Source: Billgrantia tianxiuensis (GTDB lineage Bacteria; Pseudomonadota; Gammaproteobacteria; Pseudomonadales; Halomonadaceae). From it: 64,000 nt of DNA. Within the stretch, counting starts at the first letter, position 1, and every line of letters begins with the position of its first letter. A model generated the notes under the pieces. It saw nothing but the letters and a program-made list of their open reading frames with translations. It did not search any database and was not told the DNA's origin. Made by a program: the position numbers and the translations under genes. The stretch covers positions 1,612,001-1,676,000 of the forward strand of contig NZ_CP035042.1 of assembly GCF_009834345.1 (NCBI RefSeq), in the 5' to 3' direction. Of the stretch, positions 1-64,000 are shown piece after piece.

Positions 1-2970
1 GCGATCAACGGCGTCGAGGACATGCTCTACATGACCTCGACCAGCGCTGACAACGGCGTGATGAGCCTCGACGTGGCGTTCAACATCGGCACTGACGGCG
101 ACATCAATACCATCAACGTCAACAACCGGGTGCAGGGGGCGTTGTCGCGCCTGCCCGAGGCGGTCCAGGCCCAGGGCGTGACCGTGGAACTGCGCTCCAG
201 CTCGATCCTGATGCTGGTGGCGCTGATTTCGCCGCAAGGCGACTACAACAACGTCTTCATGCAGAACTACGCCACGCTGAACATTCTCGATGAGCTACGC
301 CAGGTACCCGGCGTGGGCGAGGCGGAAGTGCTCGGCGGCGGCGAGTTTGCCATGCGCGTATGGATGGACCCCGACAAGCTGGCCCAGTACGACCTGACTC
401 CTACCGAGGTGGCGCGGGCCATTCGTGCCCAGAACACCGAGGTGCCGGCAGGCAGCCTGGCCGCCACGCCCCAGCGCGATCCGCGGGCGTTCACTTATAC
501 CATCACCGCCGGCGGGCGCCTCAATGACGTCGAAGACTTCCGCAACATCTTCCTGCGCACCAACCCGGACGGTTCGGCGCTGCGCCTCGACGACGTGGCG
601 CGCATCGAGCTGGGCGCCTCCTTCTACGGCGTGGAGGCGCGGCTGAACGGTGCCACCATGACGCCGATCATCATCAACCAGCAGCCCGGCGCCAATGCGC
701 TGGAGACGGCCCAGGCGGTTCACGACACCATGGCCGAGCTGGAGTCGCGCTTCCCGCCGGGGCTCGAGTACGTGGTGCCCTACGACACCACGCTGTTCAT
801 CGGCGCCTCGGTGGATACCGTGACCCATGTTTTTATTGAGGCCTTCCTCATCGTCGGCGTGATCCTGTTCATCTTCCTGCAGAACTGGCGCTTCACGGTA
901 ATCGCGATGTCGGTGGTGCCGGTGTCGGTACTGGCCACCTTTGCCGGGTTCTTCCTGTTCGGCTTCTCGATCAACCTGCTGACGCTATTCGCTCTGGTGC
1001 TCTCCATCGGCATCGTGGTCGACGACGCCATCCTGGTGGTGGAGAACGTCGAACGCGTGCTCAGCGAGGACGACGAGATCACTGTGACCCAGGCCACCAT
1101 CCGCGCCATGCGGGAGGTGGGCGGCCCGGTCATCGCCACCTCGCTGATCATGGCGGCGGTGTTCGTGCCGGTGGCTTTCCTGGGCGGCTTCACCGGGCAG
1201 ATCTACCAGCAGTTCGCCCTCACGGTGGCGATCTCGGTGGCCTTCTCGGCGTTGATGGCGCTGACCTTCACCCCGGCGCTGTCGGCGATCTTCATCAAGC
1301 ACAAGCCGAAGGGAGTGGGGCAATCCAAGCTGAAGCGGGCGCTCAACACGCCGCTACGGCTGTTCGACCGGCTGTTTGCCGGCATCACCGCCGTGTACAT
1401 GCGGCTGGTCAAGGCGCTGGTGCGCTTCTGGGGGCTGGCGCTGCTGCTCACCGGGCTGGTCATCGGCGGCTCCTGGTGGCTCTACCAGATCACGCCCTCG
1501 ACGCTGGTGCCCGAGACCGACCAGGGCATCGTGCTGGCCAGCGTCCAGTTGCCCGATTCCGCCTCCCTGGCGCGCACCCAACGCTACATGGACGAGCTGA
1601 GTTCGCGCATCGAGGAGATCCCCGGGGTGCAGTACTCCACCGCGGTGGCTGGCTACGACATCCTCTCCAGCGCGGTCAATACCGCACGCGGGATCATGTT
1701 CATCAACATGGAGCCCTGGGAGGAGCGCGAACTGACCGCCACCGAGCTGGTGGGACGGATCATGCAACTGGGCGCGGAGATACCCGGCGGCTCGGCGATG
1801 GCGTTCAACGTGCCGCCGATCATGGGGCTCTCGACCACCGGCGGCTTCACCGGCTATCTGCAGTCCTTCGGTGGCGCCTCGCCCCAGGAGCTGTTCCAGG
1901 CCTCGGTGCAGGTGATGCAGGCCGCCAACCAGCATCCCGCCCTGCAGCAGGTGTTCACCACCTTCAACGTCAACGTGCCGGGATATCGAGCAGCGATCGA
2001 CCAGCAGAAGGCATTGAGCTACGGCGTGGCGCTGGAGGACCTGAACGCGACCCTGTCGAATACCTTCGGCAACGGCTTCGTCAACTTCTTCAGCTACCAG
2101 AACCGCAACTTCCAGGTCTACCTGCAAAACGAGGATGCCTTCCGCAAGACGCCGGACGACGTCAGCAATGTCTACGTGCGCGGTGGCGACGGCGAGCGGA
2201 TACCGCTTTCGGAGTTCGTCACCTTGGAGCGTCAGGCCAAGCCGGCGGTGGTGTCGCGCTTCGGCGTCTACCTGGGGGCACAGTTCCAGGGCGGCCCCGC
2301 GCCGGGCTATAGCTCCGGCCAGGCGATCGCCGCCATGGAGGAGATCGTCGAAGAGACCTTGGGCGGCGGCTGGGGAATGGGCTGGACCGGTACCGCCTAC
2401 CAGGAGAGTCAGCTCGGCAATACCGCCACGCTGGCCATCGTGTTCGGCATCCTGATGGTGTTCCTGATCCTGGCGGCGCAGTACGAGAGCTGGTCGCTGC
2501 CGTTGGCGGTGCTCACGGCGACGCCCTTCGCTTTCCTTGGCGGCATCGGCGGCATCGTGCTGCGCGGGCTCGATACCAGCGTCTACGTGGAGATCGGCAT
2601 GCTGGTGGTGGTAGGGCTGGCGGCCAAGAACGCCATCCTGATCGTCGAGTTCGCCGAGCTGCAGCGCAAGGAGCAGGGCAAGTCGATCCGCGAGGCGGCC
2701 ATCACCGCGGCGGAGCTGCGCTTCCGGCCGATCGTGATGACTTCTCTGGCGTTCATCTTCGGCACCCTGCCGCTGGCGCTGGCCAGTGGGGCAAGCGATG
2801 TCAGCAGCCACCACATCGGTACCACCGTGGCGGTGGGCATGGCCTCGGTGGCGGTACTCGGCAGCTTGTTCGTGCCAAGCTTCTATGCTGTGATCGCCCA
2901 TGTCTCCGACTGGCTGCGCTACCAGCTGCGCGGACGCGGATACCAAGAGACCGCGGCTGAGCGCTCCTGA
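1..2970 (+). CDS. RND multidrug efflux permease, AcrB/MexB type (5' truncated by window edge)
   Basis: Inner-membrane proton-driven drug exporter that would work with a periplasmic adaptor and a TolC-type channel. The frame is open from base 1; compared with AcrB about 70 N-terminal residues lie outside the window. The proton-relay pair is visible in TM4 (GIVVDDAILVVENV, about residue 340 of the visible part) and the TM10 lysine in GLAAKNAILIVEF near residue 875. Hydrophobic segments group in two halves separated by large periplasmic loops, as in the HAE1 family. The gene ends at a TGA followed by a strong hairpin terminator, so it is the last gene of its operon; the adaptor gene is expected just upstream. 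A TetR gene of the AcrR type lies 1 kb downstream and could be its repressor, although it is not in the usual divergent position. Confidence 0.95.
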   Translation, partial: AINGVEDMLYMTSTSADNGVMSLDVAFNIGTDGDINTINVNNRVQGALSRLPEAVQAQGVTVELRSSSILMLVALISPQGDYNNVFMQNYATLNILDELRQVPGVGEAEVLGGGEFAMRVWMDPDKLAQYDLTPTEVARAIRAQNTEVPAGSLAATPQRDPRAFTYTITAGGRLNDVEDFRNIFLRTNPDGSALRLDDVARIELGASFYGVEARLNGATMTPIIINQQPGANALETAQAVHDTMAELESRFPPGLEYVVPYDTTLFIGASVDTVTHVFIEAFLIVGVILFIFLQNWRFTVIAMSVVPVSVLATFAGFFLFGFSINLLTLFALVLSIGIVVDDAILVVENVERVLSEDDEITVTQATIRAMREVGGPVIATSLIMAAVFVPVAFLGGFTGQIYQQFALTVAISVAFSALMALTFTPALSAIFIKHKPKGVGQSKLKRALNTPLRLFDRLFAGITAVYMRLVKALVRFWGLALLLTGLVIGGSWWLYQITPSTLVPETDQGIVLASVQLPDSASLARTQRYMDELSSRIEEIPGVQYSTAVAGYDILSSAVNTARGIMFINMEPWEERELTATELVGRIMQLGAEIPGGSAMAFNVPPIMGLSTTGGFTGYLQSFGGASPQELFQASVQVMQAANQHPALQQVFTTFNVNVPGYRAAIDQQKALSYGVALEDLNATLSNTFGNGFVNFFSYQNRNFQVYLQNEDAFRKTPDDVSNVYVRGGDGERIPLSEFVTLERQAKPAVVSRFGVYLGAQFQGGPAPGYSSGQAIAAMEEIVEETLGGGWGMGWTGTAYQESQLGNTATLAIVFGILMVFLILAAQYESWSLPLAVLTATPFAFLGGIGGIVLRGLDTSVYVEIGMLVVVGLAAKNAILIVEFAELQRKEQGKSIREAAITAAELRFRPIVMTSLAFIFGTLPLALASGASDVSSHHIGTTVAVGMASVAVLGSLFVPSFYAVIAHVSDWLRYQLRGRGYQETAAERS

Positions 2971-2994
2971 GCGGCAAGAGCATGATACGAGGCG

Positions 2995-3023
2995 GGGCGT
3001 CACCGAAAGGTGGCGCCCTTTTT
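2995..3023 (+). terminator. Intrinsic terminator of the RND operon
   Basis: A 10-bp stem (GGGCGTCACC / GGTGGCGCCC, one G-T pair) with a GAAA tetraloop is followed by TTTTT, 25 bases after the stop codon of the efflux gene. Confidence 0.88.
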
Positions 3024-3060
3024 CATGACCTGGCGCATGCCCGGGCCAGCGCACCATGGA

Positions 3061-3258
3061 CTAGGCTATGTCTGAAAACTGTCTGCGCTTGGCCATACGG
3101 CGTTAAAAATCAGCTCAAAGTACTCATTTACACCACGTAAACTCCGTCTTTTCGCTTATTTTTGCCTTGCGACCCACATGGATGTGGGAAGTGCGTTGGC
3201 CCGTAGGGAACGGGCCTAGCCCTGACCTTCGCTCGCCGACTTTTCAGACACAGCCTAG
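3061..3258. mobile_element. MITE-like element with 18-bp terminal inverted repeats
   Basis: A 198-bp non-coding block is bounded by CTAGGCTATGTCTGAAAA on the left and TTTTCAGACACAGCCTAG on the right, which are inverted copies with one mismatch. If the outer CTAG on each side is the target duplication, the mobile unit is 3065-3254 with 14-bp ends. The interior is AT-richer than the flanks, encodes nothing, and holds small inverted repeats such as TTTAC / GTAAA near 3127-3148. Size, ends and lack of coding match a miniature inverted-repeat element mobilised by a full-length insertion sequence elsewhere. It ends 38 bases before the next start codon, so it probably supplies or interrupts that gene's promoter. 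Confidence 0.72.
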
Positions 3259-3296
3259 GCTGAAGCTGAGTGGAGCGAAAACATAAGGAGGCCGTC

Positions 3297-3992
3297 ATGG
3301 AAGCGCTGCGTCAGATCGCCCTGAGTTTTCCCGTCGTCGTCTTCAGCGCGCTGCTGCCATTGGTGTTGCTCTATTGGCTGCTGGTGTTGCTGCGCCTGGC
3401 GCCGCTGGAGCTATTCGCTCGTGACAGCCTGAAGGGCGACCACCTGGCGAGTACCATGGTGGCTCTTGGCTTCGCCGGGGTGCCGGTCTCCTTTGCCCTC
3501 AGCGTGCTGCTGGGGCTGGCTGGGGCGGTGACCCTGACGGTAGAGCTGCTGGTGCTGCGCTGGCTGCCACTGGGGCTGTTTCGCATCCCGGTCGGGGTGG
3601 CGGTGCTATGGGCGGCATTCGTGCTTGCCTCTCCTGTGGCGGCGATGGTGTGCCACGGGGTGCAGCGGCGCTTCCATCGGGCGAAGCATGCCCAGCCGCG
3701 TTGCCTGTTGGGAGAAACCGTGCAGGTAGATAACGCAGCCGATGCCGAAGGCTGGGCCACGGCTACCCTGATCGAGGACCCTGAATGCGAAGTGCGCTTG
3801 CATGCCAAGCCCGGCGACCTGCCACGCCCAGGCGAACGACGGGTACTGGTCAAGTACGTGGCCGGGGAGGACGCCTACCGCAGCGTGGCGGAGAGCCGCT
3901 ACTGCGAGGCGCGCGTGTACCTGCGGCGGCTGCGCTTGGCGCAAAGCGGTAGAGCCGGCGCGAGCCATAAAGGCGCCGAGGCGCCCCTGTAA
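3297..3992 (+). CDS. Inner-membrane protein with C-terminal OB-fold-like domain (YqiJ-like), function unknown
   Basis: About 231 residues. The ATG at 3297 is preceded by AAGGAGG with five bases of spacing, which is why it is preferred over an in-frame GTG at 3270. The N-terminal half has three or four strongly hydrophobic segments (residues about 5-30, 55-80, 85-125). The second half is soluble, starts around residue 135 and has the beta-rich pattern of an OB/NfeD-like fold (LLGETVQVDNA, later ERRVLVKYV). This organisation resembles E. coli YqiJ, which accompanies flotillin-like proteins, but no flotillin gene is seen here. Its upstream region is the MITE, and it converges on the TetR gene with an 8-base gap. 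The family link is from memory of domain layout. Confidence 0.7.
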   Translation: MEALRQIALSFPVVVFSALLPLVLLYWLLVLLRLAPLELFARDSLKGDHLASTMVALGFAGVPVSFALSVLLGLAGAVTLTVELLVLRWLPLGLFRIPVGVAVLWAAFVLASPVAAMVCHGVQRRFHRAKHAQPRCLLGETVQVDNAADAEGWATATLIEDPECEVRLHAKPGDLPRPGERRVLVKYVAGEDAYRSVAESRYCEARVYLRRLRLAQSGRAGASHKGAEAPL

Positions 3993-4000
3993 CCTCTTGC

Positions 4001-4618
4001 CTAGGAGGAAGAGCGCAGCAACTGCAGCTGCGTTTCGATGAGCTGCGCGCCTCGCTCGTGCAGGCTGAAGGTCTCATAGTTGCGCAGCCAGTCGTGGAAC
4101 AGGCCGCCGAGCATGGCCTGGAACAGACGCGCGGCGATTTCCGGAGGCACATCGTCGCGCAAATGGCCGAGCCGGGCAGCACACTCGAAGTAATCGAGCA
4201 GGGCGCCGCACGCTTCCTCGGCTATCTCGTTCTGCATGGCCAGCGGATCGATCTCGGCGAACGTCTCGCAGTGGTGAATCAGGATGGCGTGCACTCGCCG
4301 GTAGCGGGGCTGCTCCAGCCGTTCGAAACCGCTCAGGCAGGCCAGCCGGATGGCTTCCAGCGGCTGCTGGGCGAGCCCCGGGTCGCCGATCTCCTCGACG
4401 AGTTCCTGGAAAGGCATGCGTACGCGTTGCAGCATGGCCCGAAACAGATCGGCCTTGTTCTTGAAGTGCCAGTAAACGGCACCGCGGGTCATGCCGGCAT
4501 GGCGGGCTATCTGCTCCAGCGAGGTGCGGGCGACACCGCGCTCGAGAAAGACCGCTTCGGCGGCATCGAGCAGGGCTTCGCGCGTGGCAGCGGCTTCCGC
4601 CTTGGTACGTCGGGCCAT
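4001..4618 (-). CDS. TetR/AcrR-family transcriptional repressor
   Basis: A 205-residue protein. Residues 10-60 form the classic TetR helix-turn-helix (TREALLDAAEAVFLERG, then TSLEQIARHAGMTRGAVYWH), followed by an all-helical ligand domain with the AcrR/TtgR-type C-terminus. These regulators repress RND pump operons and are released by hydrophobic drugs. The gene reads away from an operator-like palindrome located 65-80 bases upstream of its start, which suggests autoregulation and control of the divergent hydrolase gene. The nearby RND permease is another likely target, but its promoter lies outside the window. Confidence 0.92.
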   Translation of the reverse strand: MARRTKAEAAATREALLDAAEAVFLERGVARTSLEQIARHAGMTRGAVYWHFKNKADLFRAMLQRVRMPFQELVEEIGDPGLAQQPLEAIRLACLSGFERLEQPRYRRVHAILIHHCETFAEIDPLAMQNEIAEEACGALLDYFECAARLGHLRDDVPPEIAARLFQAMLGGLFHDWLRNYETFSLHERGAQLIETQLQLLRSSS

Positions 4619-4682
4619 GTGGGGATCGTCTCTCCTCGAACCTGCCGTTTCCCGTTATTCTACCGCAGTGTAATCGAACTTA

Positions 4683-4698
4683 CATACACGGGTGTATG
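4683..4698. promoter_or_regulatory. Candidate TetR/AcrR operator
   Basis: A perfect 7-bp inverted repeat with a 2-bp spacer, CATACAC-GG-GTGTATG, sits between the divergent TetR and hydrolase genes. Its ACATACA half is like that of the E. coli AcrR operator. No other strong palindrome is seen in the 186-bp divergent region. Confidence 0.6.
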
Positions 4699-4804
4699 GA
4701 ATTATTCTTAACCTCGCTCGCTGGAGTGGGCTTGCTTTCCCTCGTATTCCACGAAGTGGCAGGGTATAACGAGTCGAACACTGTTCCTTTTTTAGGGAGA
4801 GCCG

Positions 4805-5834
4805 ATGCCCGAGCCGCTTTCGAACTCGCCGGCGCCAGGATCAAGCCTGGTAGCCGCCTACAGGTCGACGTGCCGGTCGCCAAGCTCTACACCCATGCCC
4901 CGCTGCACATTCCTGTGGAAGTCGTGCACGGACGCCGCCAGGGGCCGGTTCTGCTGGTCTGCGGAGGCATCCACGGCGATGAGATCAACAGCGTGGAGAT
5001 CGTGCGCCGCTTGATGCGCTCGAAGCAGATCCAGGGGCTGCACGGCACCCTGATCGCCGTACCTATCGTCAACGTATTCGGTTTCATGCAGCACAGCCGC
5101 TACCTGCCGGACCGGCGCGATCTCAACCGCTGCTTCCCCGGCAGCGAGACCGGCTCGCTGGGAGCCAGGGTAGCGGCGCTGTTCCGCGAGCAGATCGTCG
5201 ACTATGCCACCCACATCATCGACCTGCATACCGGTGCCATTCACCGCACCAACCTGCCTCAGATCCGCGCCCAGCTCAGCCCCGGCAGCGAGACCGAGCG
5301 CATGGCCAACGCCTTCGGTGCGCCGGTGATTCTTAATGCCGAATTGCGGGAGGGTAGCTTGCGCCACTACGCCCAGGGGCGGGGTATTCCGGTGCTGACC
5401 TACGAGGCGGGCGAGGCGCTGCGCTTCGACGAGTGGGCGATTGCCCCGGGCGTACGCGGTGTGCTGCGGGTCATGCGTCGGCTGGGCATGCTGGGGGGCG
5501 AACACCGCCGCCGCCCGCCGCCGGCGGCCGAGGTGGCCAACGGCTCGAGCTGGGCACGGGCTCCCATCGACGGCATCCTGCGCCCCAAGGTGCGTCTCGG
5601 TGCGCGGGTGGCCAGGGGCGACGTGCTGGGCAAGGTGGCCGACCCCTTCGGCAACGCCGAAGCCTCGATCAAGGCCATGGCCGACGGCATCGTGATCGGC
5701 ATGAGCCGCCTACCGCTGGCCAATGAAGGCGAGGCGCTGTTCCATATCGCCCGCTTCGAGGCGATCGAGGAGGCCGAAAGCGCCATCGAGACCTTTCATT
5801 CCAGTCTCGAGCCACCCCGGATCCACTTTACTGA
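4805..5834 (+). CDS. Succinylglutamate desuccinylase/aspartoacylase-family zinc hydrolase (two frameshifts)
   Basis: An AstE/AspA-type M14-like hydrolase that would cleave an N-acyl amino acid with zinc. The zinc-ligand motif GGIHGDE is near residue 58, with DLNRCFPG and IDLHTG further on. The frame-open reading extends upstream to 4696, but the natural start is ATG 4805, preceded by AGGGAGA. From it the frame holds only if one C is restored in CCGCTTTC at about 4816-4819, giving MPEPPFELAGAR. At the 3' end one C restored in the CCCC run at 5815-5818 gives EPPPDPLY and a TGA at 5832, just before the end of convergent dusA; without it the protein would run 173 bp into dusA. Corrected length is about 343 residues, normal for the family. 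The exact substrate is not known. Confidence 0.82.
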
Positions 5835-5845
5835 AGCAGGCCGCC

Positions 5846-6871
5846 TCAGGCGGTTTCGACCTGGCGCGCGCAGCTCTCCGGCACCAGGCTCAGGGCATCG
5901 TCGTATACCCGCAGGCAGGCGCCGTCGAGATGGCCGTTCTCGGAGAGGTGGCGGCGGAAGCGACGCCCGCCCGGCTGGCCCTGGAACAGGCCCAGCAGGT
6001 GGCGGGTCACGTGGTTGAGCTTGGCGCCTTCTTCGAGCCGGCGGGCGATGTAGGGGCGGAAGGCGCGGGCGGCGGCGTGGCGGCTCACGGCGGGCCCGGG
6101 CTCGCCGTAGAGCGCCTGGTCCACCCCGGCGAGCAGCCAGGGGTTCTGGTAGGCCTCGCGACCGACCATCACGCTGTCCACGTGACTCAGCTGCTTGCGG
6201 CATTCGTCGAGCGTCTTGATGCCGCCGTTGATGCCGATGTGCAGCTCCGGGCGGCTGGCCTTCAGCCGGTGCACGCGGGGATAGTTGAGCGGCGGGATGT
6301 CGCGATTCTCCTTCGGCGAGAGCCCTTGCAGCCACGCCTTGCGCGCATGCACGATGAACACCTCGCAGCCGGCATCCGCCACCTGGGCGATGAAGCGCTC
6401 CAAATCGGCATCTTCGTCCTGATCGTCGATACCGATGCGGCACTTCACCGTGACCGGGATCTTTACCGCCTCGCGCATGGCGCGTACCGCTGCTGCCACC
6501 TTATCCGGGTGGCCCATCAGACAGGCGCCGATCATGTTGTTCTGCACCCGGTCGCTGGGACAGCCGACGTTGAGGTTCACCTCGTCATAGCCCCATTCCT
6601 CGGCAATCGCCGCGCACTCCGCCAGCTCGCCTGGATCGCTACCGCCCAGCTGCAGTGCAATGGGATGCTCCACCTCGTCATAACCGAGGAAGCGCTCGCG
6701 AGGGCTGCCATGCAGGATGGCGCCCGTCGTCACCATCTCGGTGTAGAGCAGTGCCTGGCGGGTGAGGGTGCGGGCGAAGGCTCTTTGGTCCCTCGTCGTC
6801 CAGTCCATCATGGGGGCCACCGAAAACCGGCGCGCCCGTGCCAGCGGGTCGTTTCCAGTCGTGTTGCTCAT
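5846..6871 (-). CDS. dusA: tRNA-dihydrouridine(20/20a) synthase DusA
   Basis: A 341-residue FMN- and NADPH-dependent enzyme that reduces uridine 20/20a in the tRNA D-loop. An FMN-binding TIM barrel is seen from the N-terminus (RFSVAPMMDWTTRDQR), with the active-site cysteine motif NLNVGCPSDRVQNN near residue 100 and GINGGI, MVGREAYQNPW in the second half, followed by the helical tRNA-binding domain. The early AYQNP and long N-terminal YTEMVTTGA segments are those of the DusA subgroup rather than DusB or DusC. The gene is monocistronic and faces the zinc hydrolase. The sequence is intact. Confidence 0.95.
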   Translation of the reverse strand: MSNTTGNDPLARARRFSVAPMMDWTTRDQRAFARTLTRQALLYTEMVTTGAILHGSPRERFLGYDEVEHPIALQLGGSDPGELAECAAIAEEWGYDEVNLNVGCPSDRVQNNMIGACLMGHPDKVAAAVRAMREAVKIPVTVKCRIGIDDQDEDADLERFIAQVADAGCEVFIVHARKAWLQGLSPKENRDIPPLNYPRVHRLKASRPELHIGINGGIKTLDECRKQLSHVDSVMVGREAYQNPWLLAGVDQALYGEPGPAVSRHAAARAFRPYIARRLEEGAKLNHVTRHLLGLFQGQPGGRRFRRHLSENGHLDGACLRVYDDALSLVPESCARQVETA

Positions 6872-6936
6872 CGATGGCCTCCAGAGGTCCTGCCGTCGTT
6901 ACCGTTTGATCCTGCTCATTTCGCCTTGTGCCTGCG

Positions 6937-6987
6937 TTCGGTACTATTTCGGTACTATCGAGACAACGACCGCCGAGACAACAACCG
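6937..6987. repeat. Two adjacent tandem duplications (11 bp x2, then 14 bp x2)
   Basis: TTCGGTACTAT occurs twice with no gap (6937-6947, 6948-6958). It is followed directly by CGAGACAACGACCG (6959-6972) and its one-mismatch copy CGAGACAACAACCG (6974-6987). The block lies 66-116 bases upstream of the dusA start codon. Confidence 0.8.
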
Positions 6988-7108
6988 TTAAGGTATCGAT
7001 ACGTAACCGGCTCGCCGGACGCCGCATAATGCGCAGCGTGACGAGCAGGGAGCAGAAATGAGATGGCCGGCTATTGTACGCAAGAAGGAGCGGCGCGCCC
7101 AGAGACAT

Positions 7109-7136
7109 AAAAGCCCCCACGCTGGTGAGGGCTTTT
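7109..7136. terminator. Bidirectional intrinsic terminator
   Basis: AAAAGCCC..CAC, a short loop, then GTGAGGGCTTTT forms a stem with an A-tract on one side and a T-tract on the other. It lies 90 bases after the end of the small leftward gene. Confidence 0.75.
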
Positions 7137-7226
7137 CGTTCATAAGTGTCAACTAGCCTGAGCGAGCCTTGGCTGAGCCGGCCCGGTAATGATGCACAGA
7201 GGGTATGATCAACTCTGCCGGCAGCG

Positions 7227-7424
7227 CTACTTCCGCTTCCTCATGAACGGGAGCACTTTGGCCATGGCATCCGCGAGCACCTGGTCGAGCGGTTTGTGCT
7301 CCAGGCTGATGGCGGCTCGCGCGGCGGTATAGGTTCCTTTGTACTCCCGGGCGATTTCGCTGTCGCTCATGCTGTCGGGTAGCTGCTCCTTCTCGCGGAT
7401 GACGTCGATGACGGCCTTGTCCAT
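7227..7424 (-). CDS. Small hypothetical protein, 65 residues
   Basis: The protein begins MDKAVIDVIREKEQLP and is mostly charged and helical, ending in a basic FMRKRK tail. It has no signal peptide or membrane segment. GGAGG with a five-base spacer supports the ATG at 7424; in-frame ATGs upstream (7436, 7445) have weaker ribosome sites. The middle (DSMSDSEIAREYKGTYTAARAAISLE) has a helix-turn-helix flavour but is too short to assign. No family recognised. It has its own downstream terminator and lies next to the sRNA array. Confidence 0.6.
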   Translation of the reverse strand: MDKAVIDVIREKEQLPDSMSDSEIAREYKGTYTAARAAISLEHKPLDQVLADAMAKVLPFMRKRK

Positions 7425-7630
7425 GTTGTCCTCCATTGAAGCCATTCCCTTCGAGCGTAGTGCATATCGCCAGGCCGCGGCAGGGCATCCCTCATAGGTG
7501 CGATAGGCCACGCTGCCGCTCGGCGTCGATCAGATCGGGCTGCCTTACGCCGCCTTGCTGATGAGCAGCCTTGCGACAGATACGCTGCAGAGTATGGTCG
7601 GAAGGGCTGGCCCAGCCGGCAAGGTGCTCA

Positions 7631-7648
7631 CGTAAGCTATCTCGTACA
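7631..7648 (+). promoter_or_regulatory. GacA-type upstream activating sequence candidate for RNA 1
   Basis: CGTAAG-CTATCT-CGTACA matches the GacA/UvrY box TGTAAG-N6-CTTACA at 10 of 12 positions, with the correct 6-base spacer. It is centred about 87 bases before the inferred start of the first GGA-rich RNA. A poor -35 and a TATCTT -10 at 7714-7719 fit an activator-dependent promoter. Confidence 0.6.
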
Positions 7649-7726
7649 AACGCGAGGCGGATCTCTTACCGCGTTTGATATCCTGGGTTAAACCGCTTTT
7701 CTGCAGAAGCGACTATCTTGGTGTTG

Positions 7727-7861
7727 ACGGACGAGGGAGAGTCCGACAGGGAAGACGAGCGACGGAGCGCTCAGAACCAAGGATGCTTGGGCAGGAAGCC
7801 CGAGGTTGGTTGATAAGGATGCGTTGATTGGAAGCCCGGCCTCAGTGGCCGGGCTTTTTTC
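7727..7861 (+). ncRNA. CsrB/RsmZ-like CsrA-sponge RNA, copy 1
   Basis: About 135 nt with eight GGA motifs. Several lie in hairpin loops: AGCG-ACGGAG-CGCT (7758-7771), CCAAG-GATG-CTTGG (7777-7790) and GGGC-AGGAA-GCCC (7789-7801), the last being a standard CsrA/RsmA-binding loop. The terminator stem AGCCCGGCC / GGCCGGGCT (7833-7855) is followed by TTTTT. The 5' end is inferred from the -10 TATCTT at 7714. There is no reading frame of interest. CsrB, RsmY and RsmZ family RNAs work by sequestering the translational regulator CsrA/RsmA. Assignment rests on motif density, loop placement and terminator; there is no primary-sequence alignment behind it. Confidence 0.8.
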
Positions 7862-8048
7862 TGTAGGCCGCTTTCTGCTTCTGCGGTACAGCCCATTATG
7901 CGAAGTGGCGCCCTTCGGCCGTGATCGTCAGGATCAAGGGAAGCGTCGATGGAAGGCCCTGGGCAGGGATGCTCTGGACTTCAAAACGATCGATCGTTCA
8001 GCTCCGGCGTTCCGTTACGCTTTGGAACACTCCTTTTCCTAAGTTTCC
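7862..8048 (+). other. Spacer between RNA 1 and RNA 2 with an extra GGA cluster
   Basis: No gene. Five GGA motifs fall between 7929 and 7980 (CAGGATC, AGGGAAG, ATGGAAG, CAGGGATG, CTGGAC), followed by an imperfect GTTCC...GGAAC hairpin and CTCCTTTTCC. It may be a decayed or unrecognised fifth copy, or leader sequence; no clear promoter is seen for it. Confidence 0.4.
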
Positions 8049-8076
8049 TTGATATGGGGTGAGGCCGAACTATCCT
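8049..8076 (+). promoter_or_regulatory. Sigma-70-type promoter of RNA 2
   Basis: TTGATA (8049-8054), a 16-base spacer, then TATCCT (8071-8076). Transcription would start near 8083, exactly where the GGA-rich region begins. No GacA box is seen upstream. Confidence 0.6.
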
Positions 8077-8082
8077 GAAGAC

Positions 8083-8269
8083 GTACACAAGGCATGGAAG
8101 CTTCAAGGCAGGACGCCTTGCTGGGCGGGAAGCCCGACGGAAGGAACAGGGAAGGCCGCGCGAGACAGGATGTCACTTTGGCCAGGGAGTTCCAGAAGTC
8201 ATTTTAGTCTTCGACCCTCGTGGGTGTGATACGAAAGCCCCCTTGCCCAGGCAAGGGGGCTGTCTTTTT
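8083..8269 (+). ncRNA. CsrB/RsmZ-like CsrA-sponge RNA, copy 2
   Basis: About 187 nt, the longest of the four, with eight GGA motifs. Loop-displayed sites include CAAGGC-AGGAC-GCCTTG (8104-8120, perfect 6-bp stem), GGGC-GGGAA-GCCC (8123-8135) and GAC-AGGAT-GTC (8164-8174). The terminator is a perfect 12-bp stem AGCCCCCTTGCC / GGCAAGGGGGCT (8236-8261) followed by GTCTTTTT. The GGGC-N5-GCCC loop is shared with copy 1. The 3' third before the terminator lacks GGA and may hold a different structure. Confidence 0.8.
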
Positions 8270-8390
8270 CCGACTCATGACCATCAGACCTATACGAGAG
8301 GAGACATCGGATTGGCGGAAGGCTGACCGTAACCGGTAGCGCCTGACGATACTGCTATTCACTCTCATGTCGCATTCGTATTACAGCTCC

Positions 8391-8408
8391 TATCGGCGAT
8401 TTCTTACA
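8391..8408 (+). promoter_or_regulatory. Partial GacA-type box upstream of RNA 3
   Basis: TATCGG-CGATTT-CTTACA has a perfect right half-site of the TGTAAG-N6-CTTACA box and a poor left half (3 of 6). It is centred about 66 bases before the inferred start of copy 3. Confidence 0.4.
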
Positions 8409-8464
8409 AACCAAAGCGTCAAAGGTAGCTTTTTTTTCTCTCCCGATCTGTCAAGATTTGCCTG

Positions 8465-8598
8465 GTCGAGCCAGGGAGGCTCCTAAGGAAGAAGGCGCCA
8501 GGAAGGCTTGGTATTCAGGGAGTTGTGGAAGGGATGCCGAGCGGTGTGGAGGGAGTCGGAAAGAGCCCGGCTATATAGCCGGGCTTGCCTCTTTCTTC
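8465..8598 (+). ncRNA. CsrB/RsmZ-like CsrA-sponge RNA, copy 3
   Basis: About 130 nt with nine GGA motifs, the highest density of the set. The first hairpin is GAGCC-AGGGA-GGCTC (8468-8482); another GGA lies in GCC-AGGAA-GGC (8497-8507). The terminator stem AGCCCGGCTA / TAGCCGGGCT (8564-8585) is followed by a weaker pyrimidine tract, TGCCTCTTTCTT. The 5' end is uncertain: no good -10 is seen, and the start is placed just before the first hairpin. Confidence 0.76.
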
Positions 8599-8781
8599 GT
8601 GTAACCTACTGAAGCGATGGGAAAAATCATTGCAGGAGCAGGTTGGTTGAACGTCGAGGCTACTCTATTCGGCAATGCTGCGGTGGAAAGGCCTAGGGGT
8701 ATTGATAAAAGCTTTTGCCCTATAGCAGTCCATGAATTTTGAACATTTGCCATGCTGCTTACCTGGCACTAAGGTGATCAA

Positions 8782-8918
8782 CATCTCGCAAGGATGCGGG
8801 GAAGATGGAACGCCGAGCAGAGGAGGCTCGATGACGCCAAGGATGCATGACAGGATGTCATGGTGAGCTGGAAAGGAACCAAGGTTTGAGGCCCGGCCGT
8901 GTGCCGGGCTTTCTTTTT
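8782..8918 (+). ncRNA. CsrB/RsmZ-like CsrA-sponge RNA, copy 4
   Basis: About 137 nt with eight GGA motifs. Loop-displayed sites are CGCA-AGGA-TGCG (8787-8798), GAGC-AGAGGAG-GCTC (8815-8829) and CATGAC-AGGAT-GTCATG (8846-8862, 6-bp stem). The terminator is GCCCGGC-CGTGT-GCCGGGC (8891-8909) then TTTCTTTTT. A possible promoter is TTGCCA (8747) with a 17-base spacer to TAAGGT (8770). Four successive units of the same architecture on the same strand argue for repeated duplication of one ancestral sponge RNA. Confidence 0.8.
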
Positions 8919-9323
8919 GTCTGTGTTTTTGTTGCAAACTCCCTTCGCTCGGTATGATCTCGTAAGCAAGTTGTTTCGGAGTGGTGGCATCTTGAATGCC
9001 TGAGTAACTTTGGGAATGGTTCCTATACAAAAATTTAACTCAGATTGATTTGCTTGTCCTCTCTCGGTGGCACTGTGGAGTGAATACCGGGACGGCTGGT
9101 GGCCAGGGAAACATGGCTAGCCAAGCACCCGCAGGCGATCGAAGCAGTCGGGCAGCATCCCGTGAGCGGTCGTAGCCTCTTGCTTGTTCGCTATTGGCAC
9201 GGCCGGGAGTCACTCCTCTGTCTCGGATATGAGAGGCCTGTGCCAATCAAGCTTCCCCCGGTGAGTGCCCACACGCTCCATGTGCTATGTAGAAAGAACA
9301 AGCGCATTCTCTGGAGGTGGGTA
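8919..9323. other. Intergenic region before the DksA-like gene
   Basis: No convincing feature is seen. It is AT-richer near 9028-9052. An open frame continuing the DksA-like gene upstream to 9099 lacks a ribosome site and family-like sequence, so it is not taken as coding. Confidence 0.5.
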
Positions 9324-9656
9324 ATGGAACAGCGTCAGGAGCTGCTCGAAACTCTGCGCGATGAGCTGATCGAGCGCGTGGACCGCTACAAGGTGCACAA
9401 GATGCGCCTCGAAAACCCTCTCGATCGGGACATGGAAGAGCAAGCCATCGAACTCGAGAATGAAGATGTGATCGATGCCCTGGAGGACGAGGCGGAAGAG
9501 GAGCTGCGTCAGGTCATGCATGCGCTCGAGCGTATCGAGGAGGGTGAAGGCGAGCTGTGTGAGCGCTGTGGCGAGCCGATCGATGCCCGTCGCCTCGAGG
9601 TAATTCCCTACGCCACGCTTTGTCTCGACTGCGCCGAATCGGAGGGCGAGCCCTAG
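9324..9656 (+). CDS. Small DksA/TraR-family C4 zinc-finger protein
   Basis: A 110-residue protein. Residues 1-75 are a long acidic and amphipathic helical region (MEQRQELLETLRDELIER at the start), and residues 80-105 hold a four-cysteine zinc finger, CERCGEPI ... CLDC, diagnostic of the DksA/TraR family. Members bind the RNA polymerase secondary channel and modulate initiation. It is shorter than canonical DksA (about 150 residues) and the coiled-coil tip acidic pair cannot be placed with confidence, so it is a paralogue rather than housekeeping DksA. GGAGG upstream of ATG 9324 fixes the start. It lies directly downstream of the sRNA array on the same strand. Confidence 0.88.
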   Translation: MEQRQELLETLRDELIERVDRYKVHKMRLENPLDRDMEEQAIELENEDVIDALEDEAEEELRQVMHALERIEEGEGELCERCGEPIDARRLEVIPYATLCLDCAESEGEP

Positions 9657-9726
9657 CTGTCCGGACAGGACTTGCCGCCAGCCTGAATGTTAGGCTAGGA
9701 GAGTACTGTTTGGTCAGGAGAAGGGC

Positions 9727-10308
9727 ATGAAGGCGTGGCGTCGATCCTGCGTGGGGCTGATGGCAGTGCTGTGGCTGTCGGGCTGCGGTGGCGATGGCAA
9801 TGACACGACAGCGGAGGAAGAGGCGCAGCCTGAGCCGGCGACCGATGTCGCAAGTGAGCCTGTCCCGGAACCGGTCGAGGTGGACCCGCTGCAGGTCGAG
9901 ATCAATGCATCGGCCTCTTTGCGCAGCGACCGTCGGCTCATGGTGCAGGGTGAAACCAATTTGCCGGAGGAAACCCGGCTCCTGCTGGTGGTGGAGCGTG
10001 AGTTGAGCGGTGTGCGCTGGCAATCGCGCACTTCAGTAACGGACGGCCAATTTGCCGCCGGTCCCTTCGGGCCGGGCAGCGGTCTGCCCGATGGCGGTTA
10101 CATCATCACGGTAAATCTGGTGGAAGCGAGTGTGCAACCCGTATCCGTGCGCGAGCGAATCGGTGCTCAGGGGGAATATCTCGAGGGGGAGTTGGTGCGT
10201 AGCTCGCGGCATGGTCTGGGTCAAGTGGCAAGCTATTCGCGGCGCTACCTGATCGGCAGTGAGCCGCGCCGGGCTACCGACCAGGTAGAGGTATTGGAGG
10301 TTGAATGA
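9727..10308 (+). CDS. Hypothetical lipoprotein
   Basis: A 193-residue protein with a lipoprotein signal peptide: basic MKAWRRS, hydrophobic core and lipobox LSGC, cysteine at about residue 20. A 35-residue Pro/Glu-rich linker follows (EEEAQPEPATD), then a domain from about residue 55 with beta-strand periodicity, e.g. RRLMVQGETNLPEETRLLLVV and GGYIITVNLVEAS, like a small beta-sandwich or Ig-like module. The residue after the cysteine is Gly, not Asp, so outer-membrane targeting is expected. No family recognised. It converges on the XRE regulator gene. Confidence 0.8.
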   Translation: MKAWRRSCVGLMAVLWLSGCGGDGNDTTAEEEAQPEPATDVASEPVPEPVEVDPLQVEINASASLRSDRRLMVQGETNLPEETRLLLVVERELSGVRWQSRTSVTDGQFAAGPFGPGSGLPDGGYIITVNLVEASVQPVSVRERIGAQGEYLEGELVRSSRHGLGQVASYSRRYLIGSEPRRATDQVEVLEVE

Positions 10309-10328
10309 AACATGAGTGATGGCGTCGT

Positions 10329-10925
10329 TCAGACGCCGTCCTTGCGCCAACGAGCCAGCAGCCTGCCTACGACCTTCTCGGTTGCTTCCAGCGGAACCAG
10401 CGAGGCCTCGGAATCGCTTCCATTGCAGTACAATAGCTCGCCGCGGCTACCGTGCCGGAGTTGGCCGATATAGAGCCCCCCTGAACCCTCGATCAGGTAG
10501 TGCCCAGGCTGATCGCAGGTTTCCGTCGGACCGAACGCAGCCAGATCCCCACTTTCCAGAAAAGCGAATTCCTCTCCCGGCGCGGGCGTGACGAGATAGC
10601 ACTCACCCTGCCAATCGAGGCCTGCCAGTATCTCGCCTGAGAGGCTGAGTCGGTTGGAATTGGGGGTCTGCCAGGGTGCCGGGGAGTTGCCACGCAGATA
10701 CAGCGGAGCCGACGTTGTTTGTGTGTCACCTTCGAGTAGTTGACCCAGCGTACAGCCTAGGGCATCCGCCAGTGCTACCAGCCTTTCATGACCGATCTGC
10801 TTGATCGCTCCCGACTCCCAGTACGAGATAGTGACATCGGAAACGCCTACCTTCCTTGCCAGTGCAGCCTTGTTAAGGTTTGCCTGCAACCGTAAGTGTT
10901 TGATTCTCTGGCCCAATGAATCCAT
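10329..10925 (-). CDS. XRE-family regulator with S24/LexA-like C-terminal domain
   Basis: A 198-residue protein. Residues 6-62 are a Cro/CI-type helix-turn-helix (RIKHLRLQANLNKAALARKV ... TISYWESG), and residues 95-195 resemble the peptidase-S24-like fold found in phage repressors (GDLAAFGP, HYLIEGSGGLYIGQL). A catalytic Ser/Lys pair is not evident, so cleavage is unlikely. No other phage gene is nearby, and codon use looks like the neighbours, so it may be a chromosomal regulator. Three similar half-sites upstream (10980-11007) could be its own operator. Confidence 0.82.
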   Translation of the reverse strand: MDSLGQRIKHLRLQANLNKAALARKVGVSDVTISYWESGAIKQIGHERLVALADALGCTLGQLLEGDTQTTSAPLYLRGNSPAPWQTPNSNRLSLSGEILAGLDWQGECYLVTPAPGEEFAFLESGDLAAFGPTETCDQPGHYLIEGSGGLYIGQLRHGSRGELLYCNGSDSEASLVPLEATEKVVGRLLARWRKDGV

Positions 10926-11180
10926 TTCATCAACCTGACGACTGTTGCTACAAAAGGAAGTCGATAGTCAATGATCTGTGTTAACTGTGCAAATTTAACA
11001 TGTCAACGATAAATCGACTCTGAGCGCAGGCTATCACTCACGGAAAAGAATAAGAAGCATTATTAAGAATACCTCAATTCTTCCGGAATGTCTGGCTGTA
11101 AGTGGCCGGCTGTGCGGCTGTCTGTGCCGAGGCAGGTGCGTATAATGCCGCCATACCCAATCCCGTTTGGATAAGGACTC
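10926..11180. promoter_or_regulatory. Divergent region between the XRE gene and gltX
   Basis: AT-richer than the surroundings. It contains three similar hexamers, GTTAAC (10980), TTTAAC (10994) and GTCAAC (11002), suitable as repressor half-sites. The gltX ribosome site AAGGA precedes ATG 11181. Confidence 0.4.
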
Positions 11181-12658
11181 ATGACTGTACGTACTCGCAT
11201 TGCTCCGTCTCCCACCGGCGACCCCCATGTAGGCACGGCTTATATCGCGCTGTTCAATCTCTGCTTTGCGAGGCAGCACGGTGGCCAGTTCATTCTGCGC
11301 ATCGAGGATACGGATCGGGTGCGCTCGACCCTGGAGTCCGAGCAGATGATCCTCGACTCGCTGCGCTGGCTTGGGCTGGAGTGGGACGAAGGACCCGACG
11401 TAGGTGGTCCTCATGGCCCCTACCGCCAGAGTGAGCGTGGCGATATCTATGCCGAATACGCCCGCCAACTGATCGAGGCGGGACATGCCTTCAAGTGTTA
11501 CCGCACCAGTGAAGAGCTGGACGAGCTGAGGGAGGCGCGCAAGGCGAGCGGTATGCATCTCGCACTCAAGCCTGCCGACCTGGCACTGCCCGAGGAGGAG
11601 GCCGCTCGACGTGAGCGCGAGGGCTGGCCCTATGTGGTACGGATGAAGGTGCCGGCCAGTGGTATCTGCGTGATCGACGACATGCTGCGCGGCACCATCG
11701 AAGTCGACTGGGCGCAGGTCGACGCGCAGATTCTGCTCAAGTCCGACGGCATGCCCACCTATCACTTGGCCAACGTGGTGGATGACCATTTGATGGGCAT
11801 TACTCACGTACTGCGCGGCGAGGAGTGGATCAACTCGGCGCCCAAGCACCAATTGCTCTACGAGTATTTCGGCTGGGACATGCCGGTGTTGTGCCACATG
11901 CCGCTGCTGCGCAATCCCGACAAGTCGAAGCTCTCCAAGCGCAAGAACCCGACCTCCATCAACTACTACCGGCGCATGGGCTTCCTGCCTCAGGCGGTGA
12001 TCAACTACCTGGGGCGGATGGGCTGGTCGATGCCCGACGAGCGTGAGAAGTTCAGCCTCGACGAGATGATGGCGCACTTCGACATTCAGCGGGTGTCGCT
12101 GGGCGGGCCTGTCTTCGACCTGGAGAAGCTGACCTGGCTCAACGGGGTTTATATACGTGAGGACCTGGACGATAGGGCGTTTCTCAAGGCGCTGATGGAA
12201 TGGGCCTTCAACGAGGAATACATCGGCCAGATCCTGCCGCAGGTGCGCCCCCGGGTAGAGACTCTCTCTCAAGTAGCGCCATTGGCCGGTCACTTCTTCG
12301 GTGGTGTGCCTACGCTGCGTGAGAACGACTTCGAAACCGTCAAGCTGGAGCGTGAGGAACTTCTCAAGCTGTTGCAGTTCCTGGTGTGGCGCTTCGAGGC
12401 GGTGCCGGCCTGGCACAAGGAGACGCTGCTCGCCGAGGTCAAGACGCTGGCCGGGCATTTCGAACTCAAGATGAAGGAGTTCCTGGCGCCTGTCTTCATT
12501 GCCATCACCGGTTCCACGGCCAGCACCTCGGTCATGGATGCCATGGCAATCCTCGGTTCCGACATGACCCGGGCGAGGCTGCGTCACGCCATCGAAGTGC
12601 TCGGCGGGTTTCCAAGAAGCAGGCCAAGCGCTTCGAGAAGGAGTACAAGGAGCTGTAA
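11181..12658 (+). CDS. gltX: Glutamyl-tRNA synthetase (one frameshift near the 3' end)
   Basis: A class I synthetase that charges tRNA-Glu. The HIGH-type motif is [12 protein letters not shown] at residue 9, and the KMSKS-type motif is KLSKRK near residue 250. About 492 residues after correction, normal for the discriminating proteobacterial enzyme. The frame breaks at the GGG run at 12606-12608. Restoring one G gives [19 protein letters not shown] and a TAA at 12656. Without it the product ends in an unrelated tail that runs to 12683. tRNA-Ala and tRNA-Glu genes follow about 120 and 230 bases downstream. Confidence 0.95.
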
Positions 12659-12780
12659 GATGCGGCTGCGCCGCTTGAAGTAAGGAAGAGCGGCGCTTCG
12701 CCCCTTGAAGATGAGGGAAGGAAACTGTTGACGAAGATGGGGTGAATCAGTAGCATACGCCCCGTCTTCACGGCACATGT

Positions 12781-12856
12781 GGGGCCTTAGCTCAGCTGGG
12801 AGAGCGCGACACTGGCAGTGTCGAGGTCAGCGGTTCGATCCCGCTAGGCTCCACCA
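12781..12856 (+). tRNA. tRNA-Ala (GGC)
   Basis: A 76-nt cloverleaf with encoded CCA. The acceptor stem is GGGGCCT / AGGCTCC, the D-loop TAGCTCAGCTGGGAGAGC, the anticodon loop CTGGCAG with anticodon GGC, and the T-arm AGCGGTTCGATCCCGCT. Confidence 0.95.
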
Positions 12857-12886
12857 ATCTTCCGTGCCGAAACGTGACGACGCTGC

Positions 12887-12962
12887 GTCCCATTCGTCTA
12901 GTGGTCTAGGACACCGCCCTTTCACGGCGGGAACAGGGGTTCGAACCCCCTATGGGACGCCA
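12887..12962 (+). tRNA. tRNA-Glu (UUC)
   Basis: A 76-nt cloverleaf with acceptor GTCCCAT / ATGGGAC and encoded GCCA end. The anticodon stem-loop is CCGCCCTTTCACGGCGG with anticodon TTC, and the T-arm is GGGGTTCGAACCCCC. It is the substrate of the synthetase encoded just upstream and probably co-transcribed with tRNA-Ala. Confidence 0.96.
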
Positions 12963-13285
12963 CTTCTTCCGATTGCTCCCCTTGCTGGCTCATCGTCTCG
13001 CTAGTGCTTTTAGCACTCGGTGTATGAGTGCGTTACGGCATGTTTCCTTGCGTGAAAAGCCCATTGAAGAGGCCGTTTTTTCAGCCTTTTAGGCTTGACT
13101 TGTCCACTTGCTCAGTGTCTTGGCTTTCCTTCTGTGTGTAATTGCCCGAAGTGGCGCCAAATGAGTGTGCAGCTGCAAAAATCCATATATATCAGCAGCT
13201 TAAAATTGGTCAAAAAATAGCCAATCTAAGTGGAAGCCCCTTCTCATGCCGATCCGATGATGTTTTCTTGAGGTTGTGAACAGGG

Positions 13286-13308
13286 TTATCCACAGAATGT
13301 GTGGAAAA
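13286..13308. promoter_or_regulatory. Inverted pair of DnaA boxes
   Basis: A perfect consensus DnaA box TTATCCACA (13286-13294) is followed after five bases by TGTGGAAAA (13300-13308), the reverse complement of the one-mismatch box TTTTCCACA. Confidence 0.55.
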
Positions 13309-13394
13309 CGTTCAGGCCGTCGAAAAGCCGTGATTCGCTCCGTGTAAAGTGGGCCCTGTCAAGATCGGTTGGCCACTTTTCTGGTACTTTCTCC

Positions 13395-13426
13395 TGAGGG
13401 GCGTCGCGGATAGGCGACGCCCCTCA
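13395..13426. terminator. Strong hairpin downstream of the reductase gene
   Basis: A perfect 13-bp stem TGAGGGGCGTCGC / GCGACGCCCCTCA with a six-base loop lies 22 bases beyond the stop of the leftward reductase gene. There is no T-tract, so termination is likely but not certain. Confidence 0.5.
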
Positions 13427-13447
13427 GTATGTTTCGCGTGGAGTGGG

Positions 13448-14337
13448 TCAGTCTCGTCCGAGCGCCCGCAGTCGGCGCAGCAGCGAGGAGGTATCCCAGC
13501 GGCCGCCGCCCATGACCTGCACGTCGCCGTAGAACTGGTCGACGAGGGCGGTAACCGGCAGGCGAGCCTGAAGGCGGCGCGCCTGCTCGAGACAAATCCC
13601 CAGGTCCTTGCGCATCCAGTTGACGGCGAAGCCGTGTTCGTACTCGTCGGCGATCATGGTCTTGTGGCGATTCTCCATCTGCCAGGAGCCGGCGGCTCCC
13701 TTGGAGATCACTTCAATGACGCGCTGCTGGTCGAGTCCGGCCTGTTCGGCGAAATGCAGGCCTTCGGCCAAGCCCTGCACCAAGCCGGCAATGCAAATCT
13801 GGTTGACCATCTTGGTCAGCTGTCCGCTACCGGCTGGCCCCATCAGGGACACTGCCTTGGCATAGTGGCCGAGGGTCGTCTCGGCGCGGGCGAAATCCGC
13901 TTCCGTGCCGCCGCACATGATCGTCAGCGCGCCGTTCTCTGCGCCTTGCTGGCCGCCCGATACCGGCGCGTCGATGAAGCCGATGCCTTTCGCACGGCAG
14001 GCGCCATCGAGCTCCTCGGCGAGATCGGCCGAGGCGGTGGTGTGATCGACCAGCAGGCTGCCCGCCGCCATGCCTGAGAGTGCGCCTTGCTCGCCCACGG
14101 TGACCTGGCGAACGTCGTCGTCATTGCCTACACAGACCAGCACCAGGTCGGCCCCTGGGCGGCTTCCCTGGGGGTGGCGTGGTGGCTGCCGCCATATTCC
14201 TCGACCCAGGCCCTGGCCTTGGCTTCGCTGCGGTTGTAAACGCGCACGGTGAGCCCGGCTCGGGCCAGGTGGCCGGCCATGGGGTAGCCCATCACGCCCA
14301 GGCCGATGAAGGCGACAGTGGAAATCTGCTGTTGCAT
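13448..14337 (-). CDS. 3-hydroxyisobutyrate dehydrogenase / tartronate semialdehyde reductase family (one frameshift)
   Basis: An NAD(P)-dependent beta-hydroxyacid dehydrogenase. The N-terminus carries the Rossmann motif FIGLGVMGYPMAGHL at residue 10. The substrate-binding signature DAPVSGGQQGAENG is near residue 120, and the catalytic lysine in GSGQLTKMVNQ near residue 170. The helical C-terminal domain is complete. The frame breaks at the CCCC run at 14152-14155 (plus strand). One restored base joins REAAQG to ADLVLVCVGND. Corrected length is about 296 residues, normal for GarR/MmsB-type enzymes. Which hydroxyacid it uses is not determinable here. Confidence 0.87.
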
Positions 14338-14416
14338 AGGGGGTTCCCTCTCGTTGATGGCAGCGCCGGGAGTCCGTCATGGCTCGCTTGGCCTGCATGC
14401 GAAGTTCGAGATGCAG

Positions 14417-14438
14417 AAAGCCGCCCGAAGGCGGCTTT
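14417..14438 (-). terminator. Hairpin terminator of gltA
   Basis: AAAGCCGCC-CGAA-GGCGGCTTT, a perfect 9-bp stem 43 bases after the gltA stop codon; on the minus strand the stem ends in CTTT. Confidence 0.65.
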
Positions 14439-14480
14439 CCAGTACGTTGAGTACGTGCGGCCAGGCCGCTTCCTGCCGAC

Positions 14481-15764
<1,284 letters not shown>

Positions 15765-16229
15765 TCTGGCCTCCTCTCGAAGTCGAAGTGATCGTTAACT
15801 CATTCTTTCGCAAACCCTGTTGAAGCGCTGGCCCGCGAAAAAGGTCCGCCCACTATAGAAGCGTTCCCGGGATTGTCAATTAGGCCAAAGCGACCGGCTA
15901 ATTGTACGCTGATATGGTTTGGTTACAGCATTTGTATAGAAAATGGTGCTTTGCACCACGCAAGGCCGCGAATCAGGCCGGCTTCGGAATTTTGCCCAAA
16001 AGCGTTGTGCCTCACCTGGGGTGGGGCGGGCTTGAACCATGGTCGAGTCGGGCCAGCGCGCATTTGTCACTGGGAGTTCATGTCCCTATAATCCACACCG
16101 CGCGACTGGCAGGTACTCGTTGTCATGCCCGTCCCGGCAGCGGCGAGCCCCCTACCTCAAACCACCGCCCGCTCGAGCCTGGTCCCATCGATTGGTTGAA
16201 GAGCGAGCCAAGAGAGTGTGTATAGAGCC
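15765..16229. promoter_or_regulatory. Divergent control region between gltA and sdhC
   Basis: A 465-bp stretch without a gene. It holds a near-consensus sdh promoter (16064-16092) and, on the minus strand, a TACAAT-like element near 15900 that could serve gltA. Central TCA genes sharing one divergent region suggests joint regulation, but no specific operator is recognised. Confidence 0.6.
16064..16092 (+). promoter_or_regulatory. sdhC promoter (sigma-70)
   Basis: TTGTCA, exactly 17 bases, then a perfect TATAAT at 16087-16092. The predicted start near 16099 leaves a 5' leader of about 130 nt before the GTG of sdhC. Confidence 0.8.
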
Positions 16230-16607
16230 GTGAATAGCAAACGACCCGTCAACCTCGACCTCACCACGATACAGTTTCCGCTACCCGCCCTGACGTCGAT
16301 CGCCCACCGCATCACCGGCGTGATTCTGTTCGTCGGTCTCATCTTCGCCTTCTGGGCGCTCGACAAGTCGCTGTCATCTCCCGAAGGCTTTGCGGCCGTC
16401 AGGGATGCTCTGGCCAACAACATCCTGGCGAAGTTGATCGCCTGGGGGCTGTTGTCGGCACTGGCGTTCCATTTCGTGGCCGGCATCAAGCATCTGCTGA
16501 TGGACGTCGGTTACGGCGTGACCCTGGAAGGTGGCGTCAAAAAGGCACAGGCCACCGTGGTCATCAGTGCCGTCCTGATCATTCTGGCGGGAGTCTGGGT
16601 ATGGTAA
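16230..16607 (+). CDS. sdhC: Succinate dehydrogenase cytochrome b556 subunit
   Basis: A membrane anchor of complex II, 125 residues from a GTG start. The start is set by family agreement (MNSKRPVNLDL); an in-frame GTG four codons earlier is less likely. Three transmembrane helices are seen (about residues 27-47, 65-87, 103-123). SIAHRITGV in helix I carries the Ser/Arg residues of the quinone pocket, and the heme-ligand histidine is in FHFVAGIKHLLMD. First gene of sdhCDAB; overlaps sdhD by 7 bp. Confidence 0.95.
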   Translation: MNSKRPVNLDLTTIQFPLPALTSIAHRITGVILFVGLIFAFWALDKSLSSPEGFAAVRDALANNILAKLIAWGLLSALAFHFVAGIKHLLMDVGYGVTLEGGVKKAQATVVISAVLIILAGVWVW

Positions 16608-16948
16608 CCAACATCACCAATCTGGGTCGTAGCGGCCTTTCCGACTGGCTGATCCAGCGTGTCTCGGCCATCATACTGGCACTCTATACCGTATTCATCG
16701 TCGCGTACCTGCTGTTCAATCCCGGGCTCGACTACGCCACCTGGAGCCAGCTCTTCGCCCAGACCTGGATGCGTATCTTCTCGCTGCTGGCCTTTATCTC
16801 TCTCGCCGCGCACGCCTGGATCGGCCTGTGGACCGTTACCACCGACTATCTCAAGTCCACGCCCGTGCGCCTCGGCGCCCAGGTCGTCATCATCCTGGCC
16901 GTGTTCGTGTTCCTGGTCTGGGGCATCCAAGTTCTGTGGGGAGCCTGA
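16601..16948 (+). CDS. sdhD: Succinate dehydrogenase membrane anchor subunit
   Basis: A 115-residue partner of SdhC with three transmembrane helices. RSGLSDWLIQRVSAIIL at the start of helix I and HAWIGLWTVTTDYLK in the second helix, with the heme and quinone residues, are standard for SdhD. Its ATG lies inside the last codons of sdhC, indicating translational coupling. Confidence 0.95.
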   Translation: MVTNITNLGRSGLSDWLIQRVSAIILALYTVFIVAYLLFNPGLDYATWSQLFAQTWMRIFSLLAFISLAAHAWIGLWTVTTDYLKSTPVRLGAQVVIILAVFVFLVWGIQVLWGA

Positions 16949-16951
16949 TTC

Positions 16952-18724
16952 ATGTCTAACATGCGTACCTTGTCCTACGACGCCATCATCATCGGCGGTG
17001 GCGGTTCCGGCCTGCGTGCCGCGCTCGAGCTGGCCAAGTCCGGCAAGAAGACTGCCGTGCTGTCCAAGGTCTTCCCGACCCGTTCGCACACCGTTTCCGC
17101 CCAGGGCGGGATTACCTGCGCCATCGCCTCGGCCGACCCCAATGACGACTGGCGCTGGCACATGTACGACACCGTCAAGGGCGGCGACTATATCACCGAC
17201 CAGGATGCGGCTGAATACATGTGCTCCGAAGGCCCCAAGGCGGTCTTCGAGCTGGAGCACATGGGCCTGCCGTTCTCGCGTTTCGACAACGGCCGCATCT
17301 ACCAGCGTCCGTTCGGCGGCCAGTCCAAGAACTTCGGCGAGGGCGGCCAGGCGGCACGTACCTGTGCCGCGGCCGACCGTACCGGCCATGCGCTGTTGCA
17401 CACCCTTTACCAGAACAACCTGAAGAACAATACCACCTTCCTCAACGAGTGGTTCGCGGTCGATCTGGTCAAGAACGCCAACGGTGACGTGGTGGGCTGC
17501 ATCGCCATGTGCATCGAGACCGGCGAAGTGGTGCACGTCAAGTCCAAGGCCACCGTCATGGCCACCGGTGGCGCGGGCCGCATCTACGCCTCCACCACCA
17601 ACGCCCTGATCAATACCGGCGACGGTATCGGTATGGCGCTGCGCGCCGGCTTCCCGATGCAGGACATGGAAATGTGGCAGTTCCACCCCACCGGTATCTA
17701 CGGTGCGGGCGTGCTGGTCACCGAAGGCTGTCGCGGCGAAGGCGGTTACCTGGTCAACAAGGACGGTGAGCGCTTCATGGAGCGCTACGCGCCCAATGCC
17801 AAGGACCTCGCTGGCCGTGACGTGGTGGCACGCTCCATGGTCATGGAGATTCTCGAGGGCCGCGGCTGCGGCGAGAAGGGCGATCACGTCTTCCTCAAGC
17901 TCGACCACCTGGGCGAGGAGGTGCTCAACAAGCGCCTGCCGGGTATCAGCGAGCTGTCCAAGATCTTCGCTCACGTCGATCCGGTCAATGCACCGATTCC
18001 TGTGGTGCCGACCTGCCATTACATGATGGGTGGTATTCCGACCAACGTGCACGGTCAGGCGATCATGCAGGACGCCGATGGCAACGACCGCATCGTCAAC
18101 GGTCTGTTCGCCTGCGGCGAGGCGGCCTGCGTCTCCGTTCACGGCGCCAACCGCCTGGGCGGTAACTCGCTGCTCGACCTAGTGGTGTTCGGCCGTGCGG
18201 CCGGCATGTTCATCGAGGGTGCACTCAACGAAGGCATCGAGTACCTCGACGCTTCCGACTCCGACATCGAAGCGGCGATGAAGCGCATGACCCGCTGGAA
18301 CGAGTCCACCGGCGGTGAATCCGTGGCCGAGCTCAAGACCGAGTTGCAGAGCATCATGCAGAACGCCTTCGGCGTGTTCCGCCAGGAGGAGCACATGCAG
18401 GAAGGGGTCAAGAAGCTAGCCGACCTGCGCGGCCGCATCGGCGAGGCGCACCTGGCCGACAAGTCCGGAGCGTTCAACACTGCCCGCGTCGAGGCGCTCG
18501 AGCTCGACAACCTGATGGAAGTGGCCGAGGCCACCGCTATCGCGGCGCTGGAGCGCAAGGAGAGCCGCGGCGCGCACTCCCGCTACGACTATCCGGACCG
18601 TGACGACACCAACTGGCTGAAGCACTCCATGTACTTCCCGGCCGAGAAGCGGGTCGGCAAGCGCGACGTCAACTTCAAGCCGAAGACCGTCGACACCTTC
18701 GAGCCGAAAATCCGTACTTATTAA
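16952..18724 (+). CDS. sdhA: Succinate dehydrogenase flavoprotein subunit
   Basis: The catalytic subunit of complex II, 590 residues. The N-terminal FAD dinucleotide motif is [17 protein letters not shown], followed by the flavinylation region [11 protein letters not shown] with its histidine. The active-site region [11 protein letters not shown] near residue 242 and the capping-domain and C-terminal signatures ([14 protein letters not shown]) are present. Intact, three bases after sdhD. Confidence 0.98.
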
Positions 18725-18738
18725 GGGGGAGTCACGAG

Positions 18739-19442
18739 ATGCTTCAGGTATCCATTTACCGCTACAACCCGGAAACCGACTCCGCACCCTACATGCAGGA
18801 GTACCAGCTCGACACCCAGGGCCGTGACCTGATGGTCCTGAACGTGCTGGAGATGCTCAAGGCCGAGGATACCACCCTGGCCTTCCGCCGCAGCTGCCGC
18901 GAGGGCGTGTGCGGCTCCGACGGCATGAACATGAACGGCAAGAACGGTCTGGCCTGCATCACCTCGCTGTCCGACGTGGTCAAGGACAACAAGCTGGTGC
19001 TGCGTCCGCTGCCGGGCCTGCCGGTGGTGCGCGACCTGGTGGTCGACATGGGGCTGTTCTACAAGCAGTACGAGCGCATCCAGCCGTACCTGCAGAACGA
19101 CGAGCCGGCGCCGGCCATCGAGCGTCTGCAGTCGCCGGAGGACCGCGACAAGCTCGATGGCCTCTACGAGTGCATCCTGTGCGCCTGCTGCTCGACTTCC
19201 TGCCCGTCGTTCTGGTGGAACCCGGACAAGTTCGTCGGCCCGGCCGGCCTATTGCAGTCTTACCGCTTCCTGGCGGATTCGCGCGACACGGCCACCCGTG
19301 AGCGCTTGGCCGAGCTGGAGGATCCGTTCAGCGTGTTCCGCTGCCGCGGCATCATGAACTGCGTCGCGGTATGTCCGAAGGGGCTCAACCCACGCGGGCG
19401 ATCGGCAAGATCCGCGACATGCTGCTTGCGAATGCCACTTAA
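18739..19442 (+). CDS. sdhB: Succinate dehydrogenase iron-sulfur subunit (one frameshift)
   Basis: About 234 residues after correction, the usual length. The N-terminal 2Fe-2S domain is seen in CREGVCGSDGMNMNG with its downstream cysteine. The second domain has CILCACCSTSCPSFWW and CRGIMNCVAVCPKGLNP for the 4Fe-4S and 3Fe-4S clusters. One C is missing from the CCC run at 19389-19391; restoring it gives NPTRAIGKIRDMLL and the TAA at 19440. The uncorrected frame continues with a foreign tail to 19554. Confidence 0.96.
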
Positions 19443-19694
19443 ATCGTGGCGCGTAGCTTGTTATCATACTGGCCGCAGTTCGGCCGCGACGACATGTCGC
19501 GGTCGGCTCGCAGACAGCAGCAAGAGAGCCGGTGCCCGAGGTACCGGCTCTTGAGCATGGATTGCAAGGATTCCAGCCTCGCGGCTGGAGCCGCCGGGAA
19601 GTAAAGACGCCCTACCGGCAGGGCACCAGCCAAGCCGTCGCGGCTGGCCCGCGACGGCGCCGACAACACCCCATCAGTGTAGGGTGACCGAGAG
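19443..19694. other. Spacer between sdhB and sucA with a GC-rich hairpin
   Basis: 252 bp with no gene. The main hairpin pairs GAGCCGGT (19526-19533) with ACCGGCTC (19543-19550) inside a longer imperfect CAAGAG / CTCTTG stem. No T-tract follows, so it may be an mRNA-processing or stabilising structure within the sdh-suc transcript rather than a terminator. Further GC-rich palindromic stretches follow up to 19670. Confidence 0.5.
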
Positions 19695-22522
19695 ATGCAA
19701 CAAGGCATAATGGAGTTGATGTGGAACAGCTCCCACGTGAGCGGCAGCAACGTTCACTATGTGGAAGCGCTCTACGAGCAATACCTCGCCGACCCAGGTT
19801 CCGTGCCCGACGAGTGGCGGACCTACTTCGACCAGCTGCCCAGCGTCGATGGCAGTGCCTCCCACGATGTTCCCCTCAGTCCCGTCCGTGATCAGTTCCA
19901 GCAACTGGCACGTGCGCGCCGGGCCACCGCCGTCGCAGCCGACAGCGGTGAGAGCAAGAAGCAGGTCAAGGTGTTGCAGCTGATCAACGCCTACCGCTTC
20001 AGGGGCCACCAGAAGGCCGACATCGATCCGCTCAAGCTGCGCAGCCAGACTCCCGTTCCCGACCTCGACCTCTCCTTCCACCAGCTTACCTCGGCCGATC
20101 TGGATACCGAATTCCAGACCGGCTCTTTCTTTCTGGGGATGGACAAGGCACCGCTGCGCGAGATCGTCGACGCTCTGGAGCAGACCTACTGTCGCTCCAT
20201 CGGCTGCGAGATCATGCACATCGTCGATACCGAGGAGAAGCGCTGGCTGCAGCAGCGCTTCGAGTCGGTTCGCTCGGCACCGAAGTACAGCGACGACGTG
20301 CGCAAGCACCTGCTGGAGCGCCTGACCGCTGCGGAGGGCCTGGAGAATTACCTGGCCTCCAAGTATCCGGGCACCAAGCGTTTCGGCCTCGAGGGTGGCG
20401 AGTCGTTCATCCCCATGATGGACGAACTGATCCAGCGTGCCGGCGGCTACGGGGTCAAGGAAGTCGTCATCGGCATGGCCCACCGCGGCCGTCTCAACCT
20501 GCTGGTCAACATCCTCGGCAAGAACCCTTCCGAGCTGATCGACGAGTTCGACGGCAAGAAGCTGATCGAGCGCGGCTCGGGTGACGTCAAGTATCACCAG
20601 GGTTTCAGCTCCAACGTGATGACGCCGGGCGGCGAGGTTCATCTGGCGCTGGCCTTCAACCCCTCCCACCTGGAGATCGTTTCGCCGGTGGTCGAGGGGT
20701 CGGTGCGTGCCCGCCAGGACCGCCGCGATGACTACGACGGCGTCAAGGTGTTGCCGATCAACGTGCATGGCGACGCCGCTTTCGCCGGCCAGGGTGTGGT
20801 CATGGAGACCTTCCAGATGTCCCAGACCCGTGCCTACAAGACTGGCGGCACGCTGCACATCGTCATCAACAACCAGGTCGGCTTCACCACCTCGCACCCG
20901 CAGGACACACGCTCCACCGAGTACTGCACCGATATCGCCAAGATGGTCCAGGCGCCGATCTTCCACGTCAACGGCGACGACCCGGATGCCGTGCTGCATG
21001 CCACCCAGGTGGCGCTGGACTACCGCCAGCAGTTCCGCAAGGACGTGGTCATCGATCTGGTCTGCTACCGTCGCCGCGGTCACAATGAGGCCGACGAGCC
21101 GTCCGGCACCCAGCCGCTGATGTATCGCAAGATCAAGGATCATCCCTCCTCACGTACCCTCTATGCCCAGCGTCTGGTCGAGCAGGGGGTAGTGACCGAG
21201 GAGGAGGCCCAGGCGATGACCGAGACCTATCGCGAGGACCTGATGGCCGGCAATCACGTGGCCAACGCCCTGGTGCAGGAGCCCAACACCTCGCTGTTCG
21301 TCGACTGGAAGCCCTATCTCGGCCACGAGTGGAGCGGCTATGCCGATACCAGCGTCGAGATGAAGCGCCTGCAGCGGCTCGCCGCCCGTATGTGCGAGGT
21401 TCCCGATGGCGTCGAGATGCAGCGCCAAGTGGCCAAGATCTACGAGGACCGTCGCAAGATGCAGGCTGGCGGACTGGGCCTCAACTGGGGCTTCGCCGAG
21501 ACCTGGCCTACGCCACCCTGCTCGACGAGGGCCATCCGGTACGCATCACCGGGCAGGACGTAGGCCGTGGCACCTTCTCCCACCGCCATGCCGTGGTGCA
21601 CAACCAGAAGGATGGCAGTACCTACGTACCGCTGCAGCATCTGGCCGACGGCCAGCCGCGCTTCACCATCCACGACTCCTTCCTCTCCGAGGAGGCGGTG
21701 CTGGCGTTCGAGTACGGCTACGCCACCACGGCCCCCAACGACCTGGTGATCTGGGAGGCGCAGTTCGGCGATTTCTTCAACGGTGCCCAGGTGGTGGTCG
21801 ACCAGTTCATCTCTTCCGGTGAGACCAAGTGGGGCCGGTTGTGTGGCCTGACCATGCTGTTGCCCCACGGCTACGAAGGTCAGGGACCCGAGCACTCCTC
21901 CGCGCGCCTCGAGCGCTTCCTGCAGCTGTGCGCCGAGCACAACATGCAGGTGTGTGTGCCGACCACCCCGGCACAGATCTTCCATCTGTTGCGTCGCCAG
22001 GTGATCCGCCCGCTGCGCAAGCCGCTGGTCGTGATGTCGCCCAAGAGCCTGCTGCGCCACAAGGAGGCCATCTCCAGCCTCGACGATCTGGCCAACGGCC
22101 ACTTCCACATGGTGTTGCCGGACCAGGGCAACCTCGAGGCCCAGCGCGTCAAGCGCGTCGTCATGTGCGCCGGCAAGGTCTACTACGACCTGGCGGCATG
22201 GCGCGCCGAGAACGAGCGCGACGACACGGCCATCGTGCGCATCGAGCAGCTCTATCCCTTCCCCAAGGAGGAGCTCTTCGAGACGCTCAAGGACTACGTC
22301 AACCTCGAGAGCGTGGTGTGGTGTCAGGAAGAGCCGCTCAACCAGGGCGCCTGGTACTCGAGCCAGCACCACATGCGTGCCGTGGCCGACATGCTCAAGA
22401 ACGGCTTGGGCGGCGAACTCAAGTTTGCCGGTCGCCCGGCATCGGCAGCACCCGCGGCGGGCTACATGTCCGTGCATACCGAACAGCAGCGCCAGCTGGT
22501 GGAAGACGCTTTCAACGTCTAA
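19695..22522 (+). CDS. sucA: 2-oxoglutarate dehydrogenase E1 component (one frameshift)
   Basis: The thiamine-diphosphate-dependent decarboxylase of the 2-oxoglutarate dehydrogenase complex, about 942 residues after correction. The N-terminal E2-binding peptide MQQGIMELMWNSSHVSG fixes the start. The ThDP site has GMAHRGRLNLL near residue 260 and GDDPDAV with its NNQ partner near residue 400. The second half carries VHNQKDGSTYVPLQHL and GYEGQGPEHSSARLERFLQL. The frame breaks at CC 21502-21503; one restored C gives GFAETLAYATLLDEGHPV across the junction. The break lies in the middle of the protein, so the uncorrected gene would be inactive in an essential pathway, which supports a sequencing error. 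Confidence 0.96.
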
Positions 22523-22567
22523 GAAGCGAATCCATCGGGACGAGAGAGAACACACAAGGGAAACGAC

Positions 22568-25599
<3,032 letters not shown>

Positions 25600-25624
25600 G
25601 CAGTTCGCGTCAACGCAACAACAA

Positions 25625-25646
25625 GCGCCATCCAGGGGGATGGCGC
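25625..25646 (+). other. Hairpin between lpdA and sucC
   Basis: GCGCCATCC-AGGG-GGATGGCGC, a perfect 9-bp stem without a T-tract in the 157-bp lpdA-sucC spacer. It could stabilise the upstream mRNA end or partly terminate. Confidence 0.5.
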
Positions 25647-25756
25647 GTCGTGCCCGGCCATGTACCGGGGGCGAACGGGGGTAACCCGGCATCGACCGTC
25701 GCAGGCGGTGTTTCGCGGTTGCCATTCGAGTCACATGCAACCAATGGCATGAATCG

Positions 25757-26923
25757 ATGAACCTTCACGAGTATCAAGGCAAGCAGCTGTTTGCTGATTA
25801 TGGTCTGCCGGTATCCAAGGGCTTTGCGGTCGATACCCCCGAGGAAGCGGCGGAAGCCTGCAAGAAGATCGGCGGTGACATGTGGGTGGTCAAGGCCCAG
25901 GTTCACGCCGGTGGCCGCGGCAAGGCCGGCGGTGTCAAGCTGATCAAGAGCCCGGAAGAGGCCAAGGCCTTCGCCGAGCAGTGGCTGGGCAAGAATCTGG
26001 TGACCTATCAGACCGATGCCAACGGTCAGCCGGTCGCCAAGATCCTGGTCGAGAACTGCACCGACATCGCCAGCGAGCTCTACCTGGGCGCCGTGGTCGA
26101 CCGTACCACTCGTCGCGTGGTGTTCATGGCCTCCACCGAGGGTGGCGTCGAGATCGAGAAGGTCGCCGAGGAAACCCCCGAGAAGATCCTCAAGGCCGAG
26201 ATCGACCCGCTGGTCGGCGCTCAGCCGTACCAGGCGCGTGAGCTGGCCTTTGCCCTGGGCCTCAAGGGGGACCAGGTCAAGCAGTTCACCAAGATCTTCC
26301 TGGGCCTGTCGCGCCTGTTCCACGAGAAGGACCTGGCGCTGCTCGAGATCAACCCGCTGGTGATCACCGACGAAGGCAACCTGCACTGCCTCGACGCCAA
26401 GATCAACCTGGACAGCAACGCGCTGTATCGCCACCCGGACCTGCAGGCGATGCGCGATCCGTCCCAGGAAGACGAGCGCGAAGCCGAAGCCGCCGAATGG
26501 GACCTCAACTACGTTGCCCTCGATGGCAACATCGGCTGCATGGTCAATGGCGCCGGTCTGGCGATGGGCACCATGGACATCGTCAACCTCAACGGTGGCA
26601 AGCCGGCCAACTTCCTTGACGTCGGCGGTGGCGCCACCAAGGAGCGCGTGGCCGAGGCGTTCAAGCTGATCCTCTCCGACACCAACGTCAAGGCGGTGCT
26701 GGTCAACATCTTCGGCGGTATCGTGCGTTGCGACATGATCGCCGAAGGCATCATCGGTGCCGTCGAGCAGGTTGGCGTCAACGTGCCGGTGGTGGTGCGT
26801 CTCGAGGGTAACAACGCCGAGCTGGGTGCCGAGAAGCTGGCTTCCAGCGGTCTGAACATCATCGCTGCCACGAGCCTCACCGATGCGGCTCAGCAGGTCG
26901 TCAAGGCAGCGGAGGGCAAGTAA
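25757..26923 (+). CDS. sucC: Succinyl-CoA synthetase beta subunit
   Basis: The 388-residue nucleotide-binding subunit of the only substrate-level phosphorylation step in the TCA cycle. The N-terminal [19 protein letters not shown] is invariant in the family. The ATP-grasp fold has [18 protein letters not shown], and the C-terminal CoA-ligase part has [14 protein letters not shown] and [12 protein letters not shown]. The stop TAA overlaps the sucD start by one base (TAATG). Confidence 0.98.
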
Positions 26924-27795
26924 TGAGCATCCTGATCGACAAGAACACCAAGGTCATCTGCCAGGGCTTCACCGGCGGGCAGGGGACCTTCCACTCCGAG
27001 CAGGCGATCGCCTACGGCACCCAGATGGTCGGCGGCGTCACCCCGGGCAAGGGCGGCCAGGTGCACCTGGGCCTGCCGGTGTTCAACACCGTCAAGGACG
27101 CCGTGCGTGAAACCGGCGCCGAGGCCAGCGTCATCTACGTGCCGGCCCCGTTCTGCAAGGACTCGATCCTCGAGGCCGCCAATGCCGGTATCAAGCTGAT
27201 CGTGTGCATCACCGAGGGCATCCCCACGCTCGACATGCTCGACGTCAAGGTCAAGTGCGACGAGCTGGGCGTACGCCTGATCGGCCCGAACTGCCCCGGA
27301 GTGATTACTCCGGGCGAGTGCAAGATCGGCATCATGCCGGGTCATATCCACAAGCCGGGCCGTGTCGGCATCGTGTCGCGCTCCGGCACCCTGACCTACG
27401 AAGCGGTCAAGCAGACCACCGACCACGGCTTCGGCCAGTCCACCTGCGTGGGCATCGGCGGCGACCCGATCCCGGGTTCCAACTTCATCGACATCCTCGA
27501 GATGTTCGAGAAGGACCCGGCCACCGAGGCGATCGTCATGATCGGCGAGATCGGCGGTACCGCCGAGGAAGAGGCAGCGGCCTACATCAAGGCCAACGTG
27601 ACCAAGCCGGTGGTGTCCTACATCGCCGGTGTCACCGCCCCTCCGGGTAAGCGCATGGGCCATGCCGGTGCGATCATCTCCGGTGGCAAGGGCACCGCTG
27701 ACGAGAAGTTCGCCGCGCTGGAAGATGCCGGCGTGCGTACCGTTCGCTCCCTGGCCGAGATCGGCGATGCACTGAAGGACGTGACCGGCTGGTAA
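26923..27795 (+). CDS. sucD: Succinyl-CoA synthetase alpha subunit
   Basis: The 290-residue CoA-binding, phosphohistidine subunit. The Rossmann-type CoA site [15 protein letters not shown] is near residue 16, and the phosphorylated histidine lies in [17 protein letters not shown] near residue 247. Its start overlaps the sucC stop, ensuring equal synthesis. Last gene of the TCA run; a strong terminator follows. Confidence 0.98.
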
Positions 27796-27820
27796 GCACC
27801 GCTTCCGGCAGGTAACGACA

Positions 27821-27850
27821 AGAGGGCGCCTCAACGAGGCGCCCTCTCTG
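27821..27850 (+). terminator. Terminator of the suc genes
   Basis: A perfect 12-bp stem AGAGGGCGCCTC-AAC-GAGGCGCCCTCT, 26 bases after the sucD stop, followed by CTGTTTG. Confidence 0.8.
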
Positions 27851-27913
27851 TTTGCTCGCTCCTGGCTTGCACTCTCGCCTGGGCCCTCCATGTCCTGGGT
27901 CGTTGGTTAGGAC

Positions 27914-29755
27914 TCAGGCCAGGGCCTCATCGAAGGAGGGGGCCTCCAGGCCGAGCAATTGGACGTCCAGCTCGTCCGCCTCGATGGCTGCGGGCAGGTG
28001 CTTCTCTTCACCGTAGGCTCGGTAGGCGAAGCGCCAGGCTTCGCCCGGTGCCAGCTCGCGTGAGTCGCCGATACGGTAGGCATCGTCATCACGGCTGAAC
28101 TCGCCGTTCCACAGCGTATCCAGCTCGTCCTCCAGTTCGAAGCGGAGGTCGGGCAGAGCCAGCGTCTCGTTCGTCACGTTCTCGACGAAGACTTCGGCCG
28201 TATAACCGTCGTCCCATTCGCTGGTCATGTTGCCGGTCACGACCAGATCGGCCGTATCGTCGATCAGTGGAGGGAGCAGTCCGTCGCTGGCGAGTACGTC
28301 CTGCTCGCCCGGTGTCGGCATCGGCTCGGCCTCGAACAGGCTGCGTGAAGCAACATGCAGCGTAGTGCCGTCGCCAAAGACGGCGTACTGCATATCGACC
28401 AGAGTGTCGTCGGTGCCCTTGTCATCGCGAACCCTGACCTCGTCGTTCATGAAGTCGATGCGATAGTCGGCGAAATCGCGCGTATAGAGCGCGGTATCGG
28501 TACCGCCGCCGCCGATCAGCAGGTCCTGGCCATCGTACCAGTCGTCGCCGGGCCCGCTTTGCAGGATGTCGTTGCCGGCTCCGCCGATAAGGGTATCGTG
28601 CCCCAGGCCGCCATTGAGGTAGACGCCATCGTCGCTGCCGCGAATCGCGTCGTCGCGTCGGGAACCGACGACGTAATCGAAGCGGACCTCGTTGGCGTCG
28701 GCATCCGTAGGCGCGCCGAAGCCATGGCCTCCCTCGTTGGTCCACAACACTGGGGAGAGTTCGTCGCTCTGTGCGTCACGAACCGAGCGCTCGACCCGCA
28801 CCTGATTGCCGTGGTCGCGTCCGCCGTGGAAATTGATGTCGCGGTCGGTACGGGCGACTTCGATATCGTTGCCGACGGAAGAGCGCCAGGAGGCGAACAG
28901 CAGGCCATGGCGCATGCCACTATCTTCCAGTCCCGTGAACTCGCCATCGTAGCTTTCGCGTAATTCGTAGGCATAACCGTTGCCGCCACTGCCTTTGTTG
29001 AAGGCTCCTTCGGCACTGATGTCGGCGACGTTGGCGTCCAGTGAGCGGGAGAAATGAAAGGCGGTAGATGGCCCGTCGACGACCTGAATGTCGCTGAGGG
29101 AGGCGTCAGTGGTACCGTCGAGACTCAAGGCATGAAAGCCGCTCAGCTCCGCCTTTTCATTGGTGAAGGATGCTCGGTTCGGACTACCTAGCGTGAAGTC
29201 GACGGTAAAATCCGACAGCGAGACATTATCGACACTGTCGATTCTTTCCACTTGAGTCTTGCCTGCCTCGAAGTCGAAATGAAGGCCGCGATCCAGGCTG
29301 ACTCGACCTTCCTCCACCGCCGTAACCTTGGCCATGCTGGTGCGCAGTTCGGCATGCTGTTGCTTGCGCCAGGCGCTGTCGCCGATCTCGTCGAGGAAGG
29401 CGCTGTCGTTGTCCTGCCAGATACGTAGAGTATCGCCGACGTCCAGCTCGGCATCGATAGAGATGCTCATGTCTCCCTGGCTGGCCGAAGCGCCGAGCGT
29501 ACCGAGATCCAGGCTGTCGGCCGTACCGTCCAGTTTGATGGCGTGCCCCTGTCCGAGAGCCTCGCGGGTGAACGTCAGGTGGGTGTCCTCCAGCCCCGCA
29601 CCTTTCAGGCTGAGGTCCGAGCGGTTGATGGTGAGTGGCTGGTCGAGTCGATACTCCCCCGCCGAGAGTTCGATAGTGGCGCCACTCGGCGCCTCGTCGA
29701 TCAGGGTCTGCAGAGCTTGAGCCGTAGTCGAGGTATCTGCCTTCAACACGGACAT
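27914..29755 (-). CDS. Secreted beta-helix protein with RTX repeats and C-terminal carbohydrate-binding-like domain
   Basis: 613 residues from ATG 29755 (AGGAGA upstream; an in-frame ATG five codons earlier is less well placed). Residues 1-60 have the start of a pectate-lyase-type right-handed helix (SGATIELSAGEYRLDQPLTI), followed by parallel beta-helix rungs to about residue 350. Calcium-binding RTX nonapeptides follow at about 385-425 (GGLGHDTLIGGAGND). From about residue 505 there is a beta-sandwich resembling a CBM2-type module (ADLVVTGNMTSEWDDGYTAE). It is very acidic and has no Sec signal, as expected for a type I substrate. It is divergent from an ABC/HlyD exporter pair. A polysaccharide lyase, mannuronan epimerase or adhesin role is possible; catalytic residues were not identified. 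Confidence 0.78.
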   Translation of the reverse strand: MSVLKADTSTTAQALQTLIDEAPSGATIELSAGEYRLDQPLTINRSDLSLKGAGLEDTHLTFTREALGQGHAIKLDGTADSLDLGTLGASASQGDMSISIDAELDVGDTLRIWQDNDSAFLDEIGDSAWRKQQHAELRTSMAKVTAVEEGRVSLDRGLHFDFEAGKTQVERIDSVDNVSLSDFTVDFTLGSPNRASFTNEKAELSGFHALSLDGTTDASLSDIQVVDGPSTAFHFSRSLDANVADISAEGAFNKGSGGNGYAYELRESYDGEFTGLEDSGMRHGLLFASWRSSVGNDIEVARTDRDINFHGGRDHGNQVRVERSVRDAQSDELSPVLWTNEGGHGFGAPTDADANEVRFDYVVGSRRDDAIRGSDDGVYLNGGLGHDTLIGGAGNDILQSGPGDDWYDGQDLLIGGGGTDTALYTRDFADYRIDFMNDEVRVRDDKGTDDTLVDMQYAVFGDGTTLHVASRSLFEAEPMPTPGEQDVLASDGLLPPLIDDTADLVVTGNMTSEWDDGYTAEVFVENVTNETLALPDLRFELEDELDTLWNGEFSRDDDAYRIGDSRELAPGEAWRFAYRAYGEEKHLPAAIEADELDVQLLGLEAPSFDEALA

Positions 29756-30100
29756 GGCGTCTCTCCTCATGCGCTTCTATTTCGAGATTCGCGATGCGAC
29801 GGGCGGCGAAAATGCTAACCGCTGGGAGGAAGGAAAAATAGTGAGTGAAAGAGCCGTCTGAAGAAAAAACCGGCGAAATGGAAATTTTGTAACACCTAAT
29901 TTAACAGAGTTGCCGGGGTGAAAGGGCGGTGGAAAGCGAGGCGGCTCTTTAATTCACAATGCAGGGGAGGTGTCATCGGGAAACACAATAAAACGCATCA
30001 TTACGAAACGGTTCATTCAGTAATCTAGGTGCCGCTGTGTTTCTGTTAGCCTGCTGCGCCACTGCTTTTCTTGGCTGCGTATGTTCGAAGTGCGCAGGCC
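29756..30100. promoter_or_regulatory. Divergent region between the RTX gene and its exporter
   Basis: 345 bp with no gene. Parts are clearly AT-rich (29850-29910, 29950-30030), in contrast to the flanking genes. It must hold the two divergent promoters; no operator is recognised. Confidence 0.5.
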
Positions 30101-31894
30101 ATGTCGCTCCAGCAAAATGGGATCCCAGGCATGCGCTCCGGAACCGCCGACGACATTGCCCAAGCGTTACGCTCCTGTTGGTCGCCGCTGCTGTGGGTGC
30201 TCGGTTTCAGCTTGTTCGTCAATGCTCTGATGCTGGTGCCTGCGTTCTACATGCTTCAGGTCTACGACCGGGTCATCACCACCGGCAGTCGCGAGACACT
30301 GCTGGTGCTGACGCTGGTTGCCCTCTTCCTGATGGCCGTGATGGGACTGCTCGACGTGATACGCTCGCGTCTCCTGGTGCGTGTTGGCAACGGTCTCGAT
30401 GCCCGTCTCGGGGCGCGCTTGCACCGCACCCTGTTCGCTCTGCACCTCCGGCGTGGACGGCCCGCCTCGGTGCAGCCGCTGGAGGACCTGCGCAGCCTCC
30501 GGCAATTCCTTTCTGGCCACGGCCTCTTTGCCTTCTTCGATGCACCTTGGGTGCCGCTCTACCTGGCCCTGCTGTTTCTCTTCGATCCCTGGCTTGGTGC
30601 TTTCGCCAGCCTGGCAGGGCTGGCGCTGCTCGCGCTGACGCTGATCAACGAGAAGTCGACTCGCTGGCTGCTTACCGAGGCCAGCGATGAGCATCGACAG
30701 GCGCGAGCGCGGATCGAGGCTAATCTGCGCAACGCCGAGGTTGCCCAGACGCTGGGCATGATACCCGCGCTAGAACGACGCTGGCTGACCCGCCACCAGG
30801 CCTCCCTGGTCAAGCAGTCACGGGCCAGCGACCGTACCAACGCGCTGACCCAGTTTGCCCGGACCCTGCGCCTGGCGTCGCAATCGCTGATCCTCGGCCT
30901 AGGGGCGCTGCTGGTGCTGGAGGGACGAATCACCCCCGGAGTCATGATCGCGGCCTCGATCATCCTGGCCCGCACGCTGGCGCCTATCGACGGCATGATT
31001 GGCGGCTGGCGAGGTTTCGTGAGTGCGCGAGATGCCTATCGACGACTGACGGCGCTTGGGCAAGAGATGCCCGTCGAGCGACAGCGATTGTCGCTGCCCG
31101 CACCGTGTGGGGAGGTCTCGCTGGAGTCGGTCACCATGGTGCCTCCCGGCATAGAGAAGCCCGTGCTGCAGGATATCGACCTGCGGGTCGCTCCCGGAGA
31201 GCATGTCGGGATCATTGGGCCCAGCGGCGCGGGCAAGAGTACCCTGGCGCGGCTGCTGGTGGGGGCTCAGTTGCCGCGTCAGGGCACGGTGCGTCTGGAT
31301 GGCGCCAGCCTCGACCAATGGAACGACGATGAGCTTGGCCCCTGTCTTGGCTATCTGCCCCAGGATATCGAGCTATTCGAAGGCACGGTGAGCGAGAACA
31401 TCGCCCGCTTCGGCGACGTCGATGACAAACGGGTAGTCGAGGCGGCGCACAAGGCGGGAGTTCACGAGATGATCCTGCGTCTGCCCGAGGGTTATGGCAC
31501 CTGGATCGATAGCGCCAGCGGCATCCTGTCACGGGGGCAGCGCCAGCGCGTGGCCTTGGCCCGGGCGCTGTACGGGGAGCCGGCGCTGGTCGTGCTCGAC
31601 GAGCCCAATGCCAACCTCGACGACGCCGGCGAACGAGCGCTGGGGGCCGCCATGCGCCAGCTCAAGGAAGCGGGTACCACGCTGTTCGTGATCAGTCATC
31701 GACGCAGCGTACTCGACGGCATCGATACGCTGCTGCTCATCGACGAGGGATGCATACGGCTGCGAGGGCCGCGTGACGAGGTGCTATCCCGTCTTGGGGC
31801 CGGAAAACGGCGCACAGCCGCGAGCGCTCCGAGCGCAAGACAGGGGGCGGTACAGCGCGCCGTGCAGGCACGACAACGGGGAGGGCAGACCTGA
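30101..31894 (+). CDS. Type I secretion ABC transporter (PrtD/LapB-type permease-ATPase)
   Basis: About 597 residues. An N-terminal transmembrane domain of five to six helices (residues about 20-300; FYMLQVYDRVITTGSRETLL is the PrtD-family signature) is followed by an ABC domain with Walker A GPSGAGKST, signature LSRGQRQRV, and Walker B ALVVLDEPNANLD. There is no C39 peptidase domain, so the substrate keeps its N-terminus, as for RTX proteins with C-terminal signals. The start is uncertain: ATG 30101 is chosen, ATG 30131 is equally possible, and no strong ribosome site is seen. It overlaps the adaptor gene by one base. The outer-membrane TolC-type partner is not in the window. Confidence 0.92.
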   Translation: MSLQQNGIPGMRSGTADDIAQALRSCWSPLLWVLGFSLFVNALMLVPAFYMLQVYDRVITTGSRETLLVLTLVALFLMAVMGLLDVIRSRLLVRVGNGLDARLGARLHRTLFALHLRRGRPASVQPLEDLRSLRQFLSGHGLFAFFDAPWVPLYLALLFLFDPWLGAFASLAGLALLALTLINEKSTRWLLTEASDEHRQARARIEANLRNAEVAQTLGMIPALERRWLTRHQASLVKQSRASDRTNALTQFARTLRLASQSLILGLGALLVLEGRITPGVMIAASIILARTLAPIDGMIGGWRGFVSARDAYRRLTALGQEMPVERQRLSLPAPCGEVSLESVTMVPPGIEKPVLQDIDLRVAPGEHVGIIGPSGAGKSTLARLLVGAQLPRQGTVRLDGASLDQWNDDELGPCLGYLPQDIELFEGTVSENIARFGDVDDKRVVEAAHKAGVHEMILRLPEGYGTWIDSASGILSRGQRQRVALARALYGEPALVVLDEPNANLDDAGERALGAAMRQLKEAGTTLFVISHRRSVLDGIDTLLLIDEGCIRLRGPRDEVLSRLGAGKRRTAASAPSARQGAVQRAVQARQRGGQT

Positions 31895-33219
31895 TGGCGA
31901 CACGCGATGGCGAAAGCCAGTCGACAGGCGAGCCATCGGCACCGCCCGTCGACTGGCGTGGCAGTCGACGGCTTGGGGTGTTGATCCTGCTAGTGGCTTT
32001 CGGCGGTTTCGGTGGCTGGGCGCTGGCAGCCAACCTGGCCGTAGCCGTCGTGGCGCCGGGCAAGGTGGCCGTGGCATCGTTCACGCGTTCGGTGCAGCAC
32101 TATGAGGGCGGCATCGTGAGCGAGATCCGGGTGGCCGATGGCGACCGGGTCGAGCAGGGCGAGGTGCTGCTCGTCCTCGACGATACGCATGCCCGCTCCC
32201 AGCTTCAGTTGGCGCGAAACCAGTACCTGCTCAACCGTGCCAGCGAAGTGAGGCTCTCGGCCGAGCTTGCCGAGTCCGAGACGCTGGAGTTCCCTCCCGA
32301 GCTGCACGAGAACGAATCGCGGCGGGTCGAGGAGGTGATCGCCGTTCAACGGGGATTGTTCTTCGCCAGAAGGCAGGCTCTCGATGGCACCCTGGACACC
32401 TTGGAGCAGCAGGCCCGCCAGTACCGTGAACAGCGCGAGGGGCTGGAAGCGCTGGTCGAGGTCAACCGTCAGCGGATTGCCTCATTGCGGGAAGAGGCGG
32501 AGGACCTGCGCAGCCTGTTCGAGCGTGGCCACGGCGATCGGCAGCGCCTGCGTGAGCTGGAGCGCGACATGCTTGAACTGGAAGGCGAAACCGCCCAGCA
32601 GGAAGCCAACATCTCGCGTATCGAGGCGCAGATCAGCGAGAACCGGCTGCAGCGACAGGTATTGCGCCAGGAGTTTCATCAGCAGGCCGGCGAAGAGCTG
32701 CGGGAGTCCCAGGCGCAGGTTGCCAATGCCGAGGAACGCATCACGGCCCTCGAGGACCAGGTACGACGTACGCTGATTCGAGCCCCGGTGGCGGGTACTG
32801 TGGTCGATCTTCAGCTGCGCTCCAGCGGGGCGGTGGTGGCTGCCGGCGAACGCGTGGTGGACATCGTGCCGGCCGACGAGGGTTACGTGATCGAGGCACG
32901 AGTGCCGGTCAACGAGATCGACAGCCTCTATCCCGGCCAAGCAGCCCGTATCCGCTTCAGCGCCTTCAACCAGCGCCTGACCCACACCGTGGAGGGAGAG
33001 CTCGTGCACCTCTCGGCCGACAGCCTGGCGGACGAAACCACCGGCAGCGAATACTACCGGGCTCGCATCGCCGTCGACGACACCACCCCTCTGCCGGAGG
33101 AAATGCGGCTGGTGGCAGGCATGCCGGCCGAAGTCATGATCAAGACCGGTGAGCGTACCTTTGCCAGCTATCTGAGCAAGCCGCTCACCGACGTGCTGGC
33201 CCGCGCCATGCGCGACTAG
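31894..33219 (+). CDS. Type I secretion membrane-fusion protein (HlyD/PrtE family)
   Basis: A 441-residue periplasmic adaptor that connects the ABC exporter to an outer-membrane channel. One transmembrane helix lies at residues 30-55 (LGVLILLVAFGGFGGWALA). A split lipoyl/barrel-sandwich domain (VQHYEGGIVSEI and IRAPVAGTVVDLQLRS) flanks a long coiled coil at about residues 130-295. The HlyD C-terminal beta domain ends with GMPAEVMIKTGERT, the family signature. Translationally coupled to the exporter gene. Confidence 0.94.
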   Translation: MATRDGESQSTGEPSAPPVDWRGSRRLGVLILLVAFGGFGGWALAANLAVAVVAPGKVAVASFTRSVQHYEGGIVSEIRVADGDRVEQGEVLLVLDDTHARSQLQLARNQYLLNRASEVRLSAELAESETLEFPPELHENESRRVEEVIAVQRGLFFARRQALDGTLDTLEQQARQYREQREGLEALVEVNRQRIASLREEAEDLRSLFERGHGDRQRLRELERDMLELEGETAQQEANISRIEAQISENRLQRQVLRQEFHQQAGEELRESQAQVANAEERITALEDQVRRTLIRAPVAGTVVDLQLRSSGAVVAAGERVVDIVPADEGYVIEARVPVNEIDSLYPGQAARIRFSAFNQRLTHTVEGELVHLSADSLADETTGSEYYRARIAVDDTTPLPEEMRLVAGMPAEVMIKTGERTFASYLSKPLTDVLARAMRD

Positions 33220-33301
33220 CCGGGAAAGCGTTGACGCAACCAGGCGGCTGAGCTTACCTGCATCGGCTACGCTGGTGGCGAATGGGCTCGGAGGAACGAT
33301 G

Positions 33302-34182
33302 ATGGCCAAGGTACCTGCCGCCTACCAGGCGACTCGAGGGTCGATGCTCGACATCGACCGCGATTTCTATGCGCGGCTGACCGACCCGGTGGCGCGGGAG
33401 CGGATCGACTCGCTGGTGGTGCCGATCCGCGAGGGTAGGGCCTGGCGGGTGCCGGCGGGGCACGTGGTGCGCCTCTCGACCCTCGAGGGCCCCCAGGTCG
33501 GCGACCTCAACCTGTGGAACCTGCACAATCCGCGCGAGCGTTTCTGGGCCTCGCGTACGCGCCAACTGCAGCGTGCCCATGTCTCCACCTTCGACCGCCT
33601 ATGGTCGACACTACCTTACCTGCGCCCCATGGCGACGATCATCGACGATACCCTGGCCAACTATGGCGTCGATGGCAGCGGCATGGACGAGCAGGGCGGA
33701 CGTATACACGATCTGCTGGGAACCCGCTGCGACCCCTACGTCAACCGCCTGCTCACCGGTGAGGACTTCGATCATCACTGCCACTCCAACCTGGTGCGCG
33801 CCGTGCTGCCGCATGGCCTCACCGAGTTCGACGTGCACGACGTGCTCAACGTGTTTCAGTGCACCGGGCTCAACGATGACGATCAGTACTTCATGAAGGC
33901 ATGTCCGGCCCGGGAGGGCGACTACCTGGAGCTGTTTGCCGAGATCGACCTGCTGTGCGCGCTGTCGTGCTGCCCGGGGGGGACCTGTCACAGGAACTGT
34001 GGGGGCCGAACGCCGGTGACCCGCTGCTGACTTGTCATCCCATCGGAGTGGAGGTTTTCCGTGTCGATCCCGAATGGCTGGCGGGCTGGCAATCGCCCCA
34101 GCCATCTCCCTATGCCGGCGGGCACGGACTCACGGGGCCAGCCATCGACTGGACGGCGGAGAAGCGGCGTCGCCAGGAGTAG
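33302..34182 (+). CDS. DUF1989 (urea-carboxylase-associated) family protein (one frameshift)
   Basis: Belongs to the DUF1989 family often found near urea carboxylase/amidolyase genes, although none is nearby here. Conserved features are the G-V-G-D-L-N-L-W segment around residue 60, the CDPYVNRLL segment and the CHSNL and DVLNVF motifs, likely metal and ligand residues. GGAGG precedes adjacent ATGs at 33299 and 33302. The frame breaks in the seven-G run at 33976-33982; one added G restores CCPGGDLSQELWGPNAGDP and the protein continues to a TAG at 34182. Corrected length is about 293 residues. Substrate unknown. Confidence 0.78.
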
Positions 34183-34222
34183 CCAAAGAGGCTTTGCAGG
34201 AGATGCTGCGGCAGTGAGCCGC

Positions 34223-34999
34223 TCACATGATGATGCAGCTGCGATCGCGCCCACTGCGCTTGGCCTGCAGCAGAGCCTGGTCGGCGCGTTGCAGCGTGTG
34301 GTTGAGCAGGTCCTCGCCATCGCGGTACTCGCTCAGCCCGGCGCTGGCGGTGATCGAGAGCCGGCTGTCACCCACCAGGATCGACAGCTCGGCCAGCCGC
34401 AGGCGCAGTCGATCGACAATGATGCGGGCCTCGGAGAGGCCGGTGTCGGCCAGCAGCAGCAGGAACTCTTCGCCGCCCCAGCGTGCGCACAGGTCGTAAT
34501 CGCGCAGCTCCTGGCGGATGGTCTGGGCGATGGCCACCAGGACCTTGTCGCCGGCTTCGTGCCCGTGCCGATCGTTGATCTGCTTGAAGTGATCGATATC
34601 GAGCATCACCAGGGTGTACTGCTTGCGTTCGTCGAGCTTGGGCAGCCGTTCGTCGATCAGGCGCCGGTTGGGCAAGCCGGTAAGAGGATCGTGGGTCGAG
34701 GCCTCTCGCAGGGCGCTGTTGCGCTCGTGCATGAGTTGCTGGTAGCCGTCGGAAATGCGCGAAAGCTTCTCCTGTCGGCGCAGCGATTTCTGATAGCGGC
34801 GCTGAGCCTTGCGTTCGTCCTCGCGCACGTAACGCTGATAACCATCGGCAATCGTCACCAGGCGCTCCAGGCGCTGCTTTTCGGCGCGATGAAACGCATG
34901 CAGGCGCGCCAGTGCCGGGCGCAGTGGGCTATCGGCATGCGCGGGATCACTCAGCAGCGCTTCGACCTGCGCCATCAGCTCGGTTTCCTCGCGTGTCAT
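34223..34999 (-). CDS. siaD: Diguanylate cyclase, SiaD type
   Basis: A 258-residue cytoplasmic c-di-GMP synthase with no membrane helix. The N-terminal 90 residues are a charged helical coiled coil. The GGDEF domain starts at THDPLTGLPNRR, the active site is GGEEF, and RDYD five residues before it fits the RxxD inhibitory product site. The last gene of siaABCD; it overlaps siaC by 4 bp (ATGA). In Pseudomonas, SiaD is activated by direct binding of unphosphorylated SiaC, through the N-terminal stalk. Confidence 0.9.
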   Translation of the reverse strand: MTREETELMAQVEALLSDPAHADSPLRPALARLHAFHRAEKQRLERLVTIADGYQRYVREDERKAQRRYQKSLRRQEKLSRISDGYQQLMHERNSALREASTHDPLTGLPNRRLIDERLPKLDERKQYTLVMLDIDHFKQINDRHGHEAGDKVLVAIAQTIRQELRDYDLCARWGGEEFLLLLADTGLSEARIIVDRLRLRLAELSILVGDSRLSITASAGLSEYRDGEDLLNHTLQRADQALLQAKRSGRDRSCIIM

Positions 35000-35385
35000 T
35001 CCGGGGCCTGGGTAGGGGTAATGGCGAACGGGAAGGTGCAGTCCTCGCGGAACTCCTCCGCAAGTTCGGCGATGCGTTCGTTGCGTGGGTCGTAGTGCCA
35101 GGTGACTTGGATGACGCGTCCTTCCTGGTGTGCCTCCTCCAGCAGATCGAAGATATCCATCATGGCCTTGACCGAGCTGGTATTGAGGTAAACCAGCGCC
35201 AGCTCGAGTGTCAGCGGGCGTGACTCGTCGCCGAGAAAACGCTTGACCCAGTCGATCACCTGATCGAACAGTTCGAATGAGTTCTCCGGGTAGGAGTCAC
35301 CTTGCATGGAGAGTAGGCCGGCCTGCCAGTCGCTGATGATGGTGGGCGTGGACTGGCTGCCAGGGATATTGAGGTCGTTGGTCAT
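34996..35385 (-). CDS. siaC: SiaC-type regulator (DUF1987)
   Basis: About 129 residues from ATG 35385 (an in-frame GTG lies three codons upstream). A single SiaC/DUF1987 domain with alternating strands and helices, in which LALVYLNTSSVKAMMD carries the threonine phosphorylated by SiaB and dephosphorylated by SiaA in the Pseudomonas system. In that system unphosphorylated SiaC activates SiaD. Position between siaB and siaD matches the known operon order exactly. Confidence 0.9.
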   Translation of the reverse strand: MTNDLNIPGSQSTPTIISDWQAGLLSMQGDSYPENSFELFDQVIDWVKRFLGDESRPLTLELALVYLNTSSVKAMMDIFDLLEEAHQEGRVIQVTWHYDPRNERIAELAEEFREDCTFPFAITPTQAPE

Positions 35386-35402
35386 TACAAACACTCGGCT
35401 GA

Positions 35403-35933
35403 TCAGATCACGGCGGTAAGGCTGAAGAAGCCTCTGCCGTCGGGCAGTGGCTCGAGCGAGGCCCGCATCGGCTCGCTCGACTTGCGTGCGATGTCCAGGA
35501 GTCCCAGGCCGGCGCCGGAGCTTGCGTTGCCACGGGGCATGCGCAGCTGTTTCTTGTAGGCCTGCTTCAGTTCCTGCTTGTCGAGCTTGGCAAGTGCCTC
35601 GATGGTGCGGAGCAGCGCTTCGCCGTCGGTGTATTCCACCAGGTTGCCGGCGGAAACCATGTAGCGGCCCTGGGCATCCTTGGCTACCGCCACCGTGGCT
35701 GAAGCGGCCTTCTCGTCGTAGCCAAGACGCATGGCATAGTGCCGGATATTCTGGGTCATCTCGATGTAAGCGGCGAAGACGTCCATGGCGTCCGACGGCG
35801 TGGCCTGCTGGGAGTTCAGATAGTTGCGCAAGGCGTTGCCGATCTCCTCGATCAGGCTACGTGAGATCGGACCATTGAAGCACAACATGATGCGCTGCTC
35901 GAGATAGCTTTCGCGCATGCTCAACAGGTTCAT
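35403..35933 (-). CDS. siaB: SiaB-type protein kinase
   Basis: A 176-residue single-domain kinase with a GHKL-like ATP site: EMTQNIRHYA has the N-box asparagine and SSGAGLGLLDIARKS the glycine-rich box. It phosphorylates SiaC and so turns SiaD off. Its ATG shares one base with the siaA stop (TGATG) and has AGGAGA eight bases upstream. Assignment is from operon order and motifs together. Confidence 0.86.
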   Translation of the reverse strand: MNLLSMRESYLEQRIMLCFNGPISRSLIEEIGNALRNYLNSQQATPSDAMDVFAAYIEMTQNIRHYAMRLGYDEKAASATVAVAKDAQGRYMVSAGNLVEYTDGEALLRTIEALAKLDKQELKQAYKKQLRMPRGNASSGAGLGLLDIARKSSEPMRASLEPLPDGRGFFSLTAVI

Positions 35934-38002
35934 CACACTTTCTCCTGTGATGTGTCGCCTGCCATGGCAGGGAGCGGGGTGGTCGAGTCGCTGCCGGGCG
36001 GGTGGTCCTGCTCGGTGAAGCGGAAACTCAACAGGGTGATGTCGTCGCGCTGCGGTAGGTCACCCTGATAGTCGCGTAGGGCCTGTTCGAAAGCCTCCAT
36101 CTGTTGCGGCAGGGAGCGCTGGGCGTGCTCCTTGAGCAATACCTCGAAGCGTGAGTTGCCGAAACCGAAGCCTTCGCTGCCTCCGGCCTGATCGAGAAAA
36201 CCGTCGGTACACAGCGAGTAGGTCCAGCCTGGGTGGAGTGCGACGTCCTGGTTGCGATACGCGATTTGGCGCTTATGGCCCAACGGTCGCTTGTCGCCGG
36301 CAAGATGCGTCAGGGCCGTGCCATCGCTGGCATAAAGGCCGATCTTGGCACCGGCGAAGGTGATTTGCCGGGCGGCGAGATCGACCCAGGCCAGGCCGGC
36401 GTCCATGTGTGTGGCGACCGAAGCGGGCAGTTGCTCGGCGCCCAGCAGCTCGCGGCTCTGGCTATCGGTCTCGGCGAGGATCGCGGCCGGATCCTGACAG
36501 CCCACCTTGAGAATCGCATGATCGAGAATGGCCCGGGCCAGCATGGTCATGAGCGAACCGGGAACGCCGTGGCCGGCGCAATCCACCACGCCGAACAGGT
36601 AGCCCCCCGCGGCCGGCCGGAACAGGTAGAAGTCGCCCCCCACCGTGTCGCGCGGCTTCCATAGCACACCATGATGATGCTCGAGGTGAAGCTCGAGCTC
36701 GCGGTCGGGGAGGATGGCACGCTGGATGAAACTGGCGTAATCGATCGAATCGCCCAGCTTCTTCTGCGTGGCGGCCATCTCGGCATTGGCTTGTTCCAGG
36801 GCTTGGGTGCGCTCGCGCACCTTGGTCTCGAGCTCCTGGGTGTGGCGCTGGACCTGATCGGCCATGTGCGAGAAGGCCTTGGACAGCTCTCCGATCTCGT
36901 CGTGGCGGGCGGTGGGCAATGGCGAGTCGTAGTGCCCGGCGGCGATGGCCTGGGCCGATTGCTTGAAGCGGCTGAGAGGTGCCAGGATAAGCCGCTCGAT
37001 GGCCAGCGCGATGACGGTGAAAAGGATGGCGAGGATCAGGACGGCGGCGATCAACAGTGGCCATAGCCAGCTCGGGTCGAGGATCTTGGCTACGCCTATG
37101 TCCAGTGCAGTGACCAGGTACCAATCCAGTTCGGGAATGTAGCCGACTGAGATCAGGCCCTTACTTCCCTCCAAGGTGCCCCACAGCGTCTGGATCGTTT
37201 CCGGCGACTGGTGGGCGGCCTGCATGGCGCGGGTCAGCTCGCGACGCTGGTCGTCGCTCTCCAGTAGGGAGTGAATATTGCGCGTACCGTCGGTCCCGCC
37301 CGCGCCGGAGCCGAGTGCGATCTGCTCGAGGGAAGGGTGTGCCTGCAGTGCGCCGTGTCGATCGACGATCATCGGTGTGAGACCGGGGGCCTCGTCGCGG
37401 ATGAACGCATCGAGGAAGGCGCCCAGCTCGAAGCCGGTGCCGGCCAGGCCCAGCAGGGTATCGCCGTCCCGTACCAGCACGTTGAGCCAGACCTTGGTCA
37501 CGTCGAGTTCATGGTCGAAGTTGACGTTGAGATTATAGGGCTCGTCGATCTGGCGTATCTGGTAGTACCAACCGTCGTTGGGCTGGGAGGCGTCCAGGCG
37601 GTAGCGGGGCGACTGCGCCTCGGGGTCGTCGGCAGTGGCGTAATAGTAATTGCCGCTGGCATCGGCAATCACGAAGTAGGAACGGTCGGCAAAGTCCTGG
37701 CGAAAGTCCTCGGCCTCTGCGAGGAAACGTGCCTGCAGTTGCGTATCGCCCTCATTGCTCAGCCACTGGCGCACTGCCAGTGAATTCGCGAAGCGCTGGG
37801 CCAGGGCCAGCTCGCGAGATACCGGAGCGAGAATGCGCTGCATATGCAGCAGGGTATAGTTCTCCGCATAGGCGTTGGCGAAGTGACGGCGAACGTCGTC
37901 GATCGCCTTCCAGCCCAGCAGGAGCGCGGGAATCAGAGCGAGAAGACAGGCGAGCAGCAGAGTCGCAACCGACTTGCCACGCAGCCCCCATCGAGCGGCC
38001 AT
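35933..38002 (-). CDS. siaA: SiaA-type membrane PP2C phosphatase with extracytoplasmic sensor and HAMP
   Basis: 689 residues. A transmembrane helix at about 10-30 (VATLLLACLLALIPALLLG), a periplasmic dCache-like sensor at about 35-305, and a second helix at about 310-335. HAMP follows at about 335-390, then a short coiled coil and a SpoIIE/PP2C phosphatase domain at about 430-660 with the metal-binding GGDFYLF, DCAGHGVPGSL and CTDGFLDQ motifs. It senses an unknown envelope signal and dephosphorylates SiaC, raising c-di-GMP. First gene of the operon. Confidence 0.92.
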   Translation of the reverse strand: MAARWGLRGKSVATLLLACLLALIPALLLGWKAIDDVRRHFANAYAENYTLLHMQRILAPVSRELALAQRFANSLAVRQWLSNEGDTQLQARFLAEAEDFRQDFADRSYFVIADASGNYYYATADDPEAQSPRYRLDASQPNDGWYYQIRQIDEPYNLNVNFDHELDVTKVWLNVLVRDGDTLLGLAGTGFELGAFLDAFIRDEAPGLTPMIVDRHGALQAHPSLEQIALGSGAGGTDGTRNIHSLLESDDQRRELTRAMQAAHQSPETIQTLWGTLEGSKGLISVGYIPELDWYLVTALDIGVAKILDPSWLWPLLIAAVLILAILFTVIALAIERLILAPLSRFKQSAQAIAAGHYDSPLPTARHDEIGELSKAFSHMADQVQRHTQELETKVRERTQALEQANAEMAATQKKLGDSIDYASFIQRAILPDRELELHLEHHHGVLWKPRDTVGGDFYLFRPAAGGYLFGVVDCAGHGVPGSLMTMLARAILDHAILKVGCQDPAAILAETDSQSRELLGAEQLPASVATHMDAGLAWVDLAARQITFAGAKIGLYASDGTALTHLAGDKRPLGHKRQIAYRNQDVALHPGWTYSLCTDGFLDQAGGSEGFGFGNSRFEVLLKEHAQRSLPQQMEAFEQALRDYQGDLPQRDDITLLSFRFTEQDHPPGSDSTTPLPAMAGDTSQEKV

Positions 38003-38112
38003 GGTGTGTAGTAATTCCCTGGTGCGGCGAGTCTGAGAAGGGGCATACTCGGTGTATGCTTCTTTTCAACCAAAAATGCCACAAGCCCGGGCGCAAAGCG
38101 AGAGTGCGGGAA

Positions 38113-38147
38113 AGATAAAAGAATGCCCGGCTCTGTTGGCCGGGCAT
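38113..38147 (-). terminator. Terminator of rnb
   Basis: On the minus strand ATGCCCGGC, a 7-base loop and GCCGGGCAT are followed by TCTTTTATCTTT. It lies 28 bases after the rnb stop. Confidence 0.85.
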
Positions 38148-38175
38148 CGTAGTCACGCAGCGACTGGCATTCGCT

Positions 38176-40116
38176 CTAGGATGCCGGGCGCGCCACCAGC
38201 GAGCGGGTCTCCTCGCGTGCCTCTATCAGCTCGACGCGAATCACGTCGCCCAACTTGTAGCGTTCCTCGCCTTCGACCTGGACGCGTCCCTCCTTGTCGT
38301 CGACGACTACCTTGTCGCGGTCGCTGTGCAGCAGCGGAGCCGGCACGAAGGCCGTGGCGCCGTTGGCAATGAGGCGCACACGCAGGCCGCCGCGGCTGAT
38401 ACCGAAGATCTCCGCTTCGAAGGCCTGCTGCTCCTTGGCCGCCGGCGTCAGGTAGCGTACGTAGAGCCAATCCTTGACGTCGCGTTCGGCCAGGCGGTTG
38501 AGCCGGCGCCGCTCGGTGAGCTGCTCGGTCAGTGCCTGGGTCGCCTCCGCCGGAGCCTGTTCACCCTTGAGCACACGCTTGACCAGGCGATGGTTGACCA
38601 TGTCGCCGTACTTGCGGATCGGCGAGGTCCAGGTGGCGTAGGCGGCCAGGCCCAGGCCGAAGTGCGGGCCGGGCCGGGCCGACATGCTGGTGAAGCCCTG
38701 GAAGCGGCGCAGGCGGGCGTCGAGCCAAGCATCGTCGCGGCTCTCGAGGGCTCGCTTGAGTTCCTTGTAGCGCGGCAGTTCCGAAAGCGCCTCCAGCTCG
38801 ACCTCGATCTCCTGAGCGGTAAGGAACTCGTGGGCGGCCTGGGCCTTTTCGGGATCGAAGGCGCGGTGCACGTTGAAGATGCCGTGGCCGACATGCTCGG
38901 CAAGATAGTGGGCGCAGCAGGCGTTGGCCGCGATCATCGACTCTTCGATCATGCGGTTGGCGATGCGCCGCTCCTCGACGCGGATGTCGAGTACGTTGCC
39001 CGCCGGGTCGAGATCGAACACGTAATCGGGACGATCCTTGAACACCAGCGCATGCTCGGCGCGCCAGGCGGCGCGTGCCTCGGTCATCTCGCGCAGGGCG
39101 CGTAGCTGCCCGGCGATTTCTGCATCAGGCGTCCATTCGCCCTGGCCCTCCAGCCAGTCCGAGACCCGGTCGTAGACCAGCTTGGCCTGGGAGCGTACTC
39201 GGGCAGCGAAGAAGCGATAGTCGCCCAGGCTGCCGTCGGCCTCCACCTCCAGGGTGCAGGCCAGTACCGGGCGTTCTTCGCCCTCGCGTAGCGAGCAAAG
39301 GTCGTCGGCGAGTCGCTCGGGCAGCATGGTCACGTTCTGCCCCGGCAGGTAGACGGTGAAGGCACGGGTACGTGCCTCCAGGTCGGCGGCATGCCCCTCC
39401 TCGACATAGGCGGTAGGATCGGCGATGGCCACTGTCAGGCGCCAGCCGCCGCCTTCGCGAGGTGCGATGCGCAGGGCATCGTCCATGTCGCGGGTCTTCT
39501 CGCTGTCGATGGTGAAGAAAGGCTCGGCGGTGAGATCCTCGCGCTCGAGCCCCTCGTCGCGCAGCGGCCAGTCGTCGCCGGCGTCCGGGCACTCCTGCTC
39601 GAGGGCATGGCGGGCCAGGGTGACCCGCCACGGCACGGCGGGATCGTTGGCCTTGGCCACCAGTTCGTCGATCTGGGTGAAGAAGGCGCGGTCGTCGGGC
39701 TTGAGCGGGTGGCGCACCAGCCTGGCCACGACCCAATCGCCATCGCCGATGCTCGCTTCGTCCAGGCTGTTCTTGATTCGCGCCTTGAGCGCATTGTTGA
39801 TCGACGGGTGATCGGGCACTACTGCCAGGCGCCCCTCGCGCTTCTGTACTCGGGCAATGAAGCGATCGAGACCCGCTTCGAGGAGAGTGTCGGGCTCGAC
39901 GGAGGTCTTGTCGCCATTCTCGTAAATGACGGCCTGGACGCGGTCGCCGTGCAGCACCTGCTTCATGGCGGGGGGCGGAACGAAATAGGACTGACCATCA
40001 TCGGTTTCGAGAAAACCAAAGCCCTTGTCGGTGGCCTTGATCACGCCTTCGGCACGGGGCGTGGTCTCACGAATCTGTTGCTTGAGCTGGGCGAGCAGCG
40101 GGTTATTCTGCAGCAT
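38176..40116 (-). CDS. rnb: Exoribonuclease II
   Basis: A 646-residue 3'-5' exoribonuclease. Start chosen at ATG 40116 because MLQNNPLLAQLKQQI aligns with the E. coli RNase II N-terminus; a 30-codon upstream extension is low quality. Domains in order: cold-shock domains (GFGFLETDDGQSYFVPPP), RNB catalytic domain with the metal aspartates in TRDMDDALRI and the later segment ATWTSPIRKYGDMVNHR, and a C-terminal S1 domain. Length matches RNase II (644) rather than RNase R. Intact. Confidence 0.95.
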   Translation of the reverse strand: MLQNNPLLAQLKQQIRETTPRAEGVIKATDKGFGFLETDDGQSYFVPPPAMKQVLHGDRVQAVIYENGDKTSVEPDTLLEAGLDRFIARVQKREGRLAVVPDHPSINNALKARIKNSLDEASIGDGDWVVARLVRHPLKPDDRAFFTQIDELVAKANDPAVPWRVTLARHALEQECPDAGDDWPLRDEGLEREDLTAEPFFTIDSEKTRDMDDALRIAPREGGGWRLTVAIADPTAYVEEGHAADLEARTRAFTVYLPGQNVTMLPERLADDLCSLREGEERPVLACTLEVEADGSLGDYRFFAARVRSQAKLVYDRVSDWLEGQGEWTPDAEIAGQLRALREMTEARAAWRAEHALVFKDRPDYVFDLDPAGNVLDIRVEERRIANRMIEESMIAANACCAHYLAEHVGHGIFNVHRAFDPEKAQAAHEFLTAQEIEVELEALSELPRYKELKRALESRDDAWLDARLRRFQGFTSMSARPGPHFGLGLAAYATWTSPIRKYGDMVNHRLVKRVLKGEQAPAEATQALTEQLTERRRLNRLAERDVKDWLYVRYLTPAAKEQQAFEAEIFGISRGGLRVRLIANGATAFVPAPLLHSDRDKVVVDDKEGRVQVEGEERYKLGDVIRVELIEAREETRSLVARPAS

Positions 40117-40310
40117 GATCACGAACGTGTGGCGGGGTAGGAGGGCCACTATACGGATTCCCGCGGCCGGCGCCAAACGCAGGCGTAGCCGCTGACGGTA
40201 AATCATAGGTTTGGATGGGGCGATTCGCGATGAGCGCGCCGTGCTCTTTGACTGGGCAAGCCCTGCGGGCTGCGTTAGCCTCTAGCGGTGACTCGATGCA
40301 ATGGACAGCC

Positions 40311-41107
40311 ATGACACCTCACCTGATCGTCTCCGACCTCGATGGCACCCTGCTGGATGCCAACCACGACCTGCACCCCGAGACCATCGACACCCTGCGC
40401 CAGTTGGCCGAGCGGGGCACCACTTGGCCTTCGCCTCCGGGCGTCACTTTCGCGACATGCTGGCTTTTCGTGAACGGCTGGACGTGCCGATCCATGTGAT
40501 CAGCACCAACGGCGCCTACCTGCACGGCCCCGACGGCGAGCTGTTGGCCTCGCGCCACCTCGAGGCCGAGCTGGCGCGTGAGCTGATCGCGCTCGAGCGC
40601 CACGATAGTGTGCGCCTCAACCTCTATCTCGAGCACGAGTGGTTGATCGATGCTCCCGAACCACGGTTGCTGGCCTACCATGCCCATACCGGCTTCGGCT
40701 ATCGCGTGGTCGAACCGTCGAGTCTCGACGGGGAGGGAGTTGGCAAGGTGCTCTATATCGGCGAGCCCGAGCGGCTGGCCGGGCTCGAGGCCGAAGTGCG
40801 CGCCAACCATGGCGAACGCCTGCATGTCACTTACTCCACCGTCAATTCACTGGAGATCATGGCCGGTGGTGTCAACAAGGGCACGGCGCTGGAAGCGCTG
40901 CTCGTTGCCCTCGGGATCGACAGCGAACGCTGCCTGGCCTTCGGCGACAACCTCAACGATACCGAGATGCTCAGCCTGGCCGGCGAGGCCCACGTGATGG
41001 CCAATGCGCACCCCGAGCTGGCCCAGCGGGTACCCGTGGCACGTCGCATCGGCCACCACGCCGAGACGGCCGTGGCCAGGCACCTGCAGGAGCGCTTTTC
41101 TCTCTGA
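40311..41107 (+). CDS. Cof-type HAD phosphatase (one frameshift)
   Basis: A HAD-superfamily, type IIB hydrolase of the YidA/Cof group that dephosphorylates sugar phosphates or flavin-type substrates. The nucleophile motif is SDLDGTLLDANHDL at residue 7; motif II serine/arginine is in FASGRHFRDM; the lysine in GGVNKGTAL; the acidic pair in GDNLNDTEML near the end. The frame breaks near 40420-40424; one restored C gives RGTTLAFASGRHF. Corrected length is about 265 residues, normal. Divergent from rnb. Confidence 0.88.
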
Positions 41108-41247
41108 GTCGGCCCTCTGAGTCGGATAGAACGCTGCGACGATGGTCTAGGGTCCCTTGCCGCGCCGATCCGGCTTGCCCATCATCGGGCTCATAACGAC
41201 AACGATTCACGGCGCTGCCAAGGCCGCGCCCCTGCCATCGGACGACG

Positions 41248-41970
41248 ATGACGACAACGCCCGCCACCCTGATCGTGGTCGACGACGACCCCGAGATCCG
41301 CGAACTGCTGGTCGATTACCTCGGACGCCACGGCTACCGTGCCCTGGCCGCCGAGGATGCCGAGGCGCTCCATCGCCTGCTGGCAAGCGAAGCTCCCGAC
41401 CTGCTCATCGTCGACATCATGCTCCCCGGCGACGACGGCTTCACCATCTGCCGTGACATTCGTCGCGGCAGCGACGTGCCGATCATCATGCTCACCGCCA
41501 GCGCCGACGAGACCGACCGTATCCTGGGGCTGGAGCTGGGCGCCGACGACTACCTGGGCAAGCCGTTCAATCCGCGCGAGCTGCTGGCACGCATCAAGGC
41601 GGTGCTGCGCCGGGCGCGGAGCGGTGTCGCTGACGATCCGGCCCGGGCGCGCCTGGTGGCTTTCGGGCCCTGGCGGCTCGACCGCATGACCCGCGAGCTG
41701 ATCGACGAGCGGGAGGCGCGCACGCCGCTTTCCGGCGCCGACTTCCAGTTGCTACAGGTTTTCCTCGAGCACCCCGAGCAGGTGCTGTCGCGCGAGGCAC
41801 TGTACGAGTTGACCCGTGGCCGGCCGGCACCGCCGCTGGATCGTTCCATCGACGTGCATGTCTGCCGGCTGCGTCAGCGCCTGGGTGAAGACACCCATTA
41901 CCATCAGCTGATTCGCACCGTGCGCGGGGCAGGCTATGTCTTCACCGCGCGGATCGAAGCGCTGACGTGA
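41248..41970 (+). CDS. OmpR-family response regulator, GltR-like
   Basis: 240 residues: receiver domain at 1-120 with DDDPE acidic pocket, phosphorylated aspartate in LLIVDIMLPGDDG and conserved lysine in LGKPF, then a winged-helix DNA-binding domain (RSIDVHVCRLRQRLGED). Directly upstream of a histidine kinase (4-bp overlap) and the sugar ABC importer. The same order (regulator, kinase, gts genes) controls glucose uptake in Pseudomonas as GltR-GtrS, so a role in sugar-import control is inferred. Confidence 0.9.
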   Translation: MTTTPATLIVVDDDPEIRELLVDYLGRHGYRALAAEDAEALHRLLASEAPDLLIVDIMLPGDDGFTICRDIRRGSDVPIIMLTASADETDRILGLELGADDYLGKPFNPRELLARIKAVLRRARSGVADDPARARLVAFGPWRLDRMTRELIDEREARTPLSGADFQLLQVFLEHPEQVLSREALYELTRGRPAPPLDRSIDVHVCRLRQRLGEDTHYHQLIRTVRGAGYVFTARIEALT

Positions 41971-43453
41971 GCGAGCGGCACCTCAAGCGCTGGCGCCGAC
42001 GCCTGGTGCCCCTGCTGCCGCGCACGCTGCGTGGTCGCTTCGTGCTGATCATGATCGTCGGCGTGCTCACCGCCCAGTTGGCCAGCTACACCGTGTGGAC
42101 CTCCCAGGTGCGCTCCAGCCAGCTCGAACAGCTCGACGAGCTGTCGCGCAACGTGGCCTACAGCGTGGCCTCGACCATGCGCTTCTTCCGCTCGCTGCCT
42201 TATGAATACCGTCATATCGTGCTTGACCAACTACGCAACATGGGCGGCACGCGCTTCTTCGTCAGCGTCAACGAACGCCGTATCCCGGTGCAGGACATCG
42301 GCTCGGGGCCGGAAAAGACGCTGGTAGTGAACAATTTCCGCCAGATTCTGACCCGTGAACTGAATATCGACGACGTGCTGGTGGAATTCTCCCGCCCCGA
42401 GACCTTGCGCGTGTACAACAACGAGGTGCTGCTGCACGACCTGCCGCCGCGCTGGGGCCAGCACAGCCTGCTGATGGAGCCGCTGTCACCGCCGATCCTG
42501 GTGGTGCAGATGGAGCTCGGCCCCGAAACCTGGCTCTACGTCGCCACGCTGTTGCCGGTGCCCGATCTGTTCAATGAGTACCGCTGGCTCTCCGGTGAGC
42601 GTCTGTTGGCGAGCCTGATGGTGCTACTGACGGTGATCGGCCTGTCGCTGCTCGGCATTCGTAGCGTGACGCGCCCGCTGGCGCGGCTGTCGCGGGCGGC
42701 GCGCCAGCTTGGCGACGATCTCGACACGCCGCCGCTGCGCGAGACCGGCCCACGGGAAGTCGCCGCCACCGCAGCGGCCTTCAACCGCATGCAGGAGCGC
42801 ATTCGCGATCAGGTCGACGAGCGCGAGCGGTTGTTCTCGGCCATCTCCCACGACCTCAAGACGCCCATCACCCGGCTGCGCCTGCGCGCCGAGATGCTCG
42901 ACGATCCGGTTCAGCGCGAGCGCTTCTGCGCCTCGCTCGACGAACTCGATCTGCTGGTCAAGGGCGCCCTGGCATCGGTCAAGGGCCTTGACCTGCACGA
43001 AGCGGTGGAGCCGGTCGATCCCCGGGCCATGCTGGAGGAGCTGGCCGGCGAGCTGGCGCTGCAGGGGGGACAGGTGAGCGTCTCGGGGTGTGCCGAGCCG
43101 CTGCCGGTGAAGCCGCTGGCGTTCAAGCGCTGCCTGGCGAATCTGGTGGAGAACGCGGTGTTCTACGGTCGGCGTGCCGAGGTAACGCTGATCGACACAC
43201 CCGAGCGACTGGCGATCGCCATTCGCGATCATGGGCCGGGCATTCCCGAAGCGCAGCATGAGCGGGTTTTCGCTCCCTTCGTACGCCTCGAGCCCTCGCG
43301 CAGCCGCAACACCGGCGGCAGCGGGTTGGGGCTCGGTATCTCGCGACATATCGCGCGTGCCATGGGGGCGAGATCGCGCTCGCCAACCATCCCGAGGGTG
43401 GGCTCGAGGTCACGATTTTCCTGCCGCGGCCGGGCAACGTTACAGCCTTGTAA
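41967..43453 (+). CDS. Sensor histidine kinase, GtrS-like (one frameshift)
   Basis: About 495 residues after correction. An N-terminal transmembrane helix (residues 25-45), a periplasmic sensor to about 205, a second helix (LLASLMVLLTVIGLSLLGI), HAMP, a dimerisation domain with the phosphorylated histidine in FSAISHDLKTPITRLR, and an ATPase domain with N-box LVENAVFYG and G-boxes DHGPGIP and GSGLGLGIS. One G is missing from the GGGGG run at 43364-43368; restoring it gives AMGGEIALANHPEGGLEVTIFL and a TAA at 43451. Overlaps the response regulator gene by 4 bp. Confidence 0.9.
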
Positions 43454-43456
43454 TAT

Positions 43457-43484
43457 TTGCCTAATACTTTGTAGAACTAGGTAA
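43457..43484. promoter_or_regulatory. Inverted repeat upstream of the sugar importer operon
   Basis: TTGCCTA and TAGGTAA are 14 bases apart (one mismatch between arms), in the 111-bp gap between the kinase gene and the binding-protein gene. It is a candidate regulator site. Confidence 0.35.
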
Positions 43485-43564
43485 CCCTGCAGCGGGCTGC
43501 TCTCGGTTAGCGTTACTGTATTCCGGTAGTTGCCGGGATCAATAACAACAGCAGGAGCATGCCG

Positions 43565-44649
43565 ATGTATACGTTCAAGAATTCGTTCAAGAAAACGGCC
43601 CTCGCCGTGGCCACCGCCGCGGCGACTTCGCTGGCGTTCGTAAACGCTCATGCCGCCGAGGTGGAGGTGCTGCACTGGTGGACCTCGGGTGGCGAGGCCC
43701 GCGCGGCCAACGTGCTCAAGGAGTTAATGGAGGCGGAAGGCTATGGCTGGGAGGACTTTGCCGTGGCCGGCGGTGGCGGTGAAACTGCCATGACCGTACT
43801 CAAGTCCCGTGCGATGTCCGGTAACCCGCCGTCGGCGGCCCAGATCAAGGGGCCGGAAATCCAGGAGTGGGGCGAACTCGGCCTGCTCGGCGAACTCGAC
43901 GAAGTCGCCGGGGCCGAGGGCTGGGACGAACTGCTGCCCCGACCGTTGCCGAGGTGATGCGTCATGATGGCAGCTACGTCGCGGTGCCGGTCAACGTGCA
44001 TCGGGTCAACTGGCTGTGGGCCAATCCCGAGGTGCTCGAAGCGGCTGGCGTCGAGATGCCTACCACCCTCGACGAACTGGAGACCTTCAAGCGTCTGCGC
44101 GAGCTGATGGACGACGACATGTCGGGCCGCGACTGGAACATCGCCACCTCCATGGTGATCGAGGGAACCGCCGGCATGCAGCTGATGGGCGACTGGGCCA
44201 AGGGCGAATTCACCGCCGCCGGTCTTACCGCCGGCGAGGAGTACCTGTGCGCCGCCGCGCCGGGCACCCAGGACGCCTTCACCTTCAACATCGATAGCCT
44301 GGCCATGTTCCGCGTCGAGGGCGAGGAGCGTGAAGCCCAGCAGGCCCTGGCACGTCTGGTGCTGGAGCCGACTTTCCAGGAAGCCTTCAACCTGGCCAAG
44401 GGCTCGATTCCCGCTCGTCCCGACCTCGACATGAACGGGTTCGATTCGTGCGCGCAGCAGTCCATGCAGGACTTCCAGCGCACCGCCGAGGAGGGCGGTC
44501 TGGTTCCCAGCATGGCCCACGGCATGGCCGTGCGTGCCGACGTCCAGGGCGCCATCTTCGACGTGGTGACCAACTACTTCAACTCGCGTGACATGGCCGC
44601 CGAGGAAGCTGCCCGGCGCATGGTGAATGCCGCCCAGGCCGCCTTGTAA
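43565..44649 (+). CDS. gtsA: Glucose-type ABC transporter substrate-binding protein (frameshift and apparent internal deletion)
   Basis: A periplasmic solute-binding protein (family 1) of the Pseudomonas GltB/GtsA type. AGGAG seven bases before ATG 43565 selects this start over ATG 43559. A Sec signal peptide ([18 protein letters not shown], cut after AHA) precedes [15 protein letters not shown]. One C is missing in CCCC 43937-43940; restoring it gives [14 protein letters not shown]. Separately, TTLDEL is joined directly to ETFKRLREL near 44075, where homologues have roughly 60 residues including a GGQPWQDATVFE-type segment. The total of about 361 residues is therefore short of the usual 415-420. 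The rest, including [12 protein letters not shown] and [10 protein letters not shown], is well conserved. Confidence 0.88.
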
Positions 44650-44731
44650 CCGTAGCCTGACGATGGGCCGGGCCTGGAATCCTTCAGGTCCGGCTCCGGT
44701 GGCACGCCGTTCACGCCCGAGGTTTCCCGCT

Positions 44732-45664
44732 ATGTCCCTGTCAAGTCCCGCGGTGCGCCCGGCCGCCGGCCCCGGCGCCCGACGCAGCCACTCAGGCCTG
44801 CTCCAGGCCTGGCTGCCCAAGCTGGTGCTGGCTCCGTCGGTCACCATTTCACTGTTCTTCGTCTATGGCTTCATGCTGTGGACCTTCATCCTGTCATTGA
44901 CCAACTCGCGCATGCTGCCCAGCTACGAGTTCGTCGGCTTTGCCCAGTATGCCCGCTTGATGGCCAATGACCGCTGGTGGGTAGCGTCCACCAACCTGGT
45001 GCTGTTCGGCGGCCTGTTCGTGGCCATCTGCCTGGCGTTGGGACTGGTGCTGGCCATCCTGCTCGACCAGCGGATTCGCCAGGAGGGTGCGCTGCGCACC
45101 ATTTATCTCTACCCCATGGCGCTGTCGTTCATCGTCACCGGCGTAGTGTGGAAGTGGCTGCTCAATCCTGGCCTCGGCATTCAGGCCATGGTGCGTGGCT
45201 GGGGCTTCGAGAACTTCCGTTTCGACTGGCTGGTCGACCCGGACATGGCCGTCTACACCCTGGTGATCGCCGCGGTGTGGCAGGCCTCTGGCTTCGTCAT
45301 GGCGTTGTTCCTCGCCGGGCTGCGCGGCATCGACGACAGCATTCTCAAGGCCGCCCAGCTCGACGGCGCCAGCCTGCCGCGCATCTACTGGCGGGTGGTG
45401 ATTCCCTGCCTGCGCCCGGTGGTGTTCAGCGCGGTGATGATCCTCTCGCACATCGCCATCAAGAGTTTCGACCTGGTAGTGGCGCTCACCGGCGGAGGTC
45501 CCGGCTACGCTTCCGACCTGCCGGCCACCTTCATGTACGCCCACGCTTTCACCCGGGCGCAGATCGGCCTGGGCTCGGCCAGCGCCATGCTGATGCTGGG
45601 CGGCGTGCTGGCGATCCTGATTCCCTATCTCTACTCCGAGCTGAGGAACCGCCGCCATGGATAA
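44732..45664 (+). CDS. gtsB: Glucose-type ABC transporter permease 1
   Basis: 310 residues, six transmembrane helices of the MalF/UgpA type. The EAA cytoplasmic loop is visible as KAAQLDGASLPRIYWRVVIPCLRP near residue 215, contacting the ATPase. ATG 44732 gives the usual length; longer in-frame starts add a Pro/Arg-rich stretch without hydrophobicity. Overlaps gtsC by 8 bp. Confidence 0.92.
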   Translation: MSLSSPAVRPAAGPGARRSHSGLLQAWLPKLVLAPSVTISLFFVYGFMLWTFILSLTNSRMLPSYEFVGFAQYARLMANDRWWVASTNLVLFGGLFVAICLALGLVLAILLDQRIRQEGALRTIYLYPMALSFIVTGVVWKWLLNPGLGIQAMVRGWGFENFRFDWLVDPDMAVYTLVIAAVWQASGFVMALFLAGLRGIDDSILKAAQLDGASLPRIYWRVVIPCLRPVVFSAVMILSHIAIKSFDLVVALTGGGPGYASDLPATFMYAHAFTRAQIGLGSASAMLMLGGVLAILIPYLYSELRNRRHG

Positions 45665-46535
45665 CGTGATTCGACGCCGCACCGTCGGTGCGCGGCTGGC
45701 CCGCGCCGCGCTCTATGCGGTACTCCTGCTGGCCGCGCTGTTCTACCTGCTGCCGCTCGCGGTCATGCTGATCACCTCGCTCAAGCCGCTGGCCGAGATC
45801 ACCCCCGGCACGCTGCTCTCGCTGCCCCAGGAGCCGACCCTGGCGCCCTGGGCCAAGGCCTGGGGCGAGGCCTGCACCGGCATGCGCTGCGAAGGCGTGG
45901 GCGTCTACTTCTTCAACTCGATTGCCATCGTGGTGCCTGCGGTCTTGATCTCCACCGCCATCGGCGCGCTCAACGGCTACGCCCTGACCAAGTGGCGCTT
46001 CAAGGGCTCGGAGCTGGTCTTCGCGCTGATGCTGTTCGGCTGCTTCATTCCGTTTCAGGTGGTGCTGCTGCCCATGGCGCAGACGCTGGGCTGGCTGGGG
46101 CTGTCGAGCTCGCGGGCGGGGCTGATCCTGGTCCACGTGGTGTTCGGCATCGCCTTCACCACGCTGTTCTTCCGCAACTTCTACGTGGCGGTACCCACCG
46201 AGCTGGTGTCGGCGGCCAAGCTCGACGGCGCCGGTTTCTTCCGCATCTTCTGGCGCATCCTGCTGCCGGTGTCGGCGCCGATCATCGTGGTCTCGGTGAT
46301 CTGGCAGTTCACCCAGATCTGGAACGACTTCCTGTTCGGCGTGGCGTTCTCGGCCCACAACACCCAGCCGGTGACGGTGGCACTCAACAACCTGGTCAAC
46401 ACCTCCACCGGCGTGCGCGAGTACAACGTCGACATGGCGGCGGCGATGATCGCCGCACTGCCTACGCTGATCGTCTACGTGCTGGCCGGCAAGTATTTCG
46501 TGCGTGGATTAACGGCCGGCTCGGTCAAGGGCTGA
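45657..46535 (+). CDS. gtsC: Glucose-type ABC transporter permease 2
   Basis: 292 residues, MalG-type inner-membrane permease with six helices. The EAA motif is SAAKLDGAGFFRIFWRILLP near residue 185. Highly similar in layout to Pseudomonas GltG. The start lies within the end of gtsB. Confidence 0.93.
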   Translation: MDNVIRRRTVGARLARAALYAVLLLAALFYLLPLAVMLITSLKPLAEITPGTLLSLPQEPTLAPWAKAWGEACTGMRCEGVGVYFFNSIAIVVPAVLISTAIGALNGYALTKWRFKGSELVFALMLFGCFIPFQVVLLPMAQTLGWLGLSSSRAGLILVHVVFGIAFTTLFFRNFYVAVPTELVSAAKLDGAGFFRIFWRILLPVSAPIIVVSVIWQFTQIWNDFLFGVAFSAHNTQPVTVALNNLVNTSTGVREYNVDMAAAMIAALPTLIVYVLAGKYFVRGLTAGSVKG

Positions 46536-46573
46536 GACCCTCTGAGCAACAGAACAATCAAGAGGTTTTCGAT

Positions 46574-47695
46574 ATGGCAGCGCTTGAAATCAACAACGTC
46601 TGCAAGGACTTCGGCAGCGAGCAGGTGCTCAAGGACGTGAGCCTGGCGATCGACTCGGGCGAGTTCCTGATCCTGGTGGGGCCTTCGGGCTGCGGCAAGT
46701 CGACGCTGATGAACGCCATTGCCGGACTCGAGCCGGTCACCTCCGGCGAGATCCGCATCGCCGGCGAGGACGTCACCTGGCAGACCCCGGCGGAGCGCGA
46801 CATCGCCATGGTGTTCCAGTCCTACGCGCTCTACCCGAGCATGACGGTACGCCAGAACATCAGCTTCGGCCTGGAGATGCGCAAGGTGCCCAAGGCCGAG
46901 CGTGAGGCCGCGGTGGAACGGGTGGCCGACCTGCTGCAGATCTCGCACCTGCTCGAGCGCAAGCCCTCGCAGCTCTCCGGTGGGCAGCGCCAGCGCGTCG
47001 CCATGGGCCGGGCGCTGGCCCGCGAACCCAAGGTCTATCTATTCGACGAGCCGCTCTCCAACCTCGATGCCAAGCTGCGCGTGGACATGCGTACCGAGAT
47101 CAAGAAGCTGCACCAGCGCCTGGGCACCACCATCGTCTACGTCACCCACGACCAGATCGAGGCGATGACGCTGGCCGATTGCATTGCGGTGATGCGCGAC
47201 GGTCGCATTCTCCAGCTCGGTACGCCTGACCAGGTCTACAACGATCCGGTGGACCTGTTCGTGGCCGGCTTCATGGGCTCGCCGTCGATGAACTTCATCG
47301 CCGCTACCCTGGAGGGCGAGAGTGGCGCGTACCGGCTGTGCGTGGCAACGCCGGGAGAGGAGACCCTGGAACTGCCTTGGCCGCAGGAGCGGGAGACGCC
47401 GGCCATGGCCGGTCAGGTGGGACGAGAGGTGATCCTGGGGCTGCGGCCCGAGCACTTCGCCGAGGATGACACGCGACTCAGCGAGTACGCCGAAGGCGTG
47501 CTGCTCACGCCGCGCATTACCGTGGTAGAGCCCACCGGGGCCGATATTCTGCTGCAGCTGAAACTGGGGCAGGGGGAAGCGACGGCCCGGGTCGGCCCCA
47601 AGTGCCGGGTGAAGGCGGGCGAGCGTCTGGCGCTGCGCATCGACATGGCCCGCGCGGTGCTGTTCGACCGCGAGACGGAGCAGCGTCTGGCCTGA
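46574..47695 (+). CDS. gtsD: Glucose-type ABC transporter ATP-binding protein (MalK/UgpC family)
   Basis: 373 residues. Walker A GPSGCGKST, Q-loop VFQSYALYPSMTV, signature LSGGQRQRVAMGRAL, Walker B VYLFDEPLSNLD and H-loop YVTHDQ are all present. A C-terminal regulatory OB (TOBE) domain spans about 240-370 (VILGLRPEHF). Sugar importers of this group can share one MalK-type ATPase. ATG 46574 is preceded by AGAGG. Last gene of the operon. Confidence 0.94.
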   Translation: MAALEINNVCKDFGSEQVLKDVSLAIDSGEFLILVGPSGCGKSTLMNAIAGLEPVTSGEIRIAGEDVTWQTPAERDIAMVFQSYALYPSMTVRQNISFGLEMRKVPKAEREAAVERVADLLQISHLLERKPSQLSGGQRQRVAMGRALAREPKVYLFDEPLSNLDAKLRVDMRTEIKKLHQRLGTTIVYVTHDQIEAMTLADCIAVMRDGRILQLGTPDQVYNDPVDLFVAGFMGSPSMNFIAATLEGESGAYRLCVATPGEETLELPWPQERETPAMAGQVGREVILGLRPEHFAEDDTRLSEYAEGVLLTPRITVVEPTGADILLQLKLGQGEATARVGPKCRVKAGERLALRIDMARAVLFDRETEQRLA

Positions 47696-47707
47696 ATGTG
47701 CCGCGAG

Positions 47708-47729
47708 ACCGCCACCCTTGGGTGGCGGT
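47708..47729. terminator. Hairpin between the importer operon and the convergent usp gene
   Basis: A perfect 10-bp stem ACCGCCACCC-TT-GGGTGGCGGT between two convergent stop codons, without a T-tract. Confidence 0.6.
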
Positions 47730-47743
47730 CGGCTGGAGGAAAG

Positions 47744-48184
47744 TCAGCGTACGGTGATCACCGTGCACTCGGCGACATGGCTGACCTTGTGCGAGACGCT
47801 ACCCACCACCAGCCCGCGCAGGTCGCTCAGGCCGCGGCTGCCCATGACGATGGCCTCGACACCGCGACGGCGTGCCTCGCTGACGATGGTGCGGGCCGGA
47901 TCGCCCTGACCAATCACCGTCTCGACTTGAGTAATGCCCTGGGCGCGCGCCGCCTCGGCCGCCTTGTCGACGACCTGCCTGCCGATGTCCTCACGCTCCT
48001 GGCGTGACGCCTCGATGGCGATGGCGCCGATGCCCCACACCAGCGTCGTCTCGTGGGCGAGCTCCTCGGGGACGTGCAGGATGTGCAGGGTAGCGTCGGC
48101 CTGGCTGGCCAGCTGGCAGGCGACATCGAGCGCCTTCTTCGCCCCTTCGGAACCGTCGATGGGAACCAGGATGGACTTGAACAT
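47744..48184 (-). CDS. Universal stress protein, UspA family
   Basis: 146 residues, single Usp domain. The start is MFKSILVPIDGSEGAKKAL with AAGGAA upstream; a longer in-frame start at 48214 is not supported. The ATP-binding signature G-x2-G-x9-G-S/T appears as GSRGLSDLRGLVVGSVS near residue 120, so it is a nucleotide-binding member. Cytoplasmic. Confidence 0.93.
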   Translation of the reverse strand: MFKSILVPIDGSEGAKKALDVACQLASQADATLHILHVPEELAHETTLVWGIGAIAIEASRQEREDIGRQVVDKAAEAARAQGITQVETVIGQGDPARTIVSEARRRGVEAIVMGSRGLSDLRGLVVGSVSHKVSHVAECTVITVR

Positions 48185-48286
48185 GGTGGTTTCCTTCTGC
48201 GCGTGTTGAGCCAATGTCTTCCTTGAGCGTAATGCCTCCTGCCGAGGGTGTCATGACCAAGGTCAAGAGCGCGTTCGACAACGGCA

Positions 48287-49332
48287 TCATTCCTGCTTTT
48301 CCAGCCGCCTCAACTGCTGCCAGAGTTCGCTGCGCAGATCCGCCATGCGCGGCGCCTCCCCCTCGTCGAACACCAGCGGGCGGGTCAGGCGCTGGGTGCG
48401 CAGGCCGAGGCGGGCACTGAGCAGGCCTACCCCCATGCCCTGGCCGGCGCGTGCCGAGAGGCGTCCGGCCAGGTTGAGCGAGAGTAGCTCCACGCCGGCC
48501 TCGCTGGCCATCTCGGTGGCGCCGGCAAAGGCCATGTTGTAGAGCACGTTGCGCAGCAGGCGCAGACGGCTGGCGTAGCCCAGTTCCAGCCCGTAAAGAC
48601 GGCAGATGCGGTCGATCATCGCCAGGTTGCGCCACGCCACCAGGAACATGTCGACCAGTGTCAGCGGGCTTACCGCCACCATCACCGCCGTTTCGCCCGC
48701 CATGCGCGAGATCAGCCGTCGGGCCTGGCGGTCGCGCGGGGCGAGCAGGTGATGCGCCAGCAGTTGCTGCACCTCCGCGCCGCCGTGATGCGGCTCCCGG
48801 GCGGCGAGGAAAGCCTGCCAATGGGGATGGTCGTCGTCGAGGCCGAGTTGGCGCTTGAGCACGCAGGCCAGGTCGAGCGCCTCACCGGCACCGGCCTCGG
48901 GTAGCCGAGCCAGCCGGGTGCGCAGGCTGTCGTGGCGCTTCAGCCGGCGCAGGCGCCAGGCCTCGCGCAGCAGTGCCCCGGTACCCAGGGCGATGGCACC
49001 CAGCCCCAGCAGGTGCCAGCCGCCGCTGAGCCAATCTCCACCGAGCAGAGCCTCGGGCAGTTGCATGGCCATTTCGGCCGTGCCCAGCGCGATGCCCCCA
49101 CCGAGCAGGCCGAGCAGCCCCAGCGACGCTTGCGCGGCTTGCCGAGGCTTGCCGCCAGGTCGCGCTCGGCGCGGCTGACCGGGGCCTCCTCCAAGGGGCG
49201 TGTGGGTAGCTGGCTGTCGAAGTCCAGGCGTGGCCGCGGCGACGCCAGGTCCGGCGCGGCCGGTTCATCAAGGGTGAAACGGCGAGCCGGCCGTGGGTCG
49301 TCATCCCGCGGCTCGTCACGGCGGTCGCTCAT
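48287..49332 (-). CDS. ycjF: YcjF-like membrane protein (TIGR01620/DUF697; one frameshift)
   Basis: About 348 residues after correction. A charged N-terminal 70 residues (MSDRRDEPRDDDPRP), two transmembrane segments at about 80-135, a soluble helical part, and DUF697 with RMAGETAVMVAVSPLTLVDM at about 215-235. One base is missing at about 49131-49132 (plus strand); restoring it gives LGKPRQASLGLLGLLGGG. The start overlaps the ycjX stop (ATGA). ycjX-ycjF pairs are conserved in gammaproteobacteria and linked to stress or phage-shock regulons; function unknown. Confidence 0.85.
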
Positions 49333-50720
49333 TGCAGCTTGTCTCCTATCAGCCAGTCGAGGGCAGCATCGAGCCGGATGTGGGGCAGGGCGCCGCCTTC
49401 CCGTGGGGCGGGGCGGAAGGCGCGGAAGTCGAACCCTTGGCGAGCCCAGAACTCGGCTTCGGGCAGCCTGGCCGGGACCTCGCCAGGAAACACCAGTACC
49501 TCTTCCCCCTCCAGGGTCGTGCCGCGTAGTGCCGGGCTGCGCTCGCTCTTGTGATTCACCTCGTGCGCTTCGGTGGCACGTATCGCCGCCAGCGACAGCG
49601 CCTTGACCGGCACGTTGGCGTAGCGTAGGTCCTGCAGCGGCTCGGCCAGCAGGGCCTCGAGCAGGGCGGTCAGGTTGGCGTGCTGCTCCGGGGTGACGTG
49701 GTCGGCCTTGGTTGCCGCGATCGCCAGGCGGTCGATGCGCGGTGTGAACAGCCGCGAGAGCAGGCTGCGCTTGCCGTAATCGAAGCTCTGCATCAGCGTG
49801 GCCAGTGCCTGGGAGAGATCCTCGAAGCGCTCCGGGCCGGCATTCAGTGCACCGAGCACGTCGACCAGCACGATCTGGCGATCGAAACGACGGAAATGGT
49901 CGCGGTAGAAAGGCCGCACGATATGTTGCTGATAGTGGCGAAAGCGGGCCGCCAGGGTGGCATAGACGCTCTCCGATGGCAGCTTGGCCAGGGCCGCTTC
50001 GTCGGCATCCGCCAACGCCGGTAGCGGAAAGAACTGCAGCACCGGAGCGCCTTCCAGGTCGCCCGGCAGCAGGAAGCGGCCCGGCTGCAGGTTGGCGAAG
50101 CCCGCCTCGCGAGCGGCTTGCAGGCTTCTGGCATAGAGCGCGGCGACATCGGCAAGTTCGGCCTCGTTGGCTTCGGCGGCCGGGTCGAGCTTGGCGGCGA
50201 CGTCTTCCCATTCGGCCAGCAGGGCGCGCCGCTGCTCGCCGGCGCCGGCCAGCATGGCGCGACTCCAACCCAGGTAGTCGTGGCCCAGCAGCGGCAGGTC
50301 GAGCAGCCATTCGCCAGGGTAGTCGAACAGGTCGAGGCTGAGTTCCGCGGTTTCGCTGCGCAGCAGGCCGCGCCGCGCCGGGCGGTAGCGGATCGACAGG
50401 CGCAGCTCGCTGATGCCGCGGGTGGGCTCGGGCCAGCGTGGCGGCTCGCTATCGAGTGCCGCCATGGCCTGGTCGTAGGGGAAGCGCGGTACGCCCAGGT
50501 CGGGCTGGCTGACCCTGCGGGCCCCCAGCAGGCGGCCCTGCCGGGCCGCCGGCATCAGGTCGAGCCGGGCCTCGAGGCCGGCATGGCGCAGCTGGTTTAC
50601 CAGCGAAGTGAGAAAGGCGGTCTTGCCCGAACGAGAGAGCCCGGTGACCGCCAGGCGCAGCTGGCGGTCGCGGCCGCGTTCGATCAGGTCGGTCAGCTCC
50701 CGGGTGAGCGACTGGCGCAT
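49329..50720 (-). CDS. ycjX: YcjX-family P-loop NTPase
   Basis: 463 residues. P-loop VTGLSRSGKTAFLTSLVNQL at residue 26 and a switch-type LDLFDYPGEWLLDLPLL near residue 130 identify the DUF463/YcjX GTPase-like family; the C-terminal end (PHIRLDAALDWLIGDKLQ) is characteristic. Pairs with the membrane protein YcjF through a 4-bp overlap, suggesting a membrane-associated NTPase complex. Confidence 0.93.
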   Translation of the reverse strand: MRQSLTRELTDLIERGRDRQLRLAVTGLSRSGKTAFLTSLVNQLRHAGLEARLDLMPAARQGRLLGARRVSQPDLGVPRFPYDQAMAALDSEPPRWPEPTRGISELRLSIRYRPARRGLLRSETAELSLDLFDYPGEWLLDLPLLGHDYLGWSRAMLAGAGEQRRALLAEWEDVAAKLDPAAEANEAELADVAALYARSLQAAREAGFANLQPGRFLLPGDLEGAPVLQFFPLPALADADEAALAKLPSESVYATLAARFRHYQQHIVRPFYRDHFRRFDRQIVLVDVLGALNAGPERFEDLSQALATLMQSFDYGKRSLLSRLFTPRIDRLAIAATKADHVTPEQHANLTALLEALLAEPLQDLRYANVPVKALSLAAIRATEAHEVNHKSERSPALRGTTLEGEEVLVFPGEVPARLPEAEFWARQGFDFRAFRPAPREGGALPHIRLDAALDWLIGDKLQ

Positions 50721-50746
50721 CGGCGAGGAATCCCTTCACAGCAGTG

Positions 50747-51925
50747 TCAGCCGCTAATGTGAGGGTCTTGGCGGCGTCTGGCAAGGCGCTGCCAGGCCAA
50801 TAGCGCAATGGGCACCAACGACAGCGGCACCAGCAGGGCGTTGAGCAGTGTCCACCCGAGCAGGTCGACCAGCGGGCCGGCCAGCAGGGCGGTGATGGCC
50901 ACGGTGGAGAAGACCAGGAATTCGTTGGCGGCCTGGGTGCGGGCCTTCTCCGCCGGACGGTAGGCCTCGGTGAGCAATCCAGTGGCGGGCAGGAAGGTGA
51001 AGTTCCAGCCCAGCCCGAGCAGGATTAGGGCGAAATAAAAGCCCGCCACGCCAGCCTCGATCTGGGCGGCCAGGCCGCTGGCCGCCAGCAGCACGCAGCC
51101 TGCGGCGATCATGCGTGGTGCGCCGAAACGCGCCGTCAGGTGGCCGGTGGCGAACGAGGGCAGGAACATGGCCAGCACGTGCCACTGGATCGTGGTGGCG
51201 ACGTGATCGAAGTGGTGGCCGGCGCTGGACATCGCCAGTGGGGTGGCGGTCATCGCCAGGTTCATCACGCCATAGCCGATCAGCGCCGCGAGTACTGCCA
51301 CCACGAACACCGGCTGGCGCACGATCTCACCGAGCGGTCGCGGCTGGCCCTCGCCATGGGTCTTCTCGGGGGGCGGCAGCCGGGTGGCCAGCAGCACCAG
51401 CAGGGCCACCAGGTAGAGTGCCCCCAGGCCGAGAAAGCTGCCGAGAAAGGGCGTGACGGCCGCTTCGCGACTGATGCGGGCCAGCCAAGGACCGAAGAAG
51501 GCAGCCAGCACGCCGCCGCCCATGACCAGACCGATGGCGCGGTCGCGCAGCGCCAGCGGTGCCGCTTCCACCGCGGCGAAGCGATACAACTGGCCGAACC
51601 CGATGCCGATGCCGATCAGCCAGGTGCCCAACATGAACAGAGAGAAGGCCTCGCTGACCAGTGCCTGGGCGGCCACGACCACGCCGGCTAGCCCCAGCAG
51701 GTTGCCCAGCAGGAAGCCGCGCTTGCGCCCCAGGCGCGCCATGATCAGTGAAGCGGGAATGGTGGCGCACATCAGCCCCAGCCACTGGGTGGCAACCGGC
51801 GCCGTGGACCAGGCCGGGTCGGGAGCGAGTCGCGCGCCGATCAGCGGCGAGACCGCGATCAGCAGGATGTTACCGCTCACCAGCAGCGCCTGGCACAGCG
51901 ACAGCAGCATCACATTGAAAGGCAT
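50747..51925 (-). CDS. MFS transporter
   Basis: 392 residues with twelve predicted transmembrane helices. The loop 2-3 motif MARLGRKRGFLLGNLLG and its second-half relic ARFGAPRMIAAGCVL are standard MFS features. Substrate unknown, a drug or metabolite exporter being most likely. It lies 28 bp downstream of, and co-directional with, a GlxA-type regulator gene, which may control it. Confidence 0.88.
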   Translation of the reverse strand: MPFNVMLLSLCQALLVSGNILLIAVSPLIGARLAPDPAWSTAPVATQWLGLMCATIPASLIMARLGRKRGFLLGNLLGLAGVVVAAQALVSEAFSLFMLGTWLIGIGIGFGQLYRFAAVEAAPLALRDRAIGLVMGGGVLAAFFGPWLARISREAAVTPFLGSFLGLGALYLVALLVLLATRLPPPEKTHGEGQPRPLGEIVRQPVFVVAVLAALIGYGVMNLAMTATPLAMSSAGHHFDHVATTIQWHVLAMFLPSFATGHLTARFGAPRMIAAGCVLLAASGLAAQIEAGVAGFYFALILLGLGWNFTFLPATGLLTEAYRPAEKARTQAANEFLVFSTVAITALLAGPLVDLLGWTLLNALLVPLSLVPIALLAWQRLARRRQDPHISG

Positions 51926-51953
51926 GGCGATCTCCGGGGTATCGGCCTAACGG

Positions 51954-52951
51954 TCAAGAGAAAGAGGGAGTGGAAGCCTGGCCCTTGGGGCCGAAGCGCT
52001 GGTAGTACAGTGTGGGGGAAACGCCGTAATGGCGTTGGAACAGACGCCTCAACTGCTCCGCCCCGCCTAGTTGCCACTGTTGTGCCAGGCGCTCCAGCGG
52101 CGGTTGCCGTTCGCTGGCCAGCAGTGCCTGGCGGGCCTGTTCCAAGCGCAATCGGGTCAGATAGGCGCCTGGTGTCGTCGCAAGCTGCTGGCGAAACAGC
52201 CGCGAAAGGTGGCGCGGCGTGACGCCGAGCGAATCGGCCAGCGTTTCCACCCGGTGCGGCGCGGCAGGGTCGGCGTGGATCCGGTCGAGCAGTTTTCGCA
52301 GCGCACCCTGGGCGCGGTTCTGGCTGCGCAGCACTTCACTGAACTGGGATTGCCCCCGGGACGACGCAGGAACAGCACCAGCTCGCGGGCGACCTGGCCG
52401 GCCAGGGCACTGCCGTGGTCTGCTTCGAGCAATGACAGGGCCAGGTCGATGCCGGCCGTGACCCCGGCACTGGTGAAATGCCCGCCTGACTCGACGTAGA
52501 GCGCATCCGGCACCACGCGAACCCTGGGATAGTCGCTGGCCAACTGGGCGCAGTGTCGCCAGTGGGTGGTGGCTTGGCGTTCATCCAGCAGGCCGGCCGC
52601 GGCGAGCAGGAAGGCGCCGGTGCAGATCGAGCCCAAGCGACGAACCTGGCCGGCCTGGTCGTGCAGGGCTGTGAGAAGCTCCGCACGCTGGCGCTGGAGC
52701 GTGACACCACGTCCTCCAGCGACGAGCAGCGTATCCACCGGGCCAAGCGCCGATATGTCACGCCAAGCCGTGTCGGCCAGCAGCGGCAGACCGCTATTGG
52801 TCGCTACGCTGCCCGGCGCATCGGCGGCTAGGTGCAAGCGATAGAGGCAACTGCCGCTGAGATCGTTGGCCGAGGCGAAGACCTGCCATGGACCGCTGAC
52901 ATCCAGCAATTGGCAGTCTGGATAGGCGAGGATGACGACGGTGCGCGACAT
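51954..52951 (-). CDS. GlxA-family transcriptional regulator (DJ-1/PfpI plus AraC domains; one frameshift)
   Basis: About 332 residues after correction. The N-terminal DJ-1/PfpI-like domain (VVILAYPDCQLLDVSGPWQV at the start; the nucleophile-elbow-like CTGAFLLAAAG near residue 110) is followed by an AraC-type double helix-turn-helix (LADSLGVTPRHLSRLFR; EQLRRLFQRHYGVSP). The frame breaks at the CCCCC run at 52353-52357 (plus strand); one restored base gives RRPGGQSQFSEVLRSQ, the usual linker. Probably regulates the co-directional MFS gene. Confidence 0.9.
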
Positions 52952-53048
52952 GACGCCCCCTGCAATGAGCTGTCATGTCAGTCTCCACCGAACACGAGAT
53001 GTCCGCAATGACCGATACCCCACCGATCAGGACATTTCTTCGGTCGCT

Positions 53049-53240
53049 TCATCCAGCCAGCAGCCATTGGGCCCAGATCGGCGTGGTGGCAACGAGGAAA
53101 CCGAATCCAGCCAGGGCATAGCCCGGCCAGCGCTTTTGCTGATGCTTCGCCCTGCGTTGGGCAAGGGTCAGGCCGGCCAGGCAGATGACCAGCCCGACGA
53201 GATTGAAGACGAAGGTGAACATGCCGAGCATGGGCGTCAT
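53049..53240 (-). CDS. Small two-helix membrane protein
   Basis: 63 residues starting MTPMLGMFTFVF. Two hydrophobic segments (about 5-27 and 41-62) flank a basic loop AQRRAKHQQKRW, giving a hairpin topology. GGGAGA precedes the ATG. No family recognised. Confidence 0.6.
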   Translation of the reverse strand: MTPMLGMFTFVFNLVGLVICLAGLTLAQRRAKHQQKRWPGYALAGFGFLVATTPIWAQWLLAG

Positions 53241-53321
53241 GGCGTCTCCCGTGGCAACCGAGGGTGAAAAATTCGCAACCCAAGTCCATGATATCAGGAG
53301 CGTAAACGACGAGGACATGAC

Positions 53322-53876
53322 ATGAACGGGAAGTTGCCTGACCGAGATGAGGTGATTGCCTTCTGGTTCGACGAGCTCGAGCCCGCCCAGTGGTTTCGCA
53401 AGGATACCGAGCTTGATGGGGTGATCCGCGCACGCTTCGGTGCGCTGCACGATGCAGCAGCGGCGGGGGAGCTGTGGCAATGGCGCGATACTCCGCAGGG
53501 GCGGCTGGCGGAGATTCTGGTGCTCGACCAGTTCTCGCGCAATCTCTACCGCGACGATCCGCGCGCCTTCGCCCAGGACGCCATGGCGCTAGTGCTGGCC
53601 CAAGAGACCGTGGCGCAGTGCTACGACCGCGAGTTGGAGATCGGCTGGCGCCGCTTCCTCTACATGCCCTACATGCACAGCGAGTCGCTCGCGATTCACG
53701 ACGAGGCGTTGCGTCTATTCGACCAGCCCGGGCTCGAGGACAACCTGCGCTACGAGCACCTGCATCGCGACATCCTGTTGCGCTTTGGCCGCTACCCGCA
53801 CCGCAATGCCATTCTGAACCGGGAGTCGAGCGAGGAGGAACTGGCGTTCCTGCAACAGCCCGGCTCGTCGTTCTGA
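53322..53876 (+). CDS. DUF924 family protein
   Basis: 184 residues, all-helical TPR-like DUF924 fold. Family hallmarks are the opening VIAFWFDELEPAQWFRKD, LAEILVLDQFSRNLYRDD near residue 65 and the MPYMHSESL motif near 118. Function unknown in this family; cytoplasmic. Intact. Confidence 0.9.
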   Translation: MNGKLPDRDEVIAFWFDELEPAQWFRKDTELDGVIRARFGALHDAAAAGELWQWRDTPQGRLAEILVLDQFSRNLYRDDPRAFAQDAMALVLAQETVAQCYDRELEIGWRRFLYMPYMHSESLAIHDEALRLFDQPGLEDNLRYEHLHRDILLRFGRYPHRNAILNRESSEEELAFLQQPGSSF

Positions 53877-53962
53877 GCTACCCTTTGCAGGCAAGCTGCG
53901 CTCAGGCACTATCAAGGTGCCCCAATCGGGACCGAATCGATCAAAGGGAGAGGAGAGACGAC

Positions 53963-54204
53963 ATGGGACTTATCGCCTGGCTGATCATTGGCGGGCTGGC
54001 AGGCTGGATTGCCGGTAACATCATGCGCGGCGGCGGCTTCGGCATTCTGCCCAACATCGGCGTGGGCATCGTGGGGCGGTGATCGGCGGTTTCCTGTTCC
54101 GCCTGCTGGGGCTCCAGGCCGGCGGATTCATCGGCTCGCTGGTCACGGCTACTGTCGGCGCGGTGGTGCTACTGTGGATTATCTCCAAGATTCGACAGTC
54201 CTAG
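53963..54204 (+). CDS. GlsB/YeaQ/YmgE family stress membrane protein (one frameshift)
   Basis: About 80 residues after correction. Three hydrophobic Gly-rich segments, starting MGLIAWLIIGGLAGWIAG, are characteristic of the transglycosylase-associated small membrane proteins induced by stress. One G is missing from the GGGG run at 54073-54076; restoring it gives GVGIVGAVIGGFLF. Ribosome site GGGAGAGGAGAG. Confidence 0.88.
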
Positions 54205-54220
54205 CCTCGTTGGCGTGAGA

Positions 54221-54254
54221 CGAATCGGCCCGGGCAGTTGCCCGGGCCGATTCG
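54221..54254. terminator. Bidirectional hairpin terminator
   Basis: A perfect 16-bp stem CGAATCGGCCCGGGCA / TGCCCGGGCCGATTCG with a 2-base loop, between convergent genes. Confidence 0.75.
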
Positions 54255-54293
54255 TTCGTGCCGTATGGAGCGGTGAAACCCTCTGAACTCAAC

Positions 54294-54977
54294 CTAGAAG
54301 GTGTAGCTCACGCCTACCACCGCCACCGGGTAGACCGGCCATTTCTCGGCCTCGTTCTCGAGCCGCTGCTCCTCCTGGCGGATCTCTTGGCGCAACTGGG
54401 CCGAGAGCGGATTGTCCTCGTGCTCGAACCCTCGTGAAGTTCTCAGGGAAACGTCTGGATCGGTGGGGATCACACCGACTTCGGCAAAGACCCCGAAGCC
54501 GCTGCGATGCGACTGACGCCAGCCTACTCCAGCGTAGGGCTGGATGCCGTCGGCCAGGGTAACCGTACCGTTGAGGGTGCCGAGCGCATCGGCTGGATAC
54601 TCTTGGCCATTGAACTGATAGGTCGAATTGCGTGGCCGGCCCACTACGTCGGCTTCGATATCGGGCAGCATGAGGCCGGCGCTGAGAAAGAAGCCACCAG
54701 CGAAAGGGTAGTAGTCCAACGTCAGCTTGCTTGCCGCCAGGCTGACGTCGCCATCGTAGTGAACGTCATCGGTGCTGTAATCGGTGTTCCACTCCAGCCC
54801 GCCGGTATAGCGCGCGGAAACGCCAAGGCGATCATTGAATCGCCAGGCCAGGTCGGCACCCACGCCGGTGGTGCCGGCAACGGCACCCAGCGTCATTCGG
54901 GTGTCCTGGGCGTGTGCCTGGGCCGTGCCGAGCAGGCACAGGGTGGCGATCAGGCCGGTGGCCGTCATCCTTTTCAT
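54294..54977 (-). CDS. Outer-membrane beta-barrel protein
   Basis: 227 residues with a Sec signal peptide (KRMTATGLIATLCLLGTAQA, cut after AHA). The mature part alternates hydrophobic residues in barrel strands (GVGADLAWRFNDRLGVSARY, GIQPYAGVGWRQS) and ends in a C-terminal aromatic, VGVSYTF, the BAM recognition signature. A charged Glu/Gln-rich helix near residues 190-210 would be an external loop. Family and function not recognised; similar barrels occur as singletons in halophiles. Confidence 0.8.
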   Translation of the reverse strand: MKRMTATGLIATLCLLGTAQAHAQDTRMTLGAVAGTTGVGADLAWRFNDRLGVSARYTGGLEWNTDYSTDDVHYDGDVSLAASKLTLDYYPFAGGFFLSAGLMLPDIEADVVGRPRNSTYQFNGQEYPADALGTLNGTVTLADGIQPYAGVGWRQSHRSGFGVFAEVGVIPTDPDVSLRTSRGFEHEDNPLSAQLRQEIRQEEQRLENEAEKWPVYPVAVVGVSYTF

Positions 54978-55237
54978 CGACTTACTCCTCGGTTTGCCAT
55001 CGTTCGCGCTGGTGCGCCGCCTCGTTCAGCCCCCCAGTATCGACTGGCAATGGGGCGATCTTAAGCCGATAAATGTTTCCTTTTGTATTGATAGTCTGCG
55101 CTGATTGGCGGCCGGGTGAGGCAGGACTACCTTGTCAGGCGTGACCGCAAAAAAGCATCCGTCGGGCTGCAAGGCCGGAGGCGGAGTTCGTCTACGCAGG
55201 AAGAGGATGGAACGACACCGCACATAAGGAGCCGAGC

Positions 55238-57387
55238 ATGGCGAACAACCCCCACACCACGTCCAATAGAGGCAAACCCAACGATACCGACGTCAAGACC
55301 ACCGAACACAGCAAGACGGAACACCTGGAGAAGTACCGCAGTGATGCCAAGGGGCACGACCTGCGCACCAATCACGGTACGCGCATCGCCGACAATCACA
55401 ATTCGCTAAAGGCGGGCGAGCGGGGGCCGACGCTGCTCGAGGACTTCATCTTTCGCGAGAAGCTCAACCACTTCGACAACGAGCGCATCCCCGAGCGCAT
55501 CGTGCACGCCCGCGGCGCGGCAGCGCACGGTTACTTCCAGCCCTACGACAACGCCGCCCAGTACTCCAAGGCGGGGCTGTTCCAGGATCCCGGCAAGAAG
55601 ACGCCGGTATTCGTGCGTTTCTCCACCGTCCAAGGGCGCGCGGTTCCAACGACACCGTGCGTGACGTACGCGGCTTCGCCACCAAGTTCTATACCGACGA
55701 AGGCAACTGGGACCTGGTGGCCAATAATATGCCGGTGTTCTTCATTCAGGATGCGATCAAGTTCCCCGACTTCGTCCATGCGGTGAAGCCCGAGCCGCAC
55801 AACGAGATCCCCCAAGGGCAATCGGCCCACGACACCTTCTGGGACTTCGTCTCGCTGATGCCGGAGTCGACTCACATGGTGCTGTGGACCATGTCCGACC
55901 GTGCCTTTCCGCGCCACTATCGCAACATGGAGGGCTTCGGCGTGCATACCTTTCGCCTGATCGACAGGCAGGGCAAGGCGCGCTTCGTGAAGTTTCACTG
56001 GAAGCCGCTGGCCGGCACCTGCTCGCTGATCTGGGACGAGGCGCAGAAGCTCTGGGGCCGCGATCCGGACTTCAACCGCCGCATGATGTGGGAAGACATC
56101 GAGAACGGCGACTTTCTGGAATACGAGTTCGGCATCCAGGTGGTTGAGGAGGAGGACGAGCATAAGTTCGATTTCGACCTGCTCGACCCGACCAAGCTCA
56201 TCCCCGAAGAGCTGGTGCCGGTCATACCGATCGGCAAGATGGTGCTCAATCGCAACCCGGACAACTTTTTCGCCGAGACCGAGCAGGTCGCCTTCAACCC
56301 CGCGCATATCGTGCCGGGCATCGACTTCAGCAACGATCCATTGCTGCAGGGGCGGCTGTTCTCCTATCTCGATACCCAGATGCTGCGCCTGGGAGGGCCC
56401 AACTTCCACGAGATCCCGATCAACCAGCCGGTGTGCCCGTTCCACAACAACCAGCGCGATTCGATGCACCGCCAGACCATCAACAAGGGGCAGGCCTCGT
56501 ACGAGCCCAACTCCATCGATGGCGGTTGGCCCAGCGAGACCCCGGCGGGGCCGGAGAACGGCGGTTTCGAGTCTTATCAGGAGCGTATCGATGCGCGCAA
56601 GATTCGCGCCCGCAGCCCTTCGTTCGGCGACCACTACTCCCAGGCCACGCTGTTCTGGAACAGCCAGACCGAGGTCGAGAAGGAGCACATCATCGCCGCC
56701 TACACCTTCGAACTCTCCAAGGTGCAGCGCCCCTGGATCCGCGAGCGAGTAATCACGGAGATCCTGCCCAATATCGATCTCGAGCTGGCCCGCCGGGTCG
56801 GCGAGAATCACGGCATCGAGGCGCCGAGCCAGAAGCCCGCGCCCGTCGAGGAGCTGGGCACGAGTTCGCAGCTGGAGTCCCCGGCCCTGAGCCTGATGGC
56901 GCGATTGCCGGGCAACATCCAGTATCGCAAGGTGGCGATCCTGGTCGCCGATGGGGTCGATGGCGATCAGGTCGAGGCGCTCAAGCAGAAGCTCGAGGTC
57001 GAAGGTGCCCAAGGAATGATAATCGCGCCGAGCATGGCACCGGTAACGGCGGCTGGCGGCAAGAGCGTGACGCCCGATGCCATGCTCAATGGCATGCCCT
57101 CGGTGGCGGTGGATGCGGTGGTCGTGCCCGGCGGCAGCGACAGCGTGAACGCATTGGCCCAATCGGGGCAGGGGCGTTACTACGTGCAGGAGGCCTACAA
57201 GCACCTCAAGGCGATCGCCGCCGTGGGCGAGGGCAAGATGCTGCTGGATGCGGCGGACGTGCCCACCGGTGAGGAAGGCGTGTTGACCGGTGCCAAGGTA
57301 GATGACGTATTCACGCCGCTGCGCGAGGCCATGGGGCAGCATCGGGTGTGGGCTCGCGACGCAAAAGCGAATGATATGCCAGCCTGA
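55238..57387 (+). CDS. katE: Large-subunit catalase HPII (one frameshift)
   Basis: Monofunctional heme catalase of clade 2, about 716 residues after correction. The N-terminal part has the catalytic histidine region [14 protein letters not shown] and the asparagine region [16 protein letters not shown]. The proximal heme tyrosine is in [14 protein letters not shown] near residue 385. A C-terminal flavodoxin/class-I-amidotransferase-like domain ([17 protein letters not shown] to the end) marks the large HPII type. One C is missing at about 55637; restoring it gives the invariant [23 protein letters not shown] precedes ATG 55238. Confidence 0.95.
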
Positions 57388-57418
57388 TAGCCTATAGCGC
57401 TCGACAACACTCGTAAAA

Positions 57419-57455
57419 ACGCCCGCCGGCATCGACTGCCGGCGGGCGTATTTTA
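57419..57455. terminator. Bidirectional terminator between katE and gabT
   Basis: A 13-bp perfect stem ACGCCCGCCGGCA / TGCCGGCGGGCGT, flanked by AAAA on the left and ATTTTA on the right, between convergent stop codons. Confidence 0.9.
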
Positions 57456-57466
57456 CTGCATGCAGA

Positions 57467-58759
57467 TCAGGCGGTGGCCTTGCTGCCGACCAGCTCCTTG
57501 AGCGCGGCTTCGACGATGTCCAGGCCTTCCTCGAGGATCTCGTCCTCGATGGTCACCGGCATCAGGAAGCGGATGGTGTTGCCGTAGAGGCCGCAGGAGA
57601 GCAGGATCAGCCCCTTCTCGCGAGCCTTCTTGCACAGCGCGGCGGCCAGGTCGGCGTCGGGCGTGTGTTTGCTCTTGTCCGATACCAGGTCGATAGCCGC
57701 CATGGCGCCCATGTTGCGGGCGTTGTCGACGCAATCGAAGTCGCTCTGCCACTGGCTGAAGCGCTTGGCCAGCTTGTCGCCCAGGGCCATGCTCTTCTCG
57801 AGGATGTTCTCTTCCTCGAACACGTCGAGTACCGCCAGGGTGGCGGCGCAGGAGAGCGGGTTGCCGGTATAGGTGCCGCCCAGCGAGTTGGGGCCCGAGG
57901 CGTCCATGACCTTGTCGGTACCCACCACGGCGGAAATCGGCATGCCGTCGGCCATGCTCTTGGCCATGGTGATGATGTCCGGCTCGACACCGCTGTGCTC
58001 GATGGCGAACAGCTTGCCGGTACGTCCGAAGCCCGACTGCACCTCGTCGACGATCATCAGCATGCCGTGTTCATCGCAGATTTCGCGGATCGCCTTGAGG
58101 AAGCTGGCCGGGGCCGGGTAGAAGCCGCCTTCGCCGAGGACCGGCTCGAGCACGATGGCGGCAGTATCGCGGGGGTTGGCGTCGGTCTTGATCGCCATCT
58201 TCAGGCCGCGAATCGCCTCGTCCTCGCTGACACCGTGATAGGGCACCGGGTAGGGGGCACGGAAGACGTTGCCCGGCATGCTGCCGAAGTCGGCGGCGTA
58301 GGGCGCGACCTTGCCGTTCATGGCCATGGTCATGAAGGTGCGGCCGTGATAGCCGCCATCGAAGCAGATCACGTTGTTCTTGCCGGTGGCGGCGCGGGCG
58401 ATCTTCACCGCGTTTTCCAGCGCCTCGGCGCCAGAGTTGGCCAGCATTACCTTGGCGTGGCCACGTACGGGCGTGACCTGGCTCAGACGCTCGGCCACCT
58501 TGACGTAACCCTCGTAGGGCATCACGGTCTGGCAGGTGTGCATCACCTTGTCGAGCTGGGCCTTCACCGCCTCGACCACCTTGGGGTGACGGTGGCCGAC
58601 GTTGAGCACGCCGATGCCGCCGGCAAAGTCGATGATTCGGTTGCCGTCGGCGTCCCAGATCAGCGCGTTCTCGGCGCGGTCGGCGAACTGGGTGGCGGGG
58701 CTGGCGGCGCCATTAGCCACGTAGCGTTGCTTGAGTTCGTTGAGCTGTGCGTTGTTCAT
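57467..58759 (-). CDS. gabT: 4-aminobutyrate aminotransferase
   Basis: A 430-residue class-III PLP aminotransferase converting GABA and 2-oxoglutarate to succinate semialdehyde and glutamate. Signature regions: FAGGIGVLNVGHRHPKVV, the SGAEALENAVKIAR cofactor loop, DEVQSGFGRTGKLFA with the PLP aspartate, and the Schiff-base lysine in ITMAKSMADGMP. Located 33 bases after gabD in the same transcript; the pair completes the GABA shunt into succinate. Confidence 0.95.
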   Translation of the reverse strand: MNNAQLNELKQRYVANGAASPATQFADRAENALIWDADGNRIIDFAGGIGVLNVGHRHPKVVEAVKAQLDKVMHTCQTVMPYEGYVKVAERLSQVTPVRGHAKVMLANSGAEALENAVKIARAATGKNNVICFDGGYHGRTFMTMAMNGKVAPYAADFGSMPGNVFRAPYPVPYHGVSEDEAIRGLKMAIKTDANPRDTAAIVLEPVLGEGGFYPAPASFLKAIREICDEHGMLMIVDEVQSGFGRTGKLFAIEHSGVEPDIITMAKSMADGMPISAVVGTDKVMDASGPNSLGGTYTGNPLSCAATLAVLDVFEEENILEKSMALGDKLAKRFSQWQSDFDCVDNARNMGAMAAIDLVSDKSKHTPDADLAAALCKKAREKGLILLSCGLYGNTIRFLMPVTIEDEILEEGLDIVEAALKELVGSKATA

Positions 58760-58792
58760 CTTGCCTCCCTTCTGCTTGGACGTTGCGGGCGA

Positions 58793-60238
58793 TCAAAGGC
58801 CGCCGACACAGACGTATTTTAGTTCAGTGAATTCATCCAGGCCGTGGTGCGAGCCCTCACGGCCCAGGCCGGATTCCTTGACGCCGCCGAAGGGCGCCAG
58901 CTCGGTGGAGAGAATGCCCTCGTTGACGGCCACCATGCCATATTCCAGCCCCTCCATGACATGCCAGATACGGCGGTAGTCGCGGGCGTAGAAATAGGCC
59001 GCCAGGCCGAATTCGGTGGCATTGGCCATGGCGATGGCCTGGTCGTCGGTATCGAAGCGGAATACCGGCGCCAGTGGACCGAAGGTCTCCTCGCGGGCCA
59101 CGCGCATCGCGTCGGTGACATCGGCGATCACCGTGGGCTGGAAAAAGGTGCCGCCGAGCGCATGGGGCTCGCCGCCGCAGACCAGCCGGGCGCCCTTGGC
59201 CAGAGCGTCGGCAATATGGGACTGGACCTTGTCCACCGCGGCCGGGTTGATCAGCGGCCCCTGTGCCACACCGTCGTCAAGGCCGTTGCCCACCTTGAGC
59301 TGAGCTACACGGGCGGCAAGCTTGTCGACGAAGGCGTCGTAGACGCCGGACTGAACCAGCAGACGGTTGGTACACACACAGGTCTGGCCGGAGTTGCGGT
59401 ACTTCGATGCCACCGCCCCCTCGACCGCGGCGTCCAGGTCGGCATCGTCGAAGACGATGAACGGCGCATTGCCGCCAAGCTCCATGGAGGCCTTCTTCAC
59501 CGTACCTGCACACTGCGCGAGCAGTTTCTTGCCCACCGGCGTGGAGCCGGTGAAGGAGACCTTGCGTACTCGCGGATCGGTGGTCAGTACTTCGCCGATC
59601 TCGGCGGGGCGGCTCGCTGTGACCACGTTGAGTACGCCGGCGGGGAAACCGACCTGCTCGGCCAGCCTGGCCAGCGCCAGGGCGGTCAGCGGCGTGGCCT
59701 CGGCGGGCTTGATCACCACCGGGCAACCGGCGGCCAGCGCCGGGGCGCACTTGCGCGTGATCATCGCCAGCGGGAAGTTCCATGGGGTGATGGCCGCCAC
59801 CACGCCGATCGGCTCGCGAAAGACCAGGATACGCTTGTCGGCGCCATGGCTGGGCAGCGTCTCGCCGGCCATGCGCTTGGCCTCTTCGGCGTAGAACTCC
59901 ACGAACGAGGCGCCGTAGGCGACCTCTCCGCGAGACTCGGCCAGTGGCTTGCCCTGCTCGAGAGTCATCAGCCGGGCCAGCGACTCCTGATGTGCCATGA
60001 TGGCGTCGAACCAGGCACGCAGCAGGGCGGCGCGCTGCTTGGCCGGCTGGCGGCGCCAGGCCGGCCAGGCGGCTTCGGCCGCTGCCACGGCAGCGCGGGC
60101 ATCGTCCGCGCTGAGGTCCGGCACGCTGGCCAGCGTCTCGCTGGTGGCGGGATTGGTTACGCTGAAGCGGCGCTCGGCGTCGCGCCATTGGCCGTCGATA
60201 TAGGCCTTGTCGATGAATATCTCGGCGGGGAGGGACAT
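58793..60238 (-). CDS. gabD: Succinate-semialdehyde dehydrogenase (NADP+)
   Basis: 481 residues, aldehyde dehydrogenase superfamily. The glutamate general base is in MELGGNAPFIVFDDAD near residue 253 and the catalytic cysteine in NSGQTCVCTNR near residue 287, the CVC variant characteristic of GabD. The cofactor loop TPWNFPLAMITRK is near residue 150. First gene of gabDT, promoter in the 60239-60439 region. Intact. Confidence 0.95.
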   Translation of the reverse strand: MSLPAEIFIDKAYIDGQWRDAERRFSVTNPATSETLASVPDLSADDARAAVAAAEAAWPAWRRQPAKQRAALLRAWFDAIMAHQESLARLMTLEQGKPLAESRGEVAYGASFVEFYAEEAKRMAGETLPSHGADKRILVFREPIGVVAAITPWNFPLAMITRKCAPALAAGCPVVIKPAEATPLTALALARLAEQVGFPAGVLNVVTASRPAEIGEVLTTDPRVRKVSFTGSTPVGKKLLAQCAGTVKKASMELGGNAPFIVFDDADLDAAVEGAVASKYRNSGQTCVCTNRLLVQSGVYDAFVDKLAARVAQLKVGNGLDDGVAQGPLINPAAVDKVQSHIADALAKGARLVCGGEPHALGGTFFQPTVIADVTDAMRVAREETFGPLAPVFRFDTDDQAIAMANATEFGLAAYFYARDYRRIWHVMEGLEYGMVAVNEGILSTELAPFGGVKESGLGREGSHHGLDEFTELKYVCVGGL

Positions 60239-60439
60239 GGAGGCTCCGGGGTGTTGATTATCTTGTTTGCTGAGTGTGCATTATTTAAAACATCTCGCCA
60301 AGGCCCTCCAGAAGGGTGCAGCCACTTTTTTACCGCCCGGAACCATCGGCGTGCGCTGCACTTTCCGCTACACTAGGCGCCGATTTCCCGGTGTCGCAGT
60401 AGCGCGCCTCTTTCTGCTGGTTGAATGTCGAGGTGAGAC
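60239..60439. other. Divergent promoter region of gabD and the DUF1266-like gene
   Basis: 201 bp with no gene. An AT-rich core at 60252-60295 probably carries the gabD promoter. A GAGGTGA ribosome site precedes the TTG at 60440. Confidence 0.45.
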
Positions 60440-62905
60440 TTGGTCGACCCCCTATACGCCTGGTGGGCTCAACAACTGGTCCTGTGCGACTGGGCCTTCG
60501 AGCCCGAACCCAACACGATCGAAGCTGATGCGGCTCAGGCCCGGCTGCGGGCATTGGGCGTTGCCGATCGTGGCGAGTTGGGCTGGCGGCTGGTCGAGGC
60601 TTTCGGCACGGGCACGACCGATCCGGCGCGCCTGCTGGCCGCCCTCGAGCTAGTCGCTCTGGCGGGGTCGGCCGGCTGGCTCGCCGAGCCACGCTTGCGC
60701 AGCTGGGTGGTACGCCTGACTGATGAGATCACTCGCCATTACACCAGTCTGGACGAGTGGCTCGAGGCCTTGCGGCGTGCCAAGAGCGCCGAAGGCTGGG
60801 TGCGTGGCGACGACGATTTCTGGGAGGCCTGCGAGGCGCTGGCGACGCTGGAGCGTGACGGAGAAGGGATCACCTGGGATAGCTTGACGGGCTGGATTGC
60901 CGTGCAGCGCAAGGGTCAGGCTCAAGCGCTCTGGCCCGATGCTCCCCACGCGCGCGCCTGGCGCCTGCGTGCAGCCTTTGCCCCGGTAGTGGAGCCCACG
61001 CCTGACGCAATGGACTGGCCCGATGCCAAGGAGTGGCTGTGGCAATACTGGCAGATCGAAGATCGTAACGGCCTGATTCAGAGCCTGTTGTGGCTGGCCG
61101 GCTATGGTCATCGCCAAGGTTGGGACCTCGATGCCGCTCGTCTGCTGGCGGCGCGCAGCGAAGAGCGTCAGGCCTGGCTCGAGGAGCTGTCCGGCGGCGA
61201 ACGGGAATATGGCCGGGTGCTGCTCGATTTCGTCGAACGGGGAGAGCCGCTCGAATGGGCCGCCTGGGATTGGCTGCGGCTGGTCGATCTGGCCTGGGCC
61301 GGTGCCTGCGCCGGCTGGCTGGAAGTTGCCGAGGCGCAGGATTTTGCCACCCACGGCGCCGATCTGGTCCTGCGTCGTTACAGCGACTGGTCGGCCTTGG
61401 CGCGGGCTTACCAGCGCGGTTGCAGCTTGTTCGAAGGGCGCGACAGGCTGGCGGACATGCAGCGTGACTGGAACCTCCTGCTCAGCTCTCCCGTCAGCCC
61501 ATGGCGCACGCCGTTGCAGCAGCTGCTGGGCGAGGCGGAGCGGGAGGCCTCGCGCCGCGCCATCATGACCTGGCGGCGTTCTCCACGGCACTGGGTGCTG
61601 GCGCTGGCGTCGGTGCGCGAGCCTGAATTCGGCATGCGTCAGGGAGTGGCCGCGCCGGTCGCCGTCGAGCGGCGCGCCGATGCCTTGCGCTACCTCGACG
61701 AGACCCTGGGGCTGCACCCCGACGAAGGCGTGGAGGCCCTGTCGCGATACTGGTTGCCGGCCCAGGCGCATCATCTCAACCAGTTGGCTGCCGATGCCGC
61801 CCATGGCGCCCTGCCTCGGGCCGACACGCCCTTTGGGCGACCGGCGGCCGACGATGTGGCCGGTCTCATCGCGCTGAAACAGGGTAGCCGCCATGCGGCG
61901 ACCATCCACATGGCCGAAAAGTACGCCTTCTATCTACAGATGGCGATGGACAGCGCTGCGTTTGACTCCCAGGCGCTGGAGGCCCTGACCGAGGCGTTGC
62001 GTGGCACGTTGTGTCGCTTCTACCCCGATGCCCGTCGCCTGTTGGAGGCCTGGGCGCAGTGGGAGGCTCTCCTACCGGAGGGGGAGCACCCTCCGCTGGT
62101 CAATGAGATCCGCTGGCACCTGGACGATCCCGGAAGTCCTTTCCACTGGCTCGATTGGCAGGCAAGCCAGTGGCAGGAGCCGGGGCCGCGGCCCACGCTG
62201 TCGCGCTTCACCGCCATGGCGCTGGTGGGGCCGCTGAACAATGCCATCTGGAGCGAGCCGCCGGTGGAGAGCGAGCGCGAGGCAGTCTCGATCCGCGAGT
62301 GGATCGATGGGCATTACGGCCTGCATGGCCGGGACGAACTCAACGAGTTTCTCGATTTCCTGCTCGAGGCGGGGGATCGCCAGGAGTACCAGATCAATTA
62401 CGCCCCCTATACGCTGAATGCCCAGCGGCTGGCCTCGGAGATCGCCATGTTGGAAAGCGGCGACTGCAGCGAAGAGGACCGCAACCATTTGCTGCGCCTG
62501 CAGCGGGTGCGTGACAACACCGATGGCTGCAATGAGCTGGACATGACCGCCTGGGACCTGGCCCAAGCGGTGGACCTGGCGATCGCTGGGCGTCAGCTGG
62601 GCTGGCTGGAAGATGCCGCTTTCGCCGGTGTGCTGGAGCGAGCCCATGCGTTGGCGGCAGAGCACTATGGCAGTTGGGAGGCCTATGCGCGGGGCCTCTA
62701 TGCGGGTTTCTCGTTCTTCATGGGTGAGACGCCTGAGCGCGAAGGCTTCCTGAGTGGCTTCCGCCAGGCTCTGGTCGCGTGGCTTTCGGGGGCGCCGCCA
62801 CTGGCCGGCTCCTGGGCCAGCCTGGATTTCCCCGGGGCCAGGCCACGTCATTGGGCCCCCATGCATATCGACACATTGCCAGGCGATGTCAAAACGCTAC
62901 ATTAG
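60440..62905 (+). CDS. Large DUF1266-like repeat protein, function unknown
   Basis: 821 residues, starting at a TTG preceded by AGGTGAGA. It is soluble, very rich in Trp (about 5 per cent), Ala, Leu and acidic residues, with no signal peptide. A motif of the form A-W-D-x-x-x-x-VDLA-x4-GWL, then about 20 residues and a SW-x-A-x-A-x-x-Y-x-x-G-x-SFF ending, occurs clearly near residues 280-335 (WDWLRLVDLAWAGACAGWLE) and 700-755 (AWDLAQAVDLAIAGRQLGWL), and more weakly near 65-110. These match the DUF1266 signature of E. coli YbeR/YbeU. A GHR-type DUF1266 start (LLWLAGYGHRQGW) is at about 215-230. It thus looks like a multi-domain fusion or internal duplication. No partner gene. Confidence 0.7.
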   Translation: MVDPLYAWWAQQLVLCDWAFEPEPNTIEADAAQARLRALGVADRGELGWRLVEAFGTGTTDPARLLAALELVALAGSAGWLAEPRLRSWVVRLTDEITRHYTSLDEWLEALRRAKSAEGWVRGDDDFWEACEALATLERDGEGITWDSLTGWIAVQRKGQAQALWPDAPHARAWRLRAAFAPVVEPTPDAMDWPDAKEWLWQYWQIEDRNGLIQSLLWLAGYGHRQGWDLDAARLLAARSEERQAWLEELSGGEREYGRVLLDFVERGEPLEWAAWDWLRLVDLAWAGACAGWLEVAEAQDFATHGADLVLRRYSDWSALARAYQRGCSLFEGRDRLADMQRDWNLLLSSPVSPWRTPLQQLLGEAEREASRRAIMTWRRSPRHWVLALASVREPEFGMRQGVAAPVAVERRADALRYLDETLGLHPDEGVEALSRYWLPAQAHHLNQLAADAAHGALPRADTPFGRPAADDVAGLIALKQGSRHAATIHMAEKYAFYLQMAMDSAAFDSQALEALTEALRGTLCRFYPDARRLLEAWAQWEALLPEGEHPPLVNEIRWHLDDPGSPFHWLDWQASQWQEPGPRPTLSRFTAMALVGPLNNAIWSEPPVESEREAVSIREWIDGHYGLHGRDELNEFLDFLLEAGDRQEYQINYAPYTLNAQRLASEIAMLESGDCSEEDRNHLLRLQRVRDNTDGCNELDMTAWDLAQAVDLAIAGRQLGWLEDAAFAGVLERAHALAAEHYGSWEAYARGLYAGFSFFMGETPEREGFLSGFRQALVAWLSGAPPLAGSWASLDFPGARPRHWAPMHIDTLPGDVKTLH

Positions 62906-63137
62906 GGCTCGCTCTGGTTAGGAAATGTGGTTTATAGTCAGCTGGTTTATGAAACGGCTCCGTATGTGACGGAGCTTTCACCCATGTCATCGTGAGCCGC
63001 CACAAGGCCGCTCTGGCAGTGGTACGGGCGCGGGGCGCCAAGCACCACTACCACAGCGATCCTCCCGGGGTCATCAGGTAGGGCAATTCGCCCGACCCGT
63101 GGACGCGTGCGGCTCAGGGAATGAGGACTTCGCAAGC
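62906..63137. other. Spacer with a hairpin terminator
   Basis: Contains the terminator of the DUF1266-like gene (GCTCCGT-ATGTG-ACGGAGC-TTT, 62957-62978) and the leader of the NlpC/P60 gene. A 29-codon GTG-started frame at 62993-63082 exists but has no ribosome site. Confidence 0.55.
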
Positions 63138-63760
63138 ATGGTTGCCACGGGATCGAGTCGTATCGTTGTGCTCGGTGTGTCGCTGGCGTTGTTGGCCGGG
63201 TGTGCAGGATCATCGAAATCGTCGTTGCAAGCGCCGGACGACTACTTCGCTCGACAGTTGCCTGGCATGTCGTCTTCCTTCAATCCCATGATGTCCCCAG
63301 TGGACAACCCCATCCTCCGGGTGGACAGCCTGCACAATCCGTCCCCGAGCTGATCCGATCAGCCCTGCTGGCGCAGCACGAGCGCTGGGCCGGCACGCCT
63401 TACCGGATCGGTGGCACGGGGCGCAACGGCATCGACTGCTCGGCGCTGGTGCAGAACGTGTTCAGCGAGACCTTCCGCCTGCAGCTGCCTCGCTCCACCA
63501 GCGAGCAGGTGCGGGAGGGCACCCAGGTGTCCCGCGATGAGCTCCAGGTTGGCGATCTGGTATTCTTCCGCCCTCCCGGCCGCTACGATCACGTGGGCAT
63601 CTACGTCGGCGACGGTTACTTCCTGCATGCCTCCACGTCCCAGGGCGTGATGCTTTCCGAACTCGACAGCAACTACTGGCGGCGCTACTACTGGCAGGCA
63701 CGCCGGACCCTGGAGCCGACCACCCTGGCGCAGCGCGTCACTGAACCGGGCGAAGGGTGA
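63138..63760 (+). CDS. NlpC/P60 family lipoprotein endopeptidase (one frameshift)
   Basis: About 207 residues after correction. A lipoprotein signal with lipobox LLAGC (cysteine near residue 22) is followed by a short linker and the NlpC/P60 peptidoglycan endopeptidase domain from about residue 75. The catalytic triad is seen as cysteine in NGIDCSALVQ, histidine in RYDHVGIYVG and histidine in YFLHAST. One C is missing in CCCC 63343-63346; restoring it links HNPSPELIRSALLAQ. Similar in size to E. coli Spr/MepS, which cleaves cross-links during cell-wall growth. Confidence 0.9.
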
Positions 63761-63792
63761 GAAGAGAAGGGCCGAGCGCTGGCGTTTCACTG

Positions 63793-64000
63793 TCATAAGA
63801 CTTCGCGGTGGGCAATGACATACTCCACAAAGGCGCTCTCCGCCCGCGACAGGTAGGCATCCCGCGCCCAGGCCAGCGACAGCTCCAGCCAGGCCGGGCT
63901 AGCGAAGGAGACCGCCGCGAGGCCGGGCTCGTCCACCACCCGCCGCAGGAAAGTGGTAATGCCGAAGCCCTGGCGCACGATAGCCTTGGTCAGCGGTATC
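63793..64000 (-). CDS. LysR-family regulator, C-terminal part (runs off the window)
   Basis: Only the last 68 codons are visible. IPLTKAIVRQGFGITTFLRR and the following strand pattern match the end of a LysR substrate-binding domain (the GxGIxxF element before the final helices). The DNA-binding half lies beyond base 64000. Assignment is tentative because of the short length. Confidence 0.6.
   Translation of the reverse strand, partial: IPLTKAIVRQGFGITTFLRRVVDEPGLAAVSFASPAWLELSLAWARDAYLSRAESAFVEYVIAHREVL

Follow-up and report, generated by a model that had tools for sequence, protein, structure and literature searches.

The block upstream of a small dksA-like gene in the halophile Billgrantia tianxiuensis very probably encodes, judging from sequence comparison, four separately terminated small RNAs of the Csr/Rsm type that act as CsrA sponges, and these RNAs are best read as a new RNA family and as an extreme form of a type already known. 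The window, by which we mean the whole 64,000-nt stretch that was analysed, covers positions 1612001-1676000 of a one-contig 5.0-Mb genome (G000:C1), and the nearest named relatives at the array locus are Billgrantia species. The array is flanked by dusA (5846-6871, minus strand) on one side and by a small dksA/traR-type zinc-finger gene (9324-9656, plus strand) on the other; a 94-codon open reading frame with no Pfam match (7227-7511, minus strand) sits between dusA and the first unit, u1. DksA influences csrB/C transcription in E. coli, and the presence of a dksA/traR-type neighbour downstream of the array may be meaningful.

Four plus-strand units of about 135-190 nt each lie head to tail in 7727-8920, with gaps of about 185-220 nt. 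Three models were used to score such units: R1, trained on u1 and units of other genomes, with only one unit from this genome; R2, trained on 39 units, comprising seven of this genome and units of G053, G059, G038, G050 and G012, among others; and R3, which includes u2. The units and their terminators are:

7727-7862, plus strand, sponge RNA unit u1: 8 GGA; 116 bits with R2 (model includes u1); fold z -3.55
7832-7856, plus strand, intrinsic terminator of u1
about 8083-8270, plus strand, sponge RNA unit u2: 8 GGA; 132 bits with R3 (model includes u2)
8233-8264, plus strand, intrinsic terminator of u2
about 8455-8597, plus strand, sponge RNA unit u3: 9 GGA; 44.4 bits with R1 at 8466-8592 (u3 not in model)
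8563-8586, plus strand, terminator-like stem of u3 with a weak U-tract
8783-8920, plus strand, sponge RNA unit u4: 8 GGA; 51.6 bits with R1 (u4 not in model)
8889-8911, plus strand, intrinsic terminator of u4

The preliminary description had placed four same-strand, GGA-rich units in this block, and this is borne out by 8, 8, 9 and 8 GGA motifs, 33 in total; the three stem-loops that it quoted are all present. Its claim that each unit ends in its own terminator holds for u1, u2 and u4, and for u3 as a stem followed by a poor U-tract. Spacers included, the block 7727-8918 contains 45 GGA and 13 TCC and is the plus-strand GGA maximum among stretches of equal length in the 64-kb window, where no minus-strand stretch of that length matches it. 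Orthologues of u4 differ by single-base indels, which argues against coding, and by sequence the units have the form of non-coding sRNA genes with intrinsic terminators.

Are the GGA motifs presented in hairpin loops, as the preliminary description had it? We counted GGA in loops closed by at least four Watson-Crick pairs, against shuffles that preserve the GGAs. Four such motifs occur in u1 (reached by 0/500 shuffles), three in u4 (5/500), two in u2 (34/500) and one in u3 (133/500, not significant). Unpaired probability exceeds 0.5 for 20 of the 33 GGA motifs; in u2 this is true of only three of eight, and u2 is indistinguishable from its shuffles. Fold energies compared with shuffles are lowest for u1 (z as listed above), followed by u3 (z -1.89), part of u2 (z -1.54) and u4 (z -0.82, with 38/200 shuffles folding as well). 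The hallmark of such RNAs, many GGA motifs with several in hairpin loops, is thus present, clearly in u1 and u4 and weakly in u2 and u3.

Covariation points the same way. When 11 u1-type units are aligned with MAFFT, eight of the 23 pairs show changes in both partners (0/500 shuffles), five of them among the seven pairs of the central GGA hairpin, the four-helix structure having been drawn from the same 11 sequences that were tested. When the alignment is widened to 39 units of various types, both partners have changed in 17 of the 23 pairs (0/500 shuffles; 3-7 in slid controls) and 96.5% of cells pair (22-46% in slid controls), in an alignment that was fitted to the structure model and so leans towards it. 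Taken alone, u2 has three covarying pairs (210/500 shuffles as good) and u3 two (44/500), both weak. In a nested fold of u2, two AGGGA segments face each other inside GGAAC/GTTCC and GGCC/GGCC pairings, and one pair of this fold is kept through a double change in three of eight sequences.

The genome encodes both protein partners expected of such a system: one CsrA of canonical sequence, and one protein above the cut-off of the UvrY model, taken as the GacA/UvrY orthologue, a cut-off that 1 of 14 control genomes passes too. Together with covariation, the GGA presentation of u1 and u4 and the upstream boxes described below, their presence supports well the CsrA-sponge reading offered from the sequence earlier. 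The unit RNAs would bind CsrA through GGA motifs in hairpin loops and in single-stranded linkers, and the bound CsrA would be drawn away from its mRNA targets. CsrB, RsmY and RsmZ sequester CsrA from mRNA targets likewise. The GacA/UvrY response regulator probably switches on u1 and u3, u2 and u4 probably have other inputs, and all of these RNAs, with four further units elsewhere in the genome, would feed one CsrA pool. Transcription, GacA binding, CsrA binding and the summing of inputs are what we infer from these features.

In describing the units as CsrB/RsmZ-like, the preliminary description was right as to function and not as to family. At gathering level, an Rfam search of the window found two tRNAs and no Csr/Rsm family, and the Csr/Rsm families, CsrB, PrrB-RsmZ and RsmX among them, were likewise absent at threshold from 18 further loci that contain relatives of the units. 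RsmY (RF00195) of Pseudomonas, to which u1 and u4 come closest in Rfam, scores 25.5 bits for u1, 24.5 for u4 and 13.1 for u2 against a gathering score of 57, so the units fall outside that family. They are like RsmY in length, in GGA-in-loop hairpins, in the terminator and, for some units, in a GacA-type box; they differ in scoring far under its gathering score, in being multi-copy and in forming arrays.

Other bacteria usually have two or three such RNAs, and larger or clustered sets are known. In Pseudomonas, rsmX-1 and rsmX-2 are neighbouring Rsm genes in tandem, each with a GacA site, and rsmX-2 is GacA-dependent and functional; they form pairs of 75-85% identity, whereas here four to six diverged units have differing upstream elements (PMC7911923). 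The large, multi-copy, Gac-dependent set of Azotobacter vinelandii comprises eight genes, RsmZ1-7 and RsmY (nine names in one place of PMC11330419), compared with 14-20 model matches in four of the genomes here (PMC12923157, PMC11330419). Vibrio tasmaniensis CsrB1-4 also combine several sponges with differing regulation, csrB1 being independent of VarS/VarA; there are four copies, the part of the report available to us describes no tandem array, and it places csrB3 next to csrB2 in Aliivibrio salmonicida (PMC6262261). Pf1-Pf3 of Pseudoalteromonas fuliginea are new Csr sRNAs likewise spotted by GGA motifs, promoters and terminators, with 25, 21 and 9 GGA motifs in three genes (PMC11882849). No Halomonas Csr sRNA is described in the available parts of PMC11882849, PMC12889724 and PMC13414033, and among the papers listed, from a collection with few subscription journals, none reports these RNAs or a tandem cluster larger than a pair.

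The earlier count of four stands for the window; beyond its borders, the genome carries at least four further units. Besides u1 (116.5 bits), R1 finds six units in this genome at 44-102 bits, the next match being at 22 bits: u4 (51.6 bits), u3 (44.4 bits), two on the minus strand at 161155-161290 (101.5 bits) and 167774-167910 (96.8 bits), together with a pair at 1737324-1737472 (93.8 bits) and 1737922-1738053 (94.3 bits). With u2, which R3 finds, the total is eight.

How old is the array? The synteny search proposed earlier, upstream of the dksA-like gene, found the same arrangement in close relatives, where the number of units is frequently higher. There are five at L032 and L034 and six at L035; six in B. 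bachuensis (L054, same contig as G041) and B. lactosivorans (L053); five in B. antri (L055) and B. saliphila (L063); three, at a contig end, in B. kenyensis (L056); two in B. zhangzhouensis (L103); and one each in B. pellis (L060) and H. alkalisoli (L058). Identity with B. zhangzhouensis is 92-93% over u3 and u4, and the compared stretch of that genome shows neither u1 nor u2. R2 was run on 48 loci around dksA-like genes, and eight of them have a unit of at least 43 bits, seven in Billgrantia and one in H. alkalisoli. Of the GGA-rich clusters before the dksA-like gene of more distant Halomonas, six were inspected by eye and set aside as belonging to different, apparently coding sequence that has no strong terminators. 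A further unit lies downstream of u4 in B. lactosivorans (L053:4004-4133, 43 bits), with a GTTAACTCAGGTTAA promoter block, and weaker matches occur at L054 and L060.

Counterparts in different species are more alike than the four window units are among themselves. Beyond GGA motifs, hairpin layout and terminator the four types have little in common, and their local similarity can be no better than that of shuffles (21/200 as good for u1-u3, 81/200 for u2-u3). In a FastTree phylogeny built from 39 units, clades that span species are formed by u3 (support 0.98) and by u4 (1.0), so those duplications predate the species. From the likeness of orthologues and the tree it follows that the array formed before these species diverged and that its make-up varies through gains and losses; on this sequence evidence it is old, and unit divergence together with the tree rules out recent amplification. 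The earlier proposal that sponge dosage was amplified by duplication therefore survives only in part, for u3 and u4 as old events; common descent of u2 with the other units finds no support, since its local similarity to u3 is within the range of shuffles and R2 scores it at only 17 bits. The spacer 7863-8075, with its GGA motifs and faint likeness to an extra unit of relatives, may be a decayed fifth unit: 2/300 shuffles score as well against L032, 0/300 against L034 (for a match outside the L034 unit) and 8-102/300 against four other references.

Upstream of the units we looked for TGTAAG-N6-CTTACA, which we take to be the GacA-type box consensus, as at known rsm genes, and for other conserved elements:

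7631-7648, plus strand, GacA-box-like site of u1 (CGTAAG-CTATCT-CGTACA), two mismatches to consensus, 96 nt before u1
7665-7670, plus strand, CTTACC, right half of a possible second, proximal u1 site, weak on its own
7679-7691, plus strand, TATCCTGGGTTAA, conserved block near -45 of u1-type promoters, aligned across relatives
8049-8076, plus strand, sigma-70-like promoter of u2 by sequence (TTGATA, 16 nt, TATCCT)
8368-8385, plus strand, degenerate distal GacA-type site of u3, right half ATTACA; GTATTAC conserved in orthologues
8391-8408, plus strand, proximal GacA-type site of u3 (TATCGG-CGATTT-CTTACA), three mismatches
8701-8719, plus strand, ATTGATAAAAGCTTTTGCC, conserved palindrome-containing element upstream of u4, from orthologue comparison

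At the position of the u1 box, the orthologues L033, L035, L055 and L032 have 0 or 1 mismatch, and the CTTACC half-site agrees in position with the -73/-74 sites of other units. The proximal u3 site of orthologues has 2-3 mismatches and lies at -74/-75. No GacA box was seen upstream of u2 or u4: u2 has sigma-70-like hexamers, mostly kept in orthologues (L063 departs), and u4 has AAGCTTT, which occurs at -82 in eight of nine u4-type units in a set of 57 upstream regions, the exception being L037. The AAAAGCTTT element (8701-8719) is kept upstream of u4 orthologues. In the same 57 regions, which are related sequences and not independent tests, a GacA-type box with at most three mismatches lies at about -73 or about -96 in 26 units, against 0.6% in shuffles, and at other positions in two, against 4.8% expected; GGTTAA-type blocks were counted 20 times at -41 to -45. 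Perfect boxes precede three units in the orthologue box comparison and three in G180, and by eye, as most -10/-35 assignments were made, several units seem to carry both GacA-type sites, 22-24 nt apart. The window as a whole is not enriched, with 8 box-like matches at such mismatch counts against 6.4 expected, and the boxes of this array have 2-3 mismatches, so that only position and conservation speak for them. Upstream regions are conserved separately for each unit type. The units are likely to have separate inputs, through GacA-like boxes at u1 and u3 and other conserved elements at u2 and u4, and these distinct regions lend support to the separate control of each copy that had been suggested.

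The compared copies in this genome have only 125-192 nt in common, that is, the unit and part of its promoter. In G053 and G059 some copies share sequence beyond the unit, up to 694 nt (L157 and L159), and L152 and L153 have 652 plus 436 nt in common. Among 40 dispersed loci tested, a gene or gene piece for SRAP (SOS response associated peptidase) occurs in seven, and one of umuC type in six; no SRAP, umuC-type or IS110 transposase match occurs in the window. Units beside SRAP and/or umuC-type genes or pieces are those of L152, L157, L159, L160, L162, L164, L166 and L191. Pfam backs these assignments in L152 and L160, and L160 also has an IS110 transposase. Pieces of a group II intron (L157:1511-1588 and 3480-3628) lie near one dispersed copy in G059, where some copies are close to contig ends. 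A guanidine-II riboswitch match (L119:2077-2127) lies close to one of the units of G116. Larger or mobile segments may account for part of the spread of the copies. A phage or plasmid origin was discarded: u1 has no match among 72,556 plasmid records, nor the array among 50,697 phage records.

Might the units instead be modules of one long CsrB-like RNA, read through partly efficient terminators? Their head-to-tail layout on one strand with short gaps and the weak U-tract of u3 would suit a single transcript, as would two overlapping pairs in G180 whose first unit, by eye, has no intact terminator, so that fused units seem to exist. We nevertheless consider this improbable, since there is a terminator at every unit, upstream regions are kept by unit type, GacA-type boxes stand at a fixed distance from single units, and many units in other genomes are solitary. 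Less probable again is that the RNAs work chiefly through pairing to mRNAs, their GGA motifs being incidental or mimics of Shine-Dalgarno sequences. Pyrimidine stretches are conceivable partners for GGA-rich loops, but the loops retain their GGA as the stems undergo compensatory changes, the unit types share little besides the features named above, and the GacA-type boxes are like those of known rsm genes.

The dispersed copies raise the further question of whether the units are a repeat or mobile passenger without a regulatory role. Copies at several genome sites, the long shared flanks in G059 and G053, the SRAP, umuC-type, IS110 transposase and group II intron pieces nearby and the contig-end positions in G059 would all fit such an element, which is nonetheless the least credible of these explanations and barely tenable: the short shared segments in this genome, the covariation and promoter conservation, the lack of plasmid (u1) or phage (array) matches and the old orthologous positions all speak against it. 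The preferred reading is that of CsrA sponges encoded by separate genes.

How widespread are these sponges? Of 275 genomes of the bacterial family, scored on 12 candidates per genome so that counts are lower bounds, 146 have a match at E <=0.001, and in 137 of these it is below 1e-8. When R2 was run on 369 genomes of the class (9 candidates scored per genome), nothing outside the family exceeded 39.8 bits; the matches there (43 genomes, up to 39.8 bits) were treated as noise, and those of 26-40 bits inside the family call for the same caution. Twenty genomes picked for high counts have 7-20 R2 matches at E <=0.001: 20 in G180, 17 in G185, 17 in G190, 14 in G053, 12 in G041, 11 each in G012, G050 and G169, and 7 in this genome. 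Units of G053, G059, G038, G050, G012 and this genome are in the R2 training set, so their matches are partly by construction; none of G180, G185, G190 and G169 are. In G180, 19 of the 20 matches exceed 46 bits, and among the 20 are two overlapping pairs that resemble fusions, which leaves about 18 separate units with each pair counted once; R3 adds four matches outside these 20, three at 48-57 bits, on a scale whose noise level was measured for R2 only. By these models, copy number ranges from none, through one to four in many genomes, to about twenty, and genomes with no model match may have sponges of another type.

CsrA is present in one copy in 29 of 33 genomes examined, in three copies each in G180 and G185 and in two each in G190 and G226. 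In both G180 (L186, G180:C12:20918-21065, minus strand) and G185 (G185:C23:226840-226984), a unit lies divergently beside two csrA paralogues; a GacA-type box free of mismatches stands at -95 of the L186 unit. With about even confidence, we propose that some Halomonadaceae have the largest known sponge set, of up to about twenty genes, partly in tandem and with at least three kinds of promoter, whose many signals would be summed in one CsrA pool; that csrA was duplicated, with a divergent sponge beside paralogues, in some of the most expanded genomes; and that part of the dispersed copies spread with SOS genes (SRAP, umuC). In Halomonas anticariensis, Gac governs quorum sensing and exopolysaccharide, and the available part of the source lists the CsrA-binding RNA partner as unknown (PMC7366521). 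Candidate CsrA-binding RNA partners are now at hand for half of the family genomes searched (137/275, best E <1e-8), with sponge copies of up to about twenty set against, in most genomes examined, a single CsrA.
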